A DNA stretch of 64,000 bases from Rubrivivax sp. (GTDB lineage Bacteria; Pseudomonadota; Gammaproteobacteria; Burkholderiales; Burkholderiaceae_C): NCBI GenBank assembly GCA_016789955.1, contig JAEUPB010000018.1, positions 1 to 64,000 of the forward strand, read 5' to 3'. The position numbers and the translations under genes were made by a program. The notes under the pieces are model-generated. The model was given only the letters and a program-made list of their open reading frames with translations, had not been told where the DNA came from and searched no databases. How positions within the stretch are numbered: position 1 is the stretch's first letter; each line of letters starts with the position of its first letter. This document shows, piece after piece, positions 1-64,000 of the stretch.

Positions 1-1
1 G

Positions 2-850
<849 letters not shown>

Positions 851-862
851 GGAGCCTTCGCC

Positions 863-1279
863 ATGGCCACCATCCACGTCGACGTCGTCTCCGCCGAGGA
901 AAGCATCTTCTCGGGCGAGGCCAAGTTCGTCGCTCTGCCGGGCGAGAACGGCGAGCTGGGCATCCTGCCGCGCCACACGCCGCTGATCACGCGCATCAAG
1001 CCCGGCGCGGTCCGCATCGAGCGGGCCGACAACGGCGAGGAGGAGTTCGTCTTCGTCGCCGGCGGCATCCTCGAGGTGCAGCCCGGCACGGTGACCGTGC
1101 TGGCCGACACCGCGATCCGCGGCCATGACCTCGACGAGGCCAAGGCCAGCGAGGCCAAGAAGGCGGCAGAGGAGGCGATGCGCAACGCCAAGAGCGACAT
1201 CGACCTCGCCAAGGCGCAGAGCGAGTTCGCCGCGATGGCCGCGCAGATCGCCGCCATCCAGAAGCTGCGCAAGAAGTAG
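863..1279 (+). CDS. atpC: ATP synthase F1 subunit epsilon
   Basis: A 138-residue epsilon subunit, the usual length. It has an N-terminal beta-sandwich (residues ~1-85, with the typical [16 protein letters not shown] signature) and a C-terminal helical hairpin (from ~90, rich in Ala, Lys and Glu) that regulates ATP hydrolysis. The start ATG is preceded by AAGGAGCC at good spacing, and the gene lies 12 bases after atpD, in the same operon. A G+C-rich hairpin begins on its stop codon. It links gamma to the catalytic hexamer in the F1 central stalk. Confidence 0.97.
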
Positions 1280-1295
1280 CGCGAGCGGCTCGCGC
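1279..1295 (+). terminator. Hairpin at the end of the atp operon
   Basis: A perfect 7-bp inverted repeat (GCGCGAG, loop CGG, CTCGCGC) begins on the last base of the atpC stop codon. There is no clear T tract after it, so an intrinsic terminator is plausible but not proven. Confidence 0.35.
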
Positions 1296-1317
1296 GCCTC
1301 GATTGCTGCGGGGCCAT

Positions 1318-1346
1318 TTGCGCTGACCGCAGCCTGCGCCTAGAGT
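1318..1346 (+). promoter_or_regulatory. Sigma70-like promoter for the yqjD-yqjE-yqjK-like cluster
   Basis: TTGCGC (4 of 6 matches to TTGACA) and TAGAGT (4 of 6 to TATAAT) are separated by exactly 17 bases. They sit between the atp operon hairpin and the next gene, and would give a leader of about 50 bases. Supported by position and spacing only. Confidence 0.45.
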
Positions 1347-1401
1347 CGGCGTCATCCCTGGCGTGCGGCCCCTGCCGCGCGCCGCAGCCGCAGGAGTCAC
1401 C

Positions 1402-1710
1402 ATGGACAACGTCAACGTCACCCGCGACCAGCTCGTCGCGGACGCCAAGGTCGTGCTCGACGACGTCGAATCGCTGCTGCGCCAGGCTGCCGCTGCGTCC
1501 GGACAGCAGGCGCAGGAGCTGCGCGAGCGCGCCTCCGACACGCTGCGCACCGCCCGCGAGAAGCTGCAGGACGCGCAGATCGCCGTGGCAGCGAATGCGC
1601 GCGCCGCCGCCCACGCCACCGACGACTGGGTGCACGAGCACCCGTGGAGCGCCGTCGGCATCGGCGCCGGCGTAGGTTTCCTGCTCGGCCTGCTGGTCGC
1701 TCGCCGCTAG
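1402..1710 (+). CDS. DUF883 family membrane-anchored protein (YqjD/ElaB-like)
   Basis: A 102-residue protein with a long charged, probably coiled-coil N-terminal region (residues ~1-75) and a C-terminal membrane anchor of the form HPWSAVGIGAGVGFLLGLLVARR split near residue 90. This is the layout of the YqjD/ElaB family, inner-membrane proteins known in E. coli to bind stationary-phase ribosomes. The ATG at 1402 follows CAGGAGTCACC, a good ribosome binding site; in-frame codons further upstream are not supported. The next two genes resemble YqjE and YqjK, so this is the classic yqjD-yqjE-yqjK arrangement. Function in this organism is inferred from E. coli. Confidence 0.85.
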   Translation: MDNVNVTRDQLVADAKVVLDDVESLLRQAAAASGQQAQELRERASDTLRTAREKLQDAQIAVAANARAAAHATDDWVHEHPWSAVGIGAGVGFLLGLLVARR

Positions 1711-1727
1711 CGCCCGCGGGCGTCGGC

Positions 1728-2120
1728 GTGTCGACGTTCGCCGCGCTGCGGCGCCTCGTCGGGTCGGCGTGGAGCCTGGCGCTCACGCGGGCAGAGTTCG
1801 CCTCGGTCGAGCTGTCGCTGGCCCGTGCGCAGCTGCTGCGCTGGATCGCGCTGACGCTGCTGTCGGCTTTGCTGGCCTTGCTCGCGCTGCTGGCGCTGTC
1901 GGCACTGGTCGTGATGGTGCTTTGGGAGCGCCTCGGCGTGGGCAGCGTCGGGTTGCTGGTGGTCGTCTACGCCGCGGCGGCGCTGCTCGTGTGGCGCCGT
2001 GTGCAGCGCGAGCTGGGCGACGCGCCACCGCTGCTGGCCGGCACCTTCGCCGAGTTGCGGCAGGACCGCGACGCGCTGTGGGCCGAGCCGGTCGATCGCG
2101 GCGGGGAGGCCGGACGATGA
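1728..2120 (+). CDS. Phage-holin-family / YqjE-like inner membrane protein
   Basis: A 130-residue protein starting at a GTG 17 bases after the DUF883 gene. It has a short N-terminal amphipathic part, two adjacent hydrophobic helices (residues ~42-65 and ~73-93), and a charged C-terminal tail. This matches the YqjE / DUF1469 holin-superfamily-III type; despite the family name such chromosomal members are not lysis genes. Its stop overlaps the next start (ATGA), implying translational coupling. No strong ribosome binding site precedes the GTG, so coupling to the upstream gene is likely and the exact start is uncertain. Confidence 0.72.
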   Translation: MSTFAALRRLVGSAWSLALTRAEFASVELSLARAQLLRWIALTLLSALLALLALLALSALVVMVLWERLGVGSVGLLVVVYAAAALLVWRRVQRELGDAPPLLAGTFAELRQDRDALWAEPVDRGGEAGR

Positions 2121-2488
2121 GCCACGACCCGGTCGCGCTGCGCCTGGAGATGCTGCGCCTGCGCGGCCAGGCCGATCGAGCCGAGGTGCTCGCGGCGGTG
2201 GCCGACGTGCGGCTCGGCGTCGCGCCGATCGTCCGCGCCGTGCGTGTCGTGCAGGGCGCATCGACGCGCAGCGGCCTGATGTCGGCTCTGTCCGCTCGCC
2301 CGGCGTGGGTGTGGACGGCCGCGCTGCTGGCCACGCGAGCGCTGCGGCGGCACCCGCGCCTCGTGCTGGCTGCCGCAGGCGGCGGCCTCGTGCTGAGCTG
2401 GCTCGCTCGCGGGCGCCGCGCATCCGACGACTCCGACGCTCCCCAGCCGCATGGACACCCCGACGATCCGCCGCCAGACCCTCGGTGA
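2117..2488 (+). CDS. YqjK-like hypothetical protein
   Basis: A 123-residue protein whose ATG overlaps the previous stop by four bases. The first ~50 residues are charged and helical; two weakly hydrophobic segments follow (ALSARPAWVWTAALLA and HPRLVLAAAGGGLVLSWLA), and the tail is rich in Asp, Pro and His. Position third behind DUF883 and YqjE-like genes identifies it as the YqjK equivalent. Sequence signals are weak, so the family name rests mainly on order. Its last 38 bases overlap the start of the following acyl-CoA synthetase gene. Confidence 0.6.
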   Translation: MSHDPVALRLEMLRLRGQADRAEVLAAVADVRLGVAPIVRAVRVVQGASTRSGLMSALSARPAWVWTAALLATRALRRHPRLVLAAAGGGLVLSWLARGRRASDDSDAPQPHGHPDDPPPDPR

Positions 2489-4019
2489 ACTGCTGCGGCG
2501 CAGTGCGGCGCGCCACCCCGACAAGCTCGCGATCGCTTGCGGCGAGGTGCGCTGGAGCTACCGCGAGCTCGACGCCCTGTGCAACCGCCTGGCCGCCGGC
2601 CTCGCGCGAGAGGGCGTCGGCAAGGGCGACCGCATCGCGATGCTGGCGCGCAACTCGCATGCCTACGCCGCGATGCGGTTCGCGCTGGCGCGGCTGGGCG
2701 CCGTGCTCGTGCCGATCAACTTCATGCTCAAGGCCGACGAGGCGGCGTACATCCTGCGCCATGCCGGCGCGCGCATGCTCGCCACCGACAGCGGCCTGGC
2801 GGACCTCGCGATGGCCGCCACGCGTCTGGACACGCGGGTCGAGCAGCTGCTGTGGATGCCGTCGGAGGAACCCTCGCAGCCCGTTGCCGGCATGCTGCGC
2901 TTCGACATGCTGGCGGATTGCAGCGATGCGCCGCCGGAGGTCGAGCTGAGCGGTGGCGACCTGCTGCAGATCGTCTACACCAGCGGCACCGAGTCCAGCC
3001 CCAAGGGCGCGATGCTCACGCACGACGCGGTGCTGTGGCAGTACGTGAGCTGCGTGGTCGATGCGGCCATCGCCGGAAACGACCTCGCGCTGCACGCGCT
3101 GCCGCTGTACCACTGCGCGCAGCTCGACGTGTTCTTCGGCCCGGCGATCTACGTCGGCTCGACCAACGTCATCACCGCGAAGCCGGTGCCCGAGAACCTG
3201 CTGCCGCTCATCGAGCGCCACCGCATCACGTCGTTCTTCGCGCCGCCCACGGTGTGGATCTCGCTGCTGCGTTCGCCCCTCTTCGACCGCACCGACCTGT
3301 CGTCGCTGCGCAAGGGCTACTACGGAGCGTCGATCATGCCGGTGGAGGTGATGAAGGAGATCCTGCGCCGCCTGCCGGCGCTGCGGCTGTGGAACCTCTA
3401 CGGGCAGACCGAGATCGCGCCGCTGGCCACCATGCTCGGCCCCGACGACCAGCTGCGCAAGCCCGGCTCGTGCGGCCGCGCGGTGCTCAACGTCGAGACC
3501 CGCGTCGTCGACGATGCGATGCGCGACGTCGCCCCGGGGCAGGTCGGCGAGATCGTGCACCGCAGCCCGCAGCTGCTGCTGGGCTACTTCCACGACGACG
3601 TGCGCACCGCCGCGGCCTTCGAGGGCGGCTGGTTCCACTCCGGCGACCTCGCCACGATCGACGACGAAGGGTTCATCACCGTCGTCGATCGCAAGAAGGA
3701 CATGATCAAGACCGGTGGCGAGAACGTCGCCAGCCGCGAGGTCGAGGAGGCGATCTACCGCCTCGACGGCATCAGCGAGGTGGCCGTGATCGGGTTGCCG
3801 CACCCCCGCTGGGTGGAGGCCGTGGTGGCAGTGGTGGTGCCCAAGGCCGGCGCGGCGCTCGACGAGGCGACCGTGCTCGCGCACTGCCAGCAGCAGCTCG
3901 CCTCGTTCAAGGCGCCCAAGCGCGTCGTGTTCGCCGACGCGCTGCCGAAGAACCCCAGCGGCAAGCTGCTCAAGCGCGAGCTGCGCGAGGCGCACCGCTC
4001 GCTGTTCCCTCCGGCCTGA
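2451..4019 (+). CDS. AMP-dependent acyl-CoA synthetase/ligase
   Basis: A 522-residue ANL-superfamily enzyme that activates a carboxylic acid (probably a fatty acid) to an acyl-AMP and then an acyl-CoA. Visible motifs in order: the P-loop-like A3 motif YTSGTESSPKG (~175-187), LYGQTE (~315), GWFHSGDLATIDDEGF (~392-408), DRKKDMIKTGGENV (~413-426, hinge region), and NPSGKLLKREL near the end carrying the catalytic Lys. Length is normal. The start lies inside the yqjK-like gene (38-base overlap), and the 3' end overlaps the convergent FAD oxidoreductase gene by 50 bases. Substrate chain length cannot be read from sequence. Confidence 0.9.
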   Translation: MDTPTIRRQTLGELLRRSAARHPDKLAIACGEVRWSYRELDALCNRLAAGLAREGVGKGDRIAMLARNSHAYAAMRFALARLGAVLVPINFMLKADEAAYILRHAGARMLATDSGLADLAMAATRLDTRVEQLLWMPSEEPSQPVAGMLRFDMLADCSDAPPEVELSGGDLLQIVYTSGTESSPKGAMLTHDAVLWQYVSCVVDAAIAGNDLALHALPLYHCAQLDVFFGPAIYVGSTNVITAKPVPENLLPLIERHRITSFFAPPTVWISLLRSPLFDRTDLSSLRKGYYGASIMPVEVMKEILRRLPALRLWNLYGQTEIAPLATMLGPDDQLRKPGSCGRAVLNVETRVVDDAMRDVAPGQVGEIVHRSPQLLLGYFHDDVRTAAAFEGGWFHSGDLATIDDEGFITVVDRKKDMIKTGGENVASREVEEAIYRLDGISEVAVIGLPHPRWVEAVVAVVVPKAGAALDEATVLAHCQQQLASFKAPKRVVFADALPKNPSGKLLKRELREAHRSLFPPA

Positions 4020-5403
4020 GCGGCTGCCGGCTGCGCCGCCCGCCCCACAGCACGCGCGCCACGATGCCCGGCGCGAACAGGCCGGACGGCGGCGCCACGA
4101 GGTGCACCACGCGCAGGAAGGCGCCGGCCACGCGCGCATCGTGCCGCGCGGCGCGGGTCAGCCGCGCGACGTAGGCATTCACGAATCGCACCGGCAACGG
4201 CCGGGGGCCGGGCACGCCGGGCAAGGCGAGGTCGCTGCCCACCGCGAGCTGCCAGGGCACCGCCACCACCTGCGCTGCAGCCCTGAAGTAGCGGCGGTGC
4301 AGGCCGTCGAGGCCGTGGCGGTGCGTCAGCGCGTCGCGCAGTGCCAGCGCCTCGCAGGCTGCCACCGTCATGCCCTGCCCGTAGACCGGGTTGAAGCTGG
4401 CGACGGCGTCGCCCATCACGAGGAATCCGGCGGGGAATGCGGCGAGCCGCTCGTAGTGGCGCCACTGGCTGTGCGGGAAGCCGTAGCGGATCACCGGCCC
4501 GATCGGCTCGCCCTCCTCGACCAGGCGCAGGATCTCCGGTGTGCCCAGCCGCCTCGCGTAGTCGAGCAGGCCCGCGGGCGTGGCCGGTGGCTGGTCGCCC
4601 GCATAGCCGCCCAGACCGACGACCCAGCGCGGTGCCTCGCCGGCTGTCGCCGGCTCCTGCGCCAACAGCACGCCCGGCCGCGGCAATTCGGGGGTGGCGC
4701 TGCAGATCACGGCGGCCTTGTCCAGGCCGCCGCAGCCCGCGGCGTGCGCGCCGTCGCGCACGTAGTAGCGGCTCGCGTAGACGATGCCCACCGCCACCTG
4801 CTCCTCGTGCGGCGCGGCGCAGCCCCAGGCGCGCAGCCACGTCGGCGTGCGCGACCCGCGCCCGCTGCAGTCGACCACCAGATCGGCGCCCACGGTCTGC
4901 GGCGGCGCGCCTTCTCCGGCGTCGCGACGGAGGTAGCGCACGCCGGTCACGCGGTGGCGGGCGGCGTCGTGCACCGGTTCGACCGCGTCGGTCTCGTCGA
5001 GCAGTTGCACACCGGGCCGTGAGAGCACGCGGCGGCGGACCTCGGCCTCGATCGCCAGTCGGCTGACGGCCAAGCCCGGCTGGCCGCTGTGCCGCACGGC
5101 CAGCCGGTGGCCGCCGGCATCGAAGGCGACCTCGGTGCCGAGGTCACCCAGCATCGCGCCCTGCGCCACCAGCGAGTCGGTGAACCCGGGGAACAGCGAC
5201 TCCAGCACCTCGCGTCCGCGCGCCAGCAGGCCGTGGGGATGCACTGCCTGCGGCGTACCCTTGCGCGGCGCCGCACCCCGCGGCAGCGCGTCGCGTTCGA
5301 TCAGCCAGACCTCGCGGAATCGGTCCGACAGGATGCGTGCGGCCAGCAGCCCGGCCATGCTGGCTCCGAGGATCACGGCACGGTGGCCGAGGGGGTGCGA
5401 CAT
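3970..5403 (-). CDS. FAD-dependent oxidoreductase / monooxygenase-like protein
   Basis: A 477-residue protein with an N-terminal FAD-binding Rossmann fold: GASMAGLLAARIL at residues ~13-25 (a GxGxxG variant), then the acidic ribose-binding residue in WLIERDALP. A second FAD motif, the GD in FLVMGDAVASFNPVYGQGM (~328-346), is typical of para-hydroxybenzoate-hydroxylase-type flavoproteins. Internal segments such as DLVVDCSGRGSRTP fit this family. The substrate is unknown; related proteins are annotated as putative polyketide or aromatic hydroxylases, or as geranylgeranyl-reductase-like. It is convergent with the acyl-CoA synthetase and the two coding regions overlap by 50 bases. Confidence 0.82.
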   Translation of the reverse strand: MSHPLGHRAVILGASMAGLLAARILSDRFREVWLIERDALPRGAAPRKGTPQAVHPHGLLARGREVLESLFPGFTDSLVAQGAMLGDLGTEVAFDAGGHRLAVRHSGQPGLAVSRLAIEAEVRRRVLSRPGVQLLDETDAVEPVHDAARHRVTGVRYLRRDAGEGAPPQTVGADLVVDCSGRGSRTPTWLRAWGCAAPHEEQVAVGIVYASRYYVRDGAHAAGCGGLDKAAVICSATPELPRPGVLLAQEPATAGEAPRWVVGLGGYAGDQPPATPAGLLDYARRLGTPEILRLVEEGEPIGPVIRYGFPHSQWRHYERLAAFPAGFLVMGDAVASFNPVYGQGMTVAACEALALRDALTHRHGLDGLHRRYFRAAAQVVAVPWQLAVGSDLALPGVPGPRPLPVRFVNAYVARLTRAARHDARVAGAFLRVVHLVAPPSGLFAPGIVARVLWGGRRSRQPLRPEGTASGAPRAARA

Positions 5404-5472
5404 GGGCGCCTCGCAGTGGTGACGCAGCCTCGTCCGGCTGCAGGATCACATACGCAGCCGGCGGCCCGGTGG

Positions 5473-5501
5473 TTTCACGGTCAAGGGGGCCGGGCTATAA
5501 C
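5473..5501 (+). promoter_or_regulatory. Possible promoter giving a near-leaderless ppk2 transcript
   Basis: TATAAC at 5496-5501 is a good -10 match. A poor -35 (TTTCAC) lies 17 bases upstream. The -10 ends only five bases before the ppk2 ATG at 5507, so a transcript from it would start at or near the first codon. No Shine-Dalgarno sequence is visible between the two. Confidence 0.3.
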
Positions 5502-5506
5502 CGCGC

Positions 5507-6322
5507 ATGGGCAAAGACGCGAAGAAGAAGTCCGGCAGTGCCGGCGGCTCTGGGTCCGGGCGCCGGCTCGGCAAGTCCGAGTACCTCGAGAAGCTCTCCG
5601 AGCTGGAGCTCGAGTTGAACGAGCTGGCGCGCTGGCTGCAGCACACCGGCAAGCGCCTGCTGGTCCTCATCGAAGGCCGCGATACGGCGGGCAAGGGCGG
5701 CGTGATCAACGCGATCTCGTCCACGCTGAACCCGCGCCAGTGCCGCACCGTGGCGCTCGCCAAGCCCAGCGAGCGCGAGCGCACGCAGTGGTACTTCCAG
5801 CGCTACGTCGAGCACCTGCCGGCCGCCGGCGAGATCGTGCTGTTCGACCGCAGCTGGTACAACCGCGCCGGCGTCGAGCGCGTGATGGGCTTCTGCACCG
5901 AGGCCGAGGCCAAGGCCTTCCTCGAGCAGGTGCCGGTGTTCGAGCGGCTCCTGGTCGACGACGGCCTGATGCTGCTGAAGTACTGGCTCACCGTCGACCA
6001 GGCGCAGCAGGAAGAGCGCTTTGCCGAACGCCTGGCCGATCCGCTCAAGCGCTGGAAGCTGAGCCCGATCGACCTGAAGTCGCGCGAGAAGTACGCCGAC
6101 TACACCGCGGCGCGCGAGAAGATGCTCGCCGCCACGCACACCAAGCGGGCACCGTGGACGCTGGTGGACTTCAACGACCAGCGCGCCGGCCGGCTGAAGC
6201 TGATCCGCCACCTGCTCGACAGCGTGCCCGATCGCGCGGTGCCGGAGACACCGGTCGAGTTCCCTCCGCTGGGGCATGCGCCGCTGGTCGAGCGCTACAA
6301 GGCCAAGCCCCGGCCGATCTGA
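5507..6322 (+). CDS. ppk2: Polyphosphate kinase 2
   Basis: A 271-residue PPK2-family enzyme that transfers phosphate between polyphosphate and nucleotides. The Walker A-type motif GRDTAGKGG is at residues ~57-65, the Walker B/lid sequence FDRSWYNRAGVERVMGF at ~109-125, and KPSERERTQWYFQRY lies between. The first ~20 residues are Lys/Gly/Ser rich and probably disordered. Length fits single-domain PPK2 enzymes. Nucleotide preference (ADP or AMP) cannot be assigned by eye. No ribosome binding site is visible and a -10-like box lies right before the ATG. The following coxG starts 46 bases later. Confidence 0.93.
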   Translation: MGKDAKKKSGSAGGSGSGRRLGKSEYLEKLSELELELNELARWLQHTGKRLLVLIEGRDTAGKGGVINAISSTLNPRQCRTVALAKPSERERTQWYFQRYVEHLPAAGEIVLFDRSWYNRAGVERVMGFCTEAEAKAFLEQVPVFERLLVDDGLMLLKYWLTVDQAQQEERFAERLADPLKRWKLSPIDLKSREKYADYTAAREKMLAATHTKRAPWTLVDFNDQRAGRLKLIRHLLDSVPDRAVPETPVEFPPLGHAPLVERYKAKPRPI

Positions 6323-6368
6323 CGCCCCGCGACACACATCGCCGCCTTCCCTGACGCGACCAGCCCCC

Positions 6369-7088
6369 ATGGAAATCACCCTCGACAAGCGCTACCCGGT
6401 CGACTCGGGCCTCGAGCACGCCTGGACGGTGCTGAGCGACGTGCGCGCCGTGGCCGCCTGCATGCCCGGCGCTCAGATCACCGAGCAGGTCGACGCCACG
6501 CACTACAAGGGCACGGTGCGCACGCGGGTCGGCCCGGCGACGATGAACTTCGGCGGCGAGATCGAGGTGCTGGCGCTGGACGGAGCCACACGCAGCCTGG
6601 AGATGCTCGGCAAGGGCGCCGACAAGGCGGGCTCCTCGGCATCGATGAAGCTGGCCGCGCGTGTCGAGGCCGCCGAGGCGGGCGGGGGCTGCGTCCTCGC
6701 CGGCACGGCCACGATGTCGGTGAGCGGCAAGCTGGCGCAGTTCGGGGCGCGGCTCATCGTGCCGGTGTCCGATGCGATGCTGGCGCAGTTCGCCGACAAC
6801 TTCCGCGCCGCGGCCGCCGCCGCGCAGGCCGCCGCGACGGCACCGGCGCCGCGCGGCGACGAGGGCACGGTGGGCCTGCAGGTGATGGCCGGCGAGGCGC
6901 CCGGCAGCGTGGCCGGTGACCCTGCGTCGCCCGGCGCGCACGCGGCACCTGCCGCACGGATCGCGCCGCCGCCGGTGCCCGCACCGCGTCCGGCTCCGGC
7001 ACCGGCGAAGGAACTCAACGCGCTGGGCCTGCTGTGGACCGTGCTCAAGAACTGGCTGGCCGGGCTCTTCGGAAGGAAGCGCACATGA
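6369..7088 (+). CDS. CoxG-like SRPBCC domain protein
   Basis: A 239-residue protein. Residues 1-~150 form a CoxG-type SRPBCC (START-like) domain (MEITLDKRYPVDSG, CMPGAQITEQVD, RVGPATMNFGGEIEV). A low-complexity Ala/Pro linker (~150-210) follows, then a hydrophobic C-terminal stretch (LGLLWTVLKNWLAGLFG) that could anchor it to the membrane. CoxG is an accessory protein of aerobic CO dehydrogenase, where it recruits the enzyme to the membrane and has been reported to bind quinone; here no coxSML structural genes are present. Its stop overlaps the start of an XdhC gene (ATGA). Confidence 0.85.
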   Translation: MEITLDKRYPVDSGLEHAWTVLSDVRAVAACMPGAQITEQVDATHYKGTVRTRVGPATMNFGGEIEVLALDGATRSLEMLGKGADKAGSSASMKLAARVEAAEAGGGCVLAGTATMSVSGKLAQFGARLIVPVSDAMLAQFADNFRAAAAAAQAAATAPAPRGDEGTVGLQVMAGEAPGSVAGDPASPGAHAAPAARIAPPPVPAPRPAPAPAKELNALGLLWTVLKNWLAGLFGRKRT

Positions 7089-8104
7089 ACAGCGTCGACG
7101 TCGAAGTCATCCGCACCGCGATCGACTGGATGGATCGCGGCCACCGCGTCGTGATGGGCACGGTGGTGCGCACCTGGGGCTCGTCGCCGCGGCCGCCGGG
7201 CTCGCTCATGATCATCCGCGACGACGGCCAGGTGGCCGGCTCGGTCTCCGGCGGCTGCATCGAGGATGACCTCGTCGACCGCGTCCGCCGCGGCGACCTC
7301 GCGTTGCGGCTGCCTGCCACCACGCGCTACGGCGACGGCGCCCAGGAGTCGCAGCGCTTCGGGCTGCCCTGCGGCGGCACGGTGCAGGTGGTGCTGGAGC
7401 CGCTGTCGGCGGCGTCGCGGCTGCGTGAACTGCTGGCGGCGATGGACGAGCACCGCGTGGTGCGCCGGCGGCTGGTGATGGCCTCGGGGCTGGTGTCGCT
7501 GGAGCCGGCCGGCGAGGCCGACACGGTCTCGTTCGACGACGCCGCGCTGGTCACCGTGCACGGGCCGCGGCTGCGGCTGCTGATCATCGGTGCCGGGCAG
7601 CTCTCGCGTTACCTTGCCGCGATGGCGGTGATGCTCGACTACCGCGTCACGGTGTGCGACCCGCGCGAGGAGTACCACGAGGGGTGGTCGGCGATGGAAG
7701 GCGTCACGCTGTCGCGCGAGATGCCCGACGATCTCGTGCTCGCGATGCACCTCGACGCCCGCAGCGCCGTGGTCGCGGTGACGCACGACCCCAAGCTCGA
7801 CGATCTCGCCCTGATGGAGGCGCTGAAGACGCCGGCCTTCTACGTCGGCGCGCTGGGTTCGCGGCGCAACAACGACACGCGGCGCCTGCGGCTGCGGGAG
7901 TTCGACGTGTCCGAGGCCGAGGTGGCGCGGCTGCGCGGCCCGGTGGGCCTGAACCTGCACGGCCTCACGCCGCCGGAGATCGCGCTGTCCATCGTGGCCG
8001 AGATGACGGCGCTGCATCGCGGCGCGCCGCTGGGCGGGCCGCTGGACGACTGGAGCGCCTCCACCACCGAATGCGCGGTGTCCACCTCGGCGGGCGCGAC
8101 CTGA
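7085..8104 (+). CDS. XdhC/CoxI family molybdenum-enzyme accessory protein
   Basis: A 339-residue protein. The N-terminal XdhC/CoxI domain shows VRTWGSSPRPPGSLMII and VAGSVSGGCIEDDLV (residues ~25-60, with the conserved Cys in SGGCIE); the C-terminal Rossmann domain has IIGAGQLSRYLAAMA (~162-176) and FYVGALGSRRN (~253-263). The family handles and sulfurates the molybdenum cofactor for xanthine-dehydrogenase-type enzymes. The ATG at 7085 overlaps the coxG stop; a longer reading upstream lies inside coxG and is not supported. The target hydroxylase must be encoded elsewhere. Confidence 0.9.
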   Translation: MNSVDVEVIRTAIDWMDRGHRVVMGTVVRTWGSSPRPPGSLMIIRDDGQVAGSVSGGCIEDDLVDRVRRGDLALRLPATTRYGDGAQESQRFGLPCGGTVQVVLEPLSAASRLRELLAAMDEHRVVRRRLVMASGLVSLEPAGEADTVSFDDAALVTVHGPRLRLLIIGAGQLSRYLAAMAVMLDYRVTVCDPREEYHEGWSAMEGVTLSREMPDDLVLAMHLDARSAVVAVTHDPKLDDLALMEALKTPAFYVGALGSRRNNDTRRLRLREFDVSEAEVARLRGPVGLNLHGLTPPEIALSIVAEMTALHRGAPLGGPLDDWSASTTECAVSTSAGAT

Positions 8105-8135
8105 CGCTCGCCGCGGCCCGCTCAACGCCTGCCGC

Positions 8136-8948
8136 TCAGTTCGCCTTCGCCTTGGCGGTCAGTGCGCCCAGCGAGAAGGTGTAGCTCACCCTGTCCAGCG
8201 GCTTGTGGCAGGCCAGGCACTCGCCCTGGTTGACGCCCGCGCGCAGCTTCTTCTCGGGCGTGTAGACCGAGTAGTTCCAGTCCTCGTTGCGCAGGATCTC
8301 GGGGATGTCCTTGCCCCAGCCCGGGCCGCGGCCCATGATCGCGTAGGCGAGGAAGCGGTCCTTCTCGTAGTAGCCGTCGCTGCCGACCACCGGCTTGCGG
8401 TCGGCGCCGAGCTTGGCCGCGTGCTGTTCGAGCACGAGCACCGAGCCGTCGGGCAGCGGGCGGCCCTCGCGGGCCGCCTTCAGTGCCACGTCGTTGGCGT
8501 ACAGGTAGCGCACCTGGTTGATGTCGGGCCGGTTGACCGTCGTGTACATCGTGAAGCCGGCCGGGTAGCCCTCGGGCAGCACGGCCGAGGTCTTGACGAG
8601 ATTGGGCAGCAGCTCCGACTTCGCGCTGGCGACGCTGGCGCCGGGCAGCGACGAGAAGTAGGCCGCGACGTTGGCGATGTCTTCCGGCGCCAGCTGCGTC
8701 GCGATCGCGTTCATGATCGCGTTCTTGCGCGTGCCATCCTTCAGCGCGCGCAGCTGCGCCTGCAGGTAGGCGGCCTTCTGCCCGGCGAGGTTCGGGATCG
8801 TGTCGGACACGCTGACGCCGTTCAGCCCGTGGCAGGCCGAGCACACGGCTTCGGCGCGTGCCTTGCCGGCGGCGGCGTCCTGGGCCAGCGCCGGCAGCGA
8901 CGCGGCGGCCACGGTGATGAAGGTGAGGGTCGGGGTCCAGCGGTTCAT
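8136..8948 (-). CDS. Periplasmic c-type cytochrome with class I and cytochrome P460-like parts
   Basis: A 270-residue secreted protein: a signal peptide (MNRWTPTLTFITVAAASLPALAQ split at ~20), a class I cytochrome c domain with heme motif CSACH at ~37-41 and a Met/Pro-rich distal side, then a second domain ending in CLACH (~247-251). The latter, with GYYEKDRFLAYAIMG and the terminal CxxCHK segment, resembles the cytochrome P460 family (hydroxylamine or NO handling in some bacteria). So two hemes are predicted. The ATG at 8948 is chosen because it begins the signal peptide; a longer frame exists. It lies 124 bases downstream of aapP on the same strand. Redox partner and substrate are unknown. 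Confidence 0.82.
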   Translation of the reverse strand: MNRWTPTLTFITVAAASLPALAQDAAAGKARAEAVCSACHGLNGVSVSDTIPNLAGQKAAYLQAQLRALKDGTRKNAIMNAIATQLAPEDIANVAAYFSSLPGASVASAKSELLPNLVKTSAVLPEGYPAGFTMYTTVNRPDINQVRYLYANDVALKAAREGRPLPDGSVLVLEQHAAKLGADRKPVVGSDGYYEKDRFLAYAIMGRGPGWGKDIPEILRNEDWNYSVYTPEKKLRAGVNQGECLACHKPLDRVSYTFSLGALTAKAKAN

Positions 8949-9072
8949 GCGGTCTCCAGGTGGGTGAGGCACTGCAGCGCTACGCGGCCGCTCGACGATC
9001 GGATGCACGTCCGACGCGTGGGGCCTTCGGCGCGCAGCGCGTGTTCCGGCCCGACGGCGGCCGGGAGCGGAA

Positions 9073-9822
9073 TCAATGCCCGAGGATCTTCGACAGGAAG
9101 TCCTTGGAGCGCTCGTTCTTCGGGTTGTTGAAGAACTCGACCGGCGTGTTCTGCTCGACGATCTGACCCTGGTCCATGAAGATCACGCGGTCGGCCACCG
9201 CCTTGGCGAAGCCCATCTCGTGCGTCACGCAGATCATCGTGATGCCCTGGTTGGCCAGCTCGGTCATCACGTCGAGCACTTCCTTGATCATCTCCGGGTC
9301 GAGGGCGGAGGTGGGCTCGTCGAACAGCATGATCTTGGGCGTCAGGCACAGCGCGCGGGCGATCGCCACGCGCTGCTGCTGGCCGCCGGAGAGCTGCAGC
9401 GGGTACTTCTCGGCCTGCTCGGCGATGCGCACCCGCTTCAGGTTGGCCATAGCACGCTCCTCGGCGTCCTTCTTGGGCAGCTTGTTCACCCACATCGGCG
9501 CCAGCGTCAGGTTCTCCATCACCGTGAGGTGCGGGAAAAGGTTGAACTGCTGGAACACCATGCCGACCTGGAGGCGCACCTTCTCGATGGCCTTCACGTC
9601 GTCGGTGATCTCGGTGCCGTCGACGACGATGCGGCCCTGCTGGTGCTCCTCGAGCCGGTTGATGCAGCGGATCAGCGTGCTCTTGCCCGAGCCCGAGGGC
9701 CCGCAGATCACGATGCGCTCGCCCTTGGCCACCGAGAGGTCGATGTCGCGCAGCACGTGGTAGGCGTTGCCGTACCACTTGTTGACCTTGTCGAAGACGA
9801 TGATCGGTTCGCCGGATGCCAT
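9073..9822 (-). CDS. aapP: General L-amino-acid ABC transporter, ATP-binding subunit
   Basis: A 249-residue ABC ATPase of the polar amino-acid uptake group (GlnQ/AapP). Walker [10 protein letters not shown] at ~39-47, Q-loop [10 protein letters not shown], signature [15 protein letters not shown] (~143-157), Walker [15 protein letters not shown], and the switch His in CVTHEMGFA. It is last in the four-gene aapJQMP operon, four bases after aapM, and powers import through AapQ/AapM. Length is typical. Confidence 0.95.
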
Positions 9823-9826
9823 GGGG

Positions 9827-10933
9827 TCACCTGTTCTTGCTGCGTGCGAGCTGTTTCTCGATCCACAGGCTGTAGCGGCTCATCGCGAAGCAGAACGCGA
9901 AGTAGATCGCGGCGATGAAGAGGTAGGCCTCGATCTTGAACGGCCGCCAGTTGGCGTCGGAGTTCAGCGCCAGGCCCATCGCGCCGGTCAGCTCGTAGAG
10001 GCTGACGATGGTCACCAGCGAGGTGTCCTTGAACAGCGAGATGAAGTTGTTCATGATGCCCGGCACCACCAGCGCCAGGGCCTGCGGCAGGATGATCTTG
10101 CGCTGCGCCTGCCAGTAGGTGAGCCCGATCGTGTCGGCCGCCTCCTGCTGGCCCTTGGGGATGGCCTGCAGCCCGCCACGCACGATCTCGGCCATGTAGG
10201 CCGCGGCGAACAGCGTGATGCCCACCAGCACGCGCAGCAGCACGTCGATGGAGAGCCCCGGCGGCATGAACAGCGGGAACATGAAGCTCGCCATGAACAG
10301 CACGCTGATCAGCGGCACGCCGCGGATCAGCTCGACGTAGATCACGCAGAACGTGCGGATCGCGGGCAGCTTGCTGCGCCGGCCGAGCGCCACCAGCACC
10401 GCGATCGGGAACGCGAACAGGATCGACAGCGTGGCCAGCAGGATGGTCAGCGGCAGGCCGCCCCAGCGGTCGGTGGGCACCACGTCCAGGCCCAGCGTGC
10501 CGCCGTGCATCAGCACGAACACCACACCCAGCCCCACCAGCCACAGCGGCACCAGCCAGATGCGCCAGAACCGGCGGATGCAGCTCGACACCAGCAGCGC
10601 CACCAGCAGCGCCACGGCCAGCTCGGGCCGCCACTGCTGCTCGAACGGGTAGCGGCCGAAGATGATCAGGCGGTGCTTCTCGGTGACCACGCCCCAGCAG
10701 GCGCCGACGCCGCGCGCGGCCTGGCAGGCGTCGGCGTTCGGTGCGACGACGGCCTGCAGCACCAGCCAGTTCACGAGGCCCGGCAGCACGTACAGCGCCA
10801 GGGCCACGACGACCACCGTGGTCAGCGTGCTCTTCCAGTCGCCGAAGAGATTGCTCCGCACCCAGGGCACGAAGCCCTCGGTCTTCACCGGCGCGGGTCG
10901 GGGCGCGATCGGCACGAAGGTGTCGGTCGCCAT
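9827..10933 (-). CDS. aapM: General L-amino-acid ABC transporter, permease AapM
   Basis: A 368-residue inner-membrane permease. An N-terminal region (~1-150) carries extra membrane segments, and the C-terminal ~215 residues form the binding-protein-dependent transport domain with [26 protein letters not shown] as the EAA-loop region (read in two parts around residue 310). Size and the unusual N-terminal extension match AapM rather than shorter GlnP/HisM permeases. It lies one base after aapQ and is presumably co-transcribed and translationally coupled. Confidence 0.93.
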
Positions 10934-10934
10934 G

Positions 10935-12119
10935 TCAGCGTTCCTTGATCGCCGAGCGGGTGTTGTACCAGTTCATCAGCCCCGAGGTCGTCAGCGACGT
11001 GGTCAGGTACACGAGCATGATGATCGCGATGCACTCGACCGCGCGGCCGGTCTGGTTGATCGCCGTGTTGGAGATCGACACCACGTCGGGGTAGCCGATG
11101 GCCACCGCCAGCGACGAATTCTTCGTCAGGTTCAGGTACTGGTTGGTCATCGGCGGGATGATCACGCGCAGTGCCTGCGGCAGGATCACGAGCCGCATCT
11201 GCTGCCCGGTGGACAGGCCCAGCGCCCCGCTGGCCTCGCTCTGCCCGCGCGGCACCGACGCGATGCCGGCGCGTACCACTTCGGCCACGAACGACGCGGT
11301 GTAGAGCACGAGCCCGAGCAGCACCGCGATGAACTCCGGCGTCACCTCGCCGCCGCCGGTGACGGCGACGTCACCGACCTCGGGGATGCGCCACTCGCTG
11401 GGCATGCCGCCCGCGGCCCAGCCGGCGATCGCGCCGATCACCACCAGCGCGAGCGACGGCCAGAACTTGCGTGGTGGCTTGCCGGTGGCCTCGAACTTCC
11501 GCTGCGCGGCCTGGCACCAGAACCACGCGGCCACGCCGCCGGCCACGGCCCCGAGCAGCATCCACGCGTGCCCCGGCACCCACTCGGGTGCCGGGAACGA
11601 CAGCCCGCCCTTGGACAGGTGCACGTGGCCGATCGACACCGGGCTGCCGGCATCGGGCAGCAGCTCGGTGAGCACCAGGTACCAGACCAGCAGCTGCAGC
11701 AGGATCGGGATGTTGCGGAACACCTCGACGTACGCGTAGCAGAGGCCGCGCACGATGGCGTTGCTCGAGAAGCGCCCGACTCCCAGCAGCGTGCCCAGCA
11801 CCGTGGTGAGCACGATGCCGACGATGGCCACCCGCAGCGTGTTGGCCACGCCGACGAGGAAGGCCTTCCAGTACGGGTCGCTCGACTCGTACGGGATCAG
11901 CCGTTCGCCGATGTCGAAGCCGGCCGGCTGCCCCAGGAAGTCGAAGCCGCTCTGGATTCCGCGCACGCGCATGTTCTGCAGCGTGTTGTGCGCGAGGAAC
12001 CAGGCGACCAGAACGATCAGGGCGATCGCGATCACCTGGTACAGCACGCCGCGCGCCGCCTTGCTGCGCAGCGACCATTCACGCTTGGGCGCGGGCGGCG
12101 TGCGCGGCGCGGTGCTCAT
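10935..12119 (-). CDS. aapQ: General L-amino-acid ABC transporter, permease AapQ
   Basis: A 394-residue inner-membrane permease with a first membrane helix at ~25-45, a large loop, a helix cluster from ~90, and a C-terminal transport domain containing ILPQALRVIIPPMTNQYLN (~310-328, EAA loop). This long form is characteristic of AapQ. It follows aapJ by 18 bases and pairs with AapM to form the channel for a broad range of L-amino acids. Confidence 0.93.
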   Translation of the reverse strand: MSTAPRTPPAPKREWSLRSKAARGVLYQVIAIALIVLVAWFLAHNTLQNMRVRGIQSGFDFLGQPAGFDIGERLIPYESSDPYWKAFLVGVANTLRVAIVGIVLTTVLGTLLGVGRFSSNAIVRGLCYAYVEVFRNIPILLQLLVWYLVLTELLPDAGSPVSIGHVHLSKGGLSFPAPEWVPGHAWMLLGAVAGGVAAWFWCQAAQRKFEATGKPPRKFWPSLALVVIGAIAGWAAGGMPSEWRIPEVGDVAVTGGGEVTPEFIAVLLGLVLYTASFVAEVVRAGIASVPRGQSEASGALGLSTGQQMRLVILPQALRVIIPPMTNQYLNLTKNSSLAVAIGYPDVVSISNTAINQTGRAVECIAIIMLVYLTTSLTTSGLMNWYNTRSAIKER

Positions 12120-12137
12120 CGGGGCGCCAGGCGGGAA

Positions 12138-13166
12138 TCAGCGCACCGGCGGGGCGTACTGGATGCCGCCCTTGTTCCACAGGTTGTTGACGCCGCGCGG
12201 CAGCCCCAGCGCCGAGCCCGGGCCGACGTTGCGCTCGAAGATCTCGCCGTAGTTGCCGACCGCCTTGATCGCGCGGTACGCCCATTCCTTGTCTAGGCCC
12301 AGCAGCTTGCCGGTGTCCTCGCTGGTGCCCAGGATGCGCTGCACGACGGGGTCGGTGCTGGTCTTCATCTGGTCGACGTTGGCCTGGGTGATGCCGTACT
12401 CCTCGGCCTCGATCAGCGCGTAGATCACCCACTTGCCGATGGCGAAGAACTCGTCGTCGCCGCGGCGCACGCTGGGGGCCAGCGGCTCCTTGGAGATCAG
12501 CTCGGGCAGGATCAGGTGGTCCTTCGGGTCCTTGGCTTCCTTGTTGCGCGTGGAGGCCAGGCCCGACGCGTCGGTGGTGTAGGCCTGGCAGCGGCCGGCG
12601 AAGTAGGCGCCGGTGGCGGCTTCCAGCTTCTCGAACACCACGGGCTTGATGTCGAGCTTGTTGGCGCGCGAGTAGTCGGTGAGGTTCTTCTCGGTGGTGG
12701 TGCCCGACTGCACGCAGACGGTGGCGCCCTTCAGCTGCTTGGCGCTCTTCACCTTGCCCTTGGACGGCACCATGAAGCCCTGGCCGTCGTAGTAGGTGGT
12801 GGGCAGGAAGTTCAGGCCCAGCGACGCGTCGCGCGTCAGCGTCCAGGTGGTGTTGCGCGACAGGATGTCGACCTCGCCCGACTGCAGCGCGGTGAAGCGT
12901 TGCTGCGCGTTCAGCGGCACCCACTTGACCTTGCTCGCGTCCGACAGTATCGAGGCGGCCAGCGCCTTGCAGACGTCGACGTCCAGGCCCGACCAGTTGC
13001 CCTGGCTGTCGGCCTGCGAGAAGCCCGCGAGGCCGGTGTTGACGCCGCAGACGAGCTGCCCGCGTTGCTTGATGGTGTCCAGCGTCTTGCCGGCGTGGGC
13101 GGGGGCGGTGGCGGCCACGGCCGCGACGGCGGCGGCGAGCGCACAGAGCTTCTTGGCGACGGTCAT
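12138..13166 (-). CDS. aapJ: General L-amino-acid ABC transporter, periplasmic binding protein
   Basis: A 342-residue periplasmic binding protein. A signal peptide (MTVAKKLCALAAAVAAVAA, cleavage after APAHA near residue 25) precedes TLDTIKQRGQLVCGVNTGLAGFS (read in two halves), typical of AapJ/BztA. The Cys pairs (CGVN, VCVQS, CQAYT) fit the family. The ATG at 13166 is chosen because it starts the signal peptide and is preceded by GAGGATTTCCC; the frame stays open far upstream but that part is antisense to pntA. First gene of aapJQMP, divergent from pntAB. Confidence 0.95.
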   Translation of the reverse strand: MTVAKKLCALAAAVAAVAATAPAHAGKTLDTIKQRGQLVCGVNTGLAGFSQADSQGNWSGLDVDVCKALAASILSDASKVKWVPLNAQQRFTALQSGEVDILSRNTTWTLTRDASLGLNFLPTTYYDGQGFMVPSKGKVKSAKQLKGATVCVQSGTTTEKNLTDYSRANKLDIKPVVFEKLEAATGAYFAGRCQAYTTDASGLASTRNKEAKDPKDHLILPELISKEPLAPSVRRGDDEFFAIGKWVIYALIEAEEYGITQANVDQMKTSTDPVVQRILGTSEDTGKLLGLDKEWAYRAIKAVGNYGEIFERNVGPGSALGLPRGVNNLWNKGGIQYAPPVR

Positions 13167-13201
13167 GGGAAATCCTCGATCGACAGTTTCGAACGCGCGG
13201 C

Positions 13202-13207
13202 AGTATA
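13202..13207 (-). promoter_or_regulatory. -10 box for aapJQMP
   Basis: TATACT on the minus strand, 35 bases before the aapJ ATG, matches TATAAT at 5 of 6 positions. No good -35 lies 16-18 bases upstream, which would suit an activator-dependent promoter. Confidence 0.45.
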
Positions 13208-13334
13208 GGAATCGACGGTGCGCAAGCGCCCCCGCGCTTCTACGTAGCATCGGGTCATGCCGGTCGAGCATGAACCGTGCCGGAACGCGTGTAAGCTCGC
13301 CGGGCTGTCCGAAGAACACGACCCGAGGAGATCC

Positions 13335-13385
13335 ATGCCGTTCGCATTTCCGCTCGACACCGCGGCGGGGGCAGCCATGGCATGA
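13335..13385 (+). CDS. Possible 16-residue leader ORF upstream of pntA
   Basis: An ATG preceded by CGAGGAGATCC, one of the best Shine-Dalgarno sequences in the neighbourhood, opens a 16-codon frame encoding [16 protein letters not shown]. Its stop overlaps the start of a second 36-codon frame (ATGGCATGA), which ends four bases before pntA. This could be a leader that couples translation into pntA, or chance. No homology can be claimed. Confidence 0.25.
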   Translation: MPFAFPLDTAAGAAMA

Positions 13386-13492
13386 CCTTCCGGATCGCAC
13401 GCCCAAGACGACCCATGCGGGTGCATGTGCCCCGCTGGGTGCCGGGACGCGCACCGACGCGGGTCGACGAATCCGAGTACCCAGGGGAATGA
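13382..13492 (+). CDS. Possible 36-residue small ORF between leader and pntA
   Basis: An Arg/Pro-rich 36-codon frame whose ATG overlaps the stop of the 16-codon frame and whose TGA ends four bases before the pntA ATG. It has no independent ribosome binding site. It is reported only because of the tight end-to-end packing; the basic, Pro-rich composition may simply reflect G+C-rich noncoding DNA. Confidence 0.18.
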
Positions 13493-13496
13493 CCTC

Positions 13497-15083
13497 ATGG
13501 CATTGCTGATTGGAGTCCCGAAGGAAACGGCGCCCGGCGAGAAGCGCGTCGCCACCGTGCCCGAGGTGGTCGAGAAGCTGATCAAGCTCGGCTTCCGGGT
13601 GGCCGTGCAGAGCGGCGCCGGCGAAGCCGCGAACTTCGACGACGACGCCTACCGCGCCGCGGGTGCCGAGGTCATCGCCACCGCCGCCGACCTCTGGGCC
13701 GGCAGCGACATCGTCTTCAAGGTGCGCGTGCCCAGCGCCGACGACGTGGCGATGATGCGCGAGGGCGGTACGCTGATCGGCTTCGTGTGGCCGGCGCAGA
13801 ACCCCGAGCTGATGCAGCAGCTGGCGGCGAAGAAGGCCACCGTGCTGGCCATCGATTGCCTGCCGCGGCAGCTGTCGCGCGCGCAGAAGATGGACGCGCT
13901 GACCTCGATGGCCGGCGTCAGCGGCTACCGCGCGGTGGTCGAGGCGGCCAACGCGTTCGGGCGCTTCTTCAACGGCCAGATCACCGCCGCGGGCAAGATC
14001 CCGCCGGCCAAGGTGTTCATCGCCGGTGCCGGCGTGGCGGGGCTGGCGGCCATCGGCACCGCGGCCAACCTGGGTGCGATCGTGCGCGCCAACGACACCC
14101 GCGCCGAGGTGGCCGACCAGGTCACCTCGCTGGGCGGCGAGTTCGTGAAGGTCGACTACGAGGAGGAAGGCTCGGGCGGCGGCGGCTACGCCAAGGTGAT
14201 GAGCGAGGGCTTCCAGCAGGCCCAGCGCGAGATGTACGCCAAGCAGGCGCGCGAGGTCGACATCATCGTCACCACCGCGCTGATCCCCGGCAAGCCGGCG
14301 CCCAAGCTGATCACCGCCGAGATGGTGCGCAGCATGAAGCCCGGCAGCGTGATCGTCGACATGGCGGCCGAGCAGGGCGGCAACTGCGAACTCACCGAAC
14401 CGGGCCAGGCCGTCGTGAAGCATGGCGTGACGATCATCGGCTACACCGATCTCGCCAGCCGCCTGGCGCGGCAGTCGTCCACGCTGTACTCCAACAACCT
14501 GCTGCGCCTCACCGAGGAGTTGTGCAAGGCCAAGGACGGCGACGTCGACGTCAACATGGAAGACGACGCCATCCGCGGCCTCACGGTCGTCAAGGACGGC
14601 ACCGTCACCTGGCCCGCGCCGCCGCTGAAGCTGCCGGTCGCGGCGCCGAAGCCGAAACCGGCCGCGGCCGCGCCGGCGCCCAAGGGGCACGGCCATGGCC
14701 CCGCCGAGCCGATGTCGGCGCGGTCGCTGGCGACCGTGTTCGGCGTCGGGGCGCTGGCGTTCCTGCTCGTGGGCCTCTATGCGCCGGCCAGCTTCCTGTC
14801 GCACTTCACCGTGTTCGTGCTGGCCTGCTTCGTCGGCTACATGGTGGTGTGGAACGTGACGCCGTCGCTGCACACGCCGCTGATGAGCGTGACCAACGCG
14901 ATCTCGTCGATCATCGCGATCGGCGCGCTGATCCAGGTGGCGCCGCCGCTGGCAGGCGGCACCGTCGACCGGCCCAACGCGCTGATCCTCGGCCTGGCCG
15001 TGGTCTCGCTGGTGCTGACCGCCATCAACATGTTCGGTGGCTTCGCGGTGACCCGGCGCATGCTGGCGATGTTCCGCAAGTGA
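13497..15083 (+). CDS. pntA: Proton-translocating NAD(P) transhydrogenase subunit alpha
   Basis: A 528-residue alpha subunit, close to the 510 of E. coli PntA, so domain I (NAD-binding) and the membrane part are fused rather than split into PntAA/PntAB. Residues ~1-375 show the alanine-dehydrogenase-like N-terminus ([14 protein letters not shown]) and the dinucleotide motif [21 protein letters not shown], here in two parts at ~178-198. A Lys/Pro/Ala/His-rich linker (~378-408) precedes four membrane helices (~415-525). The ATG at 13497 follows AGGGGA; an upstream in-frame start would add 24 atypical residues. Operon with pntB, 16 bases on. Confidence 0.96.
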
Positions 15084-15099
15084 CGAGGGCCGACCCACC

Positions 15100-16518
15100 A
15101 TGACCGCAAGCCTCGCCACCGTCGCCTACATCGGCGCCACCATCCTCTTCATCCTCAGCCTCGGCGGGTTGTCGAACCCCGAGACCGCCCGCCGCGGCAA
15201 CCTGTTCGGCATCATCGGCATGGCCATCGCCGTGCTCGCCACCGTGCTCGGCCCGCGCGTCACGCCCGGCGGCTACGCGTGGATCATCGGCGCGCTGGTC
15301 GTCGGCGGCAGCATCGGCCTGTACGCCGCGAAGACGGTGCAGATGACGCAGATGCCCGAGCTGGTGGCGCTGATGCACAGCCTCGTCGGCCTGGCCGCGA
15401 GTCTCGTGGGCTACGCCAGCTACGTCGACACCTCCACCGTGTTCCCGACGCCGGCCGAGAAGGCCATCCACGAGGTCGAGATCTACGTCGGCATCCTGAT
15501 CGGCGCGGTGACGTTCTCCGGATCGATCATCGCGTTCGGCAAGCTGTCGGGGAAGATCGGCGGCAAGCCGCTGCTGCTGCCCGCGCGGCACTGGCTCAAC
15601 CTGGTCGGGCTGCTGGTGGTGATCTGGTTCGGCCGCGAGTTCCTGCACGCCGAGACCATCCAGGCCGGCATGACGCCGCTGATCGTGATGACCGTGGTGG
15701 CGCTGCTGTTCGGCGTGCACATGGTGATGGCCATCGGCGGCGCGGACATGCCGGTGGTGGTGTCGATGCTCAACAGCTACTCGGGCTGGGCCGCCGCGGC
15801 CACCGGCTTCATGCTGAGCAACGACCTGCTGATCGTCACCGGCGCCTTGGTGGGGTCGTCGGGCGCGATCCTGTCCTACATCATGTGCCGCGCGATGAAC
15901 CGCAACTTCATCAGCGTGATCGCCGGTGGTTTCGGCACCGGCAGCGGCGCACCGGCCGCCGGTGCGGGCGGCGCGGCGCAACCGGCCGGCGAGGTGTCGC
16001 CGATCAGCGCCGTGGAGACCGCCGAGCTGCTGAAGGACGCCAAGAACGTCATCATCGTGCCGGGCTACGGCATGGCGGTGGCCCAGGCGCAGCACACGGT
16101 GTTCGAGATCACCAAGATGCTGCGCGAGCGCGGCGTCAACGTGCGCTTCGGCATCCACCCGGTGGCCGGCCGCATGCCCGGCCACATGAACGTGCTGCTG
16201 GCCGAGGCCAAAGTGCCGTACGACGTCGTGCTCGAGATGGACGAGATCAACGAGGACTTCCCGCAGACCGACGTGTCGATGGTGATCGGCGCCAACGACA
16301 TCGTGAACCCGGCCGCGCAGGACGACCCGACGAGCCCGATCGCCGGCATGCCGGTGCTCGAGGTGTGGAAGGCGCGCACGTCGATCGTGATGAAGCGCAG
16401 CATGGCCAGCGGCTACGCCGGCGTCGACAACCCGCTCTTCTACAAGGACAACAACCGCATGCTGTTCGGCGACGCCAAGAAGATGCTCGACGAAGTGCAG
16501 GCTGCGCTGAAGGCCTGA
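15100..16518 (+). CDS. pntB: NAD(P) transhydrogenase subunit beta
   Basis: A 472-residue beta subunit (usual ~460). The N-terminal ~260 residues carry about nine membrane helices; the C-terminal ~190 residues are the NADP-binding domain III with [13 protein letters not shown] (~325-337), [18 protein letters not shown] and [10 protein letters not shown]. With PntA it couples hydride transfer between NADH and NADP to proton movement, mainly supplying NADPH. Its stop codon directly abuts the stop of the convergent regulator gene with no spacer. Confidence 0.96.
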
Positions 16519-19308
16519 TCAGCCCTGGTCGCAGGCCAGCTGCGTCGCCTGCGCCGGGGTCAGCGACCCGCCGGCGATCCACAGCGCTTCCGTGCGTGCC
16601 GCACCGAGCGCGAGGCGCGCCAGCCGTCGGGTGCGGCGGCGCTCACGCAGGTCCGAGCGACCGAGCGAGCCGAAGTGCTCGCGGTAGTAGCGGTCGGCGA
16701 ACGAGAGCAGCCGCACCGCGTCCTCCGCGCGGCCCAGCATCGCCAGCGTTCGCGGCAGGTTCCACAAGCCGTAGAACCACTCGCGCCAGGCATTGATCGC
16801 CCAGGCCTCGCGGATGCATCGGCGCGAGGACTCGGCCGACTCCACCCAGCGCCGCCGGTCGGCCAGCGCATAGCCCTGGATGCTGCTGCCGAACAGCGCG
16901 ATGCGGCGCAGCCCGCGCGTCTCGGCCAGCGGGATCGCCTGTGCGAGCAGCTCGAGCTGTTCTTCGACGCGCCGGCGGAAGCCCAGCGCCAGCGACAGGT
17001 TGACCATGCCGACGATCGCGCGGTGCTCCAGGCCACCGGCGCGCCAGACCTGCAGCGCATGGCGATGCAGGCGCTCGTTGCGTTCCAGGTCGCGGGCGCC
17101 GTTCATCTCGATCACCGACATCAGCGACGTCGCCGTGGCCTCGATGTCGGCCAGGCCCAGCGCGCGCCCCAGGGCCGCGGCTTCCTCGGCCAGCGGGCGG
17201 GCACCCTCGATGTCGGCGCGCACGCGCACGCGCAGCCGGGCCGCCACGCGCAGCGCCAGCGCGCGCGTCGGCGGCGGCATCGCCGGCGGCCCGATCGCGG
17301 CGCGCAGCGCGGCCTCGGCTTCGGCCAGCGCCGCCTCGCCGCGCCCGCTCTCGAACAGCTGCTCGGCCAGCAGCGCCTGCGCGGTCACCGCCGCGGGGGT
17401 GCCGGCGCGCTGGCGCACCGCGGCAGCCACGCCCTCGAGCGCCTGGGGTGGCAGCACCACCTCGTGCAGGGCCTGCGCGGCATCGACGATCAACGCCAGT
17501 GCATCGTCTGGCGTGCCGTCGGCGATCGCGCTGGCCAGGGCCGCCACGATGTTGGGCACCTCGATGCGGAACCGACGGAGGTCCGGCGATGGTCCCAGCG
17601 TCGCCACCAGGCGGCGCATCGCGTGCCGGTGGGCGGCGGCGAGTTGCCGCAGCGTCGCGCCATCGGTCAGCGACAGCACCACTTCGCGCACGGGCTCGAA
17701 CGGCTGGTAGCGCGTGCCACCTTGCCGCGAGCCGATGGTGCGCACCACCGAGTGGGCGACGAGGGCGTCGAGGTCGTCCAGCAGCGCTTCCGGCACCGGC
17801 CGCGCCGGCGAGGTGCCCGGCACCGCGACCACGTCGGCCAGCCGGTCCGCCGTGGCGCCGCCGCGGAACACGGACAGTGCCAGCAGCGTGCGGCGCTCGC
17901 TGGCGCTGAGCAGCGCGTGGCTCCAGAGCACCACCGAGCGCATCGAGGATTGCCGTTCGCCGGCGTTGCGTGCCTGCCCGCGCCGTTCGAGCACGTCGAG
18001 GCCGTCGTCATCGGCATGCGACCGCTCCCCGCGCACCGCCATCGTCTCGGCCTCACCGCCGAGGCGGGCGAGCAGTTCGCCGGCCGACAGGGCCCGCAGC
18101 CGCGCTGCCGCCAGTTCGAGCGCCAGCGGCAGCCCTTCGAGGCGGCGTGCCAGACTCGCCAGCGCCTCGGCCTCGTCGGCGTCGGGCGCGTAGCCCGGCC
18201 GCACCGCGCGGGCGCGCTCGACCAGCAGTGCCAGCGCGGGGTTGCTGACCAGTTGCGGGCCCGCGCTGCACGGCTCGGGCAGCGGCAGGCCGGCGACCAC
18301 CACCTCGTGCTCGCCGTCGATCTGGAGCGCCCGGCGAGAGGTCACGAGCAGGTGGAGTTCCGGCAGCCGTGCGAGCCAGTCCGCCAGCGCCGCCGTCGCG
18401 GTGGTGTCGAGTTGCTCGCAGTTGTCCAGGACCAGCAGCGTGCGGCGTCCGCGCAGTGATGCCGCGACGCCTTCCAGGCCAGGCACCGACGGGCCGCCGC
18501 CGGCGGCCTGCAGGGCCAGCATCAAGGCGTCGACCATGCCGTCGGCGCTCGTGCAGTGCACGAGGGGCACGAACACGACACGCTCGAAACCGTCTGCCCA
18601 TGCGACGTCCGCGGCCGCGACCAGCGTGCGCGCGACTTCGCTGGCCAGCCTCGTCTTGCCGCTGCCGCCGGGGCCGCGCACCGTGACCAGCCGCCGTTCG
18701 AGGACCACCGAGCGCAGCTGTGCCGCCACGTCGTCGAGCCCGTAGGCCCGCGTCAGGTAGCCGGGCAGCCCGATGGCCTGGCCCGGGGGCGGCCGGCCCG
18801 GCGTCGGCCGGCGGGCCGGGGCATCCGGATCGATGGCTGCGCGCAGGTCCTGCAGCTGGCCGCGACGCTCGACGACCCAGTCGTCGTAGTGCCCCGGCAT
18901 GAACTCGCCGCGGTACAGCGCCGCGGCGGCGGGGTCGCCCGCGCGGGACAGGGCCTCGAACTCCGGCACGTCGCAGGCCAGCGTACCGGGGCGCACGCGC
19001 ACCGTCAGTCGGTCGGCTTCCAGCACCGGCTCCGTGCCGTCTCCCCCGAGCAGTCCGCGCAGCGTCGACAACGCCTGCCGCAGCCGGTTGCGGCCGGCGT
19101 CCGGGGCACTGCCGGGCCACAGCAGTTCGACCAGTTCCTCGCGCGCGTGCGCACGCTGCGGCTCCAGCGCCAGCCGGGCCAGCAGCGCGGCCACCGCGCG
19201 GGTGGGCCAGCGTTGCACGGTGCGCCCCGGCCCATGGGCTTCCACTGCGCCGAGCAGTCGCACCTGCCAGGCCGCAGCCGTGCGCCGGGCGGGTTCAGGC
19301 GGGCCCAC
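16519..19308 (-). CDS. SARP/AfsR-like transcriptional regulator with NTPase and TPR-like region (copy 2)
   Basis: A 929-residue multidomain protein. Residues ~15-110 form an OmpR-type winged helix as in Streptomyces antibiotic regulatory proteins (WPTRAVAALLARLAL, AREELVELLWPGSAPD, RNRLRQALSTLRGLL); ~112-160 is a shortened BTAD-like segment. A STAND/NB-ARC-type ATPase follows: Walker A GPGGSGKTR at ~212-220, Walker B TLLVLDNCEQLD at ~305, and LLVTSRRALQIDG. The C-terminal ~400 residues are Ala/Leu/Arg-rich helical repeats, probably TPR. No C-terminal LuxR domain is seen. The GTG start overlaps the upstream paralogue's end by 14 bases, implying coupling. Signal and targets are unknown. Confidence 0.82.
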   Translation of the reverse strand: MGPPEPARRTAAAWQVRLLGAVEAHGPGRTVQRWPTRAVAALLARLALEPQRAHAREELVELLWPGSAPDAGRNRLRQALSTLRGLLGGDGTEPVLEADRLTVRVRPGTLACDVPEFEALSRAGDPAAAALYRGEFMPGHYDDWVVERRGQLQDLRAAIDPDAPARRPTPGRPPPGQAIGLPGYLTRAYGLDDVAAQLRSVVLERRLVTVRGPGGSGKTRLASEVARTLVAAADVAWADGFERVVFVPLVHCTSADGMVDALMLALQAAGGGPSVPGLEGVAASLRGRRTLLVLDNCEQLDTTATAALADWLARLPELHLLVTSRRALQIDGEHEVVVAGLPLPEPCSAGPQLVSNPALALLVERARAVRPGYAPDADEAEALASLARRLEGLPLALELAAARLRALSAGELLARLGGEAETMAVRGERSHADDDGLDVLERRGQARNAGERQSSMRSVVLWSHALLSASERRTLLALSVFRGGATADRLADVVAVPGTSPARPVPEALLDDLDALVAHSVVRTIGSRQGGTRYQPFEPVREVVLSLTDGATLRQLAAAHRHAMRRLVATLGPSPDLRRFRIEVPNIVAALASAIADGTPDDALALIVDAAQALHEVVLPPQALEGVAAAVRQRAGTPAAVTAQALLAEQLFESGRGEAALAEAEAALRAAIGPPAMPPPTRALALRVAARLRVRVRADIEGARPLAEEAAALGRALGLADIEATATSLMSVIEMNGARDLERNERLHRHALQVWRAGGLEHRAIVGMVNLSLALGFRRRVEEQLELLAQAIPLAETRGLRRIALFGSSIQGYALADRRRWVESAESSRRCIREAWAINAWREWFYGLWNLPRTLAMLGRAEDAVRLLSFADRYYREHFGSLGRSDLRERRRTRRLARLALGAARTEALWIAGGSLTPAQATQLACDQG

Positions 19309-22096
19309 CGGACGTCAGCGCGAGGCGCAGCGCCGCCGACTGCGACAGCGCCCGCCCGGCCAGCATCAGGGCCTCGGCCCGTGCACCGCCGAGCCGCCGC
19401 CGCAGCATGCGCCGGGCGCGCTTGACCTCGCGCGCCTCGATGCGGTTCAGGCGGGGGAACAGCCGCTCCCAGTGCAGCACCGCGTAGCCCTGCAGTCGCG
19501 CGGCCGCTTCGGTATCTGCGTCGCTGCCGTGCAGCAGCGCCTCGGGCAGGTGCAGCAGGCCATGCGCGATGCCCTGCATCAGCTCCTGCTCCGCGGCGAT
19601 GCGCAGCGACGTGCGAAAGGCCTCCACCGCCTCGGCGAACCGTCGCAGCCCTGTCAGCACCCGGCCATGCTGCCGCGTCGTGTGCATCAGCCCGGTGGCG
19701 TCGCCGGCCTCGCGCATTTCCGAGAGCACGTCACGGAAGCCGGCCAGCATCTCCTCGATCTGGCCCCGCCCGGCCCGCAGCAGCAGGAGGTTGACGCGCG
19801 AGACGCGCGCCATGTCGCGCTGCCCGATGCGCTCGAACAGGACCTGCGCACGTGCCGCCAGCGTCTCGGCCTGCGCGAAGTCCAGGCGCAGGTTGCAGGC
19901 GATCAGCGTGCGCACGCGCAGCACGATGGCCAGCGCGCCGGGCGCGTCGGCGGCCTCGGCGCAGCGCTCGGCCTCGTCGAACCGGGTCTCGAAGTCGGCG
20001 TCGTAGCGGCCGTCGAAGTAGGCCGCCCAGGCCCAGCGCGCCAGTGCCAGGCTGCGCCGACGCAGATCCGGCGCCGTCTCGATGGCGAGCTGGGCCTGCC
20101 GCACGGCCTCGGACGAATGCCCCGCGTTGCCTTGTGCGCAGGACAGGAACTCGTGGCCGTCGCTGCGCAACGCGGCGGGGATCCCTGCGGCGGACAACGC
20201 CTCTTCCAGCGAGGGCAGGATGGACGGCGGAATGTCCGCGTGATCCCAGTGCGGCCGGCGCGCCAGCGCCAGCTGCAGCGACTCGCGGCCCTCGCCGTCC
20301 GCGATGCCGCCGGCGATGGCGGCGTGCACGAGGGCGCCGTGGTCCGCTGCGCCCGGGGCGTCGGGGTCCGCCCCGCGCGGCACCTGTTCGATCAGCCAGC
20401 GTCGCACCCGTCCCCGGGCCGCGCGAGCCTCGGCCGGGGGCTGCTGCTCGATGGCGAACTCGCGGACGGGCTGCAGGAGGGTCCAGCGTGTGGCCTGCCG
20501 TGCGTCGGTCGTGCGGCGGACCAGCGAAAGGTCGTGCAGCGCCGCGAGGTGGCGCAGGACCTCGGCCTCGCCCAGGCCCGCCGCGGCCGCGATCACGCCC
20601 AGCGGTGCCGGTACGCCGAACGTCGACAGCGCCTGCATCACGCCGCGCTGGGCCGGCGTGAGCAGCGTCCAGCTCCACCCCACCACGTGTCGCATCGATG
20701 CGTGTCGCGCCTGGGAGCCCGACGCGGGCGGTGCGTTCCGCGCCAGCAGGTCGAGCGCCGCCGAGCGCCTGCCGCTCAGGTGCTCGAGCAGCTCGGCGGG
20801 GGACAGGCTGCGCAACCGCGAGGCCGCCAGCTCGATGGCCAACGGCATGCCGCTGAGCAGCCGCACGATGCCGGCCACGGCCTCGCGATTGGACGCCTCG
20901 AGAGTGAACGCGTCGACGACGGCGCGGGCCCGGTCGACGAACAGCGCCACCGCCGGGCTGTCGGCGGCCTCGGCCGGAGGCGCGGCGGCCGGAGGCAACG
21001 GCAGCCCGTGCAGTTCGAAGGCCCGCTCGCCATCGACACCCAGCAGGCGCCGCGACGTCACCATGAGGTGCAGCCGCGGCAGCGCCGCCAGCAACTCGGT
21101 GAGTGCCGAGTCGGCCTGCGCATCCAGTTGCTCGGCGTTGTCCAGCACCAGCAGCGCCGCGCGGCCGCTGAGTGCGGCGTGCACGCGCGCTGCGGCATCG
21201 GCGCCTGCAGTGGCCCCGAGGGCGGTGGCCACGGCCTCCAGAGTCTGCTCGGCCGTGGTGCAGGCCAGCAGGGGCACGAAGACCACCACCTCGAACGGGG
21301 CGTCGGGCGCGCTGCCCATGGCTGCAGCCGCGCGCGCGGCCAGCCGCGTCTTGCCGCTGCCGCCGGGGCCGTGCACGGTGACGAGGCGCTCGACCTGCGC
21401 GCGGTCCTGCAGCCGCGCGGCAATGTCCTCCAGGCCGAAGGCGCGCGTCAGGTAGCTGGGCAGGCCCCTGGGCGCCTGGGACGGGGCCCAGTCGGCGGGG
21501 GCGTGTCCGGTGCCGAGGAGCGGCCGTGCCGACGGGATGGGTTCGGCGGCCAGCCGATCGTGCAGCCCGGCCAGCCTTTCGCGTTCGGCGATGACCCAGT
21601 CGTCGTAGTGACCCGGCATCAGCGCACCCTGGTAGGCGGCGCGGGCGGCGGCGGCGTCGCCGCGCCGCACGTGGCGCTCGAAGTCCACCGCATCGCAGGT
21701 CAGCGCGCCGGGCCGCACCCGGATGGCGATGCGGTCGGTCAGCAGCACCGGTGGATCGCCGTCGCGCTCGAGCAGGCCCTTCAGCGTGGACAGGGTCTGT
21801 CGCAGGCGGTTGCGACCGATGTCGGGCGCAACGCCCGGCCAGAGCAACTCGACCAGCTCCTCGCGGGCATGCGACCGGTGCGGCGCCAGCGCCAGCTGCG
21901 CCAGCAGCGCGGCCACCGCCCGCGTGGGCCAGCGCACGATGCGCCGGGTCGCGGCATCGGGGTCCCCGATCGGCTCGGCATCGACGGCACCGAGCAGCCG
22001 CACGCGCCAGCCGGCACGTGCAGCCTCCTGCGCATGTGCGCCGTCGCGGGCCTCGGCTGCCTCCATCGAGGGCGCAGCATAGCCGCCACCGCCCAT
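19295..22096 (-). CDS. SARP/AfsR-like transcriptional regulator with NTPase and TPR-like region (copy 1)
   Basis: A 933-residue paralogue of the next gene, with the same order: winged helix (~40-130; WPTRAVAALLAQLAL, AREELVELLWPGVAPD), short BTAD-like part (YQGALMPGHYDDWVIAERERL), ATPase with Walker A GPGGSGKTR (~235) and Walker B LLVLDNAEQLD, then helical repeats. The two copies are alike over their whole length, so they come from a tandem duplication that has since diverged. ATG at 22096 or 22066 are both possible; neither has a good ribosome binding site. It lies 105 bases downstream of the PEP-CTERM gene on the same strand, suggesting joint control. Confidence 0.82.
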   Translation of the reverse strand: MGGGGYAAPSMEAAEARDGAHAQEAARAGWRVRLLGAVDAEPIGDPDAATRRIVRWPTRAVAALLAQLALAPHRSHAREELVELLWPGVAPDIGRNRLRQTLSTLKGLLERDGDPPVLLTDRIAIRVRPGALTCDAVDFERHVRRGDAAAARAAYQGALMPGHYDDWVIAERERLAGLHDRLAAEPIPSARPLLGTGHAPADWAPSQAPRGLPSYLTRAFGLEDIAARLQDRAQVERLVTVHGPGGSGKTRLAARAAAAMGSAPDAPFEVVVFVPLLACTTAEQTLEAVATALGATAGADAAARVHAALSGRAALLVLDNAEQLDAQADSALTELLAALPRLHLMVTSRRLLGVDGERAFELHGLPLPPAAAPPAEAADSPAVALFVDRARAVVDAFTLEASNREAVAGIVRLLSGMPLAIELAASRLRSLSPAELLEHLSGRRSAALDLLARNAPPASGSQARHASMRHVVGWSWTLLTPAQRGVMQALSTFGVPAPLGVIAAAAGLGEAEVLRHLAALHDLSLVRRTTDARQATRWTLLQPVREFAIEQQPPAEARAARGRVRRWLIEQVPRGADPDAPGAADHGALVHAAIAGGIADGEGRESLQLALARRPHWDHADIPPSILPSLEEALSAAGIPAALRSDGHEFLSCAQGNAGHSSEAVRQAQLAIETAPDLRRRSLALARWAWAAYFDGRYDADFETRFDEAERCAEAADAPGALAIVLRVRTLIACNLRLDFAQAETLAARAQVLFERIGQRDMARVSRVNLLLLRAGRGQIEEMLAGFRDVLSEMREAGDATGLMHTTRQHGRVLTGLRRFAEAVEAFRTSLRIAAEQELMQGIAHGLLHLPEALLHGSDADTEAAARLQGYAVLHWERLFPRLNRIEAREVKRARRMLRRRLGGARAEALMLAGRALSQSAALRLALTSGGPA

Positions 22097-22166
22097 TCCG
22101 GGCGTGGCGCCAGGTCGCAGCCGCCCCCGCGTCTCGGTGGCGGCTTCGCCCGAGTGTGCAACCTTG

Positions 22167-22192
22167 CTCGCTGCGCGGGCGGCCGCAGCGAG
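22167..22192 (-). terminator. Hairpin after the PEP-CTERM gene
   Basis: A perfect 9-bp stem (CTCGCTGCG / CGCAGCGAG) with an 8-base loop starts about 10 bases beyond the stop of the PEP-CTERM gene. It is followed on the minus strand by CAAGGTTGC, not a T tract, so it may attenuate rather than end transcription into the regulator pair. Confidence 0.4.
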
Positions 22193-22201
22193 GCGGGCCG
22201 G

Positions 22202-25200
22202 TCAGTGCGTGAGCGTGCGCTCGCGGCGCCGCCGCGCCACCAGGGCTCCCGCCGCGGCACCCAGGATCAGCACCAGCGTGCCCGGCTCCGGCACCGGGCC
22301 GCCACCGCCATCGACGACATTGGCGCGGATCAGCAGGCGGCGCACCTGTCCGAGCCCGGTCGGGTCGCTGGGGTTGATGCCCAGGCCGTTGAAGACGATC
22401 GTGTCCTCGTGCGCCCCGAGCGCGGTGAAGTTGATCGTCAGCCCGCCGATGCCCTCGCCGGCCGCCAGCGCGGTGGCGATCGGGCCCCAGCCGGTGTAGC
22501 CGAAGTCGTCGGCGCCGCTCAGGTCGAAGCTGCCGGTCAGCGCGTCGGCAGGGCCGGCGACGTCGTTGTCCAGGCCCAGCACCACCGAGAGGCCGCCGCC
22601 GAGCGTGATGGTGCCGAGGTCGAGCACGTAGTCGGTGCCGCTCTGCGTCAGCACGCCGGCCCCGGCGAGCTGGTCGAAGTCGGCGTTGGCGAGGTTGTTG
22701 ATGGTGGCCAGCACGCGCACGCCTTCGTCGGCGCCGCCGCTGGCATCGGCCATGTCGGGGTTCTGGCTCAGGTAGCCGATGGTGCCGCTGCGGTCGACGA
22801 GGCCGGCCGCCGTGGTGTTCAGCCCCACCGAGAAGGCGGCCGCCGCGCCGGCGCCCAGGCCGGTGATCGGGCTGCCGCCCTGGATCACCGGGCCGCCGAT
22901 CGTCGACAGGTCGGCGCGCAGGGTGTCGTTCAGCGCCGTCGCCGCCGCGGTGTTGGTCACCGTCACGTTGCGTGCCGCCACGGTGTCGCCCACGCGCACG
23001 GTGCCGAAGTCGACCGTGCGGCCGGTGGCGCTGCCGGTGGCCGGCGTGTAGACGCGCGACTGCACGTCGATCATGCCGGTGGGCGTGGTGGCCGCGATGT
23101 CGGGTGCGCCGGTGGTGCCCGCGCCGGTGGAGACGAACGCGAGCTGAACGCTGCCGCTGCCCGCGCCCGGCGTGGCCGTGCTCGCCAGGCCGACCCGGAT
23201 CGAGGTCGCGTCGGTGCCGCCGGCGGCGAGATTGGCGATGCTGCCGCCGTTGTGCTGCGCGTTGCCGCTGGCACCGCTGACCGTCGCCTTCAGGCCTTCG
23301 GTGTAGATGTCGGGCGAGACGTTGGTGAGCGTCACCGGACGCGAGGCGGCCACGGCGTCGCCGACGCGTGCGGCGATGGTCACCGTGCCGGTGCTGATCT
23401 GCGGTTGCGCCAGCCGGTACACCGCGCCGGCAAGGTTCACGGCCTGGCTGGGCAGACCGAGTTCGCAGGTGGTCCCGCAGCCGCCGATGTTGCTCGCATC
23501 GGAGATCCACGAGATCGTCGCGCCGCCGCCGATCGGCCCGGCCGGCGCGGCGCCGCTGACGCCGATGCTCATCGCGGTGCTGGTGGCACCGGGCAGCAGC
23601 GCGGTGATGCTGCCGGCGGTCGTCACCGGCGCGCCGGTGCCGCTGATCGTGCCCTTGAGCTGCGCCTGGTCGCCGCCCACGGCCTGGTTCAGCACGCTGA
23701 GCGACTGGCTCGTGGCGGTGCCGATGCGCAGGTTGCCCAGGTTCACCGTGACCGCCGAGGGACTGAGGATGCCGTTGGTCACCGGCTTGGCGGTGGCGAT
23801 CACGGTGGCCTCGATGTTGCCGGTGACGGCGTAGTCCTCGCCGCCGCGGGCCAGCAGGCCCAGGCCGTTGGAAACGCCCGCCACCGCGCCGGCACTGGTG
23901 TAGTTCACGCGGATCGAACCCGCCACAGAGCCCACCGCCGAGGTGTCCACCGAGACCGTCATCGCGCCCGTGCCGGTGGTGGTGCTGGTGGTGCCGCCGC
24001 GCACCCCGGCGATCGAGCCGGCACCGAGAATGCGAGTGTCGGTGGCCGAGCCGAACGCCGCGTTCAGGTCTTCGACGTAGCCGCCGGCGCCGGTGGCGAT
24101 GTTGCCGATCACCAGCGGCTGGCTGACCACCTGTCCCACCTGCACGGTGCCGAAGTTCAGCGGCGCCGTGACGATCTGTCCAGTCGCAGGCTGGTACACA
24201 TTGCCCGACACGCCCACGCCTTGCGTGCCGGCGGTGATCTCGGCCAGGCCCGGGATCGCCGCACCGGCCACGGTGCCTTGCGAGCGGTACTGCAGGTTCA
24301 CGGTGCCGCTGCGGTTGCCCGCGGCCGTGGTGTCCACGCCGACGGTGATCGCGCCGCTGCCGGTGCCGCTGGTGCCGGCCTGCCGGTTGACGATGGTGCC
24401 GCTGCCCGTGACGAAGCCGGTGACGCTGGAGACGAGCGCCTTCAGGTCCTCGACGAATCCACCCGGGCCGCTGGCGGTGTTGGTCACTGTGAGCGTGGTG
24501 CTGGCCGTGCCGCCCACGCGCTGGTTGGGCAGCGTCACCGGAGCCGTCGCGTCGCCCGTGGCCGGCACGTAGGCGCCAGCACCGGCGCCGACCACGATGT
24601 TCAGCTTCTGGTCGGGAATGTTCTCGAAGTTGCTGCGCAGGTTCAGCACCTGGCCCGTCAGCGGGGCGATGGCACCGGGCGTCGCCGTGGCGAAGGTCAC
24701 CGCGAGATCGCCGCTGGAGCCGCCGGGCGCGCCGGCGTTGTAGTTCGACGCCGTGACGCCGCTGCCCGACAGCCGCGGGTCGGTGAGGTTGCCGCCGTTC
24801 ACCGAAGTCTGGATCGCACCGCGCAGCGTGGGGCCGGTGGTGCCGGCGTTGGCCACCTGGTAGTTGAACGTGGTGGGCGTGCCCACGCGCACCGCGCCGA
24901 TGGTCAACGTGGCGCTGGTGGTGGTGCCGCCGGTGACGCTGCCGCCGGTGATGACCTGCGCCGCGTCGCCGCCAGCCACGACTTGCCCGGTGCCCGTCAC
25001 GCCGGCGCGACGGTTGAAGCTGTTGCCGCTGCCCGCGCCGATGTTGGTGTAGTCGTTCGAGATCGTCAGGTTGCCGTTGCCGACGTGGATCGCCGATCCG
25101 GCGGCGCCCATCGCGAGGCGACCTTGTGCGTTGCCGCCGTTGGCCAGGTTGATCGTGCCGCCCGGATCAGACTGCAGCGTGCCGGTGCCGCTGACGTTCA

Positions 25201-27229
25201 CGCCGAAGTTCAGCGAGCCGCTGGAGGCCCGCAGCAGCCCGTGATTGACCACTGCGGAGTCGACCAGCGAGATCGCACCACCGCTGTCGGCGTGGATGGT
25301 GCCGAGGTTGACCAGCGTCTGCGTGCCGGCGATGTTGATCTGCTGGCCGATGGTGCCGCTGTGGCCGCGCACGGTGACGTTCGCGCCGAACGTGGTGGTG
25401 CCGTTGCCGTCGAGGTCGATGCGGTTTCCGCCGCCGGTGCTGCCGAGCACGATGGCTCCGCTGCCGCTGACGGTCTGCGTGTCCTCGAAGCTGAGGATGC
25501 CGTTGCCGTTGAGGTTGATGAGGCCGTCGACCACGAGGCCATTGTTCACCCGCTCCCGGGCTCCCCCGCCCATGTCCAGCGTGCCCGTGATGCGCGTGGC
25601 GTCGAGGTAGTTGGCCCCGCTCCCGTTGGGGCGCACCGCACCCGTACCGCCCGACGCGATGGTGCCGCCGGTGACGCGCACGCCTTCCAGCGTCACGACG
25701 CCGCCGTCGCCGAGGATGGTGCCGGTGCCCGACTGCGTCACGTTGCTGCGCAGGGCCAGCGTGCCGCCGTTGCGGGCTTCCAGCGTGCCGTTGTTGGTGA
25801 CCGCCGACTGCATGATCGAGATCGTGCCGCCGGCGGCGTCGGCCGAGATCAGGCCGTTGTTCACCAGCGTCTGCGTGCCGCTGATGTTGATCTCCTGGCC
25901 GATGGTGCCGTTCTGGCCGCGCACGACGACGTTGGGGCCGAAGGTGGTGGTGCCGTTGCCATCGAGGTCGAGGCGGTTGCCGGCGCCGGTGGCGCCGAAG
26001 ACGATCGTGCCGCTGCCGCCCAGCGTGCCGTTGCCTTCGAAGCTGAGGATGCCGTTGTTGTTGATGTTGATCGTGCCGCCCGACAACGTCATGCCGTTGG
26101 CCACGCGCTCGCGGCCCCCACCGGCCAGGTCCAGCGTGCCGCTGAGCGTGACGGCGTCGAGGAAGCTCGTCGAACTGCCGCTGGCGCGCAACACGCCGCC
26201 GCCGGCGGTCGTGATCGTGCCGCCGGTGATGCGCGAGCCGTTGTGCAGCACCACGCCGGCGGTGTCGGCGTGGATCACCCCGCTGGCGGTCTGTGCCACG
26301 TCGGTGTTGAGCACCAGCGTGCCGCTGTTGCGCGCTTCGAGGATGCTGCGGTTGTCCACCGTCGAGCCCGTGAAGGAGATCGTGCCGCCGCTGGTGTCGG
26401 CGGAGATCAGCCCGAGGTTCTGCAGCACCTGGGTGCCGCCGATGTTGATCTCCTGGCCGATGGTGCCGCTGTGGCCGCGGATCGTGCTGCCGGCGGCCAG
26501 CGTGGTGGTGCCCGTGCCGTCGAGGTCGAAGCGATTGCCCCCGCCGGTGCTGCCGAAGACGAAGGTGCCGTTGCCGGCGATCGTCTGCGTGCCTTCGAAG
26601 CTGAGGATGCTGTTGCCGTTGATGGTGACCACGCCGGTGCCGCCGAGCGTGATGCCGCCGGTCACGCGCTGGCGGCTGCCGGGGTTGCTCGACATGTCCA
26701 TCAGCCCGTTGAGCGTGACGCCCGACAGGAAGTTGGCGCTGCTGTTGAACACCGTCAATGCGCCCGTGCCGCTCGTGCCGATGGTGCCGCCGGCGATCGT
26801 GCCGCCGAACTGATTCAGCGAGCTGCCGTTGCCGATCGAGATGAGGCCGCCGGTGTTGGTGATGTTGTGACCACCATTCATCTGCAGCGCCGCCGTGGAG
26901 GCGCCGCCGACGTTGATCGTGCCGGTGTTCGTCGTGCCGCCGCCGCCGGCGAGGCTGAGCAGGAAGGCGTCGAGGTTCAGCGTGCCGGCGTTGCCCAGGT
27001 TGCGGATGGCCTGCGCGGTGTCGATGGTCACCGTGCGCGTCAGCGCGATCGTGGCGTCGTCCGCCGCACCCGGCACGATGCCGCAGGACCAGTTGGCCGC
27101 CGCGCCCCAGTTGCCGCTGGTCGGCAGCCAGGTGCACGAGGCGGCGTGCGGGGTGACGGCGGGCCAGGCGGCCAGGGCCAGCGCGATGGACGTGGCGAGG
27201 GCATTGCGGCGCTGCGGTTGTCGGCTCAT
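22202..27229 (-). CDS. Giant repeat-rich PEP-CTERM surface protein
   Basis: A 1675-residue secreted protein. A signal peptide (residues ~1-30, RR near the start, core SIALALAAWPAVTPHAA) is followed by a short domain with WLPTSGNWGAAANWSCG. Three ~185-residue repeats (~147-700), rich in Gly, Thr, Asn and Ser, look like a beta-helix; each carries variants of GNR(F/L/I)DLDGxGTTT and SGTIGQ(E/Q)INI. From ~780 there are about five looser repeats of choice-of-anchor-D type (FGTVQVGQVV, FGTVRVGDTV, NLGNLRIGTA). The C-terminus is a PEP-CTERM sorting signal: VPEPGTLVLILGAAAGALVA then RRRRER. Such proteins are processed by an exosortase, which is not encoded here. Likely an exopolysaccharide-associated adhesin or matrix protein (inference). 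Confidence 0.88.
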   Translation of the reverse strand: MSRQPQRRNALATSIALALAAWPAVTPHAASCTWLPTSGNWGAAANWSCGIVPGAADDATIALTRTVTIDTAQAIRNLGNAGTLNLDAFLLSLAGGGGTTNTGTINVGGASTAALQMNGGHNITNTGGLISIGNGSSLNQFGGTIAGGTIGTSGTGALTVFNSSANFLSGVTLNGLMDMSSNPGSRQRVTGGITLGGTGVVTINGNSILSFEGTQTIAGNGTFVFGSTGGGNRFDLDGTGTTTLAAGSTIRGHSGTIGQEINIGGTQVLQNLGLISADTSGGTISFTGSTVDNRSILEARNSGTLVLNTDVAQTASGVIHADTAGVVLHNGSRITGGTITTAGGGVLRASGSSTSFLDAVTLSGTLDLAGGGRERVANGMTLSGGTININNNGILSFEGNGTLGGSGTIVFGATGAGNRLDLDGNGTTTFGPNVVVRGQNGTIGQEINISGTQTLVNNGLISADAAGGTISIMQSAVTNNGTLEARNGGTLALRSNVTQSGTGTILGDGGVVTLEGVRVTGGTIASGGTGAVRPNGSGANYLDATRITGTLDMGGGARERVNNGLVVDGLINLNGNGILSFEDTQTVSGSGAIVLGSTGGGNRIDLDGNGTTTFGANVTVRGHSGTIGQQINIAGTQTLVNLGTIHADSGGAISLVDSAVVNHGLLRASSGSLNFGVNVSGTGTLQSDPGGTINLANGGNAQGRLAMGAAGSAIHVGNGNLTISNDYTNIGAGSGNSFNRRAGVTGTGQVVAGGDAAQVITGGSVTGGTTTSATLTIGAVRVGTPTTFNYQVANAGTTGPTLRGAIQTSVNGGNLTDPRLSGSGVTASNYNAGAPGGSSGDLAVTFATATPGAIAPLTGQVLNLRSNFENIPDQKLNIVVGAGAGAYVPATGDATAPVTLPNQRVGGTASTTLTVTNTASGPGGFVEDLKALVSSVTGFVTGSGTIVNRQAGTSGTGSGAITVGVDTTAAGNRSGTVNLQYRSQGTVAGAAIPGLAEITAGTQGVGVSGNVYQPATGQIVTAPLNFGTVQVGQVVSQPLVIGNIATGAGGYVEDLNAAFGSATDTRILGAGSIAGVRGGTTSTTTGTGAMTVSVDTSAVGSVAGSIRVNYTSAGAVAGVSNGLGLLARGGEDYAVTGNIEATVIATAKPVTNGILSPSAVTVNLGNLRIGTATSQSLSVLNQAVGGDQAQLKGTISGTGAPVTTAGSITALLPGATSTAMSIGVSGAAPAGPIGGGATISWISDASNIGGCGTTCELGLPSQAVNLAGAVYRLAQPQISTGTVTIAARVGDAVAASRPVTLTNVSPDIYTEGLKATVSGASGNAQHNGGSIANLAAGGTDATSIRVGLASTATPGAGSGSVQLAFVSTGAGTTGAPDIAATTPTGMIDVQSRVYTPATGSATGRTVDFGTVRVGDTVAARNVTVTNTAAATALNDTLRADLSTIGGPVIQGGSPITGLGAGAAAAFSVGLNTTAAGLVDRSGTIGYLSQNPDMADASGGADEGVRVLATINNLANADFDQLAGAGVLTQSGTDYVLDLGTITLGGGLSVVLGLDNDVAGPADALTGSFDLSGADDFGYTGWGPIATALAAGEGIGGLTINFTALGAHEDTIVFNGLGINPSDPTGLGQVRRLLIRANVVDGGGGPVPEPGTLVLILGAAAGALVARRRRERTLTH
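25125..26791 (-). repeat. Three in-gene tandem repeats of about 555 bp
   Basis: Within the PEP-CTERM gene the string GATGTTGATCT (plus-strand reading) recurs near 25332, 25883 and 26441, and the surrounding ~555 bp is similar at DNA and protein level each time (about 185 residues per unit). Spacings of 551 and 558 bp show small indels between units. The outer limits given are approximate. Confidence 0.75.
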
Positions 27230-27274
27230 CTCCAGCTCCCTGTGGGACTCACTGGAAGTGACGATGGCAAGCCG

Positions 27275-27303
27275 CCGTCTGCTGACCGTTAACCCATCGT
27301 TAA
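27275..27303 (-). promoter_or_regulatory. 11-bp-period direct repeats, candidate SARP operator
   Basis: On the minus strand, heptamers TTAACGA, TTAACGG and CAGACGG follow each other with exactly 4-base spacers, so each starts 11 bases after the last. They lie 46-74 bases before the PEP-CTERM ATG. Known SARP regulators (ActII-ORF4, DnrI, AfsR) bind heptamer direct repeats with this period near the -35 position. A convincing -10 box was not found. Confidence 0.45.
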
Positions 27304-27377
27304 ATCGGCGCGTCCGGAGCCCCCGGAAGGCCCCCGATCCATGGGGGTCGGCCCCGCGGCCGACCCCGAACCGTGCG

Positions 27378-27938
27378 CTATTTCGGGGCGGAGGCGCCCG
27401 CAGCCGAGGGGTCGATCGTCACGCCGCGGCGCTTGAGTTCGTCGATCACCAGGCGGGCGCTCGGGTTGCCGCCATCGGCGAGCCGCTTGGTGTCGGCGGC
27501 CAGCGTGTCCAGCGCCTGCCGCAGCTGCGAGGAGCGGGCGTACGGCTGTTCGAGTTGGGTGCGCAGGCCGGCCAGCGACTGCCGGTCGCGTTCGAGCTGC
27601 CACGTGTGATAGCCCATCCAGACGAGCCAGGACGACGCCAGCAGCAGCAGCGGCCAGAACGCGCTGACGGAGCCCGCGGGCGCGGCGTCCATGTCTTCTG
27701 CCAGGTCGTCCACCGCCTCGTCTCGGGGCATGCGGCGCGGGCGATCCACGGTCTCGACGGGTGTGTCGTCGAGCGAGGAGGACGGCAGCGGCATCTGCGG
27801 GTCCAGCGGCATCGTCGGGGGGCCGGGGTCGATGGGCGCTCCGAGGGGCATCGCAGAGGAGTCGACGGCGGACGGAGCCGACCCGTCGCCAGGCCCTCCC
27901 GACATCCGCGGGGGCACGATCACGCGCTTGGTCACCAT
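27378..27938 (-). CDS. Single-pass membrane protein of unknown function (larger of a pair)
   Basis: A 186-residue protein not recognised as a named family. Residues ~1-85 are Pro/Gly/Asp-rich and probably disordered. One membrane helix ([20 protein letters not shown], ~88-107) is followed by a charged coiled-coil region and a C-terminus with [10 protein letters not shown]. The ATG at 27938 is chosen over a TTG at 27959 because AGAGGTGA lies just ahead of it. It starts four bases after the smaller gene upstream, which has a similar helix and a similar GVT-containing C-terminus, so the two look like relatives working together. Confidence 0.7.
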
Positions 27939-27942
27939 GTCG

Positions 27943-28248
27943 TCACCTCTTCGCGCCAACTGGCGGCGCAGGGGGCGGGACCTGCGAGGCCCCGGGCGCC
28001 GTGACGCCGTGCTTCTGCAGCATCGCGCGCAGCGCGTCGTCGTTCTGCCGCGCCGCGAGCTCGGACAGCGCGCGCACGATCTCGCGGTACAGCGTCTCGA
28101 GCTGCAGCGACTGCTGCACGAACTGCTGGCGCTGCGACACCTCGGCCTGCACGCCGCGGTTGTGCGTCAGCAGCGCGATGTTGGCCGCGGTGGTCACCAG
28201 ACCCAGCGCGGCCACCGCGGTGACGATCCAGAACTGGAGCTTGCTCAA
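27943..28248 (-). CDS. Small single-pass membrane protein of unknown function (smaller of a pair)
   Basis: A 101-residue protein with a TTG start. The TTG is strongly supported by GAGGAGG seven bases upstream; the ATG/GTG-like frame further upstream lacks such a site. Helix [20 protein letters not shown] (~6-25) is followed by a coiled-coil-like part ([20 protein letters not shown]) and a C-terminus with [10 protein letters not shown] and a Pro-rich tail. It shares layout and the L-x-x-x-GVT motif with the following gene. It lies 135 bases downstream of uvrA in the same direction. Confidence 0.68.
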
Positions 28249-28383
28249 GGCCTGCCCTCCTCGTTCGAAAGGCGCGCACTGTATCCACTTCGGCGCCGCG
28301 CGGCACGGCCTGGGCCGCGGCTGGCCGGGCGCGATGGGCAGTTCTGCGCGCCGCCCCACGCGACTGCGGGGGTGCCGCTGCGC

Positions 28384-31302
28384 CTACGGCACGCTGCCGT
28401 GCAGCACGGGCTGCAGGAAGCGGCCGGTGTGGCTGCCGGCGTGCGCGGCCACCGCCTCGGGTGTGCCGGCCACCACCACGCGGCCGCCGCCGGCACCGCC
28501 TTCGGGCCCCATGTCGACGAGCCAGTCGGCGGTCTTGATGACGTCCAGGTTGTGCTCGATCACGACGATCGTGTTGCCGGCGTCGGCGAGTTGGTGCAGC
28601 ACCTTCAGCAAGAGGCCGATGTCGTGGAAGTGCAGCCCCGTGGTGGGCTCGTCGAGGATGTACAGCGTGCGCCCGGTGTCGCGCTTGGAGAGCTCCAGCG
28701 CCAGCTTCACGCGCTGCGCCTCGCCGCCCGACAGCGTGGTGGCGCTCTGGCCGAGGCCGATGTAGCCCAGCCCCACGTCGAGCAGCGTCTGCAGCTTGCG
28801 CGCGATCGACGGCACGGCGGAGAAGAAGCCGTGCGCCTCCTCCACCGTCATCGCCAGCACCTGCGCGATGTTGCGGCCCTTGTAGAGGATCTCCAGCGTC
28901 TCGCGGTTGTAGCGCGCGCCGTGGCACACGTCGCACGGCACGTAGACGTCGGGCAGGAAGTGCATCTCCACCTTGATCACGCCGTCGCCTTCGCAGGCCT
29001 CGCAGCGGCCGCCGCCGCTGGACGCGCTGACGTTGAAGCTGAAGCGCCCGCTGGTGTAGCCGCGCTCGCGCGCCGCGGGCACCTCGGCGAACATGTCGCG
29101 GATCGGTGTGAACAGGCCGGTGTAGGTGGCCGGGTTGCTGCGCGGCGTGCGCCCGATCGGGCTCTGGTCGACGTTGATCACCTTGTCGAAGAGTTCCAGC
29201 CCTTCGATGCGGTCGTGCGGCGCGGGCTCGGCGTGGCTCTGGTAGAGCTTGCGCGCCACCGCGGCGTAGAGCGTGTCGTTGATCAGCGTGCTCTTGCCCG
29301 AGCCGGACACGCCCGTGACGCAGGTGAACAGGCCCACGGGGATGTCGACGTCGTCGCCGCGCAGGTTGTTGCCGCGCGGGCGCACGATGCGCAGCACCTT
29401 GGGCTCGTCGATGCCGGCATCGGCGTCGCGCCGCCGCCTCGGCACCTCGATGCGCAGCGCCTGCGCGAGGTAGCGGCCGGTCAGCGAGGCCTCGTCGGCG
29501 GCGATCTGCGCCGGCGTGCCCTGCGAGACCACGTGGCCGCCGTGCACACCGGCGCCCGGGCCCATGTCGACGACGTGGTCGGCGGCGCGGATCATGTCCT
29601 CGTCGTGCTCGACCACCAGCACCGAGTTGCCGAGGTCGCGCAGGTGCTTCAGCGTGCCGATCAGCCGCTCGTTGTCGCGCTGGTGCAGCCCGATCGACGG
29701 CTCGTCGAGCACGTACATCACGCCCGACAGCCCCGAGCCGATCTGGCTGGCCAGCCGGATGCGCTGCGCCTCGCCGCCCGACAGCGTGTCGGCACCGCGC
29801 TCCAGGCTCAGGTAGGTGAGCCCGACGTCGTTCAGGAAGCGCAGCCGCGAGCGGATCTCGCGCACGATCTTGGCGGCGATCTCGGCCTTGTTGCCTTGCA
29901 GCCGCAGGCCGTCGAAGTAGGCCAGCGCGTCGGCCAGCGTCGCGCGCTCGACCTCGAAGATCGCGCGGCCGCGCTCGCCGCCGTCGTGCTGCAGCACCAC
30001 GTGGCGCGCCTCGCGCCGCAGCCGCGTGCCGTGGCACTGCGGGCATGGCCGCGCGGACTGGTAGCGCGCGAGCTCCTCGCGCACCGCCACCGAGTCGGTC
30101 TCGCGCAGCCGGCGCTCGAAGTTCGGCAGGATGCCTTCGAACGGATGGCGGCGCTTGACGGTGCGCGTCTTGCCGCGCGCGCCGTCGGCCGTGTAGGTGA
30201 ACTCGATGTCCTGCTCGCCCGAGCCGTGCAGCAGCACGTGGCGCGCCTGCTCGGGCAGCGACTCGAACGGCGCATCGAGATCGAAGGCGTAGTGGCGCGC
30301 CACGCTCTCGAGCAGCGAGTGGGTGTAGGGGTTGCGCCGGTCCCAGCCCTTCACGGCGCCCGAGGCCAGCGACAGGCTCGGGAACGCCACCACGCGGTCG
30401 GGGTCGATCGCGGTGATCTGCCCGAGGCCGTCGCAGCCGGGGCAGGCGCCGATCGGCGAGTTGAACGAGAAGAGGCGCGGCTCGAGTTCCGGCAGCGAGT
30501 AGCTGCACACCGGGCAGCCGTAGCGGCTGCTGAACAGGTGCTCGCGCGGCGCGGCGCCCTCGGCGGCGTCGATCTCCAGCGCGATCGCGCGGCCGTCCGC
30601 GATGCGCAGCGCCGCCTCGAAGCTCTCGGCCAGGCGCTGCTTCATGTCCGGGCGCGTGCGCAGCCGGTCGATGACGACGTCGATGTCGTGCTTGGCCGTC
30701 TTCTTCAGCTTCGGCAGCGCTTCGGCCTCGACCACCGCGCCGGGCTCGCCGTCGCTGCCGATGCGGAAACGCACGTAGCCGCGCGCCTGCATGTCGGCGA
30801 ACAGCTCGACGAACTCGCCCTTGCGGTCGCGCACCACCGGGGCCAGCACCATCAGCCGCGTGTCCTCGGGCAGCGCGAGCACCGCGTCGACCATCTGCGC
30901 GACGCTCTGCGCCGCCAGCGGCAGCCCGTGGTCAGGGCAATACGGCGTGCCGGCGCGCGCGTAGAGCAGCCGCAGGTAGTCGTGGATCTCGGTGATGGTG
31001 CCGACGGTGGAGCGCGGGTTGTGGCTGGTGGCCTTCTGCTCGATCGAGATCGCCGGCGACAGGCCCTCGATGACGTCGACGTCGGGCTTGTCCATCAGCT
31101 GCAGGAACTGCCGCGCGTAGGCCGACAGGCTCTCGACGTAGCGGCGCTGCCCCTCGGCGTACAGCGTGTCGAAGGCGAGGCTGGACTTGCCCGAGCCCGA
31201 CAGACCCGTGATCACCACCAGCGCGTGCTTGGGGATGTCGAGGTCGATGTTCTTCAGGTTGTGCGTCCGTGCTCCACGGACGCTCAGCACGGTGTCGGGC
31301 AC
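28384..31302 (-). CDS. uvrA: Excinuclease ABC subunit A
   Basis: UvrA, the damage-recognition ATPase of nucleotide excision repair. Near the start: [16 protein letters not shown] and Walker [10 protein letters not shown]. Zinc-binding sites include CPVC with CPGC (~245-275 region) and CEAC with CDVC (~720-750). Two ABC signatures ([24 protein letters not shown]) and Walker B sequences ([20 protein letters not shown]) are present. About 972 residues with the GTG at 31302; a GTG at 31383 would give 999. Neither has a clear ribosome binding site; 31302 is preferred because homology begins right after it. E. coli UvrA has 940 residues. Confidence 0.93.
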
Positions 31303-31398
31303 GGGCGGGGCTTCGAAAGGGAACCGGAAACTATGCCAGACGGGCGCCTCGCGGGCATCACCTGCCCGGTCTGTCGGCTGCACCAGAAGTGGGCGGCG

Positions 31399-33276
<1,878 letters not shown>

Positions 33277-33333
33277 CGGACGGCATGCTATCGGATGGCC
33301 CGCCCGGGGCCGCTGCAACGGCATCCCCCGGCC

Positions 33334-33355
33334 GGGCCCCCCGCTCCGGGGGCCC
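33334..33355. repeat. C/G-rich perfect palindrome in the recQ-ssb gap
   Basis: GGGCCCCC, a 6-base loop, and GGGGGCCC form an 8-bp perfect stem between divergent genes, so it cannot be a terminator for either. Similar C-run/G-run inverted repeats occur at 37831-37843 and 56594-56606, suggesting a dispersed small element. Confidence 0.4.
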
Positions 33356-33413
33356 CCGCCGGAGCGCCCGCCACGGGGCGTGACACGGGGTCGGCGCGAT
33401 GGAGGCCCGACGC

Positions 33414-33419
33414 GATAAT
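33414..33419 (+). promoter_or_regulatory. -10 box for ssb
   Basis: GATAAT (5 of 6 to TATAAT), 37 bases before the ssb ATG. No convincing -35 or LexA box lies in the intergenic region. Confidence 0.4.
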
Positions 33420-33456
33420 GACCTCATCCCAACCCCACTTCCCCTCGGGAGCAGCC

Positions 33457-33954
33457 ATGGCCTCGGTCAACAAAGTCATCGTCGTCGGCAATCTCGGCCG
33501 CGACCCCGAAGTGCGCTACACCGCCAGCGGCTCGGCCATCTGCAACGCCACCATCGCCACCAGCCGGCAGTGGAAGGACAAGACCAGCGGCGAGCGCCAG
33601 GAAGAGACCGAATGGCACCGCGTGGTGTTCTACGACCGCCTGGCCGAGATCGCGGGCGAGTACCTGAAGAAGGGCCGCTCGGTGTACGTCGAGGGGCGCC
33701 TGAAGACCCGCAAGTGGACCGACAAGGACAACGTCGAGCGCTACACCACCGAGATCGTCGCCACCGAGATGCAGATGCTCGGCGGTCGTGAAGGCGGTGG
33801 CGGCATGGGCGGCGGTGCGGGCGGCGGCATGGGCGACGAAGGGAGCGGCAGCGCCCCGCAGCGCAGCGCCCCGCCTGCCAAGCCCGCGCCGAGCAAGCCG
33901 GCCCAGAAGTCGGCCACCGGCTTCGACGACATGGACGACGACATCCCGTTCTGA
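33457..33954 (+). CDS. ssb: Single-stranded DNA-binding protein
   Basis: A 165-residue SSB. OB-fold at ~1-112 ([38 protein letters not shown]), a Gly/Met then Pro/Ser/Ala/Lys-rich linker (~113-150) and the acidic tip MDDDIPF that recruits repair and replication proteins. The start has GGGAG six bases upstream. It protects ssDNA in replication and repair; its neighbours recQ and uvrA are repair genes. Confidence 0.97.
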
Positions 33955-33970
33955 CGCCGACGCACCTCCG

Positions 33971-34447
33971 ATGAGCGACCTGCGCGAACGGCTCGTCCGC
34001 AACGTGGCCGAGGTGGCGCTGGAACACCAGCAGCGCGAGCCGCTGTACGACACGCGCTGCGGCAGCGTGACCAACCGCGACGTGGCGCGCAAGCTCGGCG
34101 CCGGCTATGACGAGGTCCAGCCCGGCCAGCGCGGCTGCCCGTACCACTACCACCTCGCTCAGGAGGAGATGTTCGTGATCCTCGAGGGCGAGGGCACGCT
34201 GCGCGTGGCCGGCGAGATGATCCCGGTGCGCACCGGCGACGTGATCACGATCCCGCCGGGCCCCGAGTACCCGCACCAGATCATCAACACCTCCACCGCG
34301 CTGCTGAAGTTCATGTCGATCAGCACGCAGGAGCGGCCCGAGGTCTGCTACTACCCCGATTCAGGCAAGGTCGGCGCGTTCCACTTCGGCACGCGGCTGA
34401 TGCAGCGGCCCGAGGCGAACCTCGACTACTGGGACGGCGAGCCTTGA
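33971..34447 (+). CDS. Cupin-domain protein
   Basis: A 158-residue single-domain cupin. The two cupin motifs are visible: the first with HYHLAQEEMFVILEGEG (~61-77; His and Glu ligands) and the second with PPGPEYPHQIINTS (~100-113; His ligand). A 28-residue C-terminal extension ends in YWDGEP. The metal and substrate are not readable; the family includes dioxygenases, isomerases and sugar-binding proteins. It starts 16 bases after ssb and its stop overlaps the TTG of the next gene. Confidence 0.8.
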   Translation: MSDLRERLVRNVAEVALEHQQREPLYDTRCGSVTNRDVARKLGAGYDEVQPGQRGCPYHYHLAQEEMFVILEGEGTLRVAGEMIPVRTGDVITIPPGPEYPHQIINTSTALLKFMSISTQERPEVCYYPDSGKVGAFHFGTRLMQRPEANLDYWDGEP

Positions 34448-35133
34448 GCGACGCGTTCCAGCAGCACGGCCAGGGCAACGTGGTGCGCGTCGGCGCGCAG
34501 GTGGCGCTGGCCGGCATGCTGGTCGGGCACCACAACCACATCGAGATCGCCGATGCGGCGATCCCGTCGCCGATCACGCTGCGCGTGCACGGCCACCACA
34601 ACCGCATCGTCATCGGCGGCGCATCGGAGATCAAGGGCCTGGCGATCTCCATCGGCAACCACCTGCCGGCGCACCGCACGACGATCGAGATCGGCGACGA
34701 GTTCACCATCGAGGTCGGCGGGCGCTTCCTGCTCTACAACTCGGGCAGCTCGCTGCGCATCGGCCGGCGCTGCATGTTCTCCAGCGGCATCACGCTGCGC
34801 TGCGGCGAGTCGCCGCACCTGATCTTCGACCGCGATACCGGCGCGTACCTCGATATCTCCGAGGGCGTGACGATCGGCGACCATGTCTGGGTCGGCGAAG
34901 GCGTGTACATCACCAAGTCGGTGTCGATCGGCGACGAGTCGGTGGTGGGCGCCCGCAGCGTCGTGACGCGGCGGTTCACCGAGACGCACGTGGCGATCGC
35001 CGGCAACCCGGCGCGCGTCGTGCGCGAGCACGTGCAATGGATCCGCAACCCCGGCCTGCTCGAGGAGGGCAGCGCGTACCACCGCGCCTTCCACGATCGA
35101 CAGGCCGAATTCGACCCCCGCGAGGAACCGTGA
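34444..35133 (+). CDS. Left-handed beta-helix acyltransferase (hexapeptide repeat)
   Basis: A 229-residue protein of the LbH/LpxA-like fold: hexapeptide-type repeats run through most of its length (for example HNHIEIADAAI, IGGASEIKGLAISI, LDISEGVTIGDHVWVGEGV, SVSIGDESVVGARSVV), then a C-terminal AGNPARVVREHVQW typical of O-acetyltransferases. It starts with TTG in a TTGA overlap with the cupin stop, so it is translationally coupled. Its own stop overlaps the next ATG (TGATG). Acyl donor and acceptor are unknown; a sugar O-acetyltransferase is a fair guess. Confidence 0.78.
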   Translation: MSDAFQQHGQGNVVRVGAQVALAGMLVGHHNHIEIADAAIPSPITLRVHGHHNRIVIGGASEIKGLAISIGNHLPAHRTTIEIGDEFTIEVGGRFLLYNSGSSLRIGRRCMFSSGITLRCGESPHLIFDRDTGAYLDISEGVTIGDHVWVGEGVYITKSVSIGDESVVGARSVVTRRFTETHVAIAGNPARVVREHVQWIRNPGLLEEGSAYHRAFHDRQAEFDPREEP

Positions 35134-36650
35134 TGACCCTGACCCGCTCGACGCTGCTGCGCGGCCTGCCCGCGGCGACCCTGGCCGTGGCCGCCGTGCT
35201 GGCGACCGCGTGGCCGGCCGCACACGCCCAGCCGAAGAAGGACACGCTGGTGCTGGCCATGACGCTGGAGCCGCCCGGCCTGGACCCCACCGCTGGCGCG
35301 GCGTCGGCGATCGCCGAGATCACGCTCTACAACATCTACGAGACGCTGACCAAGATCAACAGCGACAGTCGCACCACGCCGCTGCTGGCCGAGAGTTGGA
35401 CGGTCTCGCCCGACCTGAAGACCTACACCTTCAAGCTGCGCCCCGGCGTGAAGTTCCACAACGGCGAGCCGTTCGGCTCGGCGAACGTGAAGTTCTCCTT
35501 CGAGCGCGCGGTGGCCAAGGAGAGCACGAACAAGGACAAGGCGGTCTTCGCCAACATCGAACGTATCGACACGCCCGATGCCCAGACGGTGGTGCTGAAC
35601 CTCAAGAACGGCGACCCCGACCTGTTGTTCAAGCTGGGTCAGGGCACGGCGATCATCGTCGAGCCCAAGAGCGCCGGCGCCAACAACACGCAGCCCACCG
35701 GCACCGGGCCCTATCGGCTGGCCAACTGGAACCGCGGCAGCTCGGTGGTGCTTGAGCGCTGGGACGGCCACCGCGCCGCCAAGGATGTGAAGCTGCGCCG
35801 CGTGACGATGCGCTTCATCAGCGACCCCGCGGCGCAGGTGGCCTCGCTGCTGTCGGGCGACGTCGACGTCTTCCCTCGCGTGGCGGCGGCACGCTCGCTC
35901 AAGCAGTTCGAGAGCAACAAGAAGTACCAGGTGCTGATCGGCGGCTCGCGCGCCAAGACCATCCTGGCGATGAACAACAAGCGCAAGCCGCTGGACGACG
36001 TGCGCGTGCGCCGCGCGATCTACGCGGCCATCGACCGCGCGGCGGTGATCGAAGGCGCGGCCGACGGTTTCGGCGCGCCGATCGGCAGCTTCTACGTGCC
36101 GGGCGCGCCGGGCTATGTCGACACCACCGGCATCAACCCGTACGACCAGGCCAAGTCGCGCGCGCTGCTGCACCAGGCCGGCATCACGCCGCCGCTGGAG
36201 CTGACGATGAAGCTGCCGCCCACGCCCTACGCGCGCCAGGGTGGCGAGGTGATCGCGGCGCAGCTGGCCAAGGTGGGCATCGTCGCGAAGATCGAGAACG
36301 TCGAGTGGGCGCAGTGGCTCTCGGGCGTCTACGGCCAGAAGGCCTATGACCTCACGGTCATCTCGCACGTCGAGCCGCTGGACTTCGGCAACTTCGCGCG
36401 GCCGGGCTACTACTGGAACTACGACTCGGCCGAGTTCAACGCGCTGTGGGCGAAGATCAACGCGACGATCAAGCCCGACGAGCGCAACAAGCTGCTGGCA
36501 CAGGCGCAGAAGCTGGTGGCCGAGGACGCCGTGGCCGCGTACCTCTACCAGCCGACCTGGATCACCGTGGCGAATGCGCGCGTGAAGGGGATCTGGAAGG
36601 ACATGCCGTTGTTCGTCAACGACATGTCCGCGATGAGTTGGGCCCCCTAG
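35133..36650 (+). CDS. Peptide/nickel-type ABC transporter substrate-binding protein
   Basis: A 505-residue family-5 extracellular solute-binding protein (DppA/OppA/GsiB type). A signal peptide (ends AAHAQ, ~32) is followed by LVLAMTLEPPGLDPT and the family signature LAESWTVSPDLKTYTFKLRP (split near residue 90). No permease or ATPase genes follow; instead an IS630 element begins in its stop codon. TAG at 36648-36650 is built from target TA plus the first G of the IS; removal of the IS would also give TAG, so the protein is intact. If permease genes once followed, they are not here now. Confidence 0.88.
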   Translation: MTLTRSTLLRGLPAATLAVAAVLATAWPAAHAQPKKDTLVLAMTLEPPGLDPTAGAASAIAEITLYNIYETLTKINSDSRTTPLLAESWTVSPDLKTYTFKLRPGVKFHNGEPFGSANVKFSFERAVAKESTNKDKAVFANIERIDTPDAQTVVLNLKNGDPDLLFKLGQGTAIIVEPKSAGANNTQPTGTGPYRLANWNRGSSVVLERWDGHRAAKDVKLRRVTMRFISDPAAQVASLLSGDVDVFPRVAAARSLKQFESNKKYQVLIGGSRAKTILAMNNKRKPLDDVRVRRAIYAAIDRAAVIEGAADGFGAPIGSFYVPGAPGYVDTTGINPYDQAKSRALLHQAGITPPLELTMKLPPTPYARQGGEVIAAQLAKVGIVAKIENVEWAQWLSGVYGQKAYDLTVISHVEPLDFGNFARPGYYWNYDSAEFNALWAKINATIKPDERNKLLAQAQKLVAEDAVAAYLYQPTWITVANARVKGIWKDMPLFVNDMSAMSWAP

Positions 36651-37810
36651 TGTTCTGTCCCGTTAATTCATAGGCACAGAATCTGCATGGGTTGAGGCAT
36701 CCTCGGAGATGCCTGATGCCCAACGCCTACACCCGTACCAGCAACATCGAGCTCACCGACGTCGAGCGTACGGAGCTCGTCTCGATGGCCAGATCGCGGT
36801 CGCTGCCAGCCGCATTGGCGCTGCGCGCGCGCATCGTCTTGGCCTGCGAAGGACTCGGCAAGGCCAGCACAGAAGTCGCCATGACGTTGGGGATCGACCG
36901 CAACACGGTCAACAAGTGGCGTGCGCGATACGCCCGGGACCGCATCTCTGGTCTGTACGACGAACTGCGTCCGGGACGGCCTCGAACGGTGGACGACGAA
37001 AGAGTGTCGGAGTTGATCAACAAGACGTTGCACACCAAGCCCGCCGATGGCTCGACGCATTGGAGTACCCGAGGGCTTGCCAGCGAGACAGGCATCAGCA
37101 AGAGCACGGTGGCACGCTACCTCCAGCTCTTCAAGCTCAAACCGCACCGCGTCGAGAGCTTCAAGCTCTCAACCGATCCGCTGTTTGTCGAGAAGCTGCG
37201 CGATGTGGTGGGCCTGTACCTGAATCCACCGGAGAACGCGCTGGTGCTGTGCGTCGACGAGAAGAGTCAATGCCAGGCGCTGGAGCGCACGCAGCCGATG
37301 CTGCCGCTGGGGCTGGGCTACGTCGAAGGCGTCACGCATGACTACGTGCGCCATGGCACCACGACGCTGTTCGCCGCGCTGAACGTGCTCAATGGCGCCA
37401 TCCTGGCCGAGTGCAAACCGCGCCATCGGCATCAGGAGTTCCTGGCGTTCCTGCGCTCCATCGACAAGGCAGTGCCGGCTGAGTTGGACGTGCATTGCAT
37501 CGTCGACAACTACGCCAGCCACAAGCATCCCAAGGTCAAGGCTTGGCTGGCAAATCGGCCGCGCTGGCACATGCACTTCGTGCCGACCTACTCCAGTTGG
37601 CTCAATCAGGTCGAGCGGTTCTTCGCCATCATCACGGACAAGGCGATCCGACGCGGCTCGTTCACCAGCGTGAAGGAACTGACGACGAAGATCGACAACT
37701 TCGTCAGCCAGTACAACCACGACTGCAAGCCGTTCACCTGGACGGCTACCGCCGATTCAATCCTTGCCAAGCTCGCCCGCCTCTGCGGACGAATTACTGG
37801 GACAGGACAC
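36650..37810 (+). mobile_element. IS630-family insertion sequence, apparently complete
   Basis: 1161 bp with imperfect terminal inverted repeats (GTGTTCTGTCCCGTTAATTC at the left; 17 of 20 match the right end, 37791-37810) flanked by TA duplications at 36648-36649 and 37811-37812, the target used by IS630/Tc1-mariner elements. It holds one transposase gene. Base composition is visibly lower in G+C than the neighbours, as expected for a recent arrival. It sits exactly in the TAG stop of the upstream gene and regenerates it. Confidence 0.92.
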
Positions 37811-37813
37811 TAG
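36716..37813 (+). CDS. IS630-family transposase
   Basis: A 365-residue DDE transposase. N-terminal helix-turn-helix regions (MTLGIDRNTVNKWRARY; GISKSTVARYLQLF) bind the ends. The catalytic acids are seen in LVLCVDEKSQCQALERTQP (first Asp), HCIVDNYASHKHPKV (second Asp) and YSSWLNQVERFF (Glu). The ATG at 36716 is chosen; a TTG at 36692 is also in frame. The stop TAG at 37811-37813 uses the flanking TA plus one host base, so the element itself ends without a stop. No frameshift: probably active. Confidence 0.93.
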   Translation: MPNAYTRTSNIELTDVERTELVSMARSRSLPAALALRARIVLACEGLGKASTEVAMTLGIDRNTVNKWRARYARDRISGLYDELRPGRPRTVDDERVSELINKTLHTKPADGSTHWSTRGLASETGISKSTVARYLQLFKLKPHRVESFKLSTDPLFVEKLRDVVGLYLNPPENALVLCVDEKSQCQALERTQPMLPLGLGYVEGVTHDYVRHGTTTLFAALNVLNGAILAECKPRHRHQEFLAFLRSIDKAVPAELDVHCIVDNYASHKHPKVKAWLANRPRWHMHFVPTYSSWLNQVERFFAIITDKAIRRGSFTSVKELTTKIDNFVSQYNHDCKPFTWTATADSILAKLARLCGRITGTGH

Positions 37814-37909
37814 CTCCCTATCGGTCGCGTCCCCCCGAGGGGGAGCCTTGCGGCGGACCGGCGGAGCCGGATCCGCGCAAGTGCTCAATGGGCCGCGCGG
37901 GGCGCGGCC
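37814..37909. other. Intergenic DNA after the IS, with palindromes
   Basis: Contains CCCCCC-GA-GGGGG (37831-37843), then an imperfect inverted repeat of CTTGCGGCGGACC type and a GGCCGCG/CGCGGCC stem at 37891-37909. No gene is seen. These are likely transcription-ending or dispersed repeat structures. Confidence 0.4.
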
Positions 37910-37943
37910 CTGATCGTCGGCGCCTGATGCCGCCGACGATCAG
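37910..37943 (-). terminator. Strong hairpin after the thiolase gene
   Basis: A perfect 13-bp stem (CTGATCGTCGGCG / CGCCGACGATCAG) with an 8-base loop abuts the thiolase stop codon. A second G+C hairpin follows (37891-37909). There is no T tract, so it may be factor-assisted, but position and strength favour a terminator. Confidence 0.55.
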
Positions 37944-39128
37944 TCAGACTCGTTCGAAGATGGCGGCGATGCCCTGGCCGCCGCCGATGCACATCGTGAC
38001 CAGGGCGTAGCGGCCGCCGGTGCGGTGCAATTCGTGGATCGCCTTCGTGGCCAGGAACGCGCCCGAGCAGCCGATGGGGTGGCCGAGCGCGATGGCGCCG
38101 CCGTTGGGGTTGACCTTGCCCAGGTCGAACTCGAGGCCACGCGCCACGGCGATGGCCTGCGCGGCGAAGGCCTCGTTCGACTCGATCACGTCCATCTGCG
38201 ACAGCGTGAACCCGCCCTTCTTGAGCGCTGCCTTGGTGGCCGGGATCGGGCCTTCGCCCATCACGTCGTTGGGCACGCCGGCCACCGCGTAGGACGCCAG
38301 GCGCGCCAGCGGCTTGTGGCCGTTCGTGTTCGCCACGCTGGCATCGGCCAGCACCAGGAAGGCGGCGCCGTCATTGATGCCCGACGCGTTGCCGGCGGTC
38401 ACGGTGCCGTCCTTCTTGAACGCGGGCTTCATCTTGGCCAGCGTCTCCATCGTGGTGCCGGCCTTCACGTGCTCGTCGGTGTCGAAGGTGACCTCGCCCT
38501 TGCGCGTCTGCTTGACGATCGGGACGATCTGGCCCTTGAAGCGGCCCTCGGCGATGGCCGCGGCGGCCTTGCGGTGCGACTCCACCGCCAGCGCGTCCTG
38601 CTGCTCGCGCGTGATGGTCCACTTGGCGGCCAGGTTCTCGGCCGTGATGCCCATGTGGCCGACGCCGAACGGGTCGGTCAGCGTGGCGACCATAGAGTCG
38701 ATCATCTTCACGTCGCCCATGCGCGCGCCGCTGCGCAGTTGCGGCGACAGGTAGGCGCCGCGGGACATCACCTCGACGCCGCCGCCGATGCCCGCGTCGG
38801 CATCGCCGAGCAGGATGTTCTGCGCCGTCGTGACGATCGCCTGCAGCCCTGACGAGCACAGGCGGTTCACCGCCATCGCCACCGAGTCCATCGGCAGCCC
38901 GGCCTGGATCGACGCCACCCGCGCCACGTAGGCGAAGCGCGATTCGGTGGGGATGCAATTGCCCACCGTCACGTAGTGGATGCGCTGCGGGTCGAGGCCC
39001 GAGCGGGCGATCGACTCCTTCATCACCGTGCCGCCGAGTTCATGGGGCTCGATGTCCGCCAGGCCGCCGCCGAAGCTGCCGATCGCCGACCGCACGGCCG
39101 ACATCACCATCACGTCACGCTTGCTCAT
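37944..39128 (-). CDS. Acetyl-CoA C-acetyltransferase / beta-ketothiolase
   Basis: A 394-residue thiolase II-type enzyme that condenses or cleaves beta-ketoacyl-CoA. Nucleophilic Cys in NRLCSSGLQA (~88-97), His in NPNGGAIALGHPIGCSGA (~345-362) and the second active Cys in TMCIGGGQG (~380-388). Length matches PhaA/BktB (393-394). It could serve polyhydroxyalkanoate synthesis or degradation of acids; no phaB or phaC lies beside it. The ATG at 39128 begins the conserved protein. A strong hairpin follows its stop. Confidence 0.92.
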   Translation of the reverse strand: MSKRDVMVMSAVRSAIGSFGGGLADIEPHELGGTVMKESIARSGLDPQRIHYVTVGNCIPTESRFAYVARVASIQAGLPMDSVAMAVNRLCSSGLQAIVTTAQNILLGDADAGIGGGVEVMSRGAYLSPQLRSGARMGDVKMIDSMVATLTDPFGVGHMGITAENLAAKWTITREQQDALAVESHRKAAAAIAEGRFKGQIVPIVKQTRKGEVTFDTDEHVKAGTTMETLAKMKPAFKKDGTVTAGNASGINDGAAFLVLADASVANTNGHKPLARLASYAVAGVPNDVMGEGPIPATKAALKKGGFTLSQMDVIESNEAFAAQAIAVARGLEFDLGKVNPNGGAIALGHPIGCSGAFLATKAIHELHRTGGRYALVTMCIGGGQGIAAIFERV

Positions 39129-39266
39129 GTCTGCACTCCTGTTGCGAGGTCTCGACTGCGACCGCAGCCGATTGCGGCGCCGCGCCCCATGCCCGCACTG
39201 TGGCGCGGCCACATTGCAGGACGCTGACGATGTGCCGCGCCGCCTGCGCGGCCCGAGGAGCGGCGT

Positions 39267-39935
39267 TCAGTCGTTCTGCAGCCGTTCCTTGATGATGACA
39301 GAGCCGTTTTCCTGCGTCTCGATGACACCGCGCTCTTCCAGGTCCTTCATGACCCGGCTGACCATCTCGCGCGAGGCACCGACCACCTTGGCCATGTCCT
39401 GGCGGCTGACCTTGTGGCGGATGATCTTCACGCCGTCGATGTCCTCGGCCATGTCCAGCAGCGTGCGGGCGACACGGCCGTAGACGTCCAGCAGCGCGAG
39501 CGACTCGATCTGCCGGTCGGCGTTGCGCAGCCGCTTCACCAGGCCGCGCAGGATGGCGTAGGAGAGCGTGGAGTTCTCGGGCAGGCAGCGGGCGAAGTCC
39601 TGCCGCGCCAGCACCAGCATGTCCGTCTGCACCTCGGCGCGCACGGTGGCGGAGTGCGGCTCGTTGTCGATCAGGCTCATCTCGCCGACGTAGTCGCCCG
39701 ACTCGAGCACCGCGAGGATGACCTCGCGTCCGCGCGTGTCGCTGGTCAGCACGCGGGCGCGGCCGTTCAGCAGGATGAACAGGGCGTTGCTCTTGCGCCC
39801 CTGCTCGACGACCAGCTCGCCACGGCGGAAGCGGCGCTTGACGACGCTGTCCGCGATGGCTTGCGCCTGGTCGGCGGTGAGCAGCGAGAACAGCGGCACG
39901 CGTCGGATCAAGTCCAGGTTGGACAGCATCGACAT
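39267..39935 (-). CDS. Crp/Fnr-family transcriptional regulator
   Basis: A 222-residue regulator. Cyclic-nucleotide-binding-like beta barrel at ~15-120 (GRARVLTSDTRGREVILAVL, SGDYVGEMSLIDNEPHSATV), a long helix, and a C-terminal winged helix with recognition segment VSRQDMAKVVGASREMVSRV (~172-191). The pattern GEMSLIDNEPHSATV resembles the CRP phosphate-binding cassette, and no N-terminal FNR Cys cluster is present, so it is CRP-like and not an iron-sulfur sensor. Divergent from trxB. Confidence 0.9.
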   Translation of the reverse strand: MSMLSNLDLIRRVPLFSLLTADQAQAIADSVVKRRFRRGELVVEQGRKSNALFILLNGRARVLTSDTRGREVILAVLESGDYVGEMSLIDNEPHSATVRAEVQTDMLVLARQDFARCLPENSTLSYAILRGLVKRLRNADRQIESLALLDVYGRVARTLLDMAEDIDGVKIIRHKVSRQDMAKVVGASREMVSRVMKDLEERGVIETQENGSVIIKERLQND

Positions 39936-39956
39936 TCCAAGATCCCCTCGTTGTGA

Positions 39957-41030
<1,074 letters not shown>

Positions 41031-41062
41031 CGCCGGCTTTCCTGAAAAAACTGCGAGTCGAC

Positions 41063-41296
41063 ATGGCACGCGTCTGCGAAGTCACGGGCAAGGGCCCGAT
41101 GGTGGGGAACAACGTTTCCCACGCGAACAACAAGACCAAGCGCCGGTTCCTGCCCAACCTGCACTATCGGCGCTTCTTCATCGAGGCCGAGAACCGCTGG
41201 GTGCGCCTGCGCGTGAGCAACGCCGCGCTGCGCCTGATCGACAAGAAGGGCATCGACGTGGTCCTCGCCGACCTGCGCGCCCGCGGCGAAGCCTGA
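41063..41296 (+). CDS. rpmB: 50S ribosomal protein L28
   Basis: A 77-residue L28, the usual size: [20 protein letters not shown] at the N-terminus, [16 protein letters not shown], and [11 protein letters not shown] at the end. It is in the large ribosomal subunit. Operon with rpmG 13 bases later, the standard rpmBG pair. Confidence 0.98.
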
Positions 41297-41309
41297 ACGG
41301 AGAAACGCC

Positions 41310-41480
41310 ATGGCCACCAAAGGCGGACGCGAGAAGATCAAGCTCGAGAGCACGGCCGGCACCGGCCACTTCTACACGACGAGCAAGAACAAGAAGACCA
41401 CGCCCGAGAAGCTCGAGTTCCTGAAGTTCGACCCGAAGGCTCGCAAGCACGTCCTTTACAAGGAAACCAAGCTCAAGTGA
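41310..41480 (+). CDS. rpmG: 50S ribosomal protein L33
   Basis: A 56-residue L33 ([36 protein letters not shown]). It has no Cys at all, so it is the zinc-independent (C-minus) form. GGAGAAACGCC precedes the ATG. Last gene of rpmBG; a G+C hairpin follows between it and the convergent GGDEF/EAL gene. Confidence 0.97.
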
Positions 41481-41488
41481 CCGTCCGC

Positions 41489-41510
41489 CGGCCGGCGCCG
41501 CTGCCGGCCG
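41489..41510. terminator. Hairpin between convergent rpmG and GGDEF/EAL genes
   Basis: CGGCCGGC and GCCGGCCG form an 8-bp perfect stem with a 6-base loop, 8 bases after rpmG and 8 before the opposite stop. It could stop transcription from both sides; no T tract is present. Confidence 0.45.
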
Positions 41511-41518
41511 CCTGACGA

Positions 41519-43924
41519 TCAGTGCATCGCGAGGCCCGCCAGGGGCAGCCCGGGCGGGCTTCGGTGTTTCTGGGCCGGCGGCGGGGTCCATGCCCGCGCC
41601 CACGCGACGAACGCGTCGACCGGCAGCGGGCGGCTCAGGTGGTAGCCCTGCGCCTCGTCGCAGCCGAGCTCGTACAGCTGGTCGAGGATCTCGGCGTTCT
41701 CCACGCCCTCGGCCACCACCGACAGGCCGAGGTTGTGCGCAAGGTCCACGGTCGAGCGGACGATCTTCGCGTCGCCGTCCTCGCCGTCGGGCTGCACCAT
41801 CCCCATCACGAAGCTCTTGTCGATCTTCAGCTCATCCACCGGCAGCCGCTTCAGGTAGGCCAGCGACGAGTAGCCGGTGCCGAAGTCGTCGATCGAGAGC
41901 TTGAATCCGCGCGCGGCCAGGCGGTTGATCGTGGCTTCGGCGCGATCGGGGTCGTCCATGATCGCGCTCTCGGTGATCTCCAGGCAGAAGCCCGTCGCCG
42001 TGGCGCCGTGCCGCTTGAGGATCGCATCGAGCTTCTCGGGCAACTCCAGGTCGAGCAGGTCGCGCGTCGACAGGTTGACCGACACGCGCTGCACGCCGAG
42101 AGCCGACAGCATCGCGCGCTGCGAGGCGGCTTCCTCGAACATCCACAGCGTGAGCCGGCGCACGAAGCCGGTCTGCTCGGCGAACGGGATGAACTCCATC
42201 GGCGGCACCAGGCCGCGGCTCGGGTGCTGCCAGCGCACCAGCGCCTCGGCGCCGCACAGGGCGCCGTCGGCCACGGTGACCTTGGGCTGCAGGAACAGGC
42301 GCAGCTCGCCGCCCTCCACCGCGCGGCGCAGTTCCGACAGCAGCGAGAGCGTCTGCGTGCTGGCGTTGTCCAGCCGCGCGTCGTAGCGCATCGCGCCGCT
42401 GGCGCTGCGCTTGGCGGCGTACATCGCCACCTCGGCCCGCGACAGCAGCGTGTCGGCCTCGGCCGCGTGGGCCGGCCAGCAGGCGATGCCCACCGCCGCG
42501 CTGAGGTCGACCATCTGGTCCTCCAGCGTCAGCGGCGACGCGAACACGCTGGCGATGCGGTCGGCCACCGCCTGCGCCGCGTCGGCATCGGCCTGCGGCA
42601 GCAGCAGCGCGAACTCGTCGCCGGAGAGCCGCGCGATCATGTCGCCGTCGCGCACGGCGTGGTGCAGCCGTTCCGCGACGACCTTCAGAACCTGGTCGCC
42701 GAAGGCGTAGCCGAGCACGTCGTTGACGTGCTTGAAGCGGTCGAGGTCGAGCATCACCACGGCCAAGCCGTCGCCCGTGCCCGAGGCGGCGGTGATCTGC
42801 GCGCCGACGGCATCGCGGAACTGCAGCCGGTTGGGCAGGCCGGTGAGGCGGTCCCAGTAGGCGAGCTGGCGGATCTCGCGCTCGTTGGCGGCGATGTTGG
42901 TACGCATGTGCTCGAACGCGCGCGCGAGGTCGCCGATCTCGTCGCCGCGCCCGGTGCCCTGCAACGGCACGTCGTACTCGCCGCGGCCCAGCCGGTCGCT
43001 CGCGTGCACCAGCGAGCTCAGCGGCCGCGTCACGCGCCGAGCCGACCAGGCGTTGCCCGCGCCGAAGAGCACCAGGCCCAGTAGCGTCAGGCCGCCGAGC
43101 AGCCACTCCAGGTCGCGGTAGGGCGCGATGGCCTGCTCCAGCGGCGCGGCCAGCTGCAGCACCACGCTGCCGTCCGGCCCCGAAGACACGGGCACGCCAT
43201 GCTGGCTCCAGGAAGACGACTCTGGCGTCACGTCCGCGAGCGACAGCTCGCGGGCCGCGCTGTCGGCAGGCAGGCTCGTGTACAGCAGCCGCGACGGCTG
43301 GCCCGGCGGGCGCAGCACCAGAGAGGCGTGCAGGCCCGACACGGCCTGCAGGTCATCGACCAGCGCGCTGCCGAGCGGAAAGCCCATCAGCACCCAGCCG
43401 ATCACGAGCGGCGAGCGCATCGGGGCCATCACGAACTGCATCGGCTGCTGCCCGACCATCACCACCGTGCCGCCTCGGTCGCGCAGCATGGGCGCGATCG
43501 CGCCGACGGCCCGGGCGACACCGTCGTCGAGGTCCTGTGCCGCCACCTTCACGCGCATCTGCGTGTCCAGCAGCAGCGCGACTTCGGCGCCGATGCGTTC
43601 GCCATGGTTGTCCAGCGCCGAGGCGATCGTGGCGCGGTCGTGGCTGCCGACCGCGGAACGGAAGCCATAGTCGGCGGCGAGCAGCTCGGCGCTCTGCGCC
43701 AGCTTGGCCCCGCGCTGCTCCAGCAGCCGCGTCCAGATGCGTGCGCCAACCTGCAGCTGCGCGTCGAGTTGCTGGCGCGCATTGCGATCGATGTTGGCGC
43801 GGGTCACGAGCAGGCTCGCGGCCTGCACGACCAGCAGCAGCACCAGCGACACCAGCACCATGCGGCTGGACAGCCGCCAGCGGTCGATGCCCAGGCGAGT
43901 GCGCCAGGCGGCAGCAGGGGTCAT
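41519..43924 (-). CDS. Membrane GGDEF-EAL cyclic-di-GMP turnover protein
   Basis: An 801-residue protein. Membrane helix (MVLVSLVLLLVVQAASLLV, ~21-40), a periplasmic sensor (~45-275, CACHE-like, not assigned), a second helix (WLLGGLTLLGLVLFGAG, ~280), a HAMP linker, GGDEF domain (~360-520) with motif SGDEF in place of GGDEF, and a C-terminal EAL domain (~535-785) with intact GAEALVRW, NLSTRDLL, LEITESA, DDFGTGYSS, KIDKSF and VAEGVE. So phosphodiesterase activity is likely; cyclase activity is less sure. Its ATG overlaps the cupredoxin-like gene's stop (ATGA), last in a three-gene operon. Confidence 0.93.
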   Translation of the reverse strand: MTPAAAWRTRLGIDRWRLSSRMVLVSLVLLLVVQAASLLVTRANIDRNARQQLDAQLQVGARIWTRLLEQRGAKLAQSAELLAADYGFRSAVGSHDRATIASALDNHGERIGAEVALLLDTQMRVKVAAQDLDDGVARAVGAIAPMLRDRGGTVVMVGQQPMQFVMAPMRSPLVIGWVLMGFPLGSALVDDLQAVSGLHASLVLRPPGQPSRLLYTSLPADSAARELSLADVTPESSSWSQHGVPVSSGPDGSVVLQLAAPLEQAIAPYRDLEWLLGGLTLLGLVLFGAGNAWSARRVTRPLSSLVHASDRLGRGEYDVPLQGTGRGDEIGDLARAFEHMRTNIAANEREIRQLAYWDRLTGLPNRLQFRDAVGAQITAASGTGDGLAVVMLDLDRFKHVNDVLGYAFGDQVLKVVAERLHHAVRDGDMIARLSGDEFALLLPQADADAAQAVADRIASVFASPLTLEDQMVDLSAAVGIACWPAHAAEADTLLSRAEVAMYAAKRSASGAMRYDARLDNASTQTLSLLSELRRAVEGGELRLFLQPKVTVADGALCGAEALVRWQHPSRGLVPPMEFIPFAEQTGFVRRLTLWMFEEAASQRAMLSALGVQRVSVNLSTRDLLDLELPEKLDAILKRHGATATGFCLEITESAIMDDPDRAEATINRLAARGFKLSIDDFGTGYSSLAYLKRLPVDELKIDKSFVMGMVQPDGEDGDAKIVRSTVDLAHNLGLSVVAEGVENAEILDQLYELGCDEAQGYHLSRPLPVDAFVAWARAWTPPPAQKHRSPPGLPLAGLAMH

Positions 43925-44538
43925 GGCGCCGCCTCGGCGAGTTCGACTGCGACGGCCAGCTGCGCGGTCTCGACGCGCAGGGGCCGCTCGATCGGCGTGG
44001 ATCCGACCGGCATCGTCGCGTGCCACGCCCGCAGGCGATAGCGCCCGGCGGGCACCGAGGGCAGCAGGAGCCGTCCTCCGGCGCCGGTGCGGCCGTACCA
44101 CGGCGTGTCGACCACCACCACCCAGGCGGCCATGGTGTCGTGGATGTTGCAGCCCAGCACCGCGATGCCGGGCTGGTCGAACACGACCGGATTGGCCGGC
44201 GTGCCGACGTAGAGCTTGATCTCGAAGCGCTTGACCGGCGAGAACGAGTAGACGTGGTGCCGCACCGTGTCACGGTTCGGGAAGCTCACCGCGGTGCCCA
44301 CCGGCACCACGGTCACGTCGGGCACGAAGCGCTTGTCGACCTGTGCGATCTCCGCGGGCGGCGCCGCGGCAGCGGCCCGGGCCGACTTGCCATCCAGCGG
44401 CTCGAGGAACACCACGGCGTTGTCGAGCGCCTTGCCGCCGGCAGCCGTCACGCGCACCTCCACCGGCGCCGCGCCCACGGCGGCCCAGCCGAGCGCGAGC
44501 GCGCCGGCCCAGGTGCGTGCCATGGCCCTGCGGATCAC
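43921..44538 (-). CDS. Cupredoxin-like secreted protein (methylamine-utilization-like)
   Basis: A ~205-residue exported protein with signal peptide (cleavage after GAAP, ~25). Residues ~30-190 look like a cupredoxin fold: GTAVSFPNRDTVRHHVYSFS (His) and AVLGCNIHDTMAAWV (Cys, His, Met) supply the set of type 1 copper ligands seen in plastocyanin-like proteins. Related proteins are annotated as methylamine utilization proteins. The GTG at 44538 overlaps the upstream stop (GTGA); an ATG at 44523 is an alternative. Its stop overlaps the GGDEF/EAL start. A possible copper or redox sensor partner for that protein (inference). Confidence 0.75.
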   Translation of the reverse strand: MIRRAMARTWAGALALGWAAVGAAPVEVRVTAAGGKALDNAVVFLEPLDGKSARAAAAAPPAEIAQVDKRFVPDVTVVPVGTAVSFPNRDTVRHHVYSFSPVKRFEIKLYVGTPANPVVFDQPGIAVLGCNIHDTMAAWVVVVDTPWYGRTGAGGRLLLPSVPAGRYRLRAWHATMPVGSTPIERPLRVETAQLAVAVELAEAAP

Positions 44539-45389
44539 GGCTCGATCGCCAGACCCCACAGCGCGCGCCCATCGCCCACCGTGCCGATGCGCGTGGCCCG
44601 GCCCGAGGCCAGGTCGACGAGGTGCAATGCCGTGCGGCCGCCCTGCTGCAGCGCGGCCAACGCCGTGTTGTCGATGTCGGCGATGTCGAACGACGCGCGG
44701 TCCACGGCCCCGGTGCCGAGCGGCCCCACCGTGTACAGGCGCCCGGTGTTCGGCGACACCGCAGGCTCGACGCCCTCGCGGCTGCCCTGCGTCACCAGCG
44801 TGCCCAGTGCCAGGTCGATCGCGTAGTTGGTCGTCAGCTTGTCGTTGCGCTTGTTGTAGGTGTAGGCCGCACCGGCGATGCGCGGCGCGCGGCCGGCATG
44901 GGGGTCGCCCGGGGCATAGGCCAGTGCCGGGTCGGTGGCTGCGACTGCGCCGGTGTCGGGATGCAGGCGCAGGTTCGAGCCATCGTCGGCGATCACGCGG
45001 ATGCGGTCGGCCACCGGGTTGAAGTCGACCTCGTGGCGGGCGGCGCTCAGCGGCGCGGGCTGCGTGCCGACGCGGGTCAGGCGGCCGCTCGCGGCGTCCA
45101 GCGTGTACAGCCGGCCCGAGGTCGAGAGCGCATACAGCACGCCGCGCGCGACGCGGAAGTCGATGCCGGCGAGCCTGTCGCCGGGCTCCAGGCCCGAGAG
45201 CGGCTTGCGGTCGAGGATGCGGCGCGGCTGGCCGGCGTTGAACCTGATCAGCTCGGCAGCGTCGGTCACCGCGTACACGGTTTCCTTGCGCGGCGGCCCT
45301 TCGGGTTCCTGGAGCGAGGCACATCCGGCCAAGGCCAGTGCGGCTGGCAGGATGGCAGTGGTCACGTGGGCGGCCAGGCGTCGGTACAT
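44535..45389 (-). CDS. DUF4394 lipoprotein
   Basis: A 284-residue protein with a lipobox (LALAGCAS, Cys at ~24), so a lipoprotein, probably in the outer membrane. The rest matches the DUF4394 family: repeated beta-propeller-like blades with LYALSTSGRLYTLDAASGRL, DFNPVADRIRVIADDGSNLR, read in parts, and NTGRLYTVGPLGTG. The function of this family is unknown. First gene of an operon with the cupredoxin-like and GGDEF/EAL genes, linked by GTGA and ATGA overlaps. Confidence 0.82.
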   Translation of the reverse strand: MYRRLAAHVTTAILPAALALAGCASLQEPEGPPRKETVYAVTDAAELIRFNAGQPRRILDRKPLSGLEPGDRLAGIDFRVARGVLYALSTSGRLYTLDAASGRLTRVGTQPAPLSAARHEVDFNPVADRIRVIADDGSNLRLHPDTGAVAATDPALAYAPGDPHAGRAPRIAGAAYTYNKRNDKLTTNYAIDLALGTLVTQGSREGVEPAVSPNTGRLYTVGPLGTGAVDRASFDIADIDNTALAALQQGGRTALHLVDLASGRATRIGTVGDGRALWGLAIEP

Positions 45390-45470
45390 CAGGGGTCCTC
45401 GTCGTGGGCGATCCCGGAGATATCGACCGCAACCGCGACAGGCTTGACCCGCTGCAACGCTGCGCCGCAA

Positions 45471-45499
45471 AGAAAAGCGCCCGCCGAAGCGGGCGTTTC
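45471..45499 (-). terminator. Intrinsic terminator of the desaturase gene
   Basis: On the minus strand: CGCCCGC, loop TTCG, GCGGGCG, then CTTTTCTTTG. A 7-bp G+C stem with a stable tetraloop and T-rich tail, 21 bases beyond the desaturase stop. One of the two clearest intrinsic terminators in the window. Confidence 0.85.
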
Positions 45500-45515
45500 T
45501 GCAGCGTGTGCTGAC

Positions 45516-46718
45516 TTATGCGTGTGCGGCGCGCAGCTTCAGTGAGAATTCCTGCAGCATCGCGATGCCACTCTCCTCGGCCTTGCGGCACCAGGCCTGC
45601 AGATCGGCGACGAGCTGATCGGCGGAGACGCCGGTGCGGGTCCACAGCAGGCGCAGTTCCTCGCGCATCGCCACCAGCTTGGCGAGCTGGGGGCTCTCGC
45701 CGAGCGCCACGGCAACCTGGGCCTTCAGCCTTTGCGGGATCTTGTCGTCGTCGCGGTGCAGCCAGCGCTTGGCCAGCACCAGGTCGCGGAAGTGCGTGGT
45801 GTTCTGGGCACCTTGGGCGCGCAGCCGCTCGAGCTCGCCAGCCACCGTGGCCCGCAGGCCGGCGGCGTACTTGGCCATCACTTCGTAGCGGTTGGCGATG
45901 ATCGCCTCCAGCGTCTTGCCGTCGGCCTGCGCCTTCACGGCGCCCAGCTCCAGCTTGGGCGGCGTCTTGCGCACCTTGGCCAGGCCCAGCAGTTCCAGGC
46001 CCCGGATGTAGACCCAGCCGATGTCGAACTCGTAGGGCTTCACCGACAGCTTGGCCGAGGTCGGGTAGGTGTGGTGGTTGTTGTGCAGTTCCTCGCCGCC
46101 GATGATCAGGCCCCACGGCGAGATGTTGGTCGACGCGTCGGCCGCCTCGAAGTTGCGGTAGCCCCACCAGTGGCCCAGGCCGTTGATGATGCCGGCGGCC
46201 GTGACCGGGATCCACAGCATCTGCACCGCGAACACGGTGATGCCGATGGCGCCGAACAGCAGCACGTCGATGGCCAGCATGACCATGATGCCGCCGTAGA
46301 TGTAGCGCGAGTACACGTTGCGCTCGAGCCAGTCGGCGGGCGTCTGGTGGCCGTACTTCGTGATCGTCTCGGTCACCTTCGCCTCGGCCCGGTACAGCTC
46401 GCTGCCCTGCAGCAGCACGGTGCGGATGCCACGCGTCACCGGGCTGTGCGGGTCATCCTCCGTCTCGCACTTCGCGTGGTGCTTGCGGTGGATGGCCACC
46501 CACTCCTTGGTGACCATGCCGGTGGTCAGCCACAGCCAGAAGCGGAAGAAGTGCGAGGGGATCGGATGCAGGTCGAGTGCACGATGGGCCTGCGACCGGT
46601 GCAGGAAGATCGTCACCGCGGCGATCGTGACGTGCGTCAGCGCCAGCGTGACCAGCACGATCTGCCACCACGTCAGGTCGAGCAGGCCGGTCGAGAGCCA
46701 GGAAATCAGCAGATCCAT
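45516..46718 (-). CDS. Acyl-CoA/fatty-acid desaturase (delta-9 type)
   Basis: A 400-residue membrane desaturase. Three His boxes bind the di-iron centre: HRSQAHR (~40), HRKHHAK (~78) and HNNHHT (~215). Hydrophobic pairs of helices lie between. After ~270 a charged helical extension of about 130 residues follows, which is long for the family but common in Burkholderiales proteins. It probably introduces a double bond into saturated acyl chains for membrane fluidity. The ATG at 46718 is chosen as the start of the conserved N-terminus. It ends in a strong terminator. Confidence 0.9.
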   Translation of the reverse strand: MDLLISWLSTGLLDLTWWQIVLVTLALTHVTIAAVTIFLHRSQAHRALDLHPIPSHFFRFWLWLTTGMVTKEWVAIHRKHHAKCETEDDPHSPVTRGIRTVLLQGSELYRAEAKVTETITKYGHQTPADWLERNVYSRYIYGGIMVMLAIDVLLFGAIGITVFAVQMLWIPVTAAGIINGLGHWWGYRNFEAADASTNISPWGLIIGGEELHNNHHTYPTSAKLSVKPYEFDIGWVYIRGLELLGLAKVRKTPPKLELGAVKAQADGKTLEAIIANRYEVMAKYAAGLRATVAGELERLRAQGAQNTTHFRDLVLAKRWLHRDDDKIPQRLKAQVAVALGESPQLAKLVAMREELRLLWTRTGVSADQLVADLQAWCRKAEESGIAMLQEFSLKLRAAHA

Positions 46719-46802
46719 GTCGAGCAGTTCCACACCAGGGGTGCCGGATTGTAGGTGTCGCAATGTGACGTAGATGGTGGGAATTGCGGACAGGGCAAGG
46801 TG

Positions 46803-48065
46803 TCATTCCCGCAGCCAGATCGCCGCGAAGAAGCCGTCGGTTCGGTGCCGGTGCGGCCACAGGCGCAGGTGCGGGCCGTCGACCAGCGTCGACGCCTGCT
46901 CGATTCTGGCCGATGTGAGCGCCTCCTCCGCAGGCAGGATGCGCCATCCCGGACCGGCTGCCGCCGTGTGCGCCTCGACGATCGCCTCGTTTTCCGCCCG
47001 CAGCAGGCTGCAGGTGGCGTACACGAGCCGCCCGCCGGGCTTCACGAGCCGGGCGGCGCTGGCGAGGATGTCGCGCTGCTTGGCGGCCAGTTCGGCCACG
47101 CTGGTGGGCGACTGACGCCACTTCAGGTCGGGGTTGCGGCGCAGCGTGCCCAGCCCCGAGCACGGGGCGTCGACCAGCACGCGATCGATCTTGCCGGCCA
47201 GCCGCTTGATGCGGTCGTCGCGCTCGTGAGCGATCTGCACCGGGTACACGTTGGACAACCCGCTGCGTGCCAGCCGCGGCTTGAGAGCCGCCAGCCGGTG
47301 GCCGGACACGTCGAAGGCGTAGAGCCGTCCGGTGCTGCGCATCGCGGCGCCCAGCGCCAGCGTCTTGCCGCCGGCACCGGCGCAGAAATCCACCACCATC
47401 TCGCCGCGCCGCGGATCGGTGAGCAGCGCCAGCAGCTGGCTGCCTTCGTCCTGCACCTCGACCTCGCCCTGCGTGTAGACGTCGAGTCGGTTCAGCGCCG
47501 GCTTGCCGTCCACGCGCAGGCCCCACGGCGAGTACGGCGTGGGCTCGGCCGCGATGCCGGCCTGCTGCAGCGCCTGCTGAACCGCCTCGCGCCGCGACTT
47601 CAGCACGTTCACACGCAGGTCCAGCGGCGCCGGCTGCTCCAGCGCAGCCACCAGCGCCCAGAACGATCCGGCGTCCAGCGTCTCGCGCAGCGCGGTGCTC
47701 AGCCAGTCGGGCAGGTTGTGGCGCAGCTTCTCGGGCAGCGCCGACACGTCGACCGCCTGCGCGTGGGCCAGCCACTGCTGCTCCGGCTGCGACAGCCCGC
47801 CGCGCAGGTAGGTCGCCTCGCCCTGCCACGCCAGCATCGCCAGCCGCCGCTCCAGCGCGCCGCCGCCGCCCTGCGCCAGGTGCTGCCACAGCAGGCGCCG
47901 CCGCAGCACTGCGTACGTGGTCTCGGCCAGCGTGTGCCTTTCCCGGTGGCCGAGCGCCTTGTGCTGGCGGAAGAAGGCGCTGACGACGCCGTCGGCCGGC
48001 CGGTCCATCTTCAGCACGTCGCGCAGCAGTTGCGCGGTGAGGTCCAGCAATGCGGCGGGGTGCAT
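46803..48065 (-). CDS. rsmB: 16S rRNA (cytosine-C5) methyltransferase, RsmB family
   Basis: A 420-residue RsmB/NOP-family methyltransferase. The N-terminal ~140 residues are helical and lack the full NusB-like region's clear motifs. SAM-binding: VDFCAGAGGKTLALGA (~225-240) and YAFDVSGHRLAALKPR; catalytic residues in DAPCSGLGTLRRNPDLKW (~295-312) and YATCSLLRAENEAIV (~345-359), with both Cys of the PC and TC motifs. It modifies C967-equivalent of 16S rRNA if a true RsmB; another RNA m5C target is possible. Downstream of purN with a 33-base gap. Confidence 0.85.
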   Translation of the reverse strand: MHPAALLDLTAQLLRDVLKMDRPADGVVSAFFRQHKALGHRERHTLAETTYAVLRRRLLWQHLAQGGGGALERRLAMLAWQGEATYLRGGLSQPEQQWLAHAQAVDVSALPEKLRHNLPDWLSTALRETLDAGSFWALVAALEQPAPLDLRVNVLKSRREAVQQALQQAGIAAEPTPYSPWGLRVDGKPALNRLDVYTQGEVEVQDEGSQLLALLTDPRRGEMVVDFCAGAGGKTLALGAAMRSTGRLYAFDVSGHRLAALKPRLARSGLSNVYPVQIAHERDDRIKRLAGKIDRVLVDAPCSGLGTLRRNPDLKWRQSPTSVAELAAKQRDILASAARLVKPGGRLVYATCSLLRAENEAIVEAHTAAAGPGWRILPAEEALTSARIEQASTLVDGPHLRLWPHRHRTDGFFAAIWLRE

Positions 48066-48098
48066 GCGGCGGGTGGTGCGGCGAGGGCAGCCAGGCGG

Positions 48099-48725
48099 TC
48101 AGATGAGGAGCTGCGACGCGCCGTCGAGGTGGCGCACGCGCAGGCCGTCGACCTCCAGCCGGTCCTCGACGAACCAGCGCACGGCCTGCGGGTAGATCAC
48201 GTGCTCGGCCTGCAGCACGCGGGCGGCGAGACTGGCCTCGTCGTCGCCGGGCCGCACCGGCACGGCGGCCTGCATGACGATCGGGCCATGGTCGAGCTCG
48301 GCGGTGACGAAATGCACCGTCGCCCCGGCCACCTGGCAGCCCGCCTCCAGCGCGCGGCGGTGCGTGTGCAAGCCCGGGAAGGCCGGCAGCAGCGACGGGT
48401 GGATGTTCATCATGCGGCTGGCATAGCGCTGCACGAAGGGAGCGCCCAGCACGCGCATGAAGCCGGCCAGCAGCAGCAGGTCGGGGCGGTGGGCATCCAC
48501 CGCCTCGGCCAGCGCGGCGTCGAAGGCCTCGCGTGACGGGTAGGCCTTGTGGTCGACCACCGTGGTGGCGATGCCTTGGCGGGCGGCCCAGACCAGGCCG
48601 GCGGCGTCGGCGCGGTTGGCGATCACCGCCGCCACCTGCGCCGGCCAGCCCTCGCCGGCGCAGCGCTGGACGATGGCCTCCATGTTGGAGCCGCGGCCGG
48701 AGATCAGGATGACGATGCGCTTCAT
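48099..48725 (-). CDS. purN: Phosphoribosylglycinamide formyltransferase
   Basis: A 208-residue PurN, third step of purine synthesis (GAR to FGAR with 10-formyl-THF). N-terminal IVILISGRGSNMEAIV, active-site Asn/His in MMNIHPSLLPAFPGLHTH (~105-122) and Asp in ELDHGPIVMQAAVPV (~142-156). Length is normal. The ATG at 48725 is the conserved start; the frame is open further but runs through the divergent trpS gene. Confidence 0.96.
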   Translation of the reverse strand: MKRIVILISGRGSNMEAIVQRCAGEGWPAQVAAVIANRADAAGLVWAARQGIATTVVDHKAYPSREAFDAALAEAVDAHRPDLLLLAGFMRVLGAPFVQRYASRMMNIHPSLLPAFPGLHTHRRALEAGCQVAGATVHFVTAELDHGPIVMQAAVPVRPGDDEASLAARVLQAEHVIYPQAVRWFVEDRLEVDGLRVRHLDGASQLLI

Positions 48726-48803
48726 CGGAGGGCGGCAGTGTACGGAGAGCGACGACCCGAACCGCGAGACAATCGCCGGCTCTCCATCCCCGGCGCCCCT
48801 TCC

Positions 48804-50012
48804 ATGCGTTCCCGCGTCCTCTCTGGCATGCGCCCCACCGGCGCGATGCACCTCGGCCACTACCACGGCGCCCTGAAGAACTGGGTGCGCCTGCAGGACG
48901 ACCACGACTGCTTCTACTTCGTCGCCGACTGGCATGCGCTGACCACGCACTACGACGAGAAGGAGATCATCGAGCAGAACGTCTACGAGATGGTGATCGA
49001 CTGGCTGGCCGCGGGGCTGGACCCCGACAAGTCGACGATCTTCATCCAGAGCCGGCTGCCCGAGCACGCCGAGCTGTTCACGCTGCTGGCGATGACCACG
49101 CCGCTGGGCTGGCTGGAGCGCGTGCCGACCTACAAGGACCAGATCGAGAAGCTGAAGGACCGCGACCTCGCCACCTACGGCTTCCTCGGCTACCCGCTGC
49201 TGCAGGCCGCCGACATCCTCATGTACAAGGCGACGTACGTGCCGGTGGGTGGCGACCAGTCCTCGCACGTCGAGCTCACGCGCGAGGCGGCGCGCCGCTT
49301 CAACAACCTCTATGGCCGCTCGGCCGACGATGCCGCGCGTGCCTCCGCGGCGCTGGGCCGCATGACCAAGGACGACGCGCGCTACTTCGAGCGCCAGCGC
49401 AAGGCGTTCGGTGAGACCGGCTCGGCCGAGGCGCTGGCCAAGGGCGAGTCCATCCTCGCCAAGGCCGCCGCGAACGTGGCCGGCTGGGCCGTCGCCGACA
49501 CCGAGGTGCTGCTCGGCCAGCTGCGCGGCAGCGGCCGTGCCGTGCTCACCGAGCCGCAGGCGCTGCACACCGAGGTGGTCAAGCTGCCGGGGCTGGACGG
49601 CGAGAAGATGAGCAAGAGCTACGGCAACGCCGTGCTGATGCGCGACGACGCCGAGACGGTCGCCAAGAAGATCCGCGGCATGACCACCGACCCGGCGCGC
49701 GTGCGCCGCACCGACCCGGGCGACCCGCAGAAGTGCCCGGTGTGGGATTTCCACCGCATCTACAGCGACGCCGCCACGCAGGAGTGGGTGGTGAACGGCT
49801 GCACCAGCGCCAGCATCGGCTGCCTGGACTGCAAGCAGCCCGTGGTCGAGGCCATCCAGCGCGAGCAGGCCCCGTGGCGAGAGCGCGCCGCGGCCCTGCA
49901 GGCCGAGCCGAAGAAGGTGCACTGGATCGTCGAGATGGGCACCGAGCGCGCGCGCACGGTGGCGCGCCAGACGATGAAGGACGTGCGCGACGCGATGGGC
50001 CTGAGCTACTGA
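48804..50012 (+). CDS. trpS: Tryptophanyl-tRNA synthetase
   Basis: A 402-residue class I synthetase. HIGH-like motif in GAMHLGHYHGAL (~12-23) and the KMSKS loop GEKMSKSYGNAV (~263-274). It is longer than E. coli TrpS (334) with an additional C-terminal region (~340-400) carrying CTSASIGCLDCKQ, a Cys-rich patch that could bind metal; this extended form is common in betaproteobacteria. Charges tRNA-Trp. The next gene's ATG overlaps its stop by one base. Confidence 0.95.
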   Translation: MRSRVLSGMRPTGAMHLGHYHGALKNWVRLQDDHDCFYFVADWHALTTHYDEKEIIEQNVYEMVIDWLAAGLDPDKSTIFIQSRLPEHAELFTLLAMTTPLGWLERVPTYKDQIEKLKDRDLATYGFLGYPLLQAADILMYKATYVPVGGDQSSHVELTREAARRFNNLYGRSADDAARASAALGRMTKDDARYFERQRKAFGETGSAEALAKGESILAKAAANVAGWAVADTEVLLGQLRGSGRAVLTEPQALHTEVVKLPGLDGEKMSKSYGNAVLMRDDAETVAKKIRGMTTDPARVRRTDPGDPQKCPVWDFHRIYSDAATQEWVVNGCTSASIGCLDCKQPVVEAIQREQAPWRERAAALQAEPKKVHWIVEMGTERARTVARQTMKDVRDAMGLSY

Positions 50013-50692
50013 TGCAGACGATCGAAGTCCACCCCGACGGCGGCCGCGCCGACGCCGCCGTCATCGTGCTGCACGGGCTGGGCGCCGACGGCACCGACTT
50101 CCTGCCGTTCGCCGACGAGATCGACCTGTCGGCCATCGGCGCCGTGCGCTGGCTGCTGCCGCGCGCGCCGGTGCGGCCGGTGACGATCAACAACGGCTAC
50201 CGCATGCGCGCGTGGTACGACATCTACGGCGCCGAACTCGAAGGCGGCGGCGCGGCGCGTTCGCGGCGCGAGGACAACGCCGGGTTGCGCGAGTCGTTCG
50301 CCGACGTGCACCGGCTGATCGAGCGCGAGATCGCGCGCGGCGTGCCGGCTCGGCGCATCGTGCTGGCCGGCTTCTCGCAGGGCTGCGCGGTCACGCTGGG
50401 CGCCGGGCTGCGCTGCCCCCACCGGCTCGCCGGGCTCGCGGGGATGTCGGGCTACCTGCCGCTGGCCTCGGCGCTCGCGGCCGAGCGGCATGCGGCCAAC
50501 GCCGGCGTGCCGATCTTCCTCGCCCACGGCACCCAGGACGACGTGGTCGTGCCCGACCGTGGCACCGCCTCGCGCGATGCGCTGCAGGCCCTGGGTTGGC
50601 CCGTCGAGTGGCACACGTACCCGATGCAGCACTCGGTGTGCATCGAGGAGGTGCAGGACCTGCAGGCCTGGCTGCTGCGGGTGCTTGCCTAG
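50012..50692 (+). CDS. Phospholipase/carboxylesterase family alpha/beta hydrolase
   Basis: A 226-residue alpha/beta hydrolase. Oxyanion region VIVLHGLGADGTDF (~16-29), nucleophile in LAGFSQGCAVTLG (~116-128), acid Asp in HGTQDDVVVPDR (~170-181), His in YPMQHSVCIEE (~204-214). Similar to EstB/YpfH-type esterases that act on short or long acyl esters or thioesters. It overlaps the trpS stop by one base and is probably co-transcribed with it. Confidence 0.88.
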   Translation: MQTIEVHPDGGRADAAVIVLHGLGADGTDFLPFADEIDLSAIGAVRWLLPRAPVRPVTINNGYRMRAWYDIYGAELEGGGAARSRREDNAGLRESFADVHRLIEREIARGVPARRIVLAGFSQGCAVTLGAGLRCPHRLAGLAGMSGYLPLASALAAERHAANAGVPIFLAHGTQDDVVVPDRGTASRDALQALGWPVEWHTYPMQHSVCIEEVQDLQAWLLRVLA

Positions 50693-50736
50693 AATCCGCG
50701 CCCTTTGCGATATCGAAGACCTAGGAGAAACGAGAG

Positions 50737-51234
50737 ATGCTGGACCAGGAAGACGAAGGCACGCGCATCGGCGTGTGGGTGGCGCTGGGGGTCGTGTTCT
50801 TCGTGCTCGTCGGCGTCATCGGCGGGCTGATCCTGCGGCAGATGCATGCGCACGCGGCCGCGAAGGCCAAGCCGGCGGTGGCCGCCGACGTGATGGTCGA
50901 CGTGCCGCTGACCGGCGAGCTGCTGGGCAAGCTCTACTTCGAGAGCGGCTCGGCGGCGCTGCCGCCGGATGCCGCGGCGTCGGGCGTCGAGCCCGCCGTC
51001 AAGGCGCTGGCCGCGGCGCCGGGCAAGAAGCTGGTGCTGGCCGGCTTCCACGACGCCACCGGCGACGCGAAGACCAACGCCGAACTCGCCAAGCAACGCG
51101 CCATCGCGGCCCGCACCGCGCTGGTGGCCGGCGGCGTCGACAAGAAGCAGGTGCTGCTGCGCAAGCCCGAGAGCACGACCGGCGACGGCTCGCTGCAGGA
51201 AGCCCGCCGCGTGGAGATCCGCCTCGTCGACTGA
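50737..51234 (+). CDS. OmpA-family domain protein with N-terminal membrane anchor
   Basis: A 165-residue protein: N-terminal inner-membrane helix (GVWVALGVVFFVLVGVIGGLIL, split at ~22) then an OmpA-like C-terminal domain (~60-165) with LYFESGSAALPPDA, LAGFHDATGDAKTNAELAKQRA (in two parts) and RRVEIRLVD. Such domains bind peptidoglycan. AGGAGAAACGAGAG gives a good ribosome binding site. A TAGAAT box overlapping the upstream stop may be its -10. Role in envelope integrity is inferred. Confidence 0.85.
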   Translation: MLDQEDEGTRIGVWVALGVVFFVLVGVIGGLILRQMHAHAAAKAKPAVAADVMVDVPLTGELLGKLYFESGSAALPPDAAASGVEPAVKALAAAPGKKLVLAGFHDATGDAKTNAELAKQRAIAARTALVAGGVDKKQVLLRKPESTTGDGSLQEARRVEIRLVD

Positions 51235-51290
51235 CCGGGCGGGCTCCCAGCGCTGCACCGCTTCACCGGCGCCCGCCTGAGGCCGCCGGC

Positions 51291-51770
51291 GTGGCCGCCA
51301 TCCACATCACCGACGTCGAGGCCGCCATCAACTGGTGGCGCGAACGTTCGCCCTCGCCCGACGGCATCACGGCGTGCCCCGAGGTGCGGGCGCTGGCCGA
51401 GGTCTACGCGCTGATGGTGTACTACCGCGAGCATCTCGCCGACGAGGACACGATGCCGCCGCGCGCCCGCGACGCATGGCTGGCGTGGTACGCGAGCACG
51501 CCCGACGCGCCGTGCATCGCGATCTGCTCCACGAGCCAGGGCGACGACCTCTGCAAGGGCTGCGGCCGCACCTTCGACGAGGTGCAGCACTGGCCGGTGC
51601 TGACCCCGGCCGAGAAGCGCATCGTGTGGCGCCGCATCACGCACGAGGGCACGGCGTGGCGCTTCAACCGATATGCCGAGCGGGCGCTGGAGGCGACCGG
51701 CCTCGACCATCCACCGCCGGAGTCGTTCGGGCACGGCAGCGTGGCCGGCGACCGGGGGCCTGTCCGATGA
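51291..51770 (+). CDS. DUF3717-DUF1289 fusion protein
   Basis: A 159-residue protein joining two small domains usually found apart. Residues ~1-75 match DUF3717 (IHITDVEAAINWWRERSPSP, CPEVRALAEVYALMVYYREH), and ~78-120 match DUF1289, a short Cys-rich domain (PCIAICSTSQGDDLCKGCGR, then FDEVQHWPVLTP), likely metal-binding via four Cys. The start is a GTG at 51291, preceded by TGAGGCCGCCGGC. Function of both domains is unknown. Its stop overlaps the MATE gene start (ATGA). Confidence 0.72.
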   Translation: MAAIHITDVEAAINWWRERSPSPDGITACPEVRALAEVYALMVYYREHLADEDTMPPRARDAWLAWYASTPDAPCIAICSTSQGDDLCKGCGRTFDEVQHWPVLTPAEKRIVWRRITHEGTAWRFNRYAERALEATGLDHPPPESFGHGSVAGDRGPVR

Positions 51771-53149
51771 GCTCGACCTTCGCCGGCAGCACCGGCCGCC
51801 TGGTGCAGCTCGCGTGGCCGGTGTTCCTCGGCCAGCTCTCGGTGGTGGCCTTCGGCACCATCGACACGCTGATGGTGGCGCGCTACTCGGGGACCGAGCT
51901 GGCCGCGCTGGCGGTGGGCACCTCGGCCTACTTCACCACCTTCATCGGCCTGATGGGCGTGGTGCTGGCGATCGGCCCCATCGCCGGGCAGCTCTACGGC
52001 GCGCGCAAGCTCGACGAAGCCGGCCGCCAGCTGCACCAGGCGATCTGGGTGGCCGGACTCGTGGCGCTGCCGGGCATGGCGCTGCTGCTGCTGCCCGAGC
52101 CGTACATGGCGCTGGCGCAGGTGCCGCCGGAGATCGAAGGGCGCGCCCGCATCTACCTGGCGCTGCTGGCGCTGGCGTTGCCGGCCTCGCTGCTGTTCTC
52201 GGCCTGGCGCGGCTTCACGCTGGCGGTGTCGCGGCCGCGGGTGGTGATGGTGCTGCAGCTCGCGGCACTCGCGCTGAAGGTCCCGCTGTCGGCCGCGCTG
52301 GTGTGGGGCGTGCCGGCGTTGCACGTGCCCTCGCTGGGCATGGTCGGCTGTGCGGCGGCCACGCTGGTGGTGATGTGGCTGCAGGTGGCCGCGGCCTGGT
52401 GGATCGTGCGCCACGACCGCTTCTACGACGGTTTCGGCCTGCGCACCGGCGGCTTGCGGCGGCCGGATCGCGCCTCGATCGGCGCGCTGCTGCGGCTGGG
52501 CATCCCGATGGGCGGCGGGCTGCTGATCGAGGTGAGCGGCTTCACGATGATGGCGCTGTTCATCGCGCGGCTGGGCACCACGCCGGTGGCCGGGCACCAG
52601 ATCGCGGTGAACATGGTGTCGATCCTCTTCATGGTGCCGCTGGCGTTGGCCAACGCGGCGAGCACGCTGGTGGCGCAGCGCGTGGGCGCGCGCGACCTGC
52701 CCGATGCGCGGCGGCTGGGCTGGCACGCATTGGTCTTCGGCACCGGCGTGGCCACGGTGCTGGGGCTGGTCGTGTTCGCGCTGCGCGAGCCCATCGTGGG
52801 CCTTTACACGGGTGACGCCGCGGTGGTCGCCGCGGCGCTGCCGCTGCTGGCGTGGCTGGCGGTGTTCCACATCGCCGACGCGGCGCAGACGCTGGCGGCC
52901 TTCGTGCTGCGCGCCTGGCGCATCGCCACCGGGCCGATGCTGATCTACGCCGCCTCGCTGTGGGGCGTGGGCCTGGGCGGCGGCTACCTGCTCGCGTTCG
53001 ACGTGCTTGGCAGCACCCCGGGCTGGGCGACCGGCGCGCGCGGCTACTGGATCGCCAGCACGACCGGACTCGTGCTCGCGTCGGTGGGCCTCACGCTGCT
53101 GCTGGCGTGGGTGATGCGGCACAAGTCGCGTCAGACGCTTGCGGGTTGA
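51767..53149 (+). CDS. MATE-family multidrug efflux transporter
   Basis: A 460-residue transporter with about twelve membrane helices in two bundles. Typical features: FLGQLSVVAFGTIDTLMVAR (helix 1), GPIAGQLYGARKLDEAGRQL (~65-84) and the second-bundle counterpart GHQIAVNMVSILFMVP (~265-280). NorM/DinF-type proteins export cationic compounds using Na+ or H+. Substrate unknown. Coupled to the DUF3717-DUF1289 gene by ATGA. Confidence 0.93.
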   Translation: MSSTFAGSTGRLVQLAWPVFLGQLSVVAFGTIDTLMVARYSGTELAALAVGTSAYFTTFIGLMGVVLAIGPIAGQLYGARKLDEAGRQLHQAIWVAGLVALPGMALLLLPEPYMALAQVPPEIEGRARIYLALLALALPASLLFSAWRGFTLAVSRPRVVMVLQLAALALKVPLSAALVWGVPALHVPSLGMVGCAAATLVVMWLQVAAAWWIVRHDRFYDGFGLRTGGLRRPDRASIGALLRLGIPMGGGLLIEVSGFTMMALFIARLGTTPVAGHQIAVNMVSILFMVPLALANAASTLVAQRVGARDLPDARRLGWHALVFGTGVATVLGLVVFALREPIVGLYTGDAAVVAAALPLLAWLAVFHIADAAQTLAAFVLRAWRIATGPMLIYAASLWGVGLGGGYLLAFDVLGSTPGWATGARGYWIASTTGLVLASVGLTLLLAWVMRHKSRQTLAG

Positions 53150-53174
53150 CCGCCCGATCGACGCACGAAATACT
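53146..53174 (+). promoter_or_regulatory. Promoter of the nitrile hydratase genes
   Basis: TTGACC (5 of 6) at 53146-53151, a 17-base spacer, and AATACT (4 of 6) at 53169-53174. The -35 overlaps the MATE stop codon. Expected start near 53181, giving a leader of about 20 bases. The best -35/-10 pair in the window. Confidence 0.62.
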
Positions 53175-53200
53175 CGCCGCCCCTCGAGGATGCGCCACCG

Positions 53201-53803
53201 ATGAGCTCCCCCAACCACCCGCCGGGCCTGCACCGCACGGCCTCGATCGAAGACCGCGTGCGCGCCGTGCAGGCGGTGCTCGACGACCACGGTCTCGACG
53301 CCAGCACCCACGCGCCCGAACTCGACCGCGCCGCGCAGGAAGACTGGGTGCCGCGCAACGGCGCCCGCGTCGTCGCCCGCGCGTGGACCGATCCGGCGTT
53401 CCGCGCCCGGTTGCTCGCCGACGGCCGCTCTGCGGTGGCCGAGCTGGGCCTGTCGATGCCGAAGCACCACCGCCACCTGGTCGTGCTCGAGAACACGCCG
53501 CAGGTGCACAACGTCATCTGCTGCTCGCTGTGCTCGTGCACCGCGTTCACGATCATCGGGTTGCCGCCCGACTGGTACAAGGACCTGGAGTACCGCTCGC
53601 GCGTCGTGCGCGAGTCACGCACGGTGCTGAAGGAGATGGGGCTCGAGCTGCCGCCCGACGTCGAGATCCGCGTCTGGGACACGACCGCCGACACGCGCTA
53701 CATGGTGCTGCCGATGCAGCCCGCGGGCACCGCCGGCTGGTCTGAAGAGCGGCTCGCGGCCATCGTGACGCGCGATTCCATGATCGGCGTCGCCCGCCTG
53801 TAG
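53201..53803 (+). CDS. nthA: Nitrile hydratase subunit alpha
   Basis: A 200-residue alpha subunit (usual ~200). Metal-binding claw CCSLCSC at ~107-113; in the family CSLCSC usually marks the non-heme iron form and CTLCSC the cobalt form, and here an additional Cys precedes. Downstream, VVRESRTVLKEMGLELP (~128-144) and VEIRVWDTTADTRYMVLP (~148-165) are conserved. It hydrates nitriles to amides with the beta subunit 14 bases later. Two of the Cys are normally oxidised to sulfinic/sulfenic acids. No amidase gene follows. Confidence 0.93.
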   Translation: MSSPNHPPGLHRTASIEDRVRAVQAVLDDHGLDASTHAPELDRAAQEDWVPRNGARVVARAWTDPAFRARLLADGRSAVAELGLSMPKHHRHLVVLENTPQVHNVICCSLCSCTAFTIIGLPPDWYKDLEYRSRVVRESRTVLKEMGLELPPDVEIRVWDTTADTRYMVLPMQPAGTAGWSEERLAAIVTRDSMIGVARL

Positions 53804-53817
53804 CCGGAGGAACCACG

Positions 53818-54435
53818 ATGGACGGTGTGCACGACCTCGGAGGCCGGCAAGGGTTCGGCCGCGTGCGGTACACGATCGATGCGCCGGCCTTCCACTCAGC
53901 GTGGGAGGTGCGGGCCAACTCGCTGTATGGCTACGCGGTGCGCAGCGGTCTGTTCAACATGGACGAGTACCGCTATGCGATCGAGCGCATGGAGCCGCGC
54001 CACTACCTCACGGCCCCCTACTACGAGCGCTCGCTGACGGCGCTGGCGACGCTGTGCGTCGAGAAGGGCCTGGTCACGCGCGAGGGGCTGGAGCAGCGCG
54101 CGGGCGGCGCCTTCCCGCTTTCCGGCGACGGGGTGCCGGGGCGCACCAACGCGGCCGTCGATGCACCGTTCGCGGTCGGCGATCGGGTGCGCGTGCGCGA
54201 CGACCACGTGCCCGGCCACGTGCGCATGCCCGGCTACATCCGCGGCAAGCGCGGCATCGTGGTCGGCGTGTCGCCGGCCTACCCGTTCCCTGACGCCCGT
54301 GCCCACGGCATCGAGGCCCGCGACGAGCCGACCTACGACGTGCGCTTCCGCACGCAGGACCTGTGGCCGGACTCGTCCGACCCGGCGCAGGTGCACGTGG
54401 CGGTGTTCCGCAGCTACCTGACCCGCGACGAGTAG
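53818..54435 (+). CDS. nthB: Nitrile hydratase subunit beta
   Basis: A 205-residue beta subunit. N-terminus MDGVHDLGGRQGFGRV and the SH3-like C-terminal domain (FAVGDRVRVRDDHVPGHVRM, ~118-137; GYIRGKRGIVVG) are diagnostic. GGAGGAACCACG precedes the ATG. Beta subunits of about 205-235 residues are normal. No activator (P47K-type GTPase or p14K-like) gene follows; the next gene is on the other strand. Confidence 0.94.
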   Translation: MDGVHDLGGRQGFGRVRYTIDAPAFHSAWEVRANSLYGYAVRSGLFNMDEYRYAIERMEPRHYLTAPYYERSLTALATLCVEKGLVTREGLEQRAGGAFPLSGDGVPGRTNAAVDAPFAVGDRVRVRDDHVPGHVRMPGYIRGKRGIVVGVSPAYPFPDARAHGIEARDEPTYDVRFRTQDLWPDSSDPAQVHVAVFRSYLTRDE

Positions 54436-54440
54436 GCGCC

Positions 54441-54493
54441 GGCGGCGTCGAGCCGCGTGAGGCTGTCGTCGGCGGCGCCGAGCCGCCTCAGGC
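54441..54493. repeat. Imperfect 30-bp-period direct repeat at the kinase 3' end
   Basis: A 23-base segment at 54441-54463 recurs at 54471-54493 with three mismatches. The second copy holds the last codon and stop of the histidine kinase gene. This may be a small local duplication. Confidence 0.5.
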
Positions 54494-55786
54494 CGACGCC
54501 GGCAACGTGAGCACGAAGCAACTGCCACCGCCGTCCCGCGGCTCGCAGCGGATGGTGCCGCCGTGCCGCTCGGCGATCTGCCGCACCAGCGACAGCCCGA
54601 GCCCGACGCCGCCCTCGCGCTCGGCATGGCCGGGCAGCCGGAAGAACGGCTCGAAGATGCGCTCGCGGAAGGCCTCGGGCACGCCCGGGCCGCGATCGGA
54701 CACGCGCACCTCGTGGCCCGCCGCCGCGGCACCGACGCTGATCTCCACCGCGTCGCCGCCGTAGCGGCGCGCGTTCTCGAGCAGGTTGCGCACGGCGCGC
54801 CGCAGCAGCCGTTCGTCGCCGTGGACCTGCGTCTCGCGGCCCTGCACCTGTGCGTTGACGCGCGCCGCCTCCTCGGCGGCGATGGCCAGCAGCTCCACCG
54901 GGCCGGCCGCGGCGAAGGCCTGCGCCGCGTCGAGCCGGCTGGCCAGCAGCACTTCCTCGACCAGCGCATCGAGTTCGGCGATGTCGGCCTCGATCTCGCG
55001 GCGCAAGGCCGCGCGCTGCTCGGGGCCGGCCTCCTCGGCCAGCGACAGCGCCATCTTCAGCCGCGTCAGCGGCGAGCGCAGCTCGTGGCTGGCGTTGGCC
55101 AGCAGGCTCTGGTGCGAGCGCACGAGCGCCTCGATGCGCGCCGCCGCATGGTTGAAGCTCGCCGCCAGGCGGGCCACCTCGTCGCGTCCGTCCTCGGCGA
55201 CGCGCTGGTTCAGCGCGCCCTGCCCGAACGCGTCCACGCCCTTCTGCAGCGCCTCGAGCCGGCGCGTCAGGCGCCGCACCACCGGCCAAGCGCCGGCGGC
55301 CACGCCCAGGAACAGCAGCGCCAGCAGGATCGCCAGGCCCAGGCCGCCCGGCAGCGCGCGCACCAGCAGCCACGGCGGCCCGGGCTGCGTCATCAGCGCG
55401 GCCCCGGCTCCGCCGGCCCCGCCCGGCCCCCCGGGCCGGCCCGCCTGGGGCCGCATCACCCACAACGTGCGGCCGTCCTCGAGGCGGAACGACTGGGCGC
55501 GCGCGCCGTCGGCCTCGCGCCGCGCGTAGGCCTCGGCAGCCCCCAGCCGGGCACCGCCGGCGTCGTCCAGCGCCAGCGGCACGCGCAGCCGCATCGACCA
55601 GTCGCGGATGGCCGCAGCCTGGTCGGCGCGCGGCGCGCTGGCTGGCGGCAGCGAACGCTCCAGCAGGTCGGCCCAGGCGGCCAGGCGATCCTGCAGGCGC
55701 TCCTGGATCGTGCCCTCGAAGCGCAGCCGCTCGTTCTCGAGGTGGCGCTGCACCGCCCAGCCGGAGATGAGCGCGAACACCGCCAC
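54488..55786 (-). CDS. Sensor histidine kinase
   Basis: A HAMP-type sensor kinase of at least 432 residues. TM1 is at the very N-terminus, a periplasmic sensor (~25-130) is rich in Gly/Pro at ~115-130, TM2 is ~145-165, HAMP ~165-215 (VDAFGQGALNQRV), HisKA with SLLANASHELRSPLTRLKMA (split at ~232; phospho-His), HATPase with NLLENARRYGG (N box), DRGPGVP (G1) and GVGLGLSLVRQI (G2). The only usual start is a GTG at 55786, which cuts TM1 short; in-frame codons upstream read AIRSLYLRIWLTVVAA, typical of this family, but with no ATG/GTG/TTG. It follows its response regulator. Confidence 0.88.
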   Translation of the reverse strand: MAVFALISGWAVQRHLENERLRFEGTIQERLQDRLAAWADLLERSLPPASAPRADQAAAIRDWSMRLRVPLALDDAGGARLGAAEAYARREADGARAQSFRLEDGRTLWVMRPQAGRPGGPGGAGGAGAALMTQPGPPWLLVRALPGGLGLAILLALLFLGVAAGAWPVVRRLTRRLEALQKGVDAFGQGALNQRVAEDGRDEVARLAASFNHAAARIEALVRSHQSLLANASHELRSPLTRLKMALSLAEEAGPEQRAALRREIEADIAELDALVEEVLLASRLDAAQAFAAAGPVELLAIAAEEAARVNAQVQGRETQVHGDERLLRRAVRNLLENARRYGGDAVEISVGAAAAGHEVRVSDRGPGVPEAFRERIFEPFFRLPGHAEREGGVGLGLSLVRQIAERHGGTIRCEPRDGGGSCFVLTLPASA

Positions 55787-55862
55787 CGCCGCGACGACGG
55801 TGAGCCAGATGCGCAGGTAGAGCGAACGGATGGCGGGCCCCGGGTCTCGCTGGCCAGTGAGA

Positions 55863-56567
55863 CTATTCGTCCTGCTTGCGGGCGAAGACGTAGCCGGCGC
55901 CGCGGACGGTGAGCACCCGCTTCGGCGCCTTCGGATCGTCCTCGATCAGCGCGCGGATGCGCGAGATGTGCACGTCGATGCTGCGGTCGAAAGCCTCCAG
56001 CGGGTGGCCCTTCAGCGCGTCCATGATCTGGTCGCGCGAGAGCACGCGGCCGGGGCTCTTGGCCAGCACCGTCAGCAGCTCGAACTGGTGGCTGGTGAGG
56101 TCGCAGGCCTTGCCGTCCAGCCGCGCCTGGCGCGCGCCGAGGTCGACTTCCAGCCGGCCGAAGACCAGCACCTCGTCGTTCGTCGGGTCGGGCGCGGCCC
56201 GCCGCAGCAGCGCCTTGATGCGGGCCAGCAGCTCGCGCGGCTCGAAGGGCTTGCCCAGGTAGTCGTCGGCGCCGATCTCCAGGCCGACGATGCGATCCAT
56301 CGGTTCGCCGCGCGCCGTGAGCATCAGCAGCGGCAGGCGGCGCGTGCGCGGGTCTGCGCGCAACTCGCGCGTCAGGTCCAGCCCATCGCCGTCGGGCAGC
56401 ATCAGGTCGAGCAGCAGCGCGTCGTAGCCGCCAGTCTTCAGCCGCTCGCGGCCGGCGGCCAGCGAGCCGGCGCAGTCGACCTCGTAGCCGCCCTTGCGCA
56501 GGTAGTCGCCGATCATCGCCGTGAGGCGCGCATCGTCGTCGACCAGCAGCAGCCGTGGGTTGCTCAT
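55863..56567 (-). CDS. OmpR-family response regulator
   Basis: A 234-residue two-component regulator. Receiver domain ~1-120: DDD (10-12), phospho-acceptor Asp in LLLDLMLPDGDGL (~53), Thr in LMLTAR and Lys in GADDYLGKPFEP. C-terminal winged helix ~135-232 with LTSHQFELLTVLAKSPGRVL and IDVHISRIRALIEDD. It probably controls the Spy-like gene upstream on the same strand and its own operon with the kinase. Confidence 0.95.
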   Translation of the reverse strand: MSNPRLLLVDDDARLTAMIGDYLRKGGYEVDCAGSLAAGRERLKTGGYDALLLDLMLPDGDGLDLTRELRADPRTRRLPLLMLTARGEPMDRIVGLEIGADDYLGKPFEPRELLARIKALLRRAAPDPTNDEVLVFGRLEVDLGARQARLDGKACDLTSHQFELLTVLAKSPGRVLSRDQIMDALKGHPLEAFDRSIDVHISRIRALIEDDPKAPKRVLTVRGAGYVFARKQDE

Positions 56568-56680
56568 GGTGCCCCCAAGGGCCTGCGGCCCGGCCCCCCG
56601 GGGGGGCGCGAGCGCCTTCGGAACGGCCGTGCGGCGCTCACCGTCAGTCCCCCCACGCCGCGGGAGCGGGCGCCGGAACG

Positions 56681-56715
56681 AAAAACCGCCCCCGCGGCGA
56701 CAGCCGGCGGGGGCG
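56681..56715 (-). terminator. Intrinsic terminator after the Spy-like gene
   Basis: On the minus strand, CGCCCCCGC ... GCGGGGGCG forms a 9-bp stem whose loop holds a further GGC/GCC pairing; GGTTTTTCG follows at once. It lies 29 bases beyond the Spy-like stop and would separate it from the response regulator gene. Confidence 0.85.
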
Positions 56716-56744
56716 AAGACCTGACAAGCACAGGCGTCCTGGAT

Positions 56745-57308
56745 TCACCGCTTCTCGAGCGCGTCGCGTTCGGCGCGATGGCGCTGCATCATCGTTTGGC
56801 GCTGCGCCATGCGCTCGCCGAGCGCCTTGCGCTGCTCGGGCGTCAGCACGCGGCTCACGTCCAGCATCGCCTGCAGCATGCGCTTGCTGGCCTGGTCGTG
56901 CTGGGCGAGCATCTGCTGGCGCAGCGTCTCTGCGGCGCGGGCGTCCACCGTGGGCGCGGTGAAGATCGCCGCCGCCTGCTCGTGCAGCGCGGTGCGGCTG
57001 GCCCGCTGGCCGCGCAGGTCACCCATGGCCGCCTGCAGGATGCCGCGGATCTGCGTGCGCTGCTCGGCGGTGGCGTTCACCGAATCCAGCATGCGCTCCA
57101 TCTGGTGCGGGCCGCCCATCATCAGGCCGCCGCCCATGCCGCCGGGGCCCATGCCGCCGCCCATCATCATCATGTGGCCGCCCGGGCCACCGGGGCCGCC
57201 GCCGTGCGGCTGGGCCGAGGCCGTGAGCGTGAAGGCACCGGCCGTGGCCAGCACGAGGCCGCCGATCAGCAGGCGGGTGGAGCGGGGGAACTTGAGGACT
57301 GTCGACAT
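56745..57308 (-). CDS. Spy/CpxP-family periplasmic protein
   Basis: A 187-residue exported protein. Signal peptide (~1-35, ends LTASAQ), then a Gly/Met/His-rich stretch (HGGGPGGPGGHMMMMGG, ~36-65) that may bind metal, and a helical LTxxQ domain (~70-185) with LDSVNATAEQRTQI and VLTPEQRKALGER. Spy/CpxP proteins act as periplasmic chaperones or sensors. ATG at 57308 with AAGGAGACCCG ahead; a GTG one codon earlier is also possible. It precedes a two-component pair, as cpxP does cpxRA, though here in the same direction and ended by its own terminator. Confidence 0.88.
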   Translation of the reverse strand: MSTVLKFPRSTRLLIGGLVLATAGAFTLTASAQPHGGGPGGPGGHMMMMGGGMGPGGMGGGLMMGGPHQMERMLDSVNATAEQRTQIRGILQAAMGDLRGQRASRTALHEQAAAIFTAPTVDARAAETLRQQMLAQHDQASKRMLQAMLDVSRVLTPEQRKALGERMAQRQTMMQRHRAERDALEKR

Positions 57309-57401
57309 CACGGGTCTCCTTGGTGGAGCACTCAGGGTTGCGATGTCGTCATCGTCGTTCTGCGGGGTAACCCGGAGATGCGGCGCCCGTAAAGATTCGT
57401 G

Positions 57402-58466
57402 TCACTGCACCAGCTGGCGCAGTTCGCCGCCGGAGTAGCGGCGCGCCATCGCCGGCAGGTCCATCGGACGGATCTTCGGTGCCTGGCCCTCGCAGCCGAA
57501 CTCCAGGTAGCGCTGCTTGCAGATGCGGTAGGCCGCCTCGCGCGCCGGCTTGAGCCACTCGCGCGCGTCGAACTTGTCGGGGTTCTCGGCCAGGAACTTG
57601 CGCACGGCGCCGGTCATCGCCAGCCGGATGTCGGTGTCGATGTTGATCTTGCGCACGCCGTACTTGATGGCCTCCTGGATCTCGGACACGGGCACGCCGT
57701 AGGTCTCCTTCATCTTGCCGCCGTACTGGCGGATCTGCTCGAGCAGGTCCTGCGGCACGCTGGAGGAGCCGTGCATCACGAGGTGCGTGTTCGGGATGCG
57801 CGCGTTGATCTCCTTGATGCGGCTGATGGCCAGGATGTCCCCCGTGGGCTTGCGGCTGAACTTGTACGCGCCATGGCTGGTGCCGATGGCGATGGCCAGC
57901 GCGTCGAGCTGCGTGCGCTTGACGAAGTCGGCGGCCTGCTCGGGGTCGGTCAGCAGCTGCTCGCGCGTCATCGTCGCGTCGGTGCCGTGGCCGTCCTCCT
58001 TGTCGCCCTTCATCGTCTCGAGGCTGCCCAGGCAGCCGAGCTCACCCTCGACGGTGACGCCGGTGGCGTGGGCCATCTCCACGACCTTGCGGGTGACGTC
58101 GACGTTGTAGTCGTAGCTGGCGATGGTCTTGCCATCCGCCTGCAGGCTGCCGTCCATCATCACCGAGCTGAAGCCCAGGTCGATGGCGCCCTTGCAGACG
58201 TCCGGGCTCTGGCCGTGGTCCTGGTGCATCACCAGCGGCACCTGCGGCCAGGCCTCGGTGGCGGCCAGGATCAGGTGCTTGATGAAGGCCTCCCCGGCGT
58301 ACTTGCGGGCGCCGGCGCTGGCCTGCAGGATGACCGGCGCCCCCACTTCCGCGGCGGCGGTCATCACCGCCTGCACCTGTTCGAGGTTGTTCACGTTGAA
58401 GGCGGGGATGCCGTAGCCGTGCTCGGCGGCGTGGTCGAGCAACTGGCGCATCGAGACGAGAGGCAT
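57402..58466 (-). CDS. fba: Fructose-bisphosphate aldolase, class II
   Basis: A 354-residue class II (zinc) aldolase. Zinc ligand and catalytic region [20 protein letters not shown] (~79-98, His and Asp), DGSLQ (~107), [11 protein letters not shown] (~137-147), HGAYKF (~213) and HGSSSVP (~248-254), [18 protein letters not shown] (~290-307). It splits fructose 1,6-bisphosphate in glycolysis and the reverse in gluconeogenesis or the Calvin cycle. ATG at 58466 with AGGAGCGCCCAC upstream. A -10-like TAAACT is at 58502-58507 on the minus strand. Confidence 0.96.
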
Positions 58467-58587
58467 GTGGGCGCTCCTGGGCGGCAAGGGGTTGGAGAAC
58501 AAGTTTACGGGGCCTTCCCACCGCTTTTCCGGCTCAAGCCCTGCGGTGGGGCCCGCCACACTCGCACCCACACTTCTCCGCTTCACC

Positions 58588-59604
58588 ATGACTTCGCGCC
58601 TCCTAGCCCAAGCCACCTCGTGGATCACGACCGCGGCCGTCCGGCACGGTGACTCGCTGCCTGACGAACTGATGCGGCGCCTGTCCCTGACGCGCCGCTC
58701 CGCGCTCGGCCTGCTTCGGCAGCTGGAAGCGGCGCAGTGGCTGGTGCGCAGCGGCTCGCCGCGCCACCCGGGCTGGCGGCCCGGCCCGCTGCGGCAGATG
58801 GTGCAGACCTATGCGCTCGACGGGCTGATGGAAGACGAACCCTGGGCCCAGGACTACGCGCCGTTCCTGGCGCTCCAGCCCAACGTCGCACGCCTCGCCC
58901 AGCACGCGTTCTCGGAGCTGCTGAACAACGCCATCGACCACAGCGGCGGCAGCGCCGTGACCGTCTCGGTGCGCCAGACCGCGATGCACCTGCAGATGCT
59001 GGTCTCCGACGACGGCTGCGGCTTGTTCGAGCGCATCGCGCGCCACCATCGCATCGACGACCCGCAGCTGGCGATGTTCGAGCTGGCCAAGGGCAAGCTC
59101 ACGACGCAACCCGACCAGCACAGCGGCCACGGCCTGCACGTCACCACGCGCCTGGCCGACTTCTTCCACGTGCATGCCAACCACCAGGCGTTCCAGCGCA
59201 GCGGCGAGCAGGCGCGCTGGTCGCGCTCGCGCCCGGTGGAGCGCATGGGCACCTCGGTGTACCTGGCGATCGCGCTGGACACCCCGCGCACGCTCGACGA
59301 CGTGCTGCGCTCGTGCAGCGTCGAGCGCGGCTACACCTTCGACAGCACCGTGGTGCCGCTGCGGCTGCTGCTGGGCGAGAACATCGGCCTGGAGTCCCGC
59401 GCGCAGGCCAAGCGCGTGGCCTCGCGGCTGCCGTCCTTCCGCCGCGCCGAGATCGACTTCTCGGGCATCGCCGACATCGGCCACGGCTTCGCCGACGAGC
59501 TGTTCCGCGTGTTCGAGCGGCAGCACCCGGCCTTGCAGGTCGTGCCCACCGGCATGGCGCCGCGCGTCGGCGCGATGGTCGATTCGATCCGCTCGGCGGC
59601 CTGA
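58588..59604 (+). CDS. Helix-turn-helix / HATPase / STAS-like (DUF4325) protein
   Basis: A 338-residue protein of three parts. Residues ~1-75 resemble a winged helix ([20 protein letters not shown]). Residues ~85-230 form a GHKL ATPase like that of anti-sigma kinases: N box [17 protein letters not shown]1 [13 protein letters not shown]2 [16 protein letters not shown]. The C-terminal ~90 residues ([34 protein letters not shown]) fit the STAS-like DUF4325 domain. No His-phosphorylation site is seen. Combination suggests a switch in which ATP state controls DNA or partner binding; no direct evidence. It is divergent from fba. Confidence 0.75.
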
Positions 59605-59628
59605 GGCTGCGCCTGCGGGATCAGGCCG
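59597..59628. terminator. Convergent hairpin embracing two stop codons
   Basis: CGGCCTGA and TCAGGCCG form an 8-bp stem; the left arm holds the TGA of the HATPase/STAS-like gene and the right arm the stop of purC on the other strand. Loop 16 bases. It could end transcription in both directions; no T tract. Confidence 0.45.
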
Positions 59629-60508
59629 TCAGCAAAGCCTGCGCGCGCCGGTAGCGCTCGGCGCAGGCGGCGATCACGTCGTCGGGGATCACGAGCCCTG
59701 GCGGCAGGCCGGCGCTGCCGAAGCCGGGATATTCGCGCTGCAGCCAGTCACGGATCGGCTGCTTGTCGTAGCTCGGGGGCGTCTGACCTTCCACCACCTG
59801 GTCGGCAGGCCAGAAGCGAGACGAATCCGGCGTCAGCACCTCGTCCATCAGCGTCAGCGTGCCGTCGGCATCCAGGCCGAACTCGAACTTCGTGTCGGCG
59901 ATGACGATGCCGCGCGCCAGCGCGTGCGCCGCCGCTTCGGTGTAGAGCTGCAGCGACACGCTGCGGATGCGCTCGGCCAGCGGCGCGCCGATGCGGCGCA
60001 CCATCTCGTCGAAGGCGATGTTCTCGTCGTGCTCGCCCACCGCGGCCTTGGCTGCCGGCGTGAAGATCGGGTCGGGCAGCCGGCTCGCGTTGCGAAACCC
60101 GGCGGGCAGCGGCGCGCCGCACACGGTGCCGCGGGCCTCGTACTCCTTCAGCCCCGAGCCTGCCAGGTAGCCGCGCACCACGGCTTCGACCAGCACCGGC
60201 CGCAGCCGCTTCACGAGCATCGAGCGGCCCTCGACCAGCGGCTTCTCGTCGTCGGCCACCACCGACTCGGGCGCCTCGCCGGTGAGGTGGTTCGGCACCA
60301 CGTGCGCCAGCAGCGAGAACCAGTGCAGCGACATCGCCGTCAGCACCCGGCCCTTGCCGGGCACCGGCTGCGGCAGCACGATGTCGAACGCCGACAGGCG
60401 GTCGCTGGCGACCATCAGGATGCGGTCGGTGCCGACGGCGTAGTTGTCGCGCACCTTGCCGCGCGCCAGCAGCGGGAGCGAGTGCAGCAGCGGGGTCGTC
60501 ACGATCAC
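59621..60508 (-). CDS. purC: Phosphoribosylaminoimidazole-succinocarboxamide synthase (SAICAR synthetase)
   Basis: A 295-residue PurC of the longer, yeast-like (Ade1) type. [20 protein letters not shown] (~17-36), [17 protein letters not shown] (~37-53), [16 protein letters not shown] (~107-122), [12 protein letters not shown] (~206-217) and [14 protein letters not shown] (~222-235). It joins CAIR and aspartate in purine synthesis. Start GTG at 60508 overlaps the pyk stop (GTGA), so it is coupled to pyk. purE and purK are not next to it. Confidence 0.95.
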
Positions 60509-61935
60509 CCGACCTGGCAGACCTTGAGCATGTTGGTGCCGCCCGGGTGGCCCATCGGCTCGCCGCAGGTGATCGCGTAGGTGTCGCCGGGCTTGAGCAC
60601 GCCGCTGTGCACCAGCAGCGTCTCGGCGGCCACCAGTGCCTCGTCACGGTCGGACAGGCGCGGCATCAGCATCGGGCGCACGTTGCGGTACAGCGTCATC
60701 TTGCGTTGCGACTGCACCTGCGTCGTGAGGCCGTAGATCGGCGTGCGGATGTGGTGGCGGCTCATCCACAGTGCCGTCGAGCCCGACTCGGTCAGCGCCA
60801 GGATCGCCTTGCAGCCCAGGTGATGCGCGGTGAACAGCGCGCCCATCGCGATGCTCTGGTCGATGCGGCCGAAGGTCTTGTCGATGAACGAGGCGTCGAG
60901 CTCGACATCATCGGCACGCTCGGCTTCCTCGGCGATGGCAGCCATCTGCTCGACGGTCTCCACAGGGTACTTGCCGGCGGCGGTCTCGGCGCTGAGCATC
61001 ACGGCATCGGTGCCGTCAAGCACCGCATTGGCCACGTCGCTGACCTCGGCGCGCGTGGGCACCGGGTTCTGGATCATGCTCTCCATCATCTGCGTGGCGG
61101 TGATGACGACCTTGTCCATCTCGCGCGCCAGCCGGATCATCCGCTTCTGCAGCGCCGGCACCGCCGCGTTGCCCACCTCCACCGCCAGGTCGCCGCGCGC
61201 GACCATGATGCCGTCGCTGGCGCGCAGGATGTTCTCGAGCTGCGGGATCGCCTCGCTGCGCTCGATCTTGGCGATCATCGCCGGCTTGTGGCGGTGGCTC
61301 TCGCCGGCCACGTTGGCGAGCTGGCGCGCCATCTCCATGTCGGTGGCGCTCTTGGGGAAGCTCACCGCCATGTACTCGCACTGGAACGACACCGCGGTCT
61401 TGATGTCCTCCATGTCCTTGGCGGTGAGGGCCGGCGCGGTGAGCCCGCCGCCCTGCTTGTTGATGCCCTTGTTGTTCGACAGCTCGCCGCCGATCTTCAC
61501 GACCGTGTGCACCTGCTCGCCGCGCACCGCCTCCACGGTCAGCACGATCAGGCCGTCGTTGAGCAGCAGCGTGTCGCCGGGGCGCACGTCGCGCGGCAGT
61601 TCCTTGTAGTCGAGGCCGACCGCGCCCACGTCGCCCGGCGACGTGCGCTGGGCGTCGAGCACGAAGCGCTTGCCCGCCTCGAGCATCACGCGGCCGCCCT
61701 CGAACTTGCCGACGCGGATCTTGGGCCCCTGCAAGTCGGCCATCAGCGCCACCGGCTTGCCCACGCGCGCGGCGATGTCGCGCACGAGGTTGGCCCGGGC
61801 TATGTGGTCCTGGGCGGTGCCGTGGCTGAAGTTGAGCCGGACCACGTCGACACCGGCGCGCAGCAGGCGTTCGAGCACGGCGGGGTCGCTCGACGCCGGG
61901 CCGAGGGTGGCGACGATCTTCGTGGCACGGGTCAT
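60505..61935 (-). CDS. pyk: Pyruvate kinase
   Basis: A 476-residue pyruvate kinase. N-terminal [12 protein letters not shown] and VVRLNFSHG (~30-38), the active-site region [18 protein letters not shown] (~212-229, catalytic Lys), [10 protein letters not shown], and [21 protein letters not shown] (~278-298, in two pieces). It makes ATP and pyruvate from PEP at the end of glycolysis. ATG at 61935. It forms an operon with purC, whose start it overlaps. Confidence 0.96.
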
Positions 61936-62078
61936 GCGCGGGTCTTTCGGGCTGCGGGGTGCGGCCGGGGGCGGCATTATCGGGTGCCGGTCGATGGGCC
62001 CTCTCGATGCAAACGCTTGTCGCTGAAGAAGGCGCAGGCTGCTTTCCGGGCGCCGGCCTTCGCCGACACTCGCGGCCC

Positions 62079-62927
62079 ATGCCGCCCCACCCGATGCGCA
62101 GCAAGCTGTTCGTGCCCGGCGAGCGCGACGACCTCTACCGCAAGGCGCTGGCCACCGCGGCCGACCAGGTGGCGCTGGACCTGGAGGACGCCGTGCCCGC
62201 GGCGCGCAAGCCCCGCGCCCGCGAGTGCGTGCGCGCCTTCCTGCAGGGCGCGGTGGCGCGCGAGCAGGCGTCTCGTCTGATCGTGCGGGCGAACGCCGTC
62301 GGCAGCGCGGACTTTCGAGACGACCTGGCCGTGTTCACCGGTGGCGCGCCGGTGGCGGTCGCGCTGCCCAAGGTCGAGTCCGCCGCCGACGTGCAGGCCG
62401 CGCTCGCAGCCCTCGACCACGTGCGCGGAGACGACGTGACGCGGCTGCTCTGCACCATCGAGACCCCGCGCGGCCTGCGCCAGGCACACGAGATCGCCGG
62501 TGCCAGCCCGCGCGTGGCGGGCCTGCAGCTCGGCCTCGTCGACCTGTTCGCCCAGGCCGGCATCGACCGCGGCGACGCGGCGGCGGTGCACGCGGCGATG
62601 TACGCGCTGGCGATGGCCGCGGCCGAGCACGGCGTGCCGGTGTTCGACTCCGCCTACCCGCCGCTGCACGACGAAGCCGGGTTTCGCGCCGAGGCGCTGC
62701 GGGCGCGGGCACTGGGCTACGCCGGCAAGAGCTGCATCCATCCGCGACAGGTGCCGTGGGCGAACGAGGTGTTCATGCCCGGCGCGGAGGAACTGGCGCG
62801 CGCACGGCGGATCGTCGATGCCGCCGCGCACCATGGCGGCGCCGTGTTCGAGCTCGATGGGGCGATGGTCGACAAGCCGATCGTCGAGCGCGCGCAGCGG
62901 CTGCTGGCGCGCGGTGGCACCGCATGA
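62079..62927 (+). CDS. HpcH/HpaI aldolase / CitE-like lyase family protein
   Basis: A 282-residue member of the CitE/malyl-CoA lyase family: MRSKLFVPGERDDLYRKAL near the start, ALDLEDAVPAARKPRARE (~30-47; acidic metal ligand), LPKVESAADV (~100, Glu), CTIETPRGLRQAHEIAG and FDSAYPPLHDE, KSCIHPRQV (~222-230). Such proteins cleave or hydrolyse CoA thioesters of hydroxyacids. ATG at 62079 or 62094. Its stop overlaps the next gene (ATGA). No citD/citF genes here, so not citrate lyase itself. Confidence 0.85.
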   Translation: MPPHPMRSKLFVPGERDDLYRKALATAADQVALDLEDAVPAARKPRARECVRAFLQGAVAREQASRLIVRANAVGSADFRDDLAVFTGGAPVAVALPKVESAADVQAALAALDHVRGDDVTRLLCTIETPRGLRQAHEIAGASPRVAGLQLGLVDLFAQAGIDRGDAAAVHAAMYALAMAAAEHGVPVFDSAYPPLHDEAGFRAEALRARALGYAGKSCIHPRQVPWANEVFMPGAEELARARRIVDAAAHHGGAVFELDGAMVDKPIVERAQRLLARGGTA

Positions 62928-64000
62928 CGCGCGGGGCGGCCGCCTTGGACTTGCGCGCGACAGCCCGGGCGCTGCTGCTGTGCCTGGTCTGGGTGGCGGC
63001 GCTGTTCGGGCCAGTCCTGCAGCCGGCCCGGGCCGAGACGCTCGCCCGCGTGCAGCAGGCCGCACTGCCCGCGCCGGTGGGGCCGGTGGCGTGGCTGGTG
63101 TCGTCCGGCGGCACGCTGCTGGCCGGTGACGGCGCGAAGGGCTGGCAGCTCGACGCCGAAGGGCGGCGCTGGACCCCGCTGCCGTGGTCGCTGCCGGCCG
63201 GCATGACAGGCGTGCTCGGCGGATCGGATGCCGCCTACCTGCTGGCCGGCGACGCCGCGAGCCCGGGGCGCGCCACCCGGCTGTGGCGCGTCTCTCCGGA
63301 AGGCCTGCAAGCCCAGCCCGACCTGCCGCGCCCGCTGCGCGACGTGCAGGGCAGCGTGGCCGGCGCCGTGGTGATGATCACCGGCCTCGACGACGAAAGC
63401 CGCCCGCGCGTGTACCGGCTGGCTGCGGGCCAGTGGGCGGAACGGCCGGCCTGGCCGTCGACTGCCGGCGCGGCCCCGGCCTCGGCGCTGTTCGAACAGG
63501 GCGGCGCGCTGTACGCCGTGCTGCCCGGCCCTCGGGCCGAACAGAGGGCCGACCAGATCTGGCGCTGGCTGCCCGCCGAAGGCTGGCGCCTGCGCAGTGC
63601 GGCACCGGGCCGCGTGCTGCCCGGCTCGGGCCGGGTCACGGGGCAGGCCCACCTCGCGTTCGCCCTGGCGCCGCCCGCGGGCGCGGCGTCGGTTCGATGG
63701 ATGACCTGGCAATCGATCACCAACGCCTGGGCACCGCTGGCCGAGCTGCCTGCGAGCGCCGGCACGGGCAGCGTCACGCCGTGGCGGCGCGGCATCGCCT
63801 GGGTCGCCGCCGGCGGGGCCGCACCCGTGCAGATCGAGACGGCAGAGATCGAGCCCGGCCGCCACCTGCTGAAGGGCCTCGACTGGGGCGTGATCGTCAT
63901 CTACCTGGCGGCGATGATGGCCATCGGCGGCTGGTTCTACCTGCGCGAGAAGCGCCAGTCGACGGCCGACTTCTTCGTCGGCGGACGCTCGATCCCGTTC
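62924..64000 (+). CDS. Sodium:solute symporter with large N-terminal extracytoplasmic domain (3' truncated by window)
   Basis: The ATG overlaps the preceding stop, and the frame is open to the window end (359 codons). Residues ~1-45 include a hydrophobic signal-like helix (ALLLCLVWVAALFGPVL) ending PARA. Residues ~50-315 are Trp/Gly-rich with blade-like repeats (LSGGTLLAG-type strands, RLWRVSPEGL, VYRLAAGQWAERPAW, QIWRWLPAEGWRLR, WMTWQSITNAWAPL) resembling a Kelch propeller. From ~325 a membrane helix (WGVIVIYLAAMMAIGGWFY) and KRQSTADFFVGGRSIPF match the start of the SSS symporter family. Solute unknown; NanM-like propellers suggest a sugar or acid (inference). Confidence 0.82.
   Translation, partial: MTRGAAALDLRATARALLLCLVWVAALFGPVLQPARAETLARVQQAALPAPVGPVAWLVSSGGTLLAGDGAKGWQLDAEGRRWTPLPWSLPAGMTGVLGGSDAAYLLAGDAASPGRATRLWRVSPEGLQAQPDLPRPLRDVQGSVAGAVVMITGLDDESRPRVYRLAAGQWAERPAWPSTAGAAPASALFEQGGALYAVLPGPRAEQRADQIWRWLPAEGWRLRSAAPGRVLPGSGRVTGQAHLAFALAPPAGAASVRWMTWQSITNAWAPLAELPASAGTGSVTPWRRGIAWVAAGGAAPVQIETAEIEPGRHLLKGLDWGVIVIYLAAMMAIGGWFYLREKRQSTADFFVGGRSIPF

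Follow-up and report, generated by a model that had tools for sequence, protein, structure and literature searches.

The window analysed here, which is the whole stretch of 64,000 nucleotides at the start of contig C28 (assembly of 5.26 Mb in 116 contigs, completeness 79.6%), carries a gene for a giant PEP-CTERM protein and, behind it, two genes for AfsR/SARP-like regulators, REG1 and REG2. We predict that these bind an 11-bp repeat before the giant gene and likely activate its transcription, a reading to which we give a probability of about 0.7. The locus would be one instance of a circuit found repeatedly in the genus and family, where a regulator is paired with a gene for an exported protein, often a PEP-CTERM exosortase substrate. 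Its members would share a SARP-type promoter in which two heptamers lie one helical turn apart and the 3' one is 8 bp from a poor -10 hexamer. The features of the window are:

15100-16518, (+): pntB, encoding NAD(P) transhydrogenase beta and convergent with REG1
16519-19308, (-): REG1, 929 aa, same architecture as REG2 by alignment (ORF, Pfam, alignment)
19295-22096, (-): REG2, 933 aa, SARP-like winged helix, three-helix BTA remnant, STAND ATPase and helical repeats (ORF, Pfam, AlphaFold2)
22202-27229, (-): giant PEP-CTERM/choice-of-anchor-D protein, 1675 aa (ORF, NCBIfam matches)
27261-27266, (-): weak -10-like hexamer CATCGT (sequence and the geometry rule of PMC10936776)
27275-27281, (-): degenerate third heptamer CAGACGG, another 11 bp on (sequence)
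27286-27303, (-): predicted operator, heptamers TTAACGA (27303-27297) and TTAACGG (27292-27286) (sequence, relatives)
27378-27812, (-): smallB, about 144 aa, with a single predicted membrane segment (found with giants in relatives)
27943-28248, (-): smallA, about 101 aa, with a single predicted membrane segment (found with giants in relatives)

Open reading frames and domain matches bear out what the earlier note had described, a 1675-residue PEP-CTERM protein with two same-strand SARP/STAND-type regulator genes behind it; the ORFs of REG1 and REG2 overlap by 14 bp. The giant contains five choice_anch_D stretches (NCBIfam, E 2e-35), and its C-terminus matches PEP_CTERM TIGR02595 at 22.3 bits, above the cut-off of 16, while the Pfam PEP-CTERM score (19.5 bits) is slightly below the cut-off of 20.7. 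The N-terminus is hydrophobic by inspection, and the features of an exosortase substrate (signal peptide, PEP motif, hydrophobic segment and basic end) are present. As the source genome also has two exosortase genes (PF09721, E 3e-76 and 4.5e-64), we regard the giant as a predicted exosortase substrate, which may serve in a surface matrix.

Both regulators match AAA_22 and NACHT above the cut-off, and REG2, not REG1, also matches NB-ARC and AAA_16. The winged helix (Trans_reg_C) stays below the Pfam cut-off in both, and neither matches BTAD up to E 1. The BTAD profile was discarded as a route to the family: it matches 13 other places in the genome, the two REG genes not among them. The AlphaFold2 model of REG2 (mean pLDDT 87.2), whose domain names are our own reading, comprises a winged helix (residues ~30-134) followed by three helices (135-183), then an ATPase-like part that starts near 222, a further part resembling a winged helix (~466-551) and, at 554-928, helical repeats. 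In a full-length fold search, AfsR and EmbR were absent from the best 50 matches, which were filled by STAND and repeat proteins. Because the search was swamped in this way, the N-terminal domain was modelled alone, and for residues 1-205 AfsR and EmbR came top in both Foldseek and VIA, clearly above other OmpR types. A sequence profile matched EmbR at E 0.0036 and AfsR at E 0.067. REG2 thus has an N-terminal OmpR-type winged helix in the SARP arrangement (in the model of residues 1-205) and, as in AfsR-type large SARPs, a STAND/NOD ATPase followed by TPR-like repeats (Pfam, model and fold matches); of the complete seven-helix BTA domain, the model shows three helices.

Compared with AfsR of Streptomyces coelicolor and the large SARPs (SARP-NOD-TPR), REG2 differs in that its BTA part stops after three of seven helices and gives no BTAD match, that its host is betaproteobacterial, and that the targets of the family are predicted exported proteins. 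Since the BTA part is truncated, the way in which AfsR holds sigma could not be fully copied; we nonetheless predict a SARP-like mode of action without a full BTAD, within a circuit that is real and recurrent. On the model of AfsR and MalT, ATP and a ligand would have to bind before the DNA-binding part is freed from an inactive state imposed by the STAND ATPase and repeat superhelix. As regards MalT and the Rap/NprR peptide sensors, repeat folds readily give high Z, and the DNA-binding domain of MalT is of a type other than the winged helix of REG1 and REG2. A role in defence was considered and dropped, PADLOC giving one weak match for REG1 and none for REG2.

Relatives of REG2 (E<=1e-60) were found in 18 of 250 sampled family genomes and 32 of 81 genus genomes, and relatives of the giant (E<=1e-30) in 7 of the 250. 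The neighbourhoods of 73 regulator rows, representing 72 distinct genes, were read over as much as 20 kb. A PEP-CTERM gene lies at most three genes away in 36 of the 73, as the immediate neighbour in 21; the other 37 have none at this distance, partly owing to contig ends. With the PEP-CTERM density of every genome taken into account (48 genomes, 1480 sites), 3.1 of 71 regulators would be expected to be PEP-linked and 35 were observed, the density being taken from TIGR02595 at E<=0.05 and the observed count from a looser C-terminal pattern. Calls by this pattern had an NCBIfam PEP-CTERM-type match (E<=0.01, some below cut-off) in 7 of 9 cases tested, the exceptions being L074 and L084; L074, the partner on contig C115, is below the Pfam cut-off. 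Five loci on the same contigs as G-genome loci (L028, L029, L031-L033) and L077 were left out of linkage and pattern counts, and L030 and the duplicate L170 gene out of the density comparison. Many regulator loci end at contig ends, related genes are non-independent, and our home-made gene caller may misplace starts and missed L083 and the regulators of L096 and L194.

The earlier note had proposed searching relatives for the same three-gene order, PEP-CTERM gene then two regulators. It is found again in G046, as one of several arrangements (regulator then PEP-CTERM gene; PEP-CTERM gene, smallA, smallB, then regulator; convergent; divergent), and a fixed three-gene unit is rejected. The broader claim of a single locus made of regulator, PEP-CTERM gene and SARP-geometry operator holds insofar as linkage and operator recur in relatives, and is tempered by the half of the regulators that have no PEP-CTERM gene within three genes.

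Before the giant gene, the heptamers TTAACGA, TTAACGG and CAGACGG that the earlier note had picked out are present with steps of exactly 11 bp, and the repeat lies 57-74 bp upstream of the gene. SARP promoters have 11- or 22-bp direct repeats with the 3' repeat 8 bp from the -10 (PMC10936776). In the window this spacing is obtained only via the degenerate third heptamer: CATCGT lies 19 bp past the second heptamer and 8 bp past the third, and a lone nAnnnT match easily arises by chance. Because this hexamer is one helical turn farther downstream than in relatives, the window promoter fails the strict pattern used below, and we read it as a three-repeat promoter.

In the 64-kb window, YTARCGN5YTARYGG has a single occurrence, and none of 100 dinucleotide shuffles contains it; as the site was already known when the pattern was made, it is the relatives that carry the weight. 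There, the element stands before all 10 readable regulator-linked giants, the window's included, and in the nine others the nAnnnT hexamer 8 bp on is GATGCT (twice), CATCCT, CAAGCT, GAACAT, GACTCT, GAAGCT, CACAGT or GAACCT. Within the 1.67 Mb of loci, the core TARCG-N6-TARYGG is present 23 times, in 21 cases upstream of genes in regulator loci; the remaining two are at the giant of G027 and at L081, where no gene was called behind it. That the window heptamers are mere chance, as their discovery by eye and the displaced -10 might suggest, is hardly credible given the 10 of 10 giants and the absence of the core from 100 window shuffles. We regard the repeat as a well-supported predicted operator.

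A CGAACG variant stands before small PEP-CTERM genes convergent with one regulator clade. The strict pattern, which covers the YTARCG and CGAACG forms and includes the -10, lies upstream of 22 of 34 linked PEP-CTERM genes versus 1 of 788 remaining genes, with 10 of 312 other neighbours and 3 of 27 unlinked PEP-CTERM genes also positive. Ten of the 34 promoters had defined the motif, and without them 13 of 24 are positive, the small-PEP promoters having been inspected before the pattern was widened; 12 of the 34 lack it. Of the three positive unlinked genes, L194 adjoins an uncalled regulator, and L101 and L102 lie no more than about 3 kb from BTAD genes. The strict pattern precedes none of 71 regulator genes, and direct autoregulation via the operator is rejected; a regulator that follows its target gene in the same orientation, as in the window, could still gain positive feedback by read-through.

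The earlier note had named as counter-evidence a related giant without the regulators or the repeat. The giant of G139 lacks both: this genome gave no regulator match at E<=1e-60, and the 220 bp read upstream of the giant contain no repeat. The giant of G027 has the repeat, 508 bp before the called, probably too late, start, and this genome carries its regulator on a different contig. For the giants of G142 and G205, the DNA read around them contains no regulator.

A profile built from 21 YTARCG sites was run on the 81 genus genomes with stricter filters and gave 46 matches in 23 genomes, at first 21 of 32 with a regulator and 2 of 49 others. One of these two, G265, does carry a regulator, whose match was split and hence missed at E<=1e-60; in a recheck covering 10 of the 49 regulator-negative genomes, this brought the figures to 22 of 33 regulator genomes versus 1 of 48 without. 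Eighteen matches fell in contig stretches already covered and 28 were new places. All 28 are intergenic, and each is followed, no more than 450 bp on, by a gene start in the same orientation; these sites, like the 22 of 34 linked PEP-CTERM genes, show the SARP spacing between repeat and -10. Within the source genome (E<=2), the profile found the giant locus (0.026, a training site), C115 with a third regulator (0.43, not a training site) and C37 (1.6).

A different protein, for instance an OmpR/PhoB-type response regulator, might own the repeat, with the STAND proteins acting elsewhere. OmpR/PhoB-type boxes are also 11-bp direct repeats, the winged helix of REG2 is itself of OmpR type with many OmpR-type domains matching at lower Z, 11 of 33 regulator genomes have no profile match, and the G289 match comes without a regulator. 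We nevertheless consider this unlikely, since operator and regulator both co-occur across genomes (22/33 versus 1/48) and adjoin each other, and since base 2 of the heptamer changes with the recognition helix of the regulator. At position 96 (REG2 numbering), near the start of this helix, regulators next to YTARCG operators have N, and the eight next to CGAACG-like operators have A (six) or S (two); none of the 16 heptamers of these eight has T at base 2. Exceptions among N-type regulators affect base 2 of one heptamer, with G in L165 and L170 and A in L094, L099 and L165. As the A/S group is one clade, the covariation is supportive, not proof.

If REG1 and REG2 own the repeat, they might instead repress the giant until the ATPase and repeat part releases them on a signal. 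The repeats overlap the -35 position, where a bound protein could block polymerase, and only three of the seven BTA helices are kept. Yet the repeats are placed and spaced as at SARP activator sites (PMC10936776), and the -10 hexamers of relatives are poor, with no consensus sigma-70 promoter in a scan of the region (0 found, 0.1 expected), as in activator-dependent promoters; we judge repression a little less probable still than ownership by another protein, and activation the better reading. A terminator scan found 2 against 3.2 expected.

A sigma-54 route, RpoN with PrsK/PrsR, could also drive the giant and make the linked regulators incidental: pepA of the related organism Aquincola depends on RpoN1 (PMC9850573). 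A simple -24/-12 pattern, however, precedes none of 34 linked PEP-CTERM genes, the giant included, against 1 of 27 unlinked and 4 of 788 other genes, which makes this route very improbable. PrsK-PrsR/RpoN resembles the predicted REG circuit in controlling a PEP-CTERM gene and differs from it in being a two-component system that acts at a sigma-54 promoter.

The 'duplicated pair' of the earlier note, taken as a recent tandem duplication, is not borne out by the tree, which places REG1 and REG2 in two old lineages. REG1 belongs to a four-member clade whose other three regulators each precede an orthologous giant, and REG2 to an eight-member clade in which three members follow a giant with smallA and smallB in between. 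As the clades differ, the window unites two lineages on one giant; found singly beside orthologous giants elsewhere, they may here provide two inputs to one surface protein. Linkage to PEP-CTERM genes is scattered over the tree and does not mark a single clade, since the 22 label changes equal the shuffled mean of 21.9.

Products behind the new operator sites include giants, small PEP-CTERM proteins, glycine-rich lipoprotein-like proteins, subtilases, and caspase-domain, beta-lactamase-family and ~210-aa secreted proteins (Pfam scan of ten proteins, nine of them operator targets). When misplaced starts are allowed for equally in targets and controls, an N-terminal hydrophobic segment is found in 26 of 28 new targets versus 514 of 1236 control genes; if starts are taken as called, 17 of 28 new and 34 of 52 of all targets are predicted to be exported versus 547 of 1421 controls. 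Many operator-bearing genes encode predicted exported proteins without PEP-CTERM.

SARP-STAND proteins are best known from actinomycetes, and to our knowledge such a pair with an exosortase substrate is little described. Among open-licence full texts with the best-matching titles, none dealt with PEP-CTERM genes under SARP-STAND regulators or with an operator of this kind. Closest comes GSU1771 of Geobacter sulfurreducens, called a SARP-family regulator; in biofilm of the mutant, the epsH exosortase is up and three PEP-motif substrates are lower, about -2.2 to -3.3 (PMC10599522). It resembles the REG family as a regulator called SARP outside actinomycetes and tied to PEP-motif substrates, and differs in being described there with a receiver domain, with no STAND/TPR part, operator or gene linkage mentioned. 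Within the literature searched, as far as these sources extend, the one demonstrated case of control of exosortase/PEP-CTERM genes concerns a sigma-54-dependent gene, and GSU1771 gives a hint of another.

Here, a kind of regulator known mainly for controlling antibiotics would switch on genes for surface and secreted proteins. This would be a second control route, with a readable operator from which surface and secreted protein regulons could be called in these bacteria, and the SARP promoter code would have been carried from actinomycete antibiotic control to Gram-negative surface proteins. The naturally short activation domain would make testable which part activation needs. We give even odds to a wider proposal, that betaproteobacteria of this group have a dedicated SARP-STAND surface network in which paralogous regulator-target switches, serving PEP-CTERM and further exported proteins, share one promoter grammar, helix and operator variants insulate them, and a three-helix activation domain engages RNA polymerase without the sigma-4 seat of AfsR.

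SmallA and smallB lie upstream of the giant in the window and behind it in relatives. Counting the window, relatives of smallA stand beside giants in 12 distinct loci, and at three of these (L079, L080, L082) the DNA read contains no regulator. Relatives of smallB are in 12 loci; in eleven a giant is adjacent, and the twelfth (L124) is a short contig. Loci of the two outside the window include L076, L079, L080, L082, L148, L150, L152, L172-L174 and L197. They go with the giant, not with the regulator, and their co-conservation suggests that they probably help its export or assembly.

Some further observations concern single families and places. In the source genome, two PEP-CTERM genes (L101 11994-12719 and L102 6629-7705) have operator-like 11-bp repeats of other sequence and lie no more than about 3 kb from BTAD genes, a hint that this genome has further SARP-PEP pairs. 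A gene for an exported 533-aa protein in G289 is preceded by a good operator match (L259, 4264), and only generic STAND proteins were found in that genome. A secreted family of about 210 aa with NGWW/NGGWYP-like ends, without a Pfam match in the one member scanned, stands behind the operator in six places in several genomes (L233, L255, L258, L260, L264, L266), as do Peptidase_C14 (caspase-domain) proteins with predicted signal segments at L234 5658-7127 and L262 13163-14503. Finally, pntB is a neighbour that we do not think part of the circuit; regulators of the REG family are recurrently convergent with it or within three genes of it (window 13497-16518; L030, L084, L150, L170, L171, L172, L182, L183, L186), a position common to relatives.
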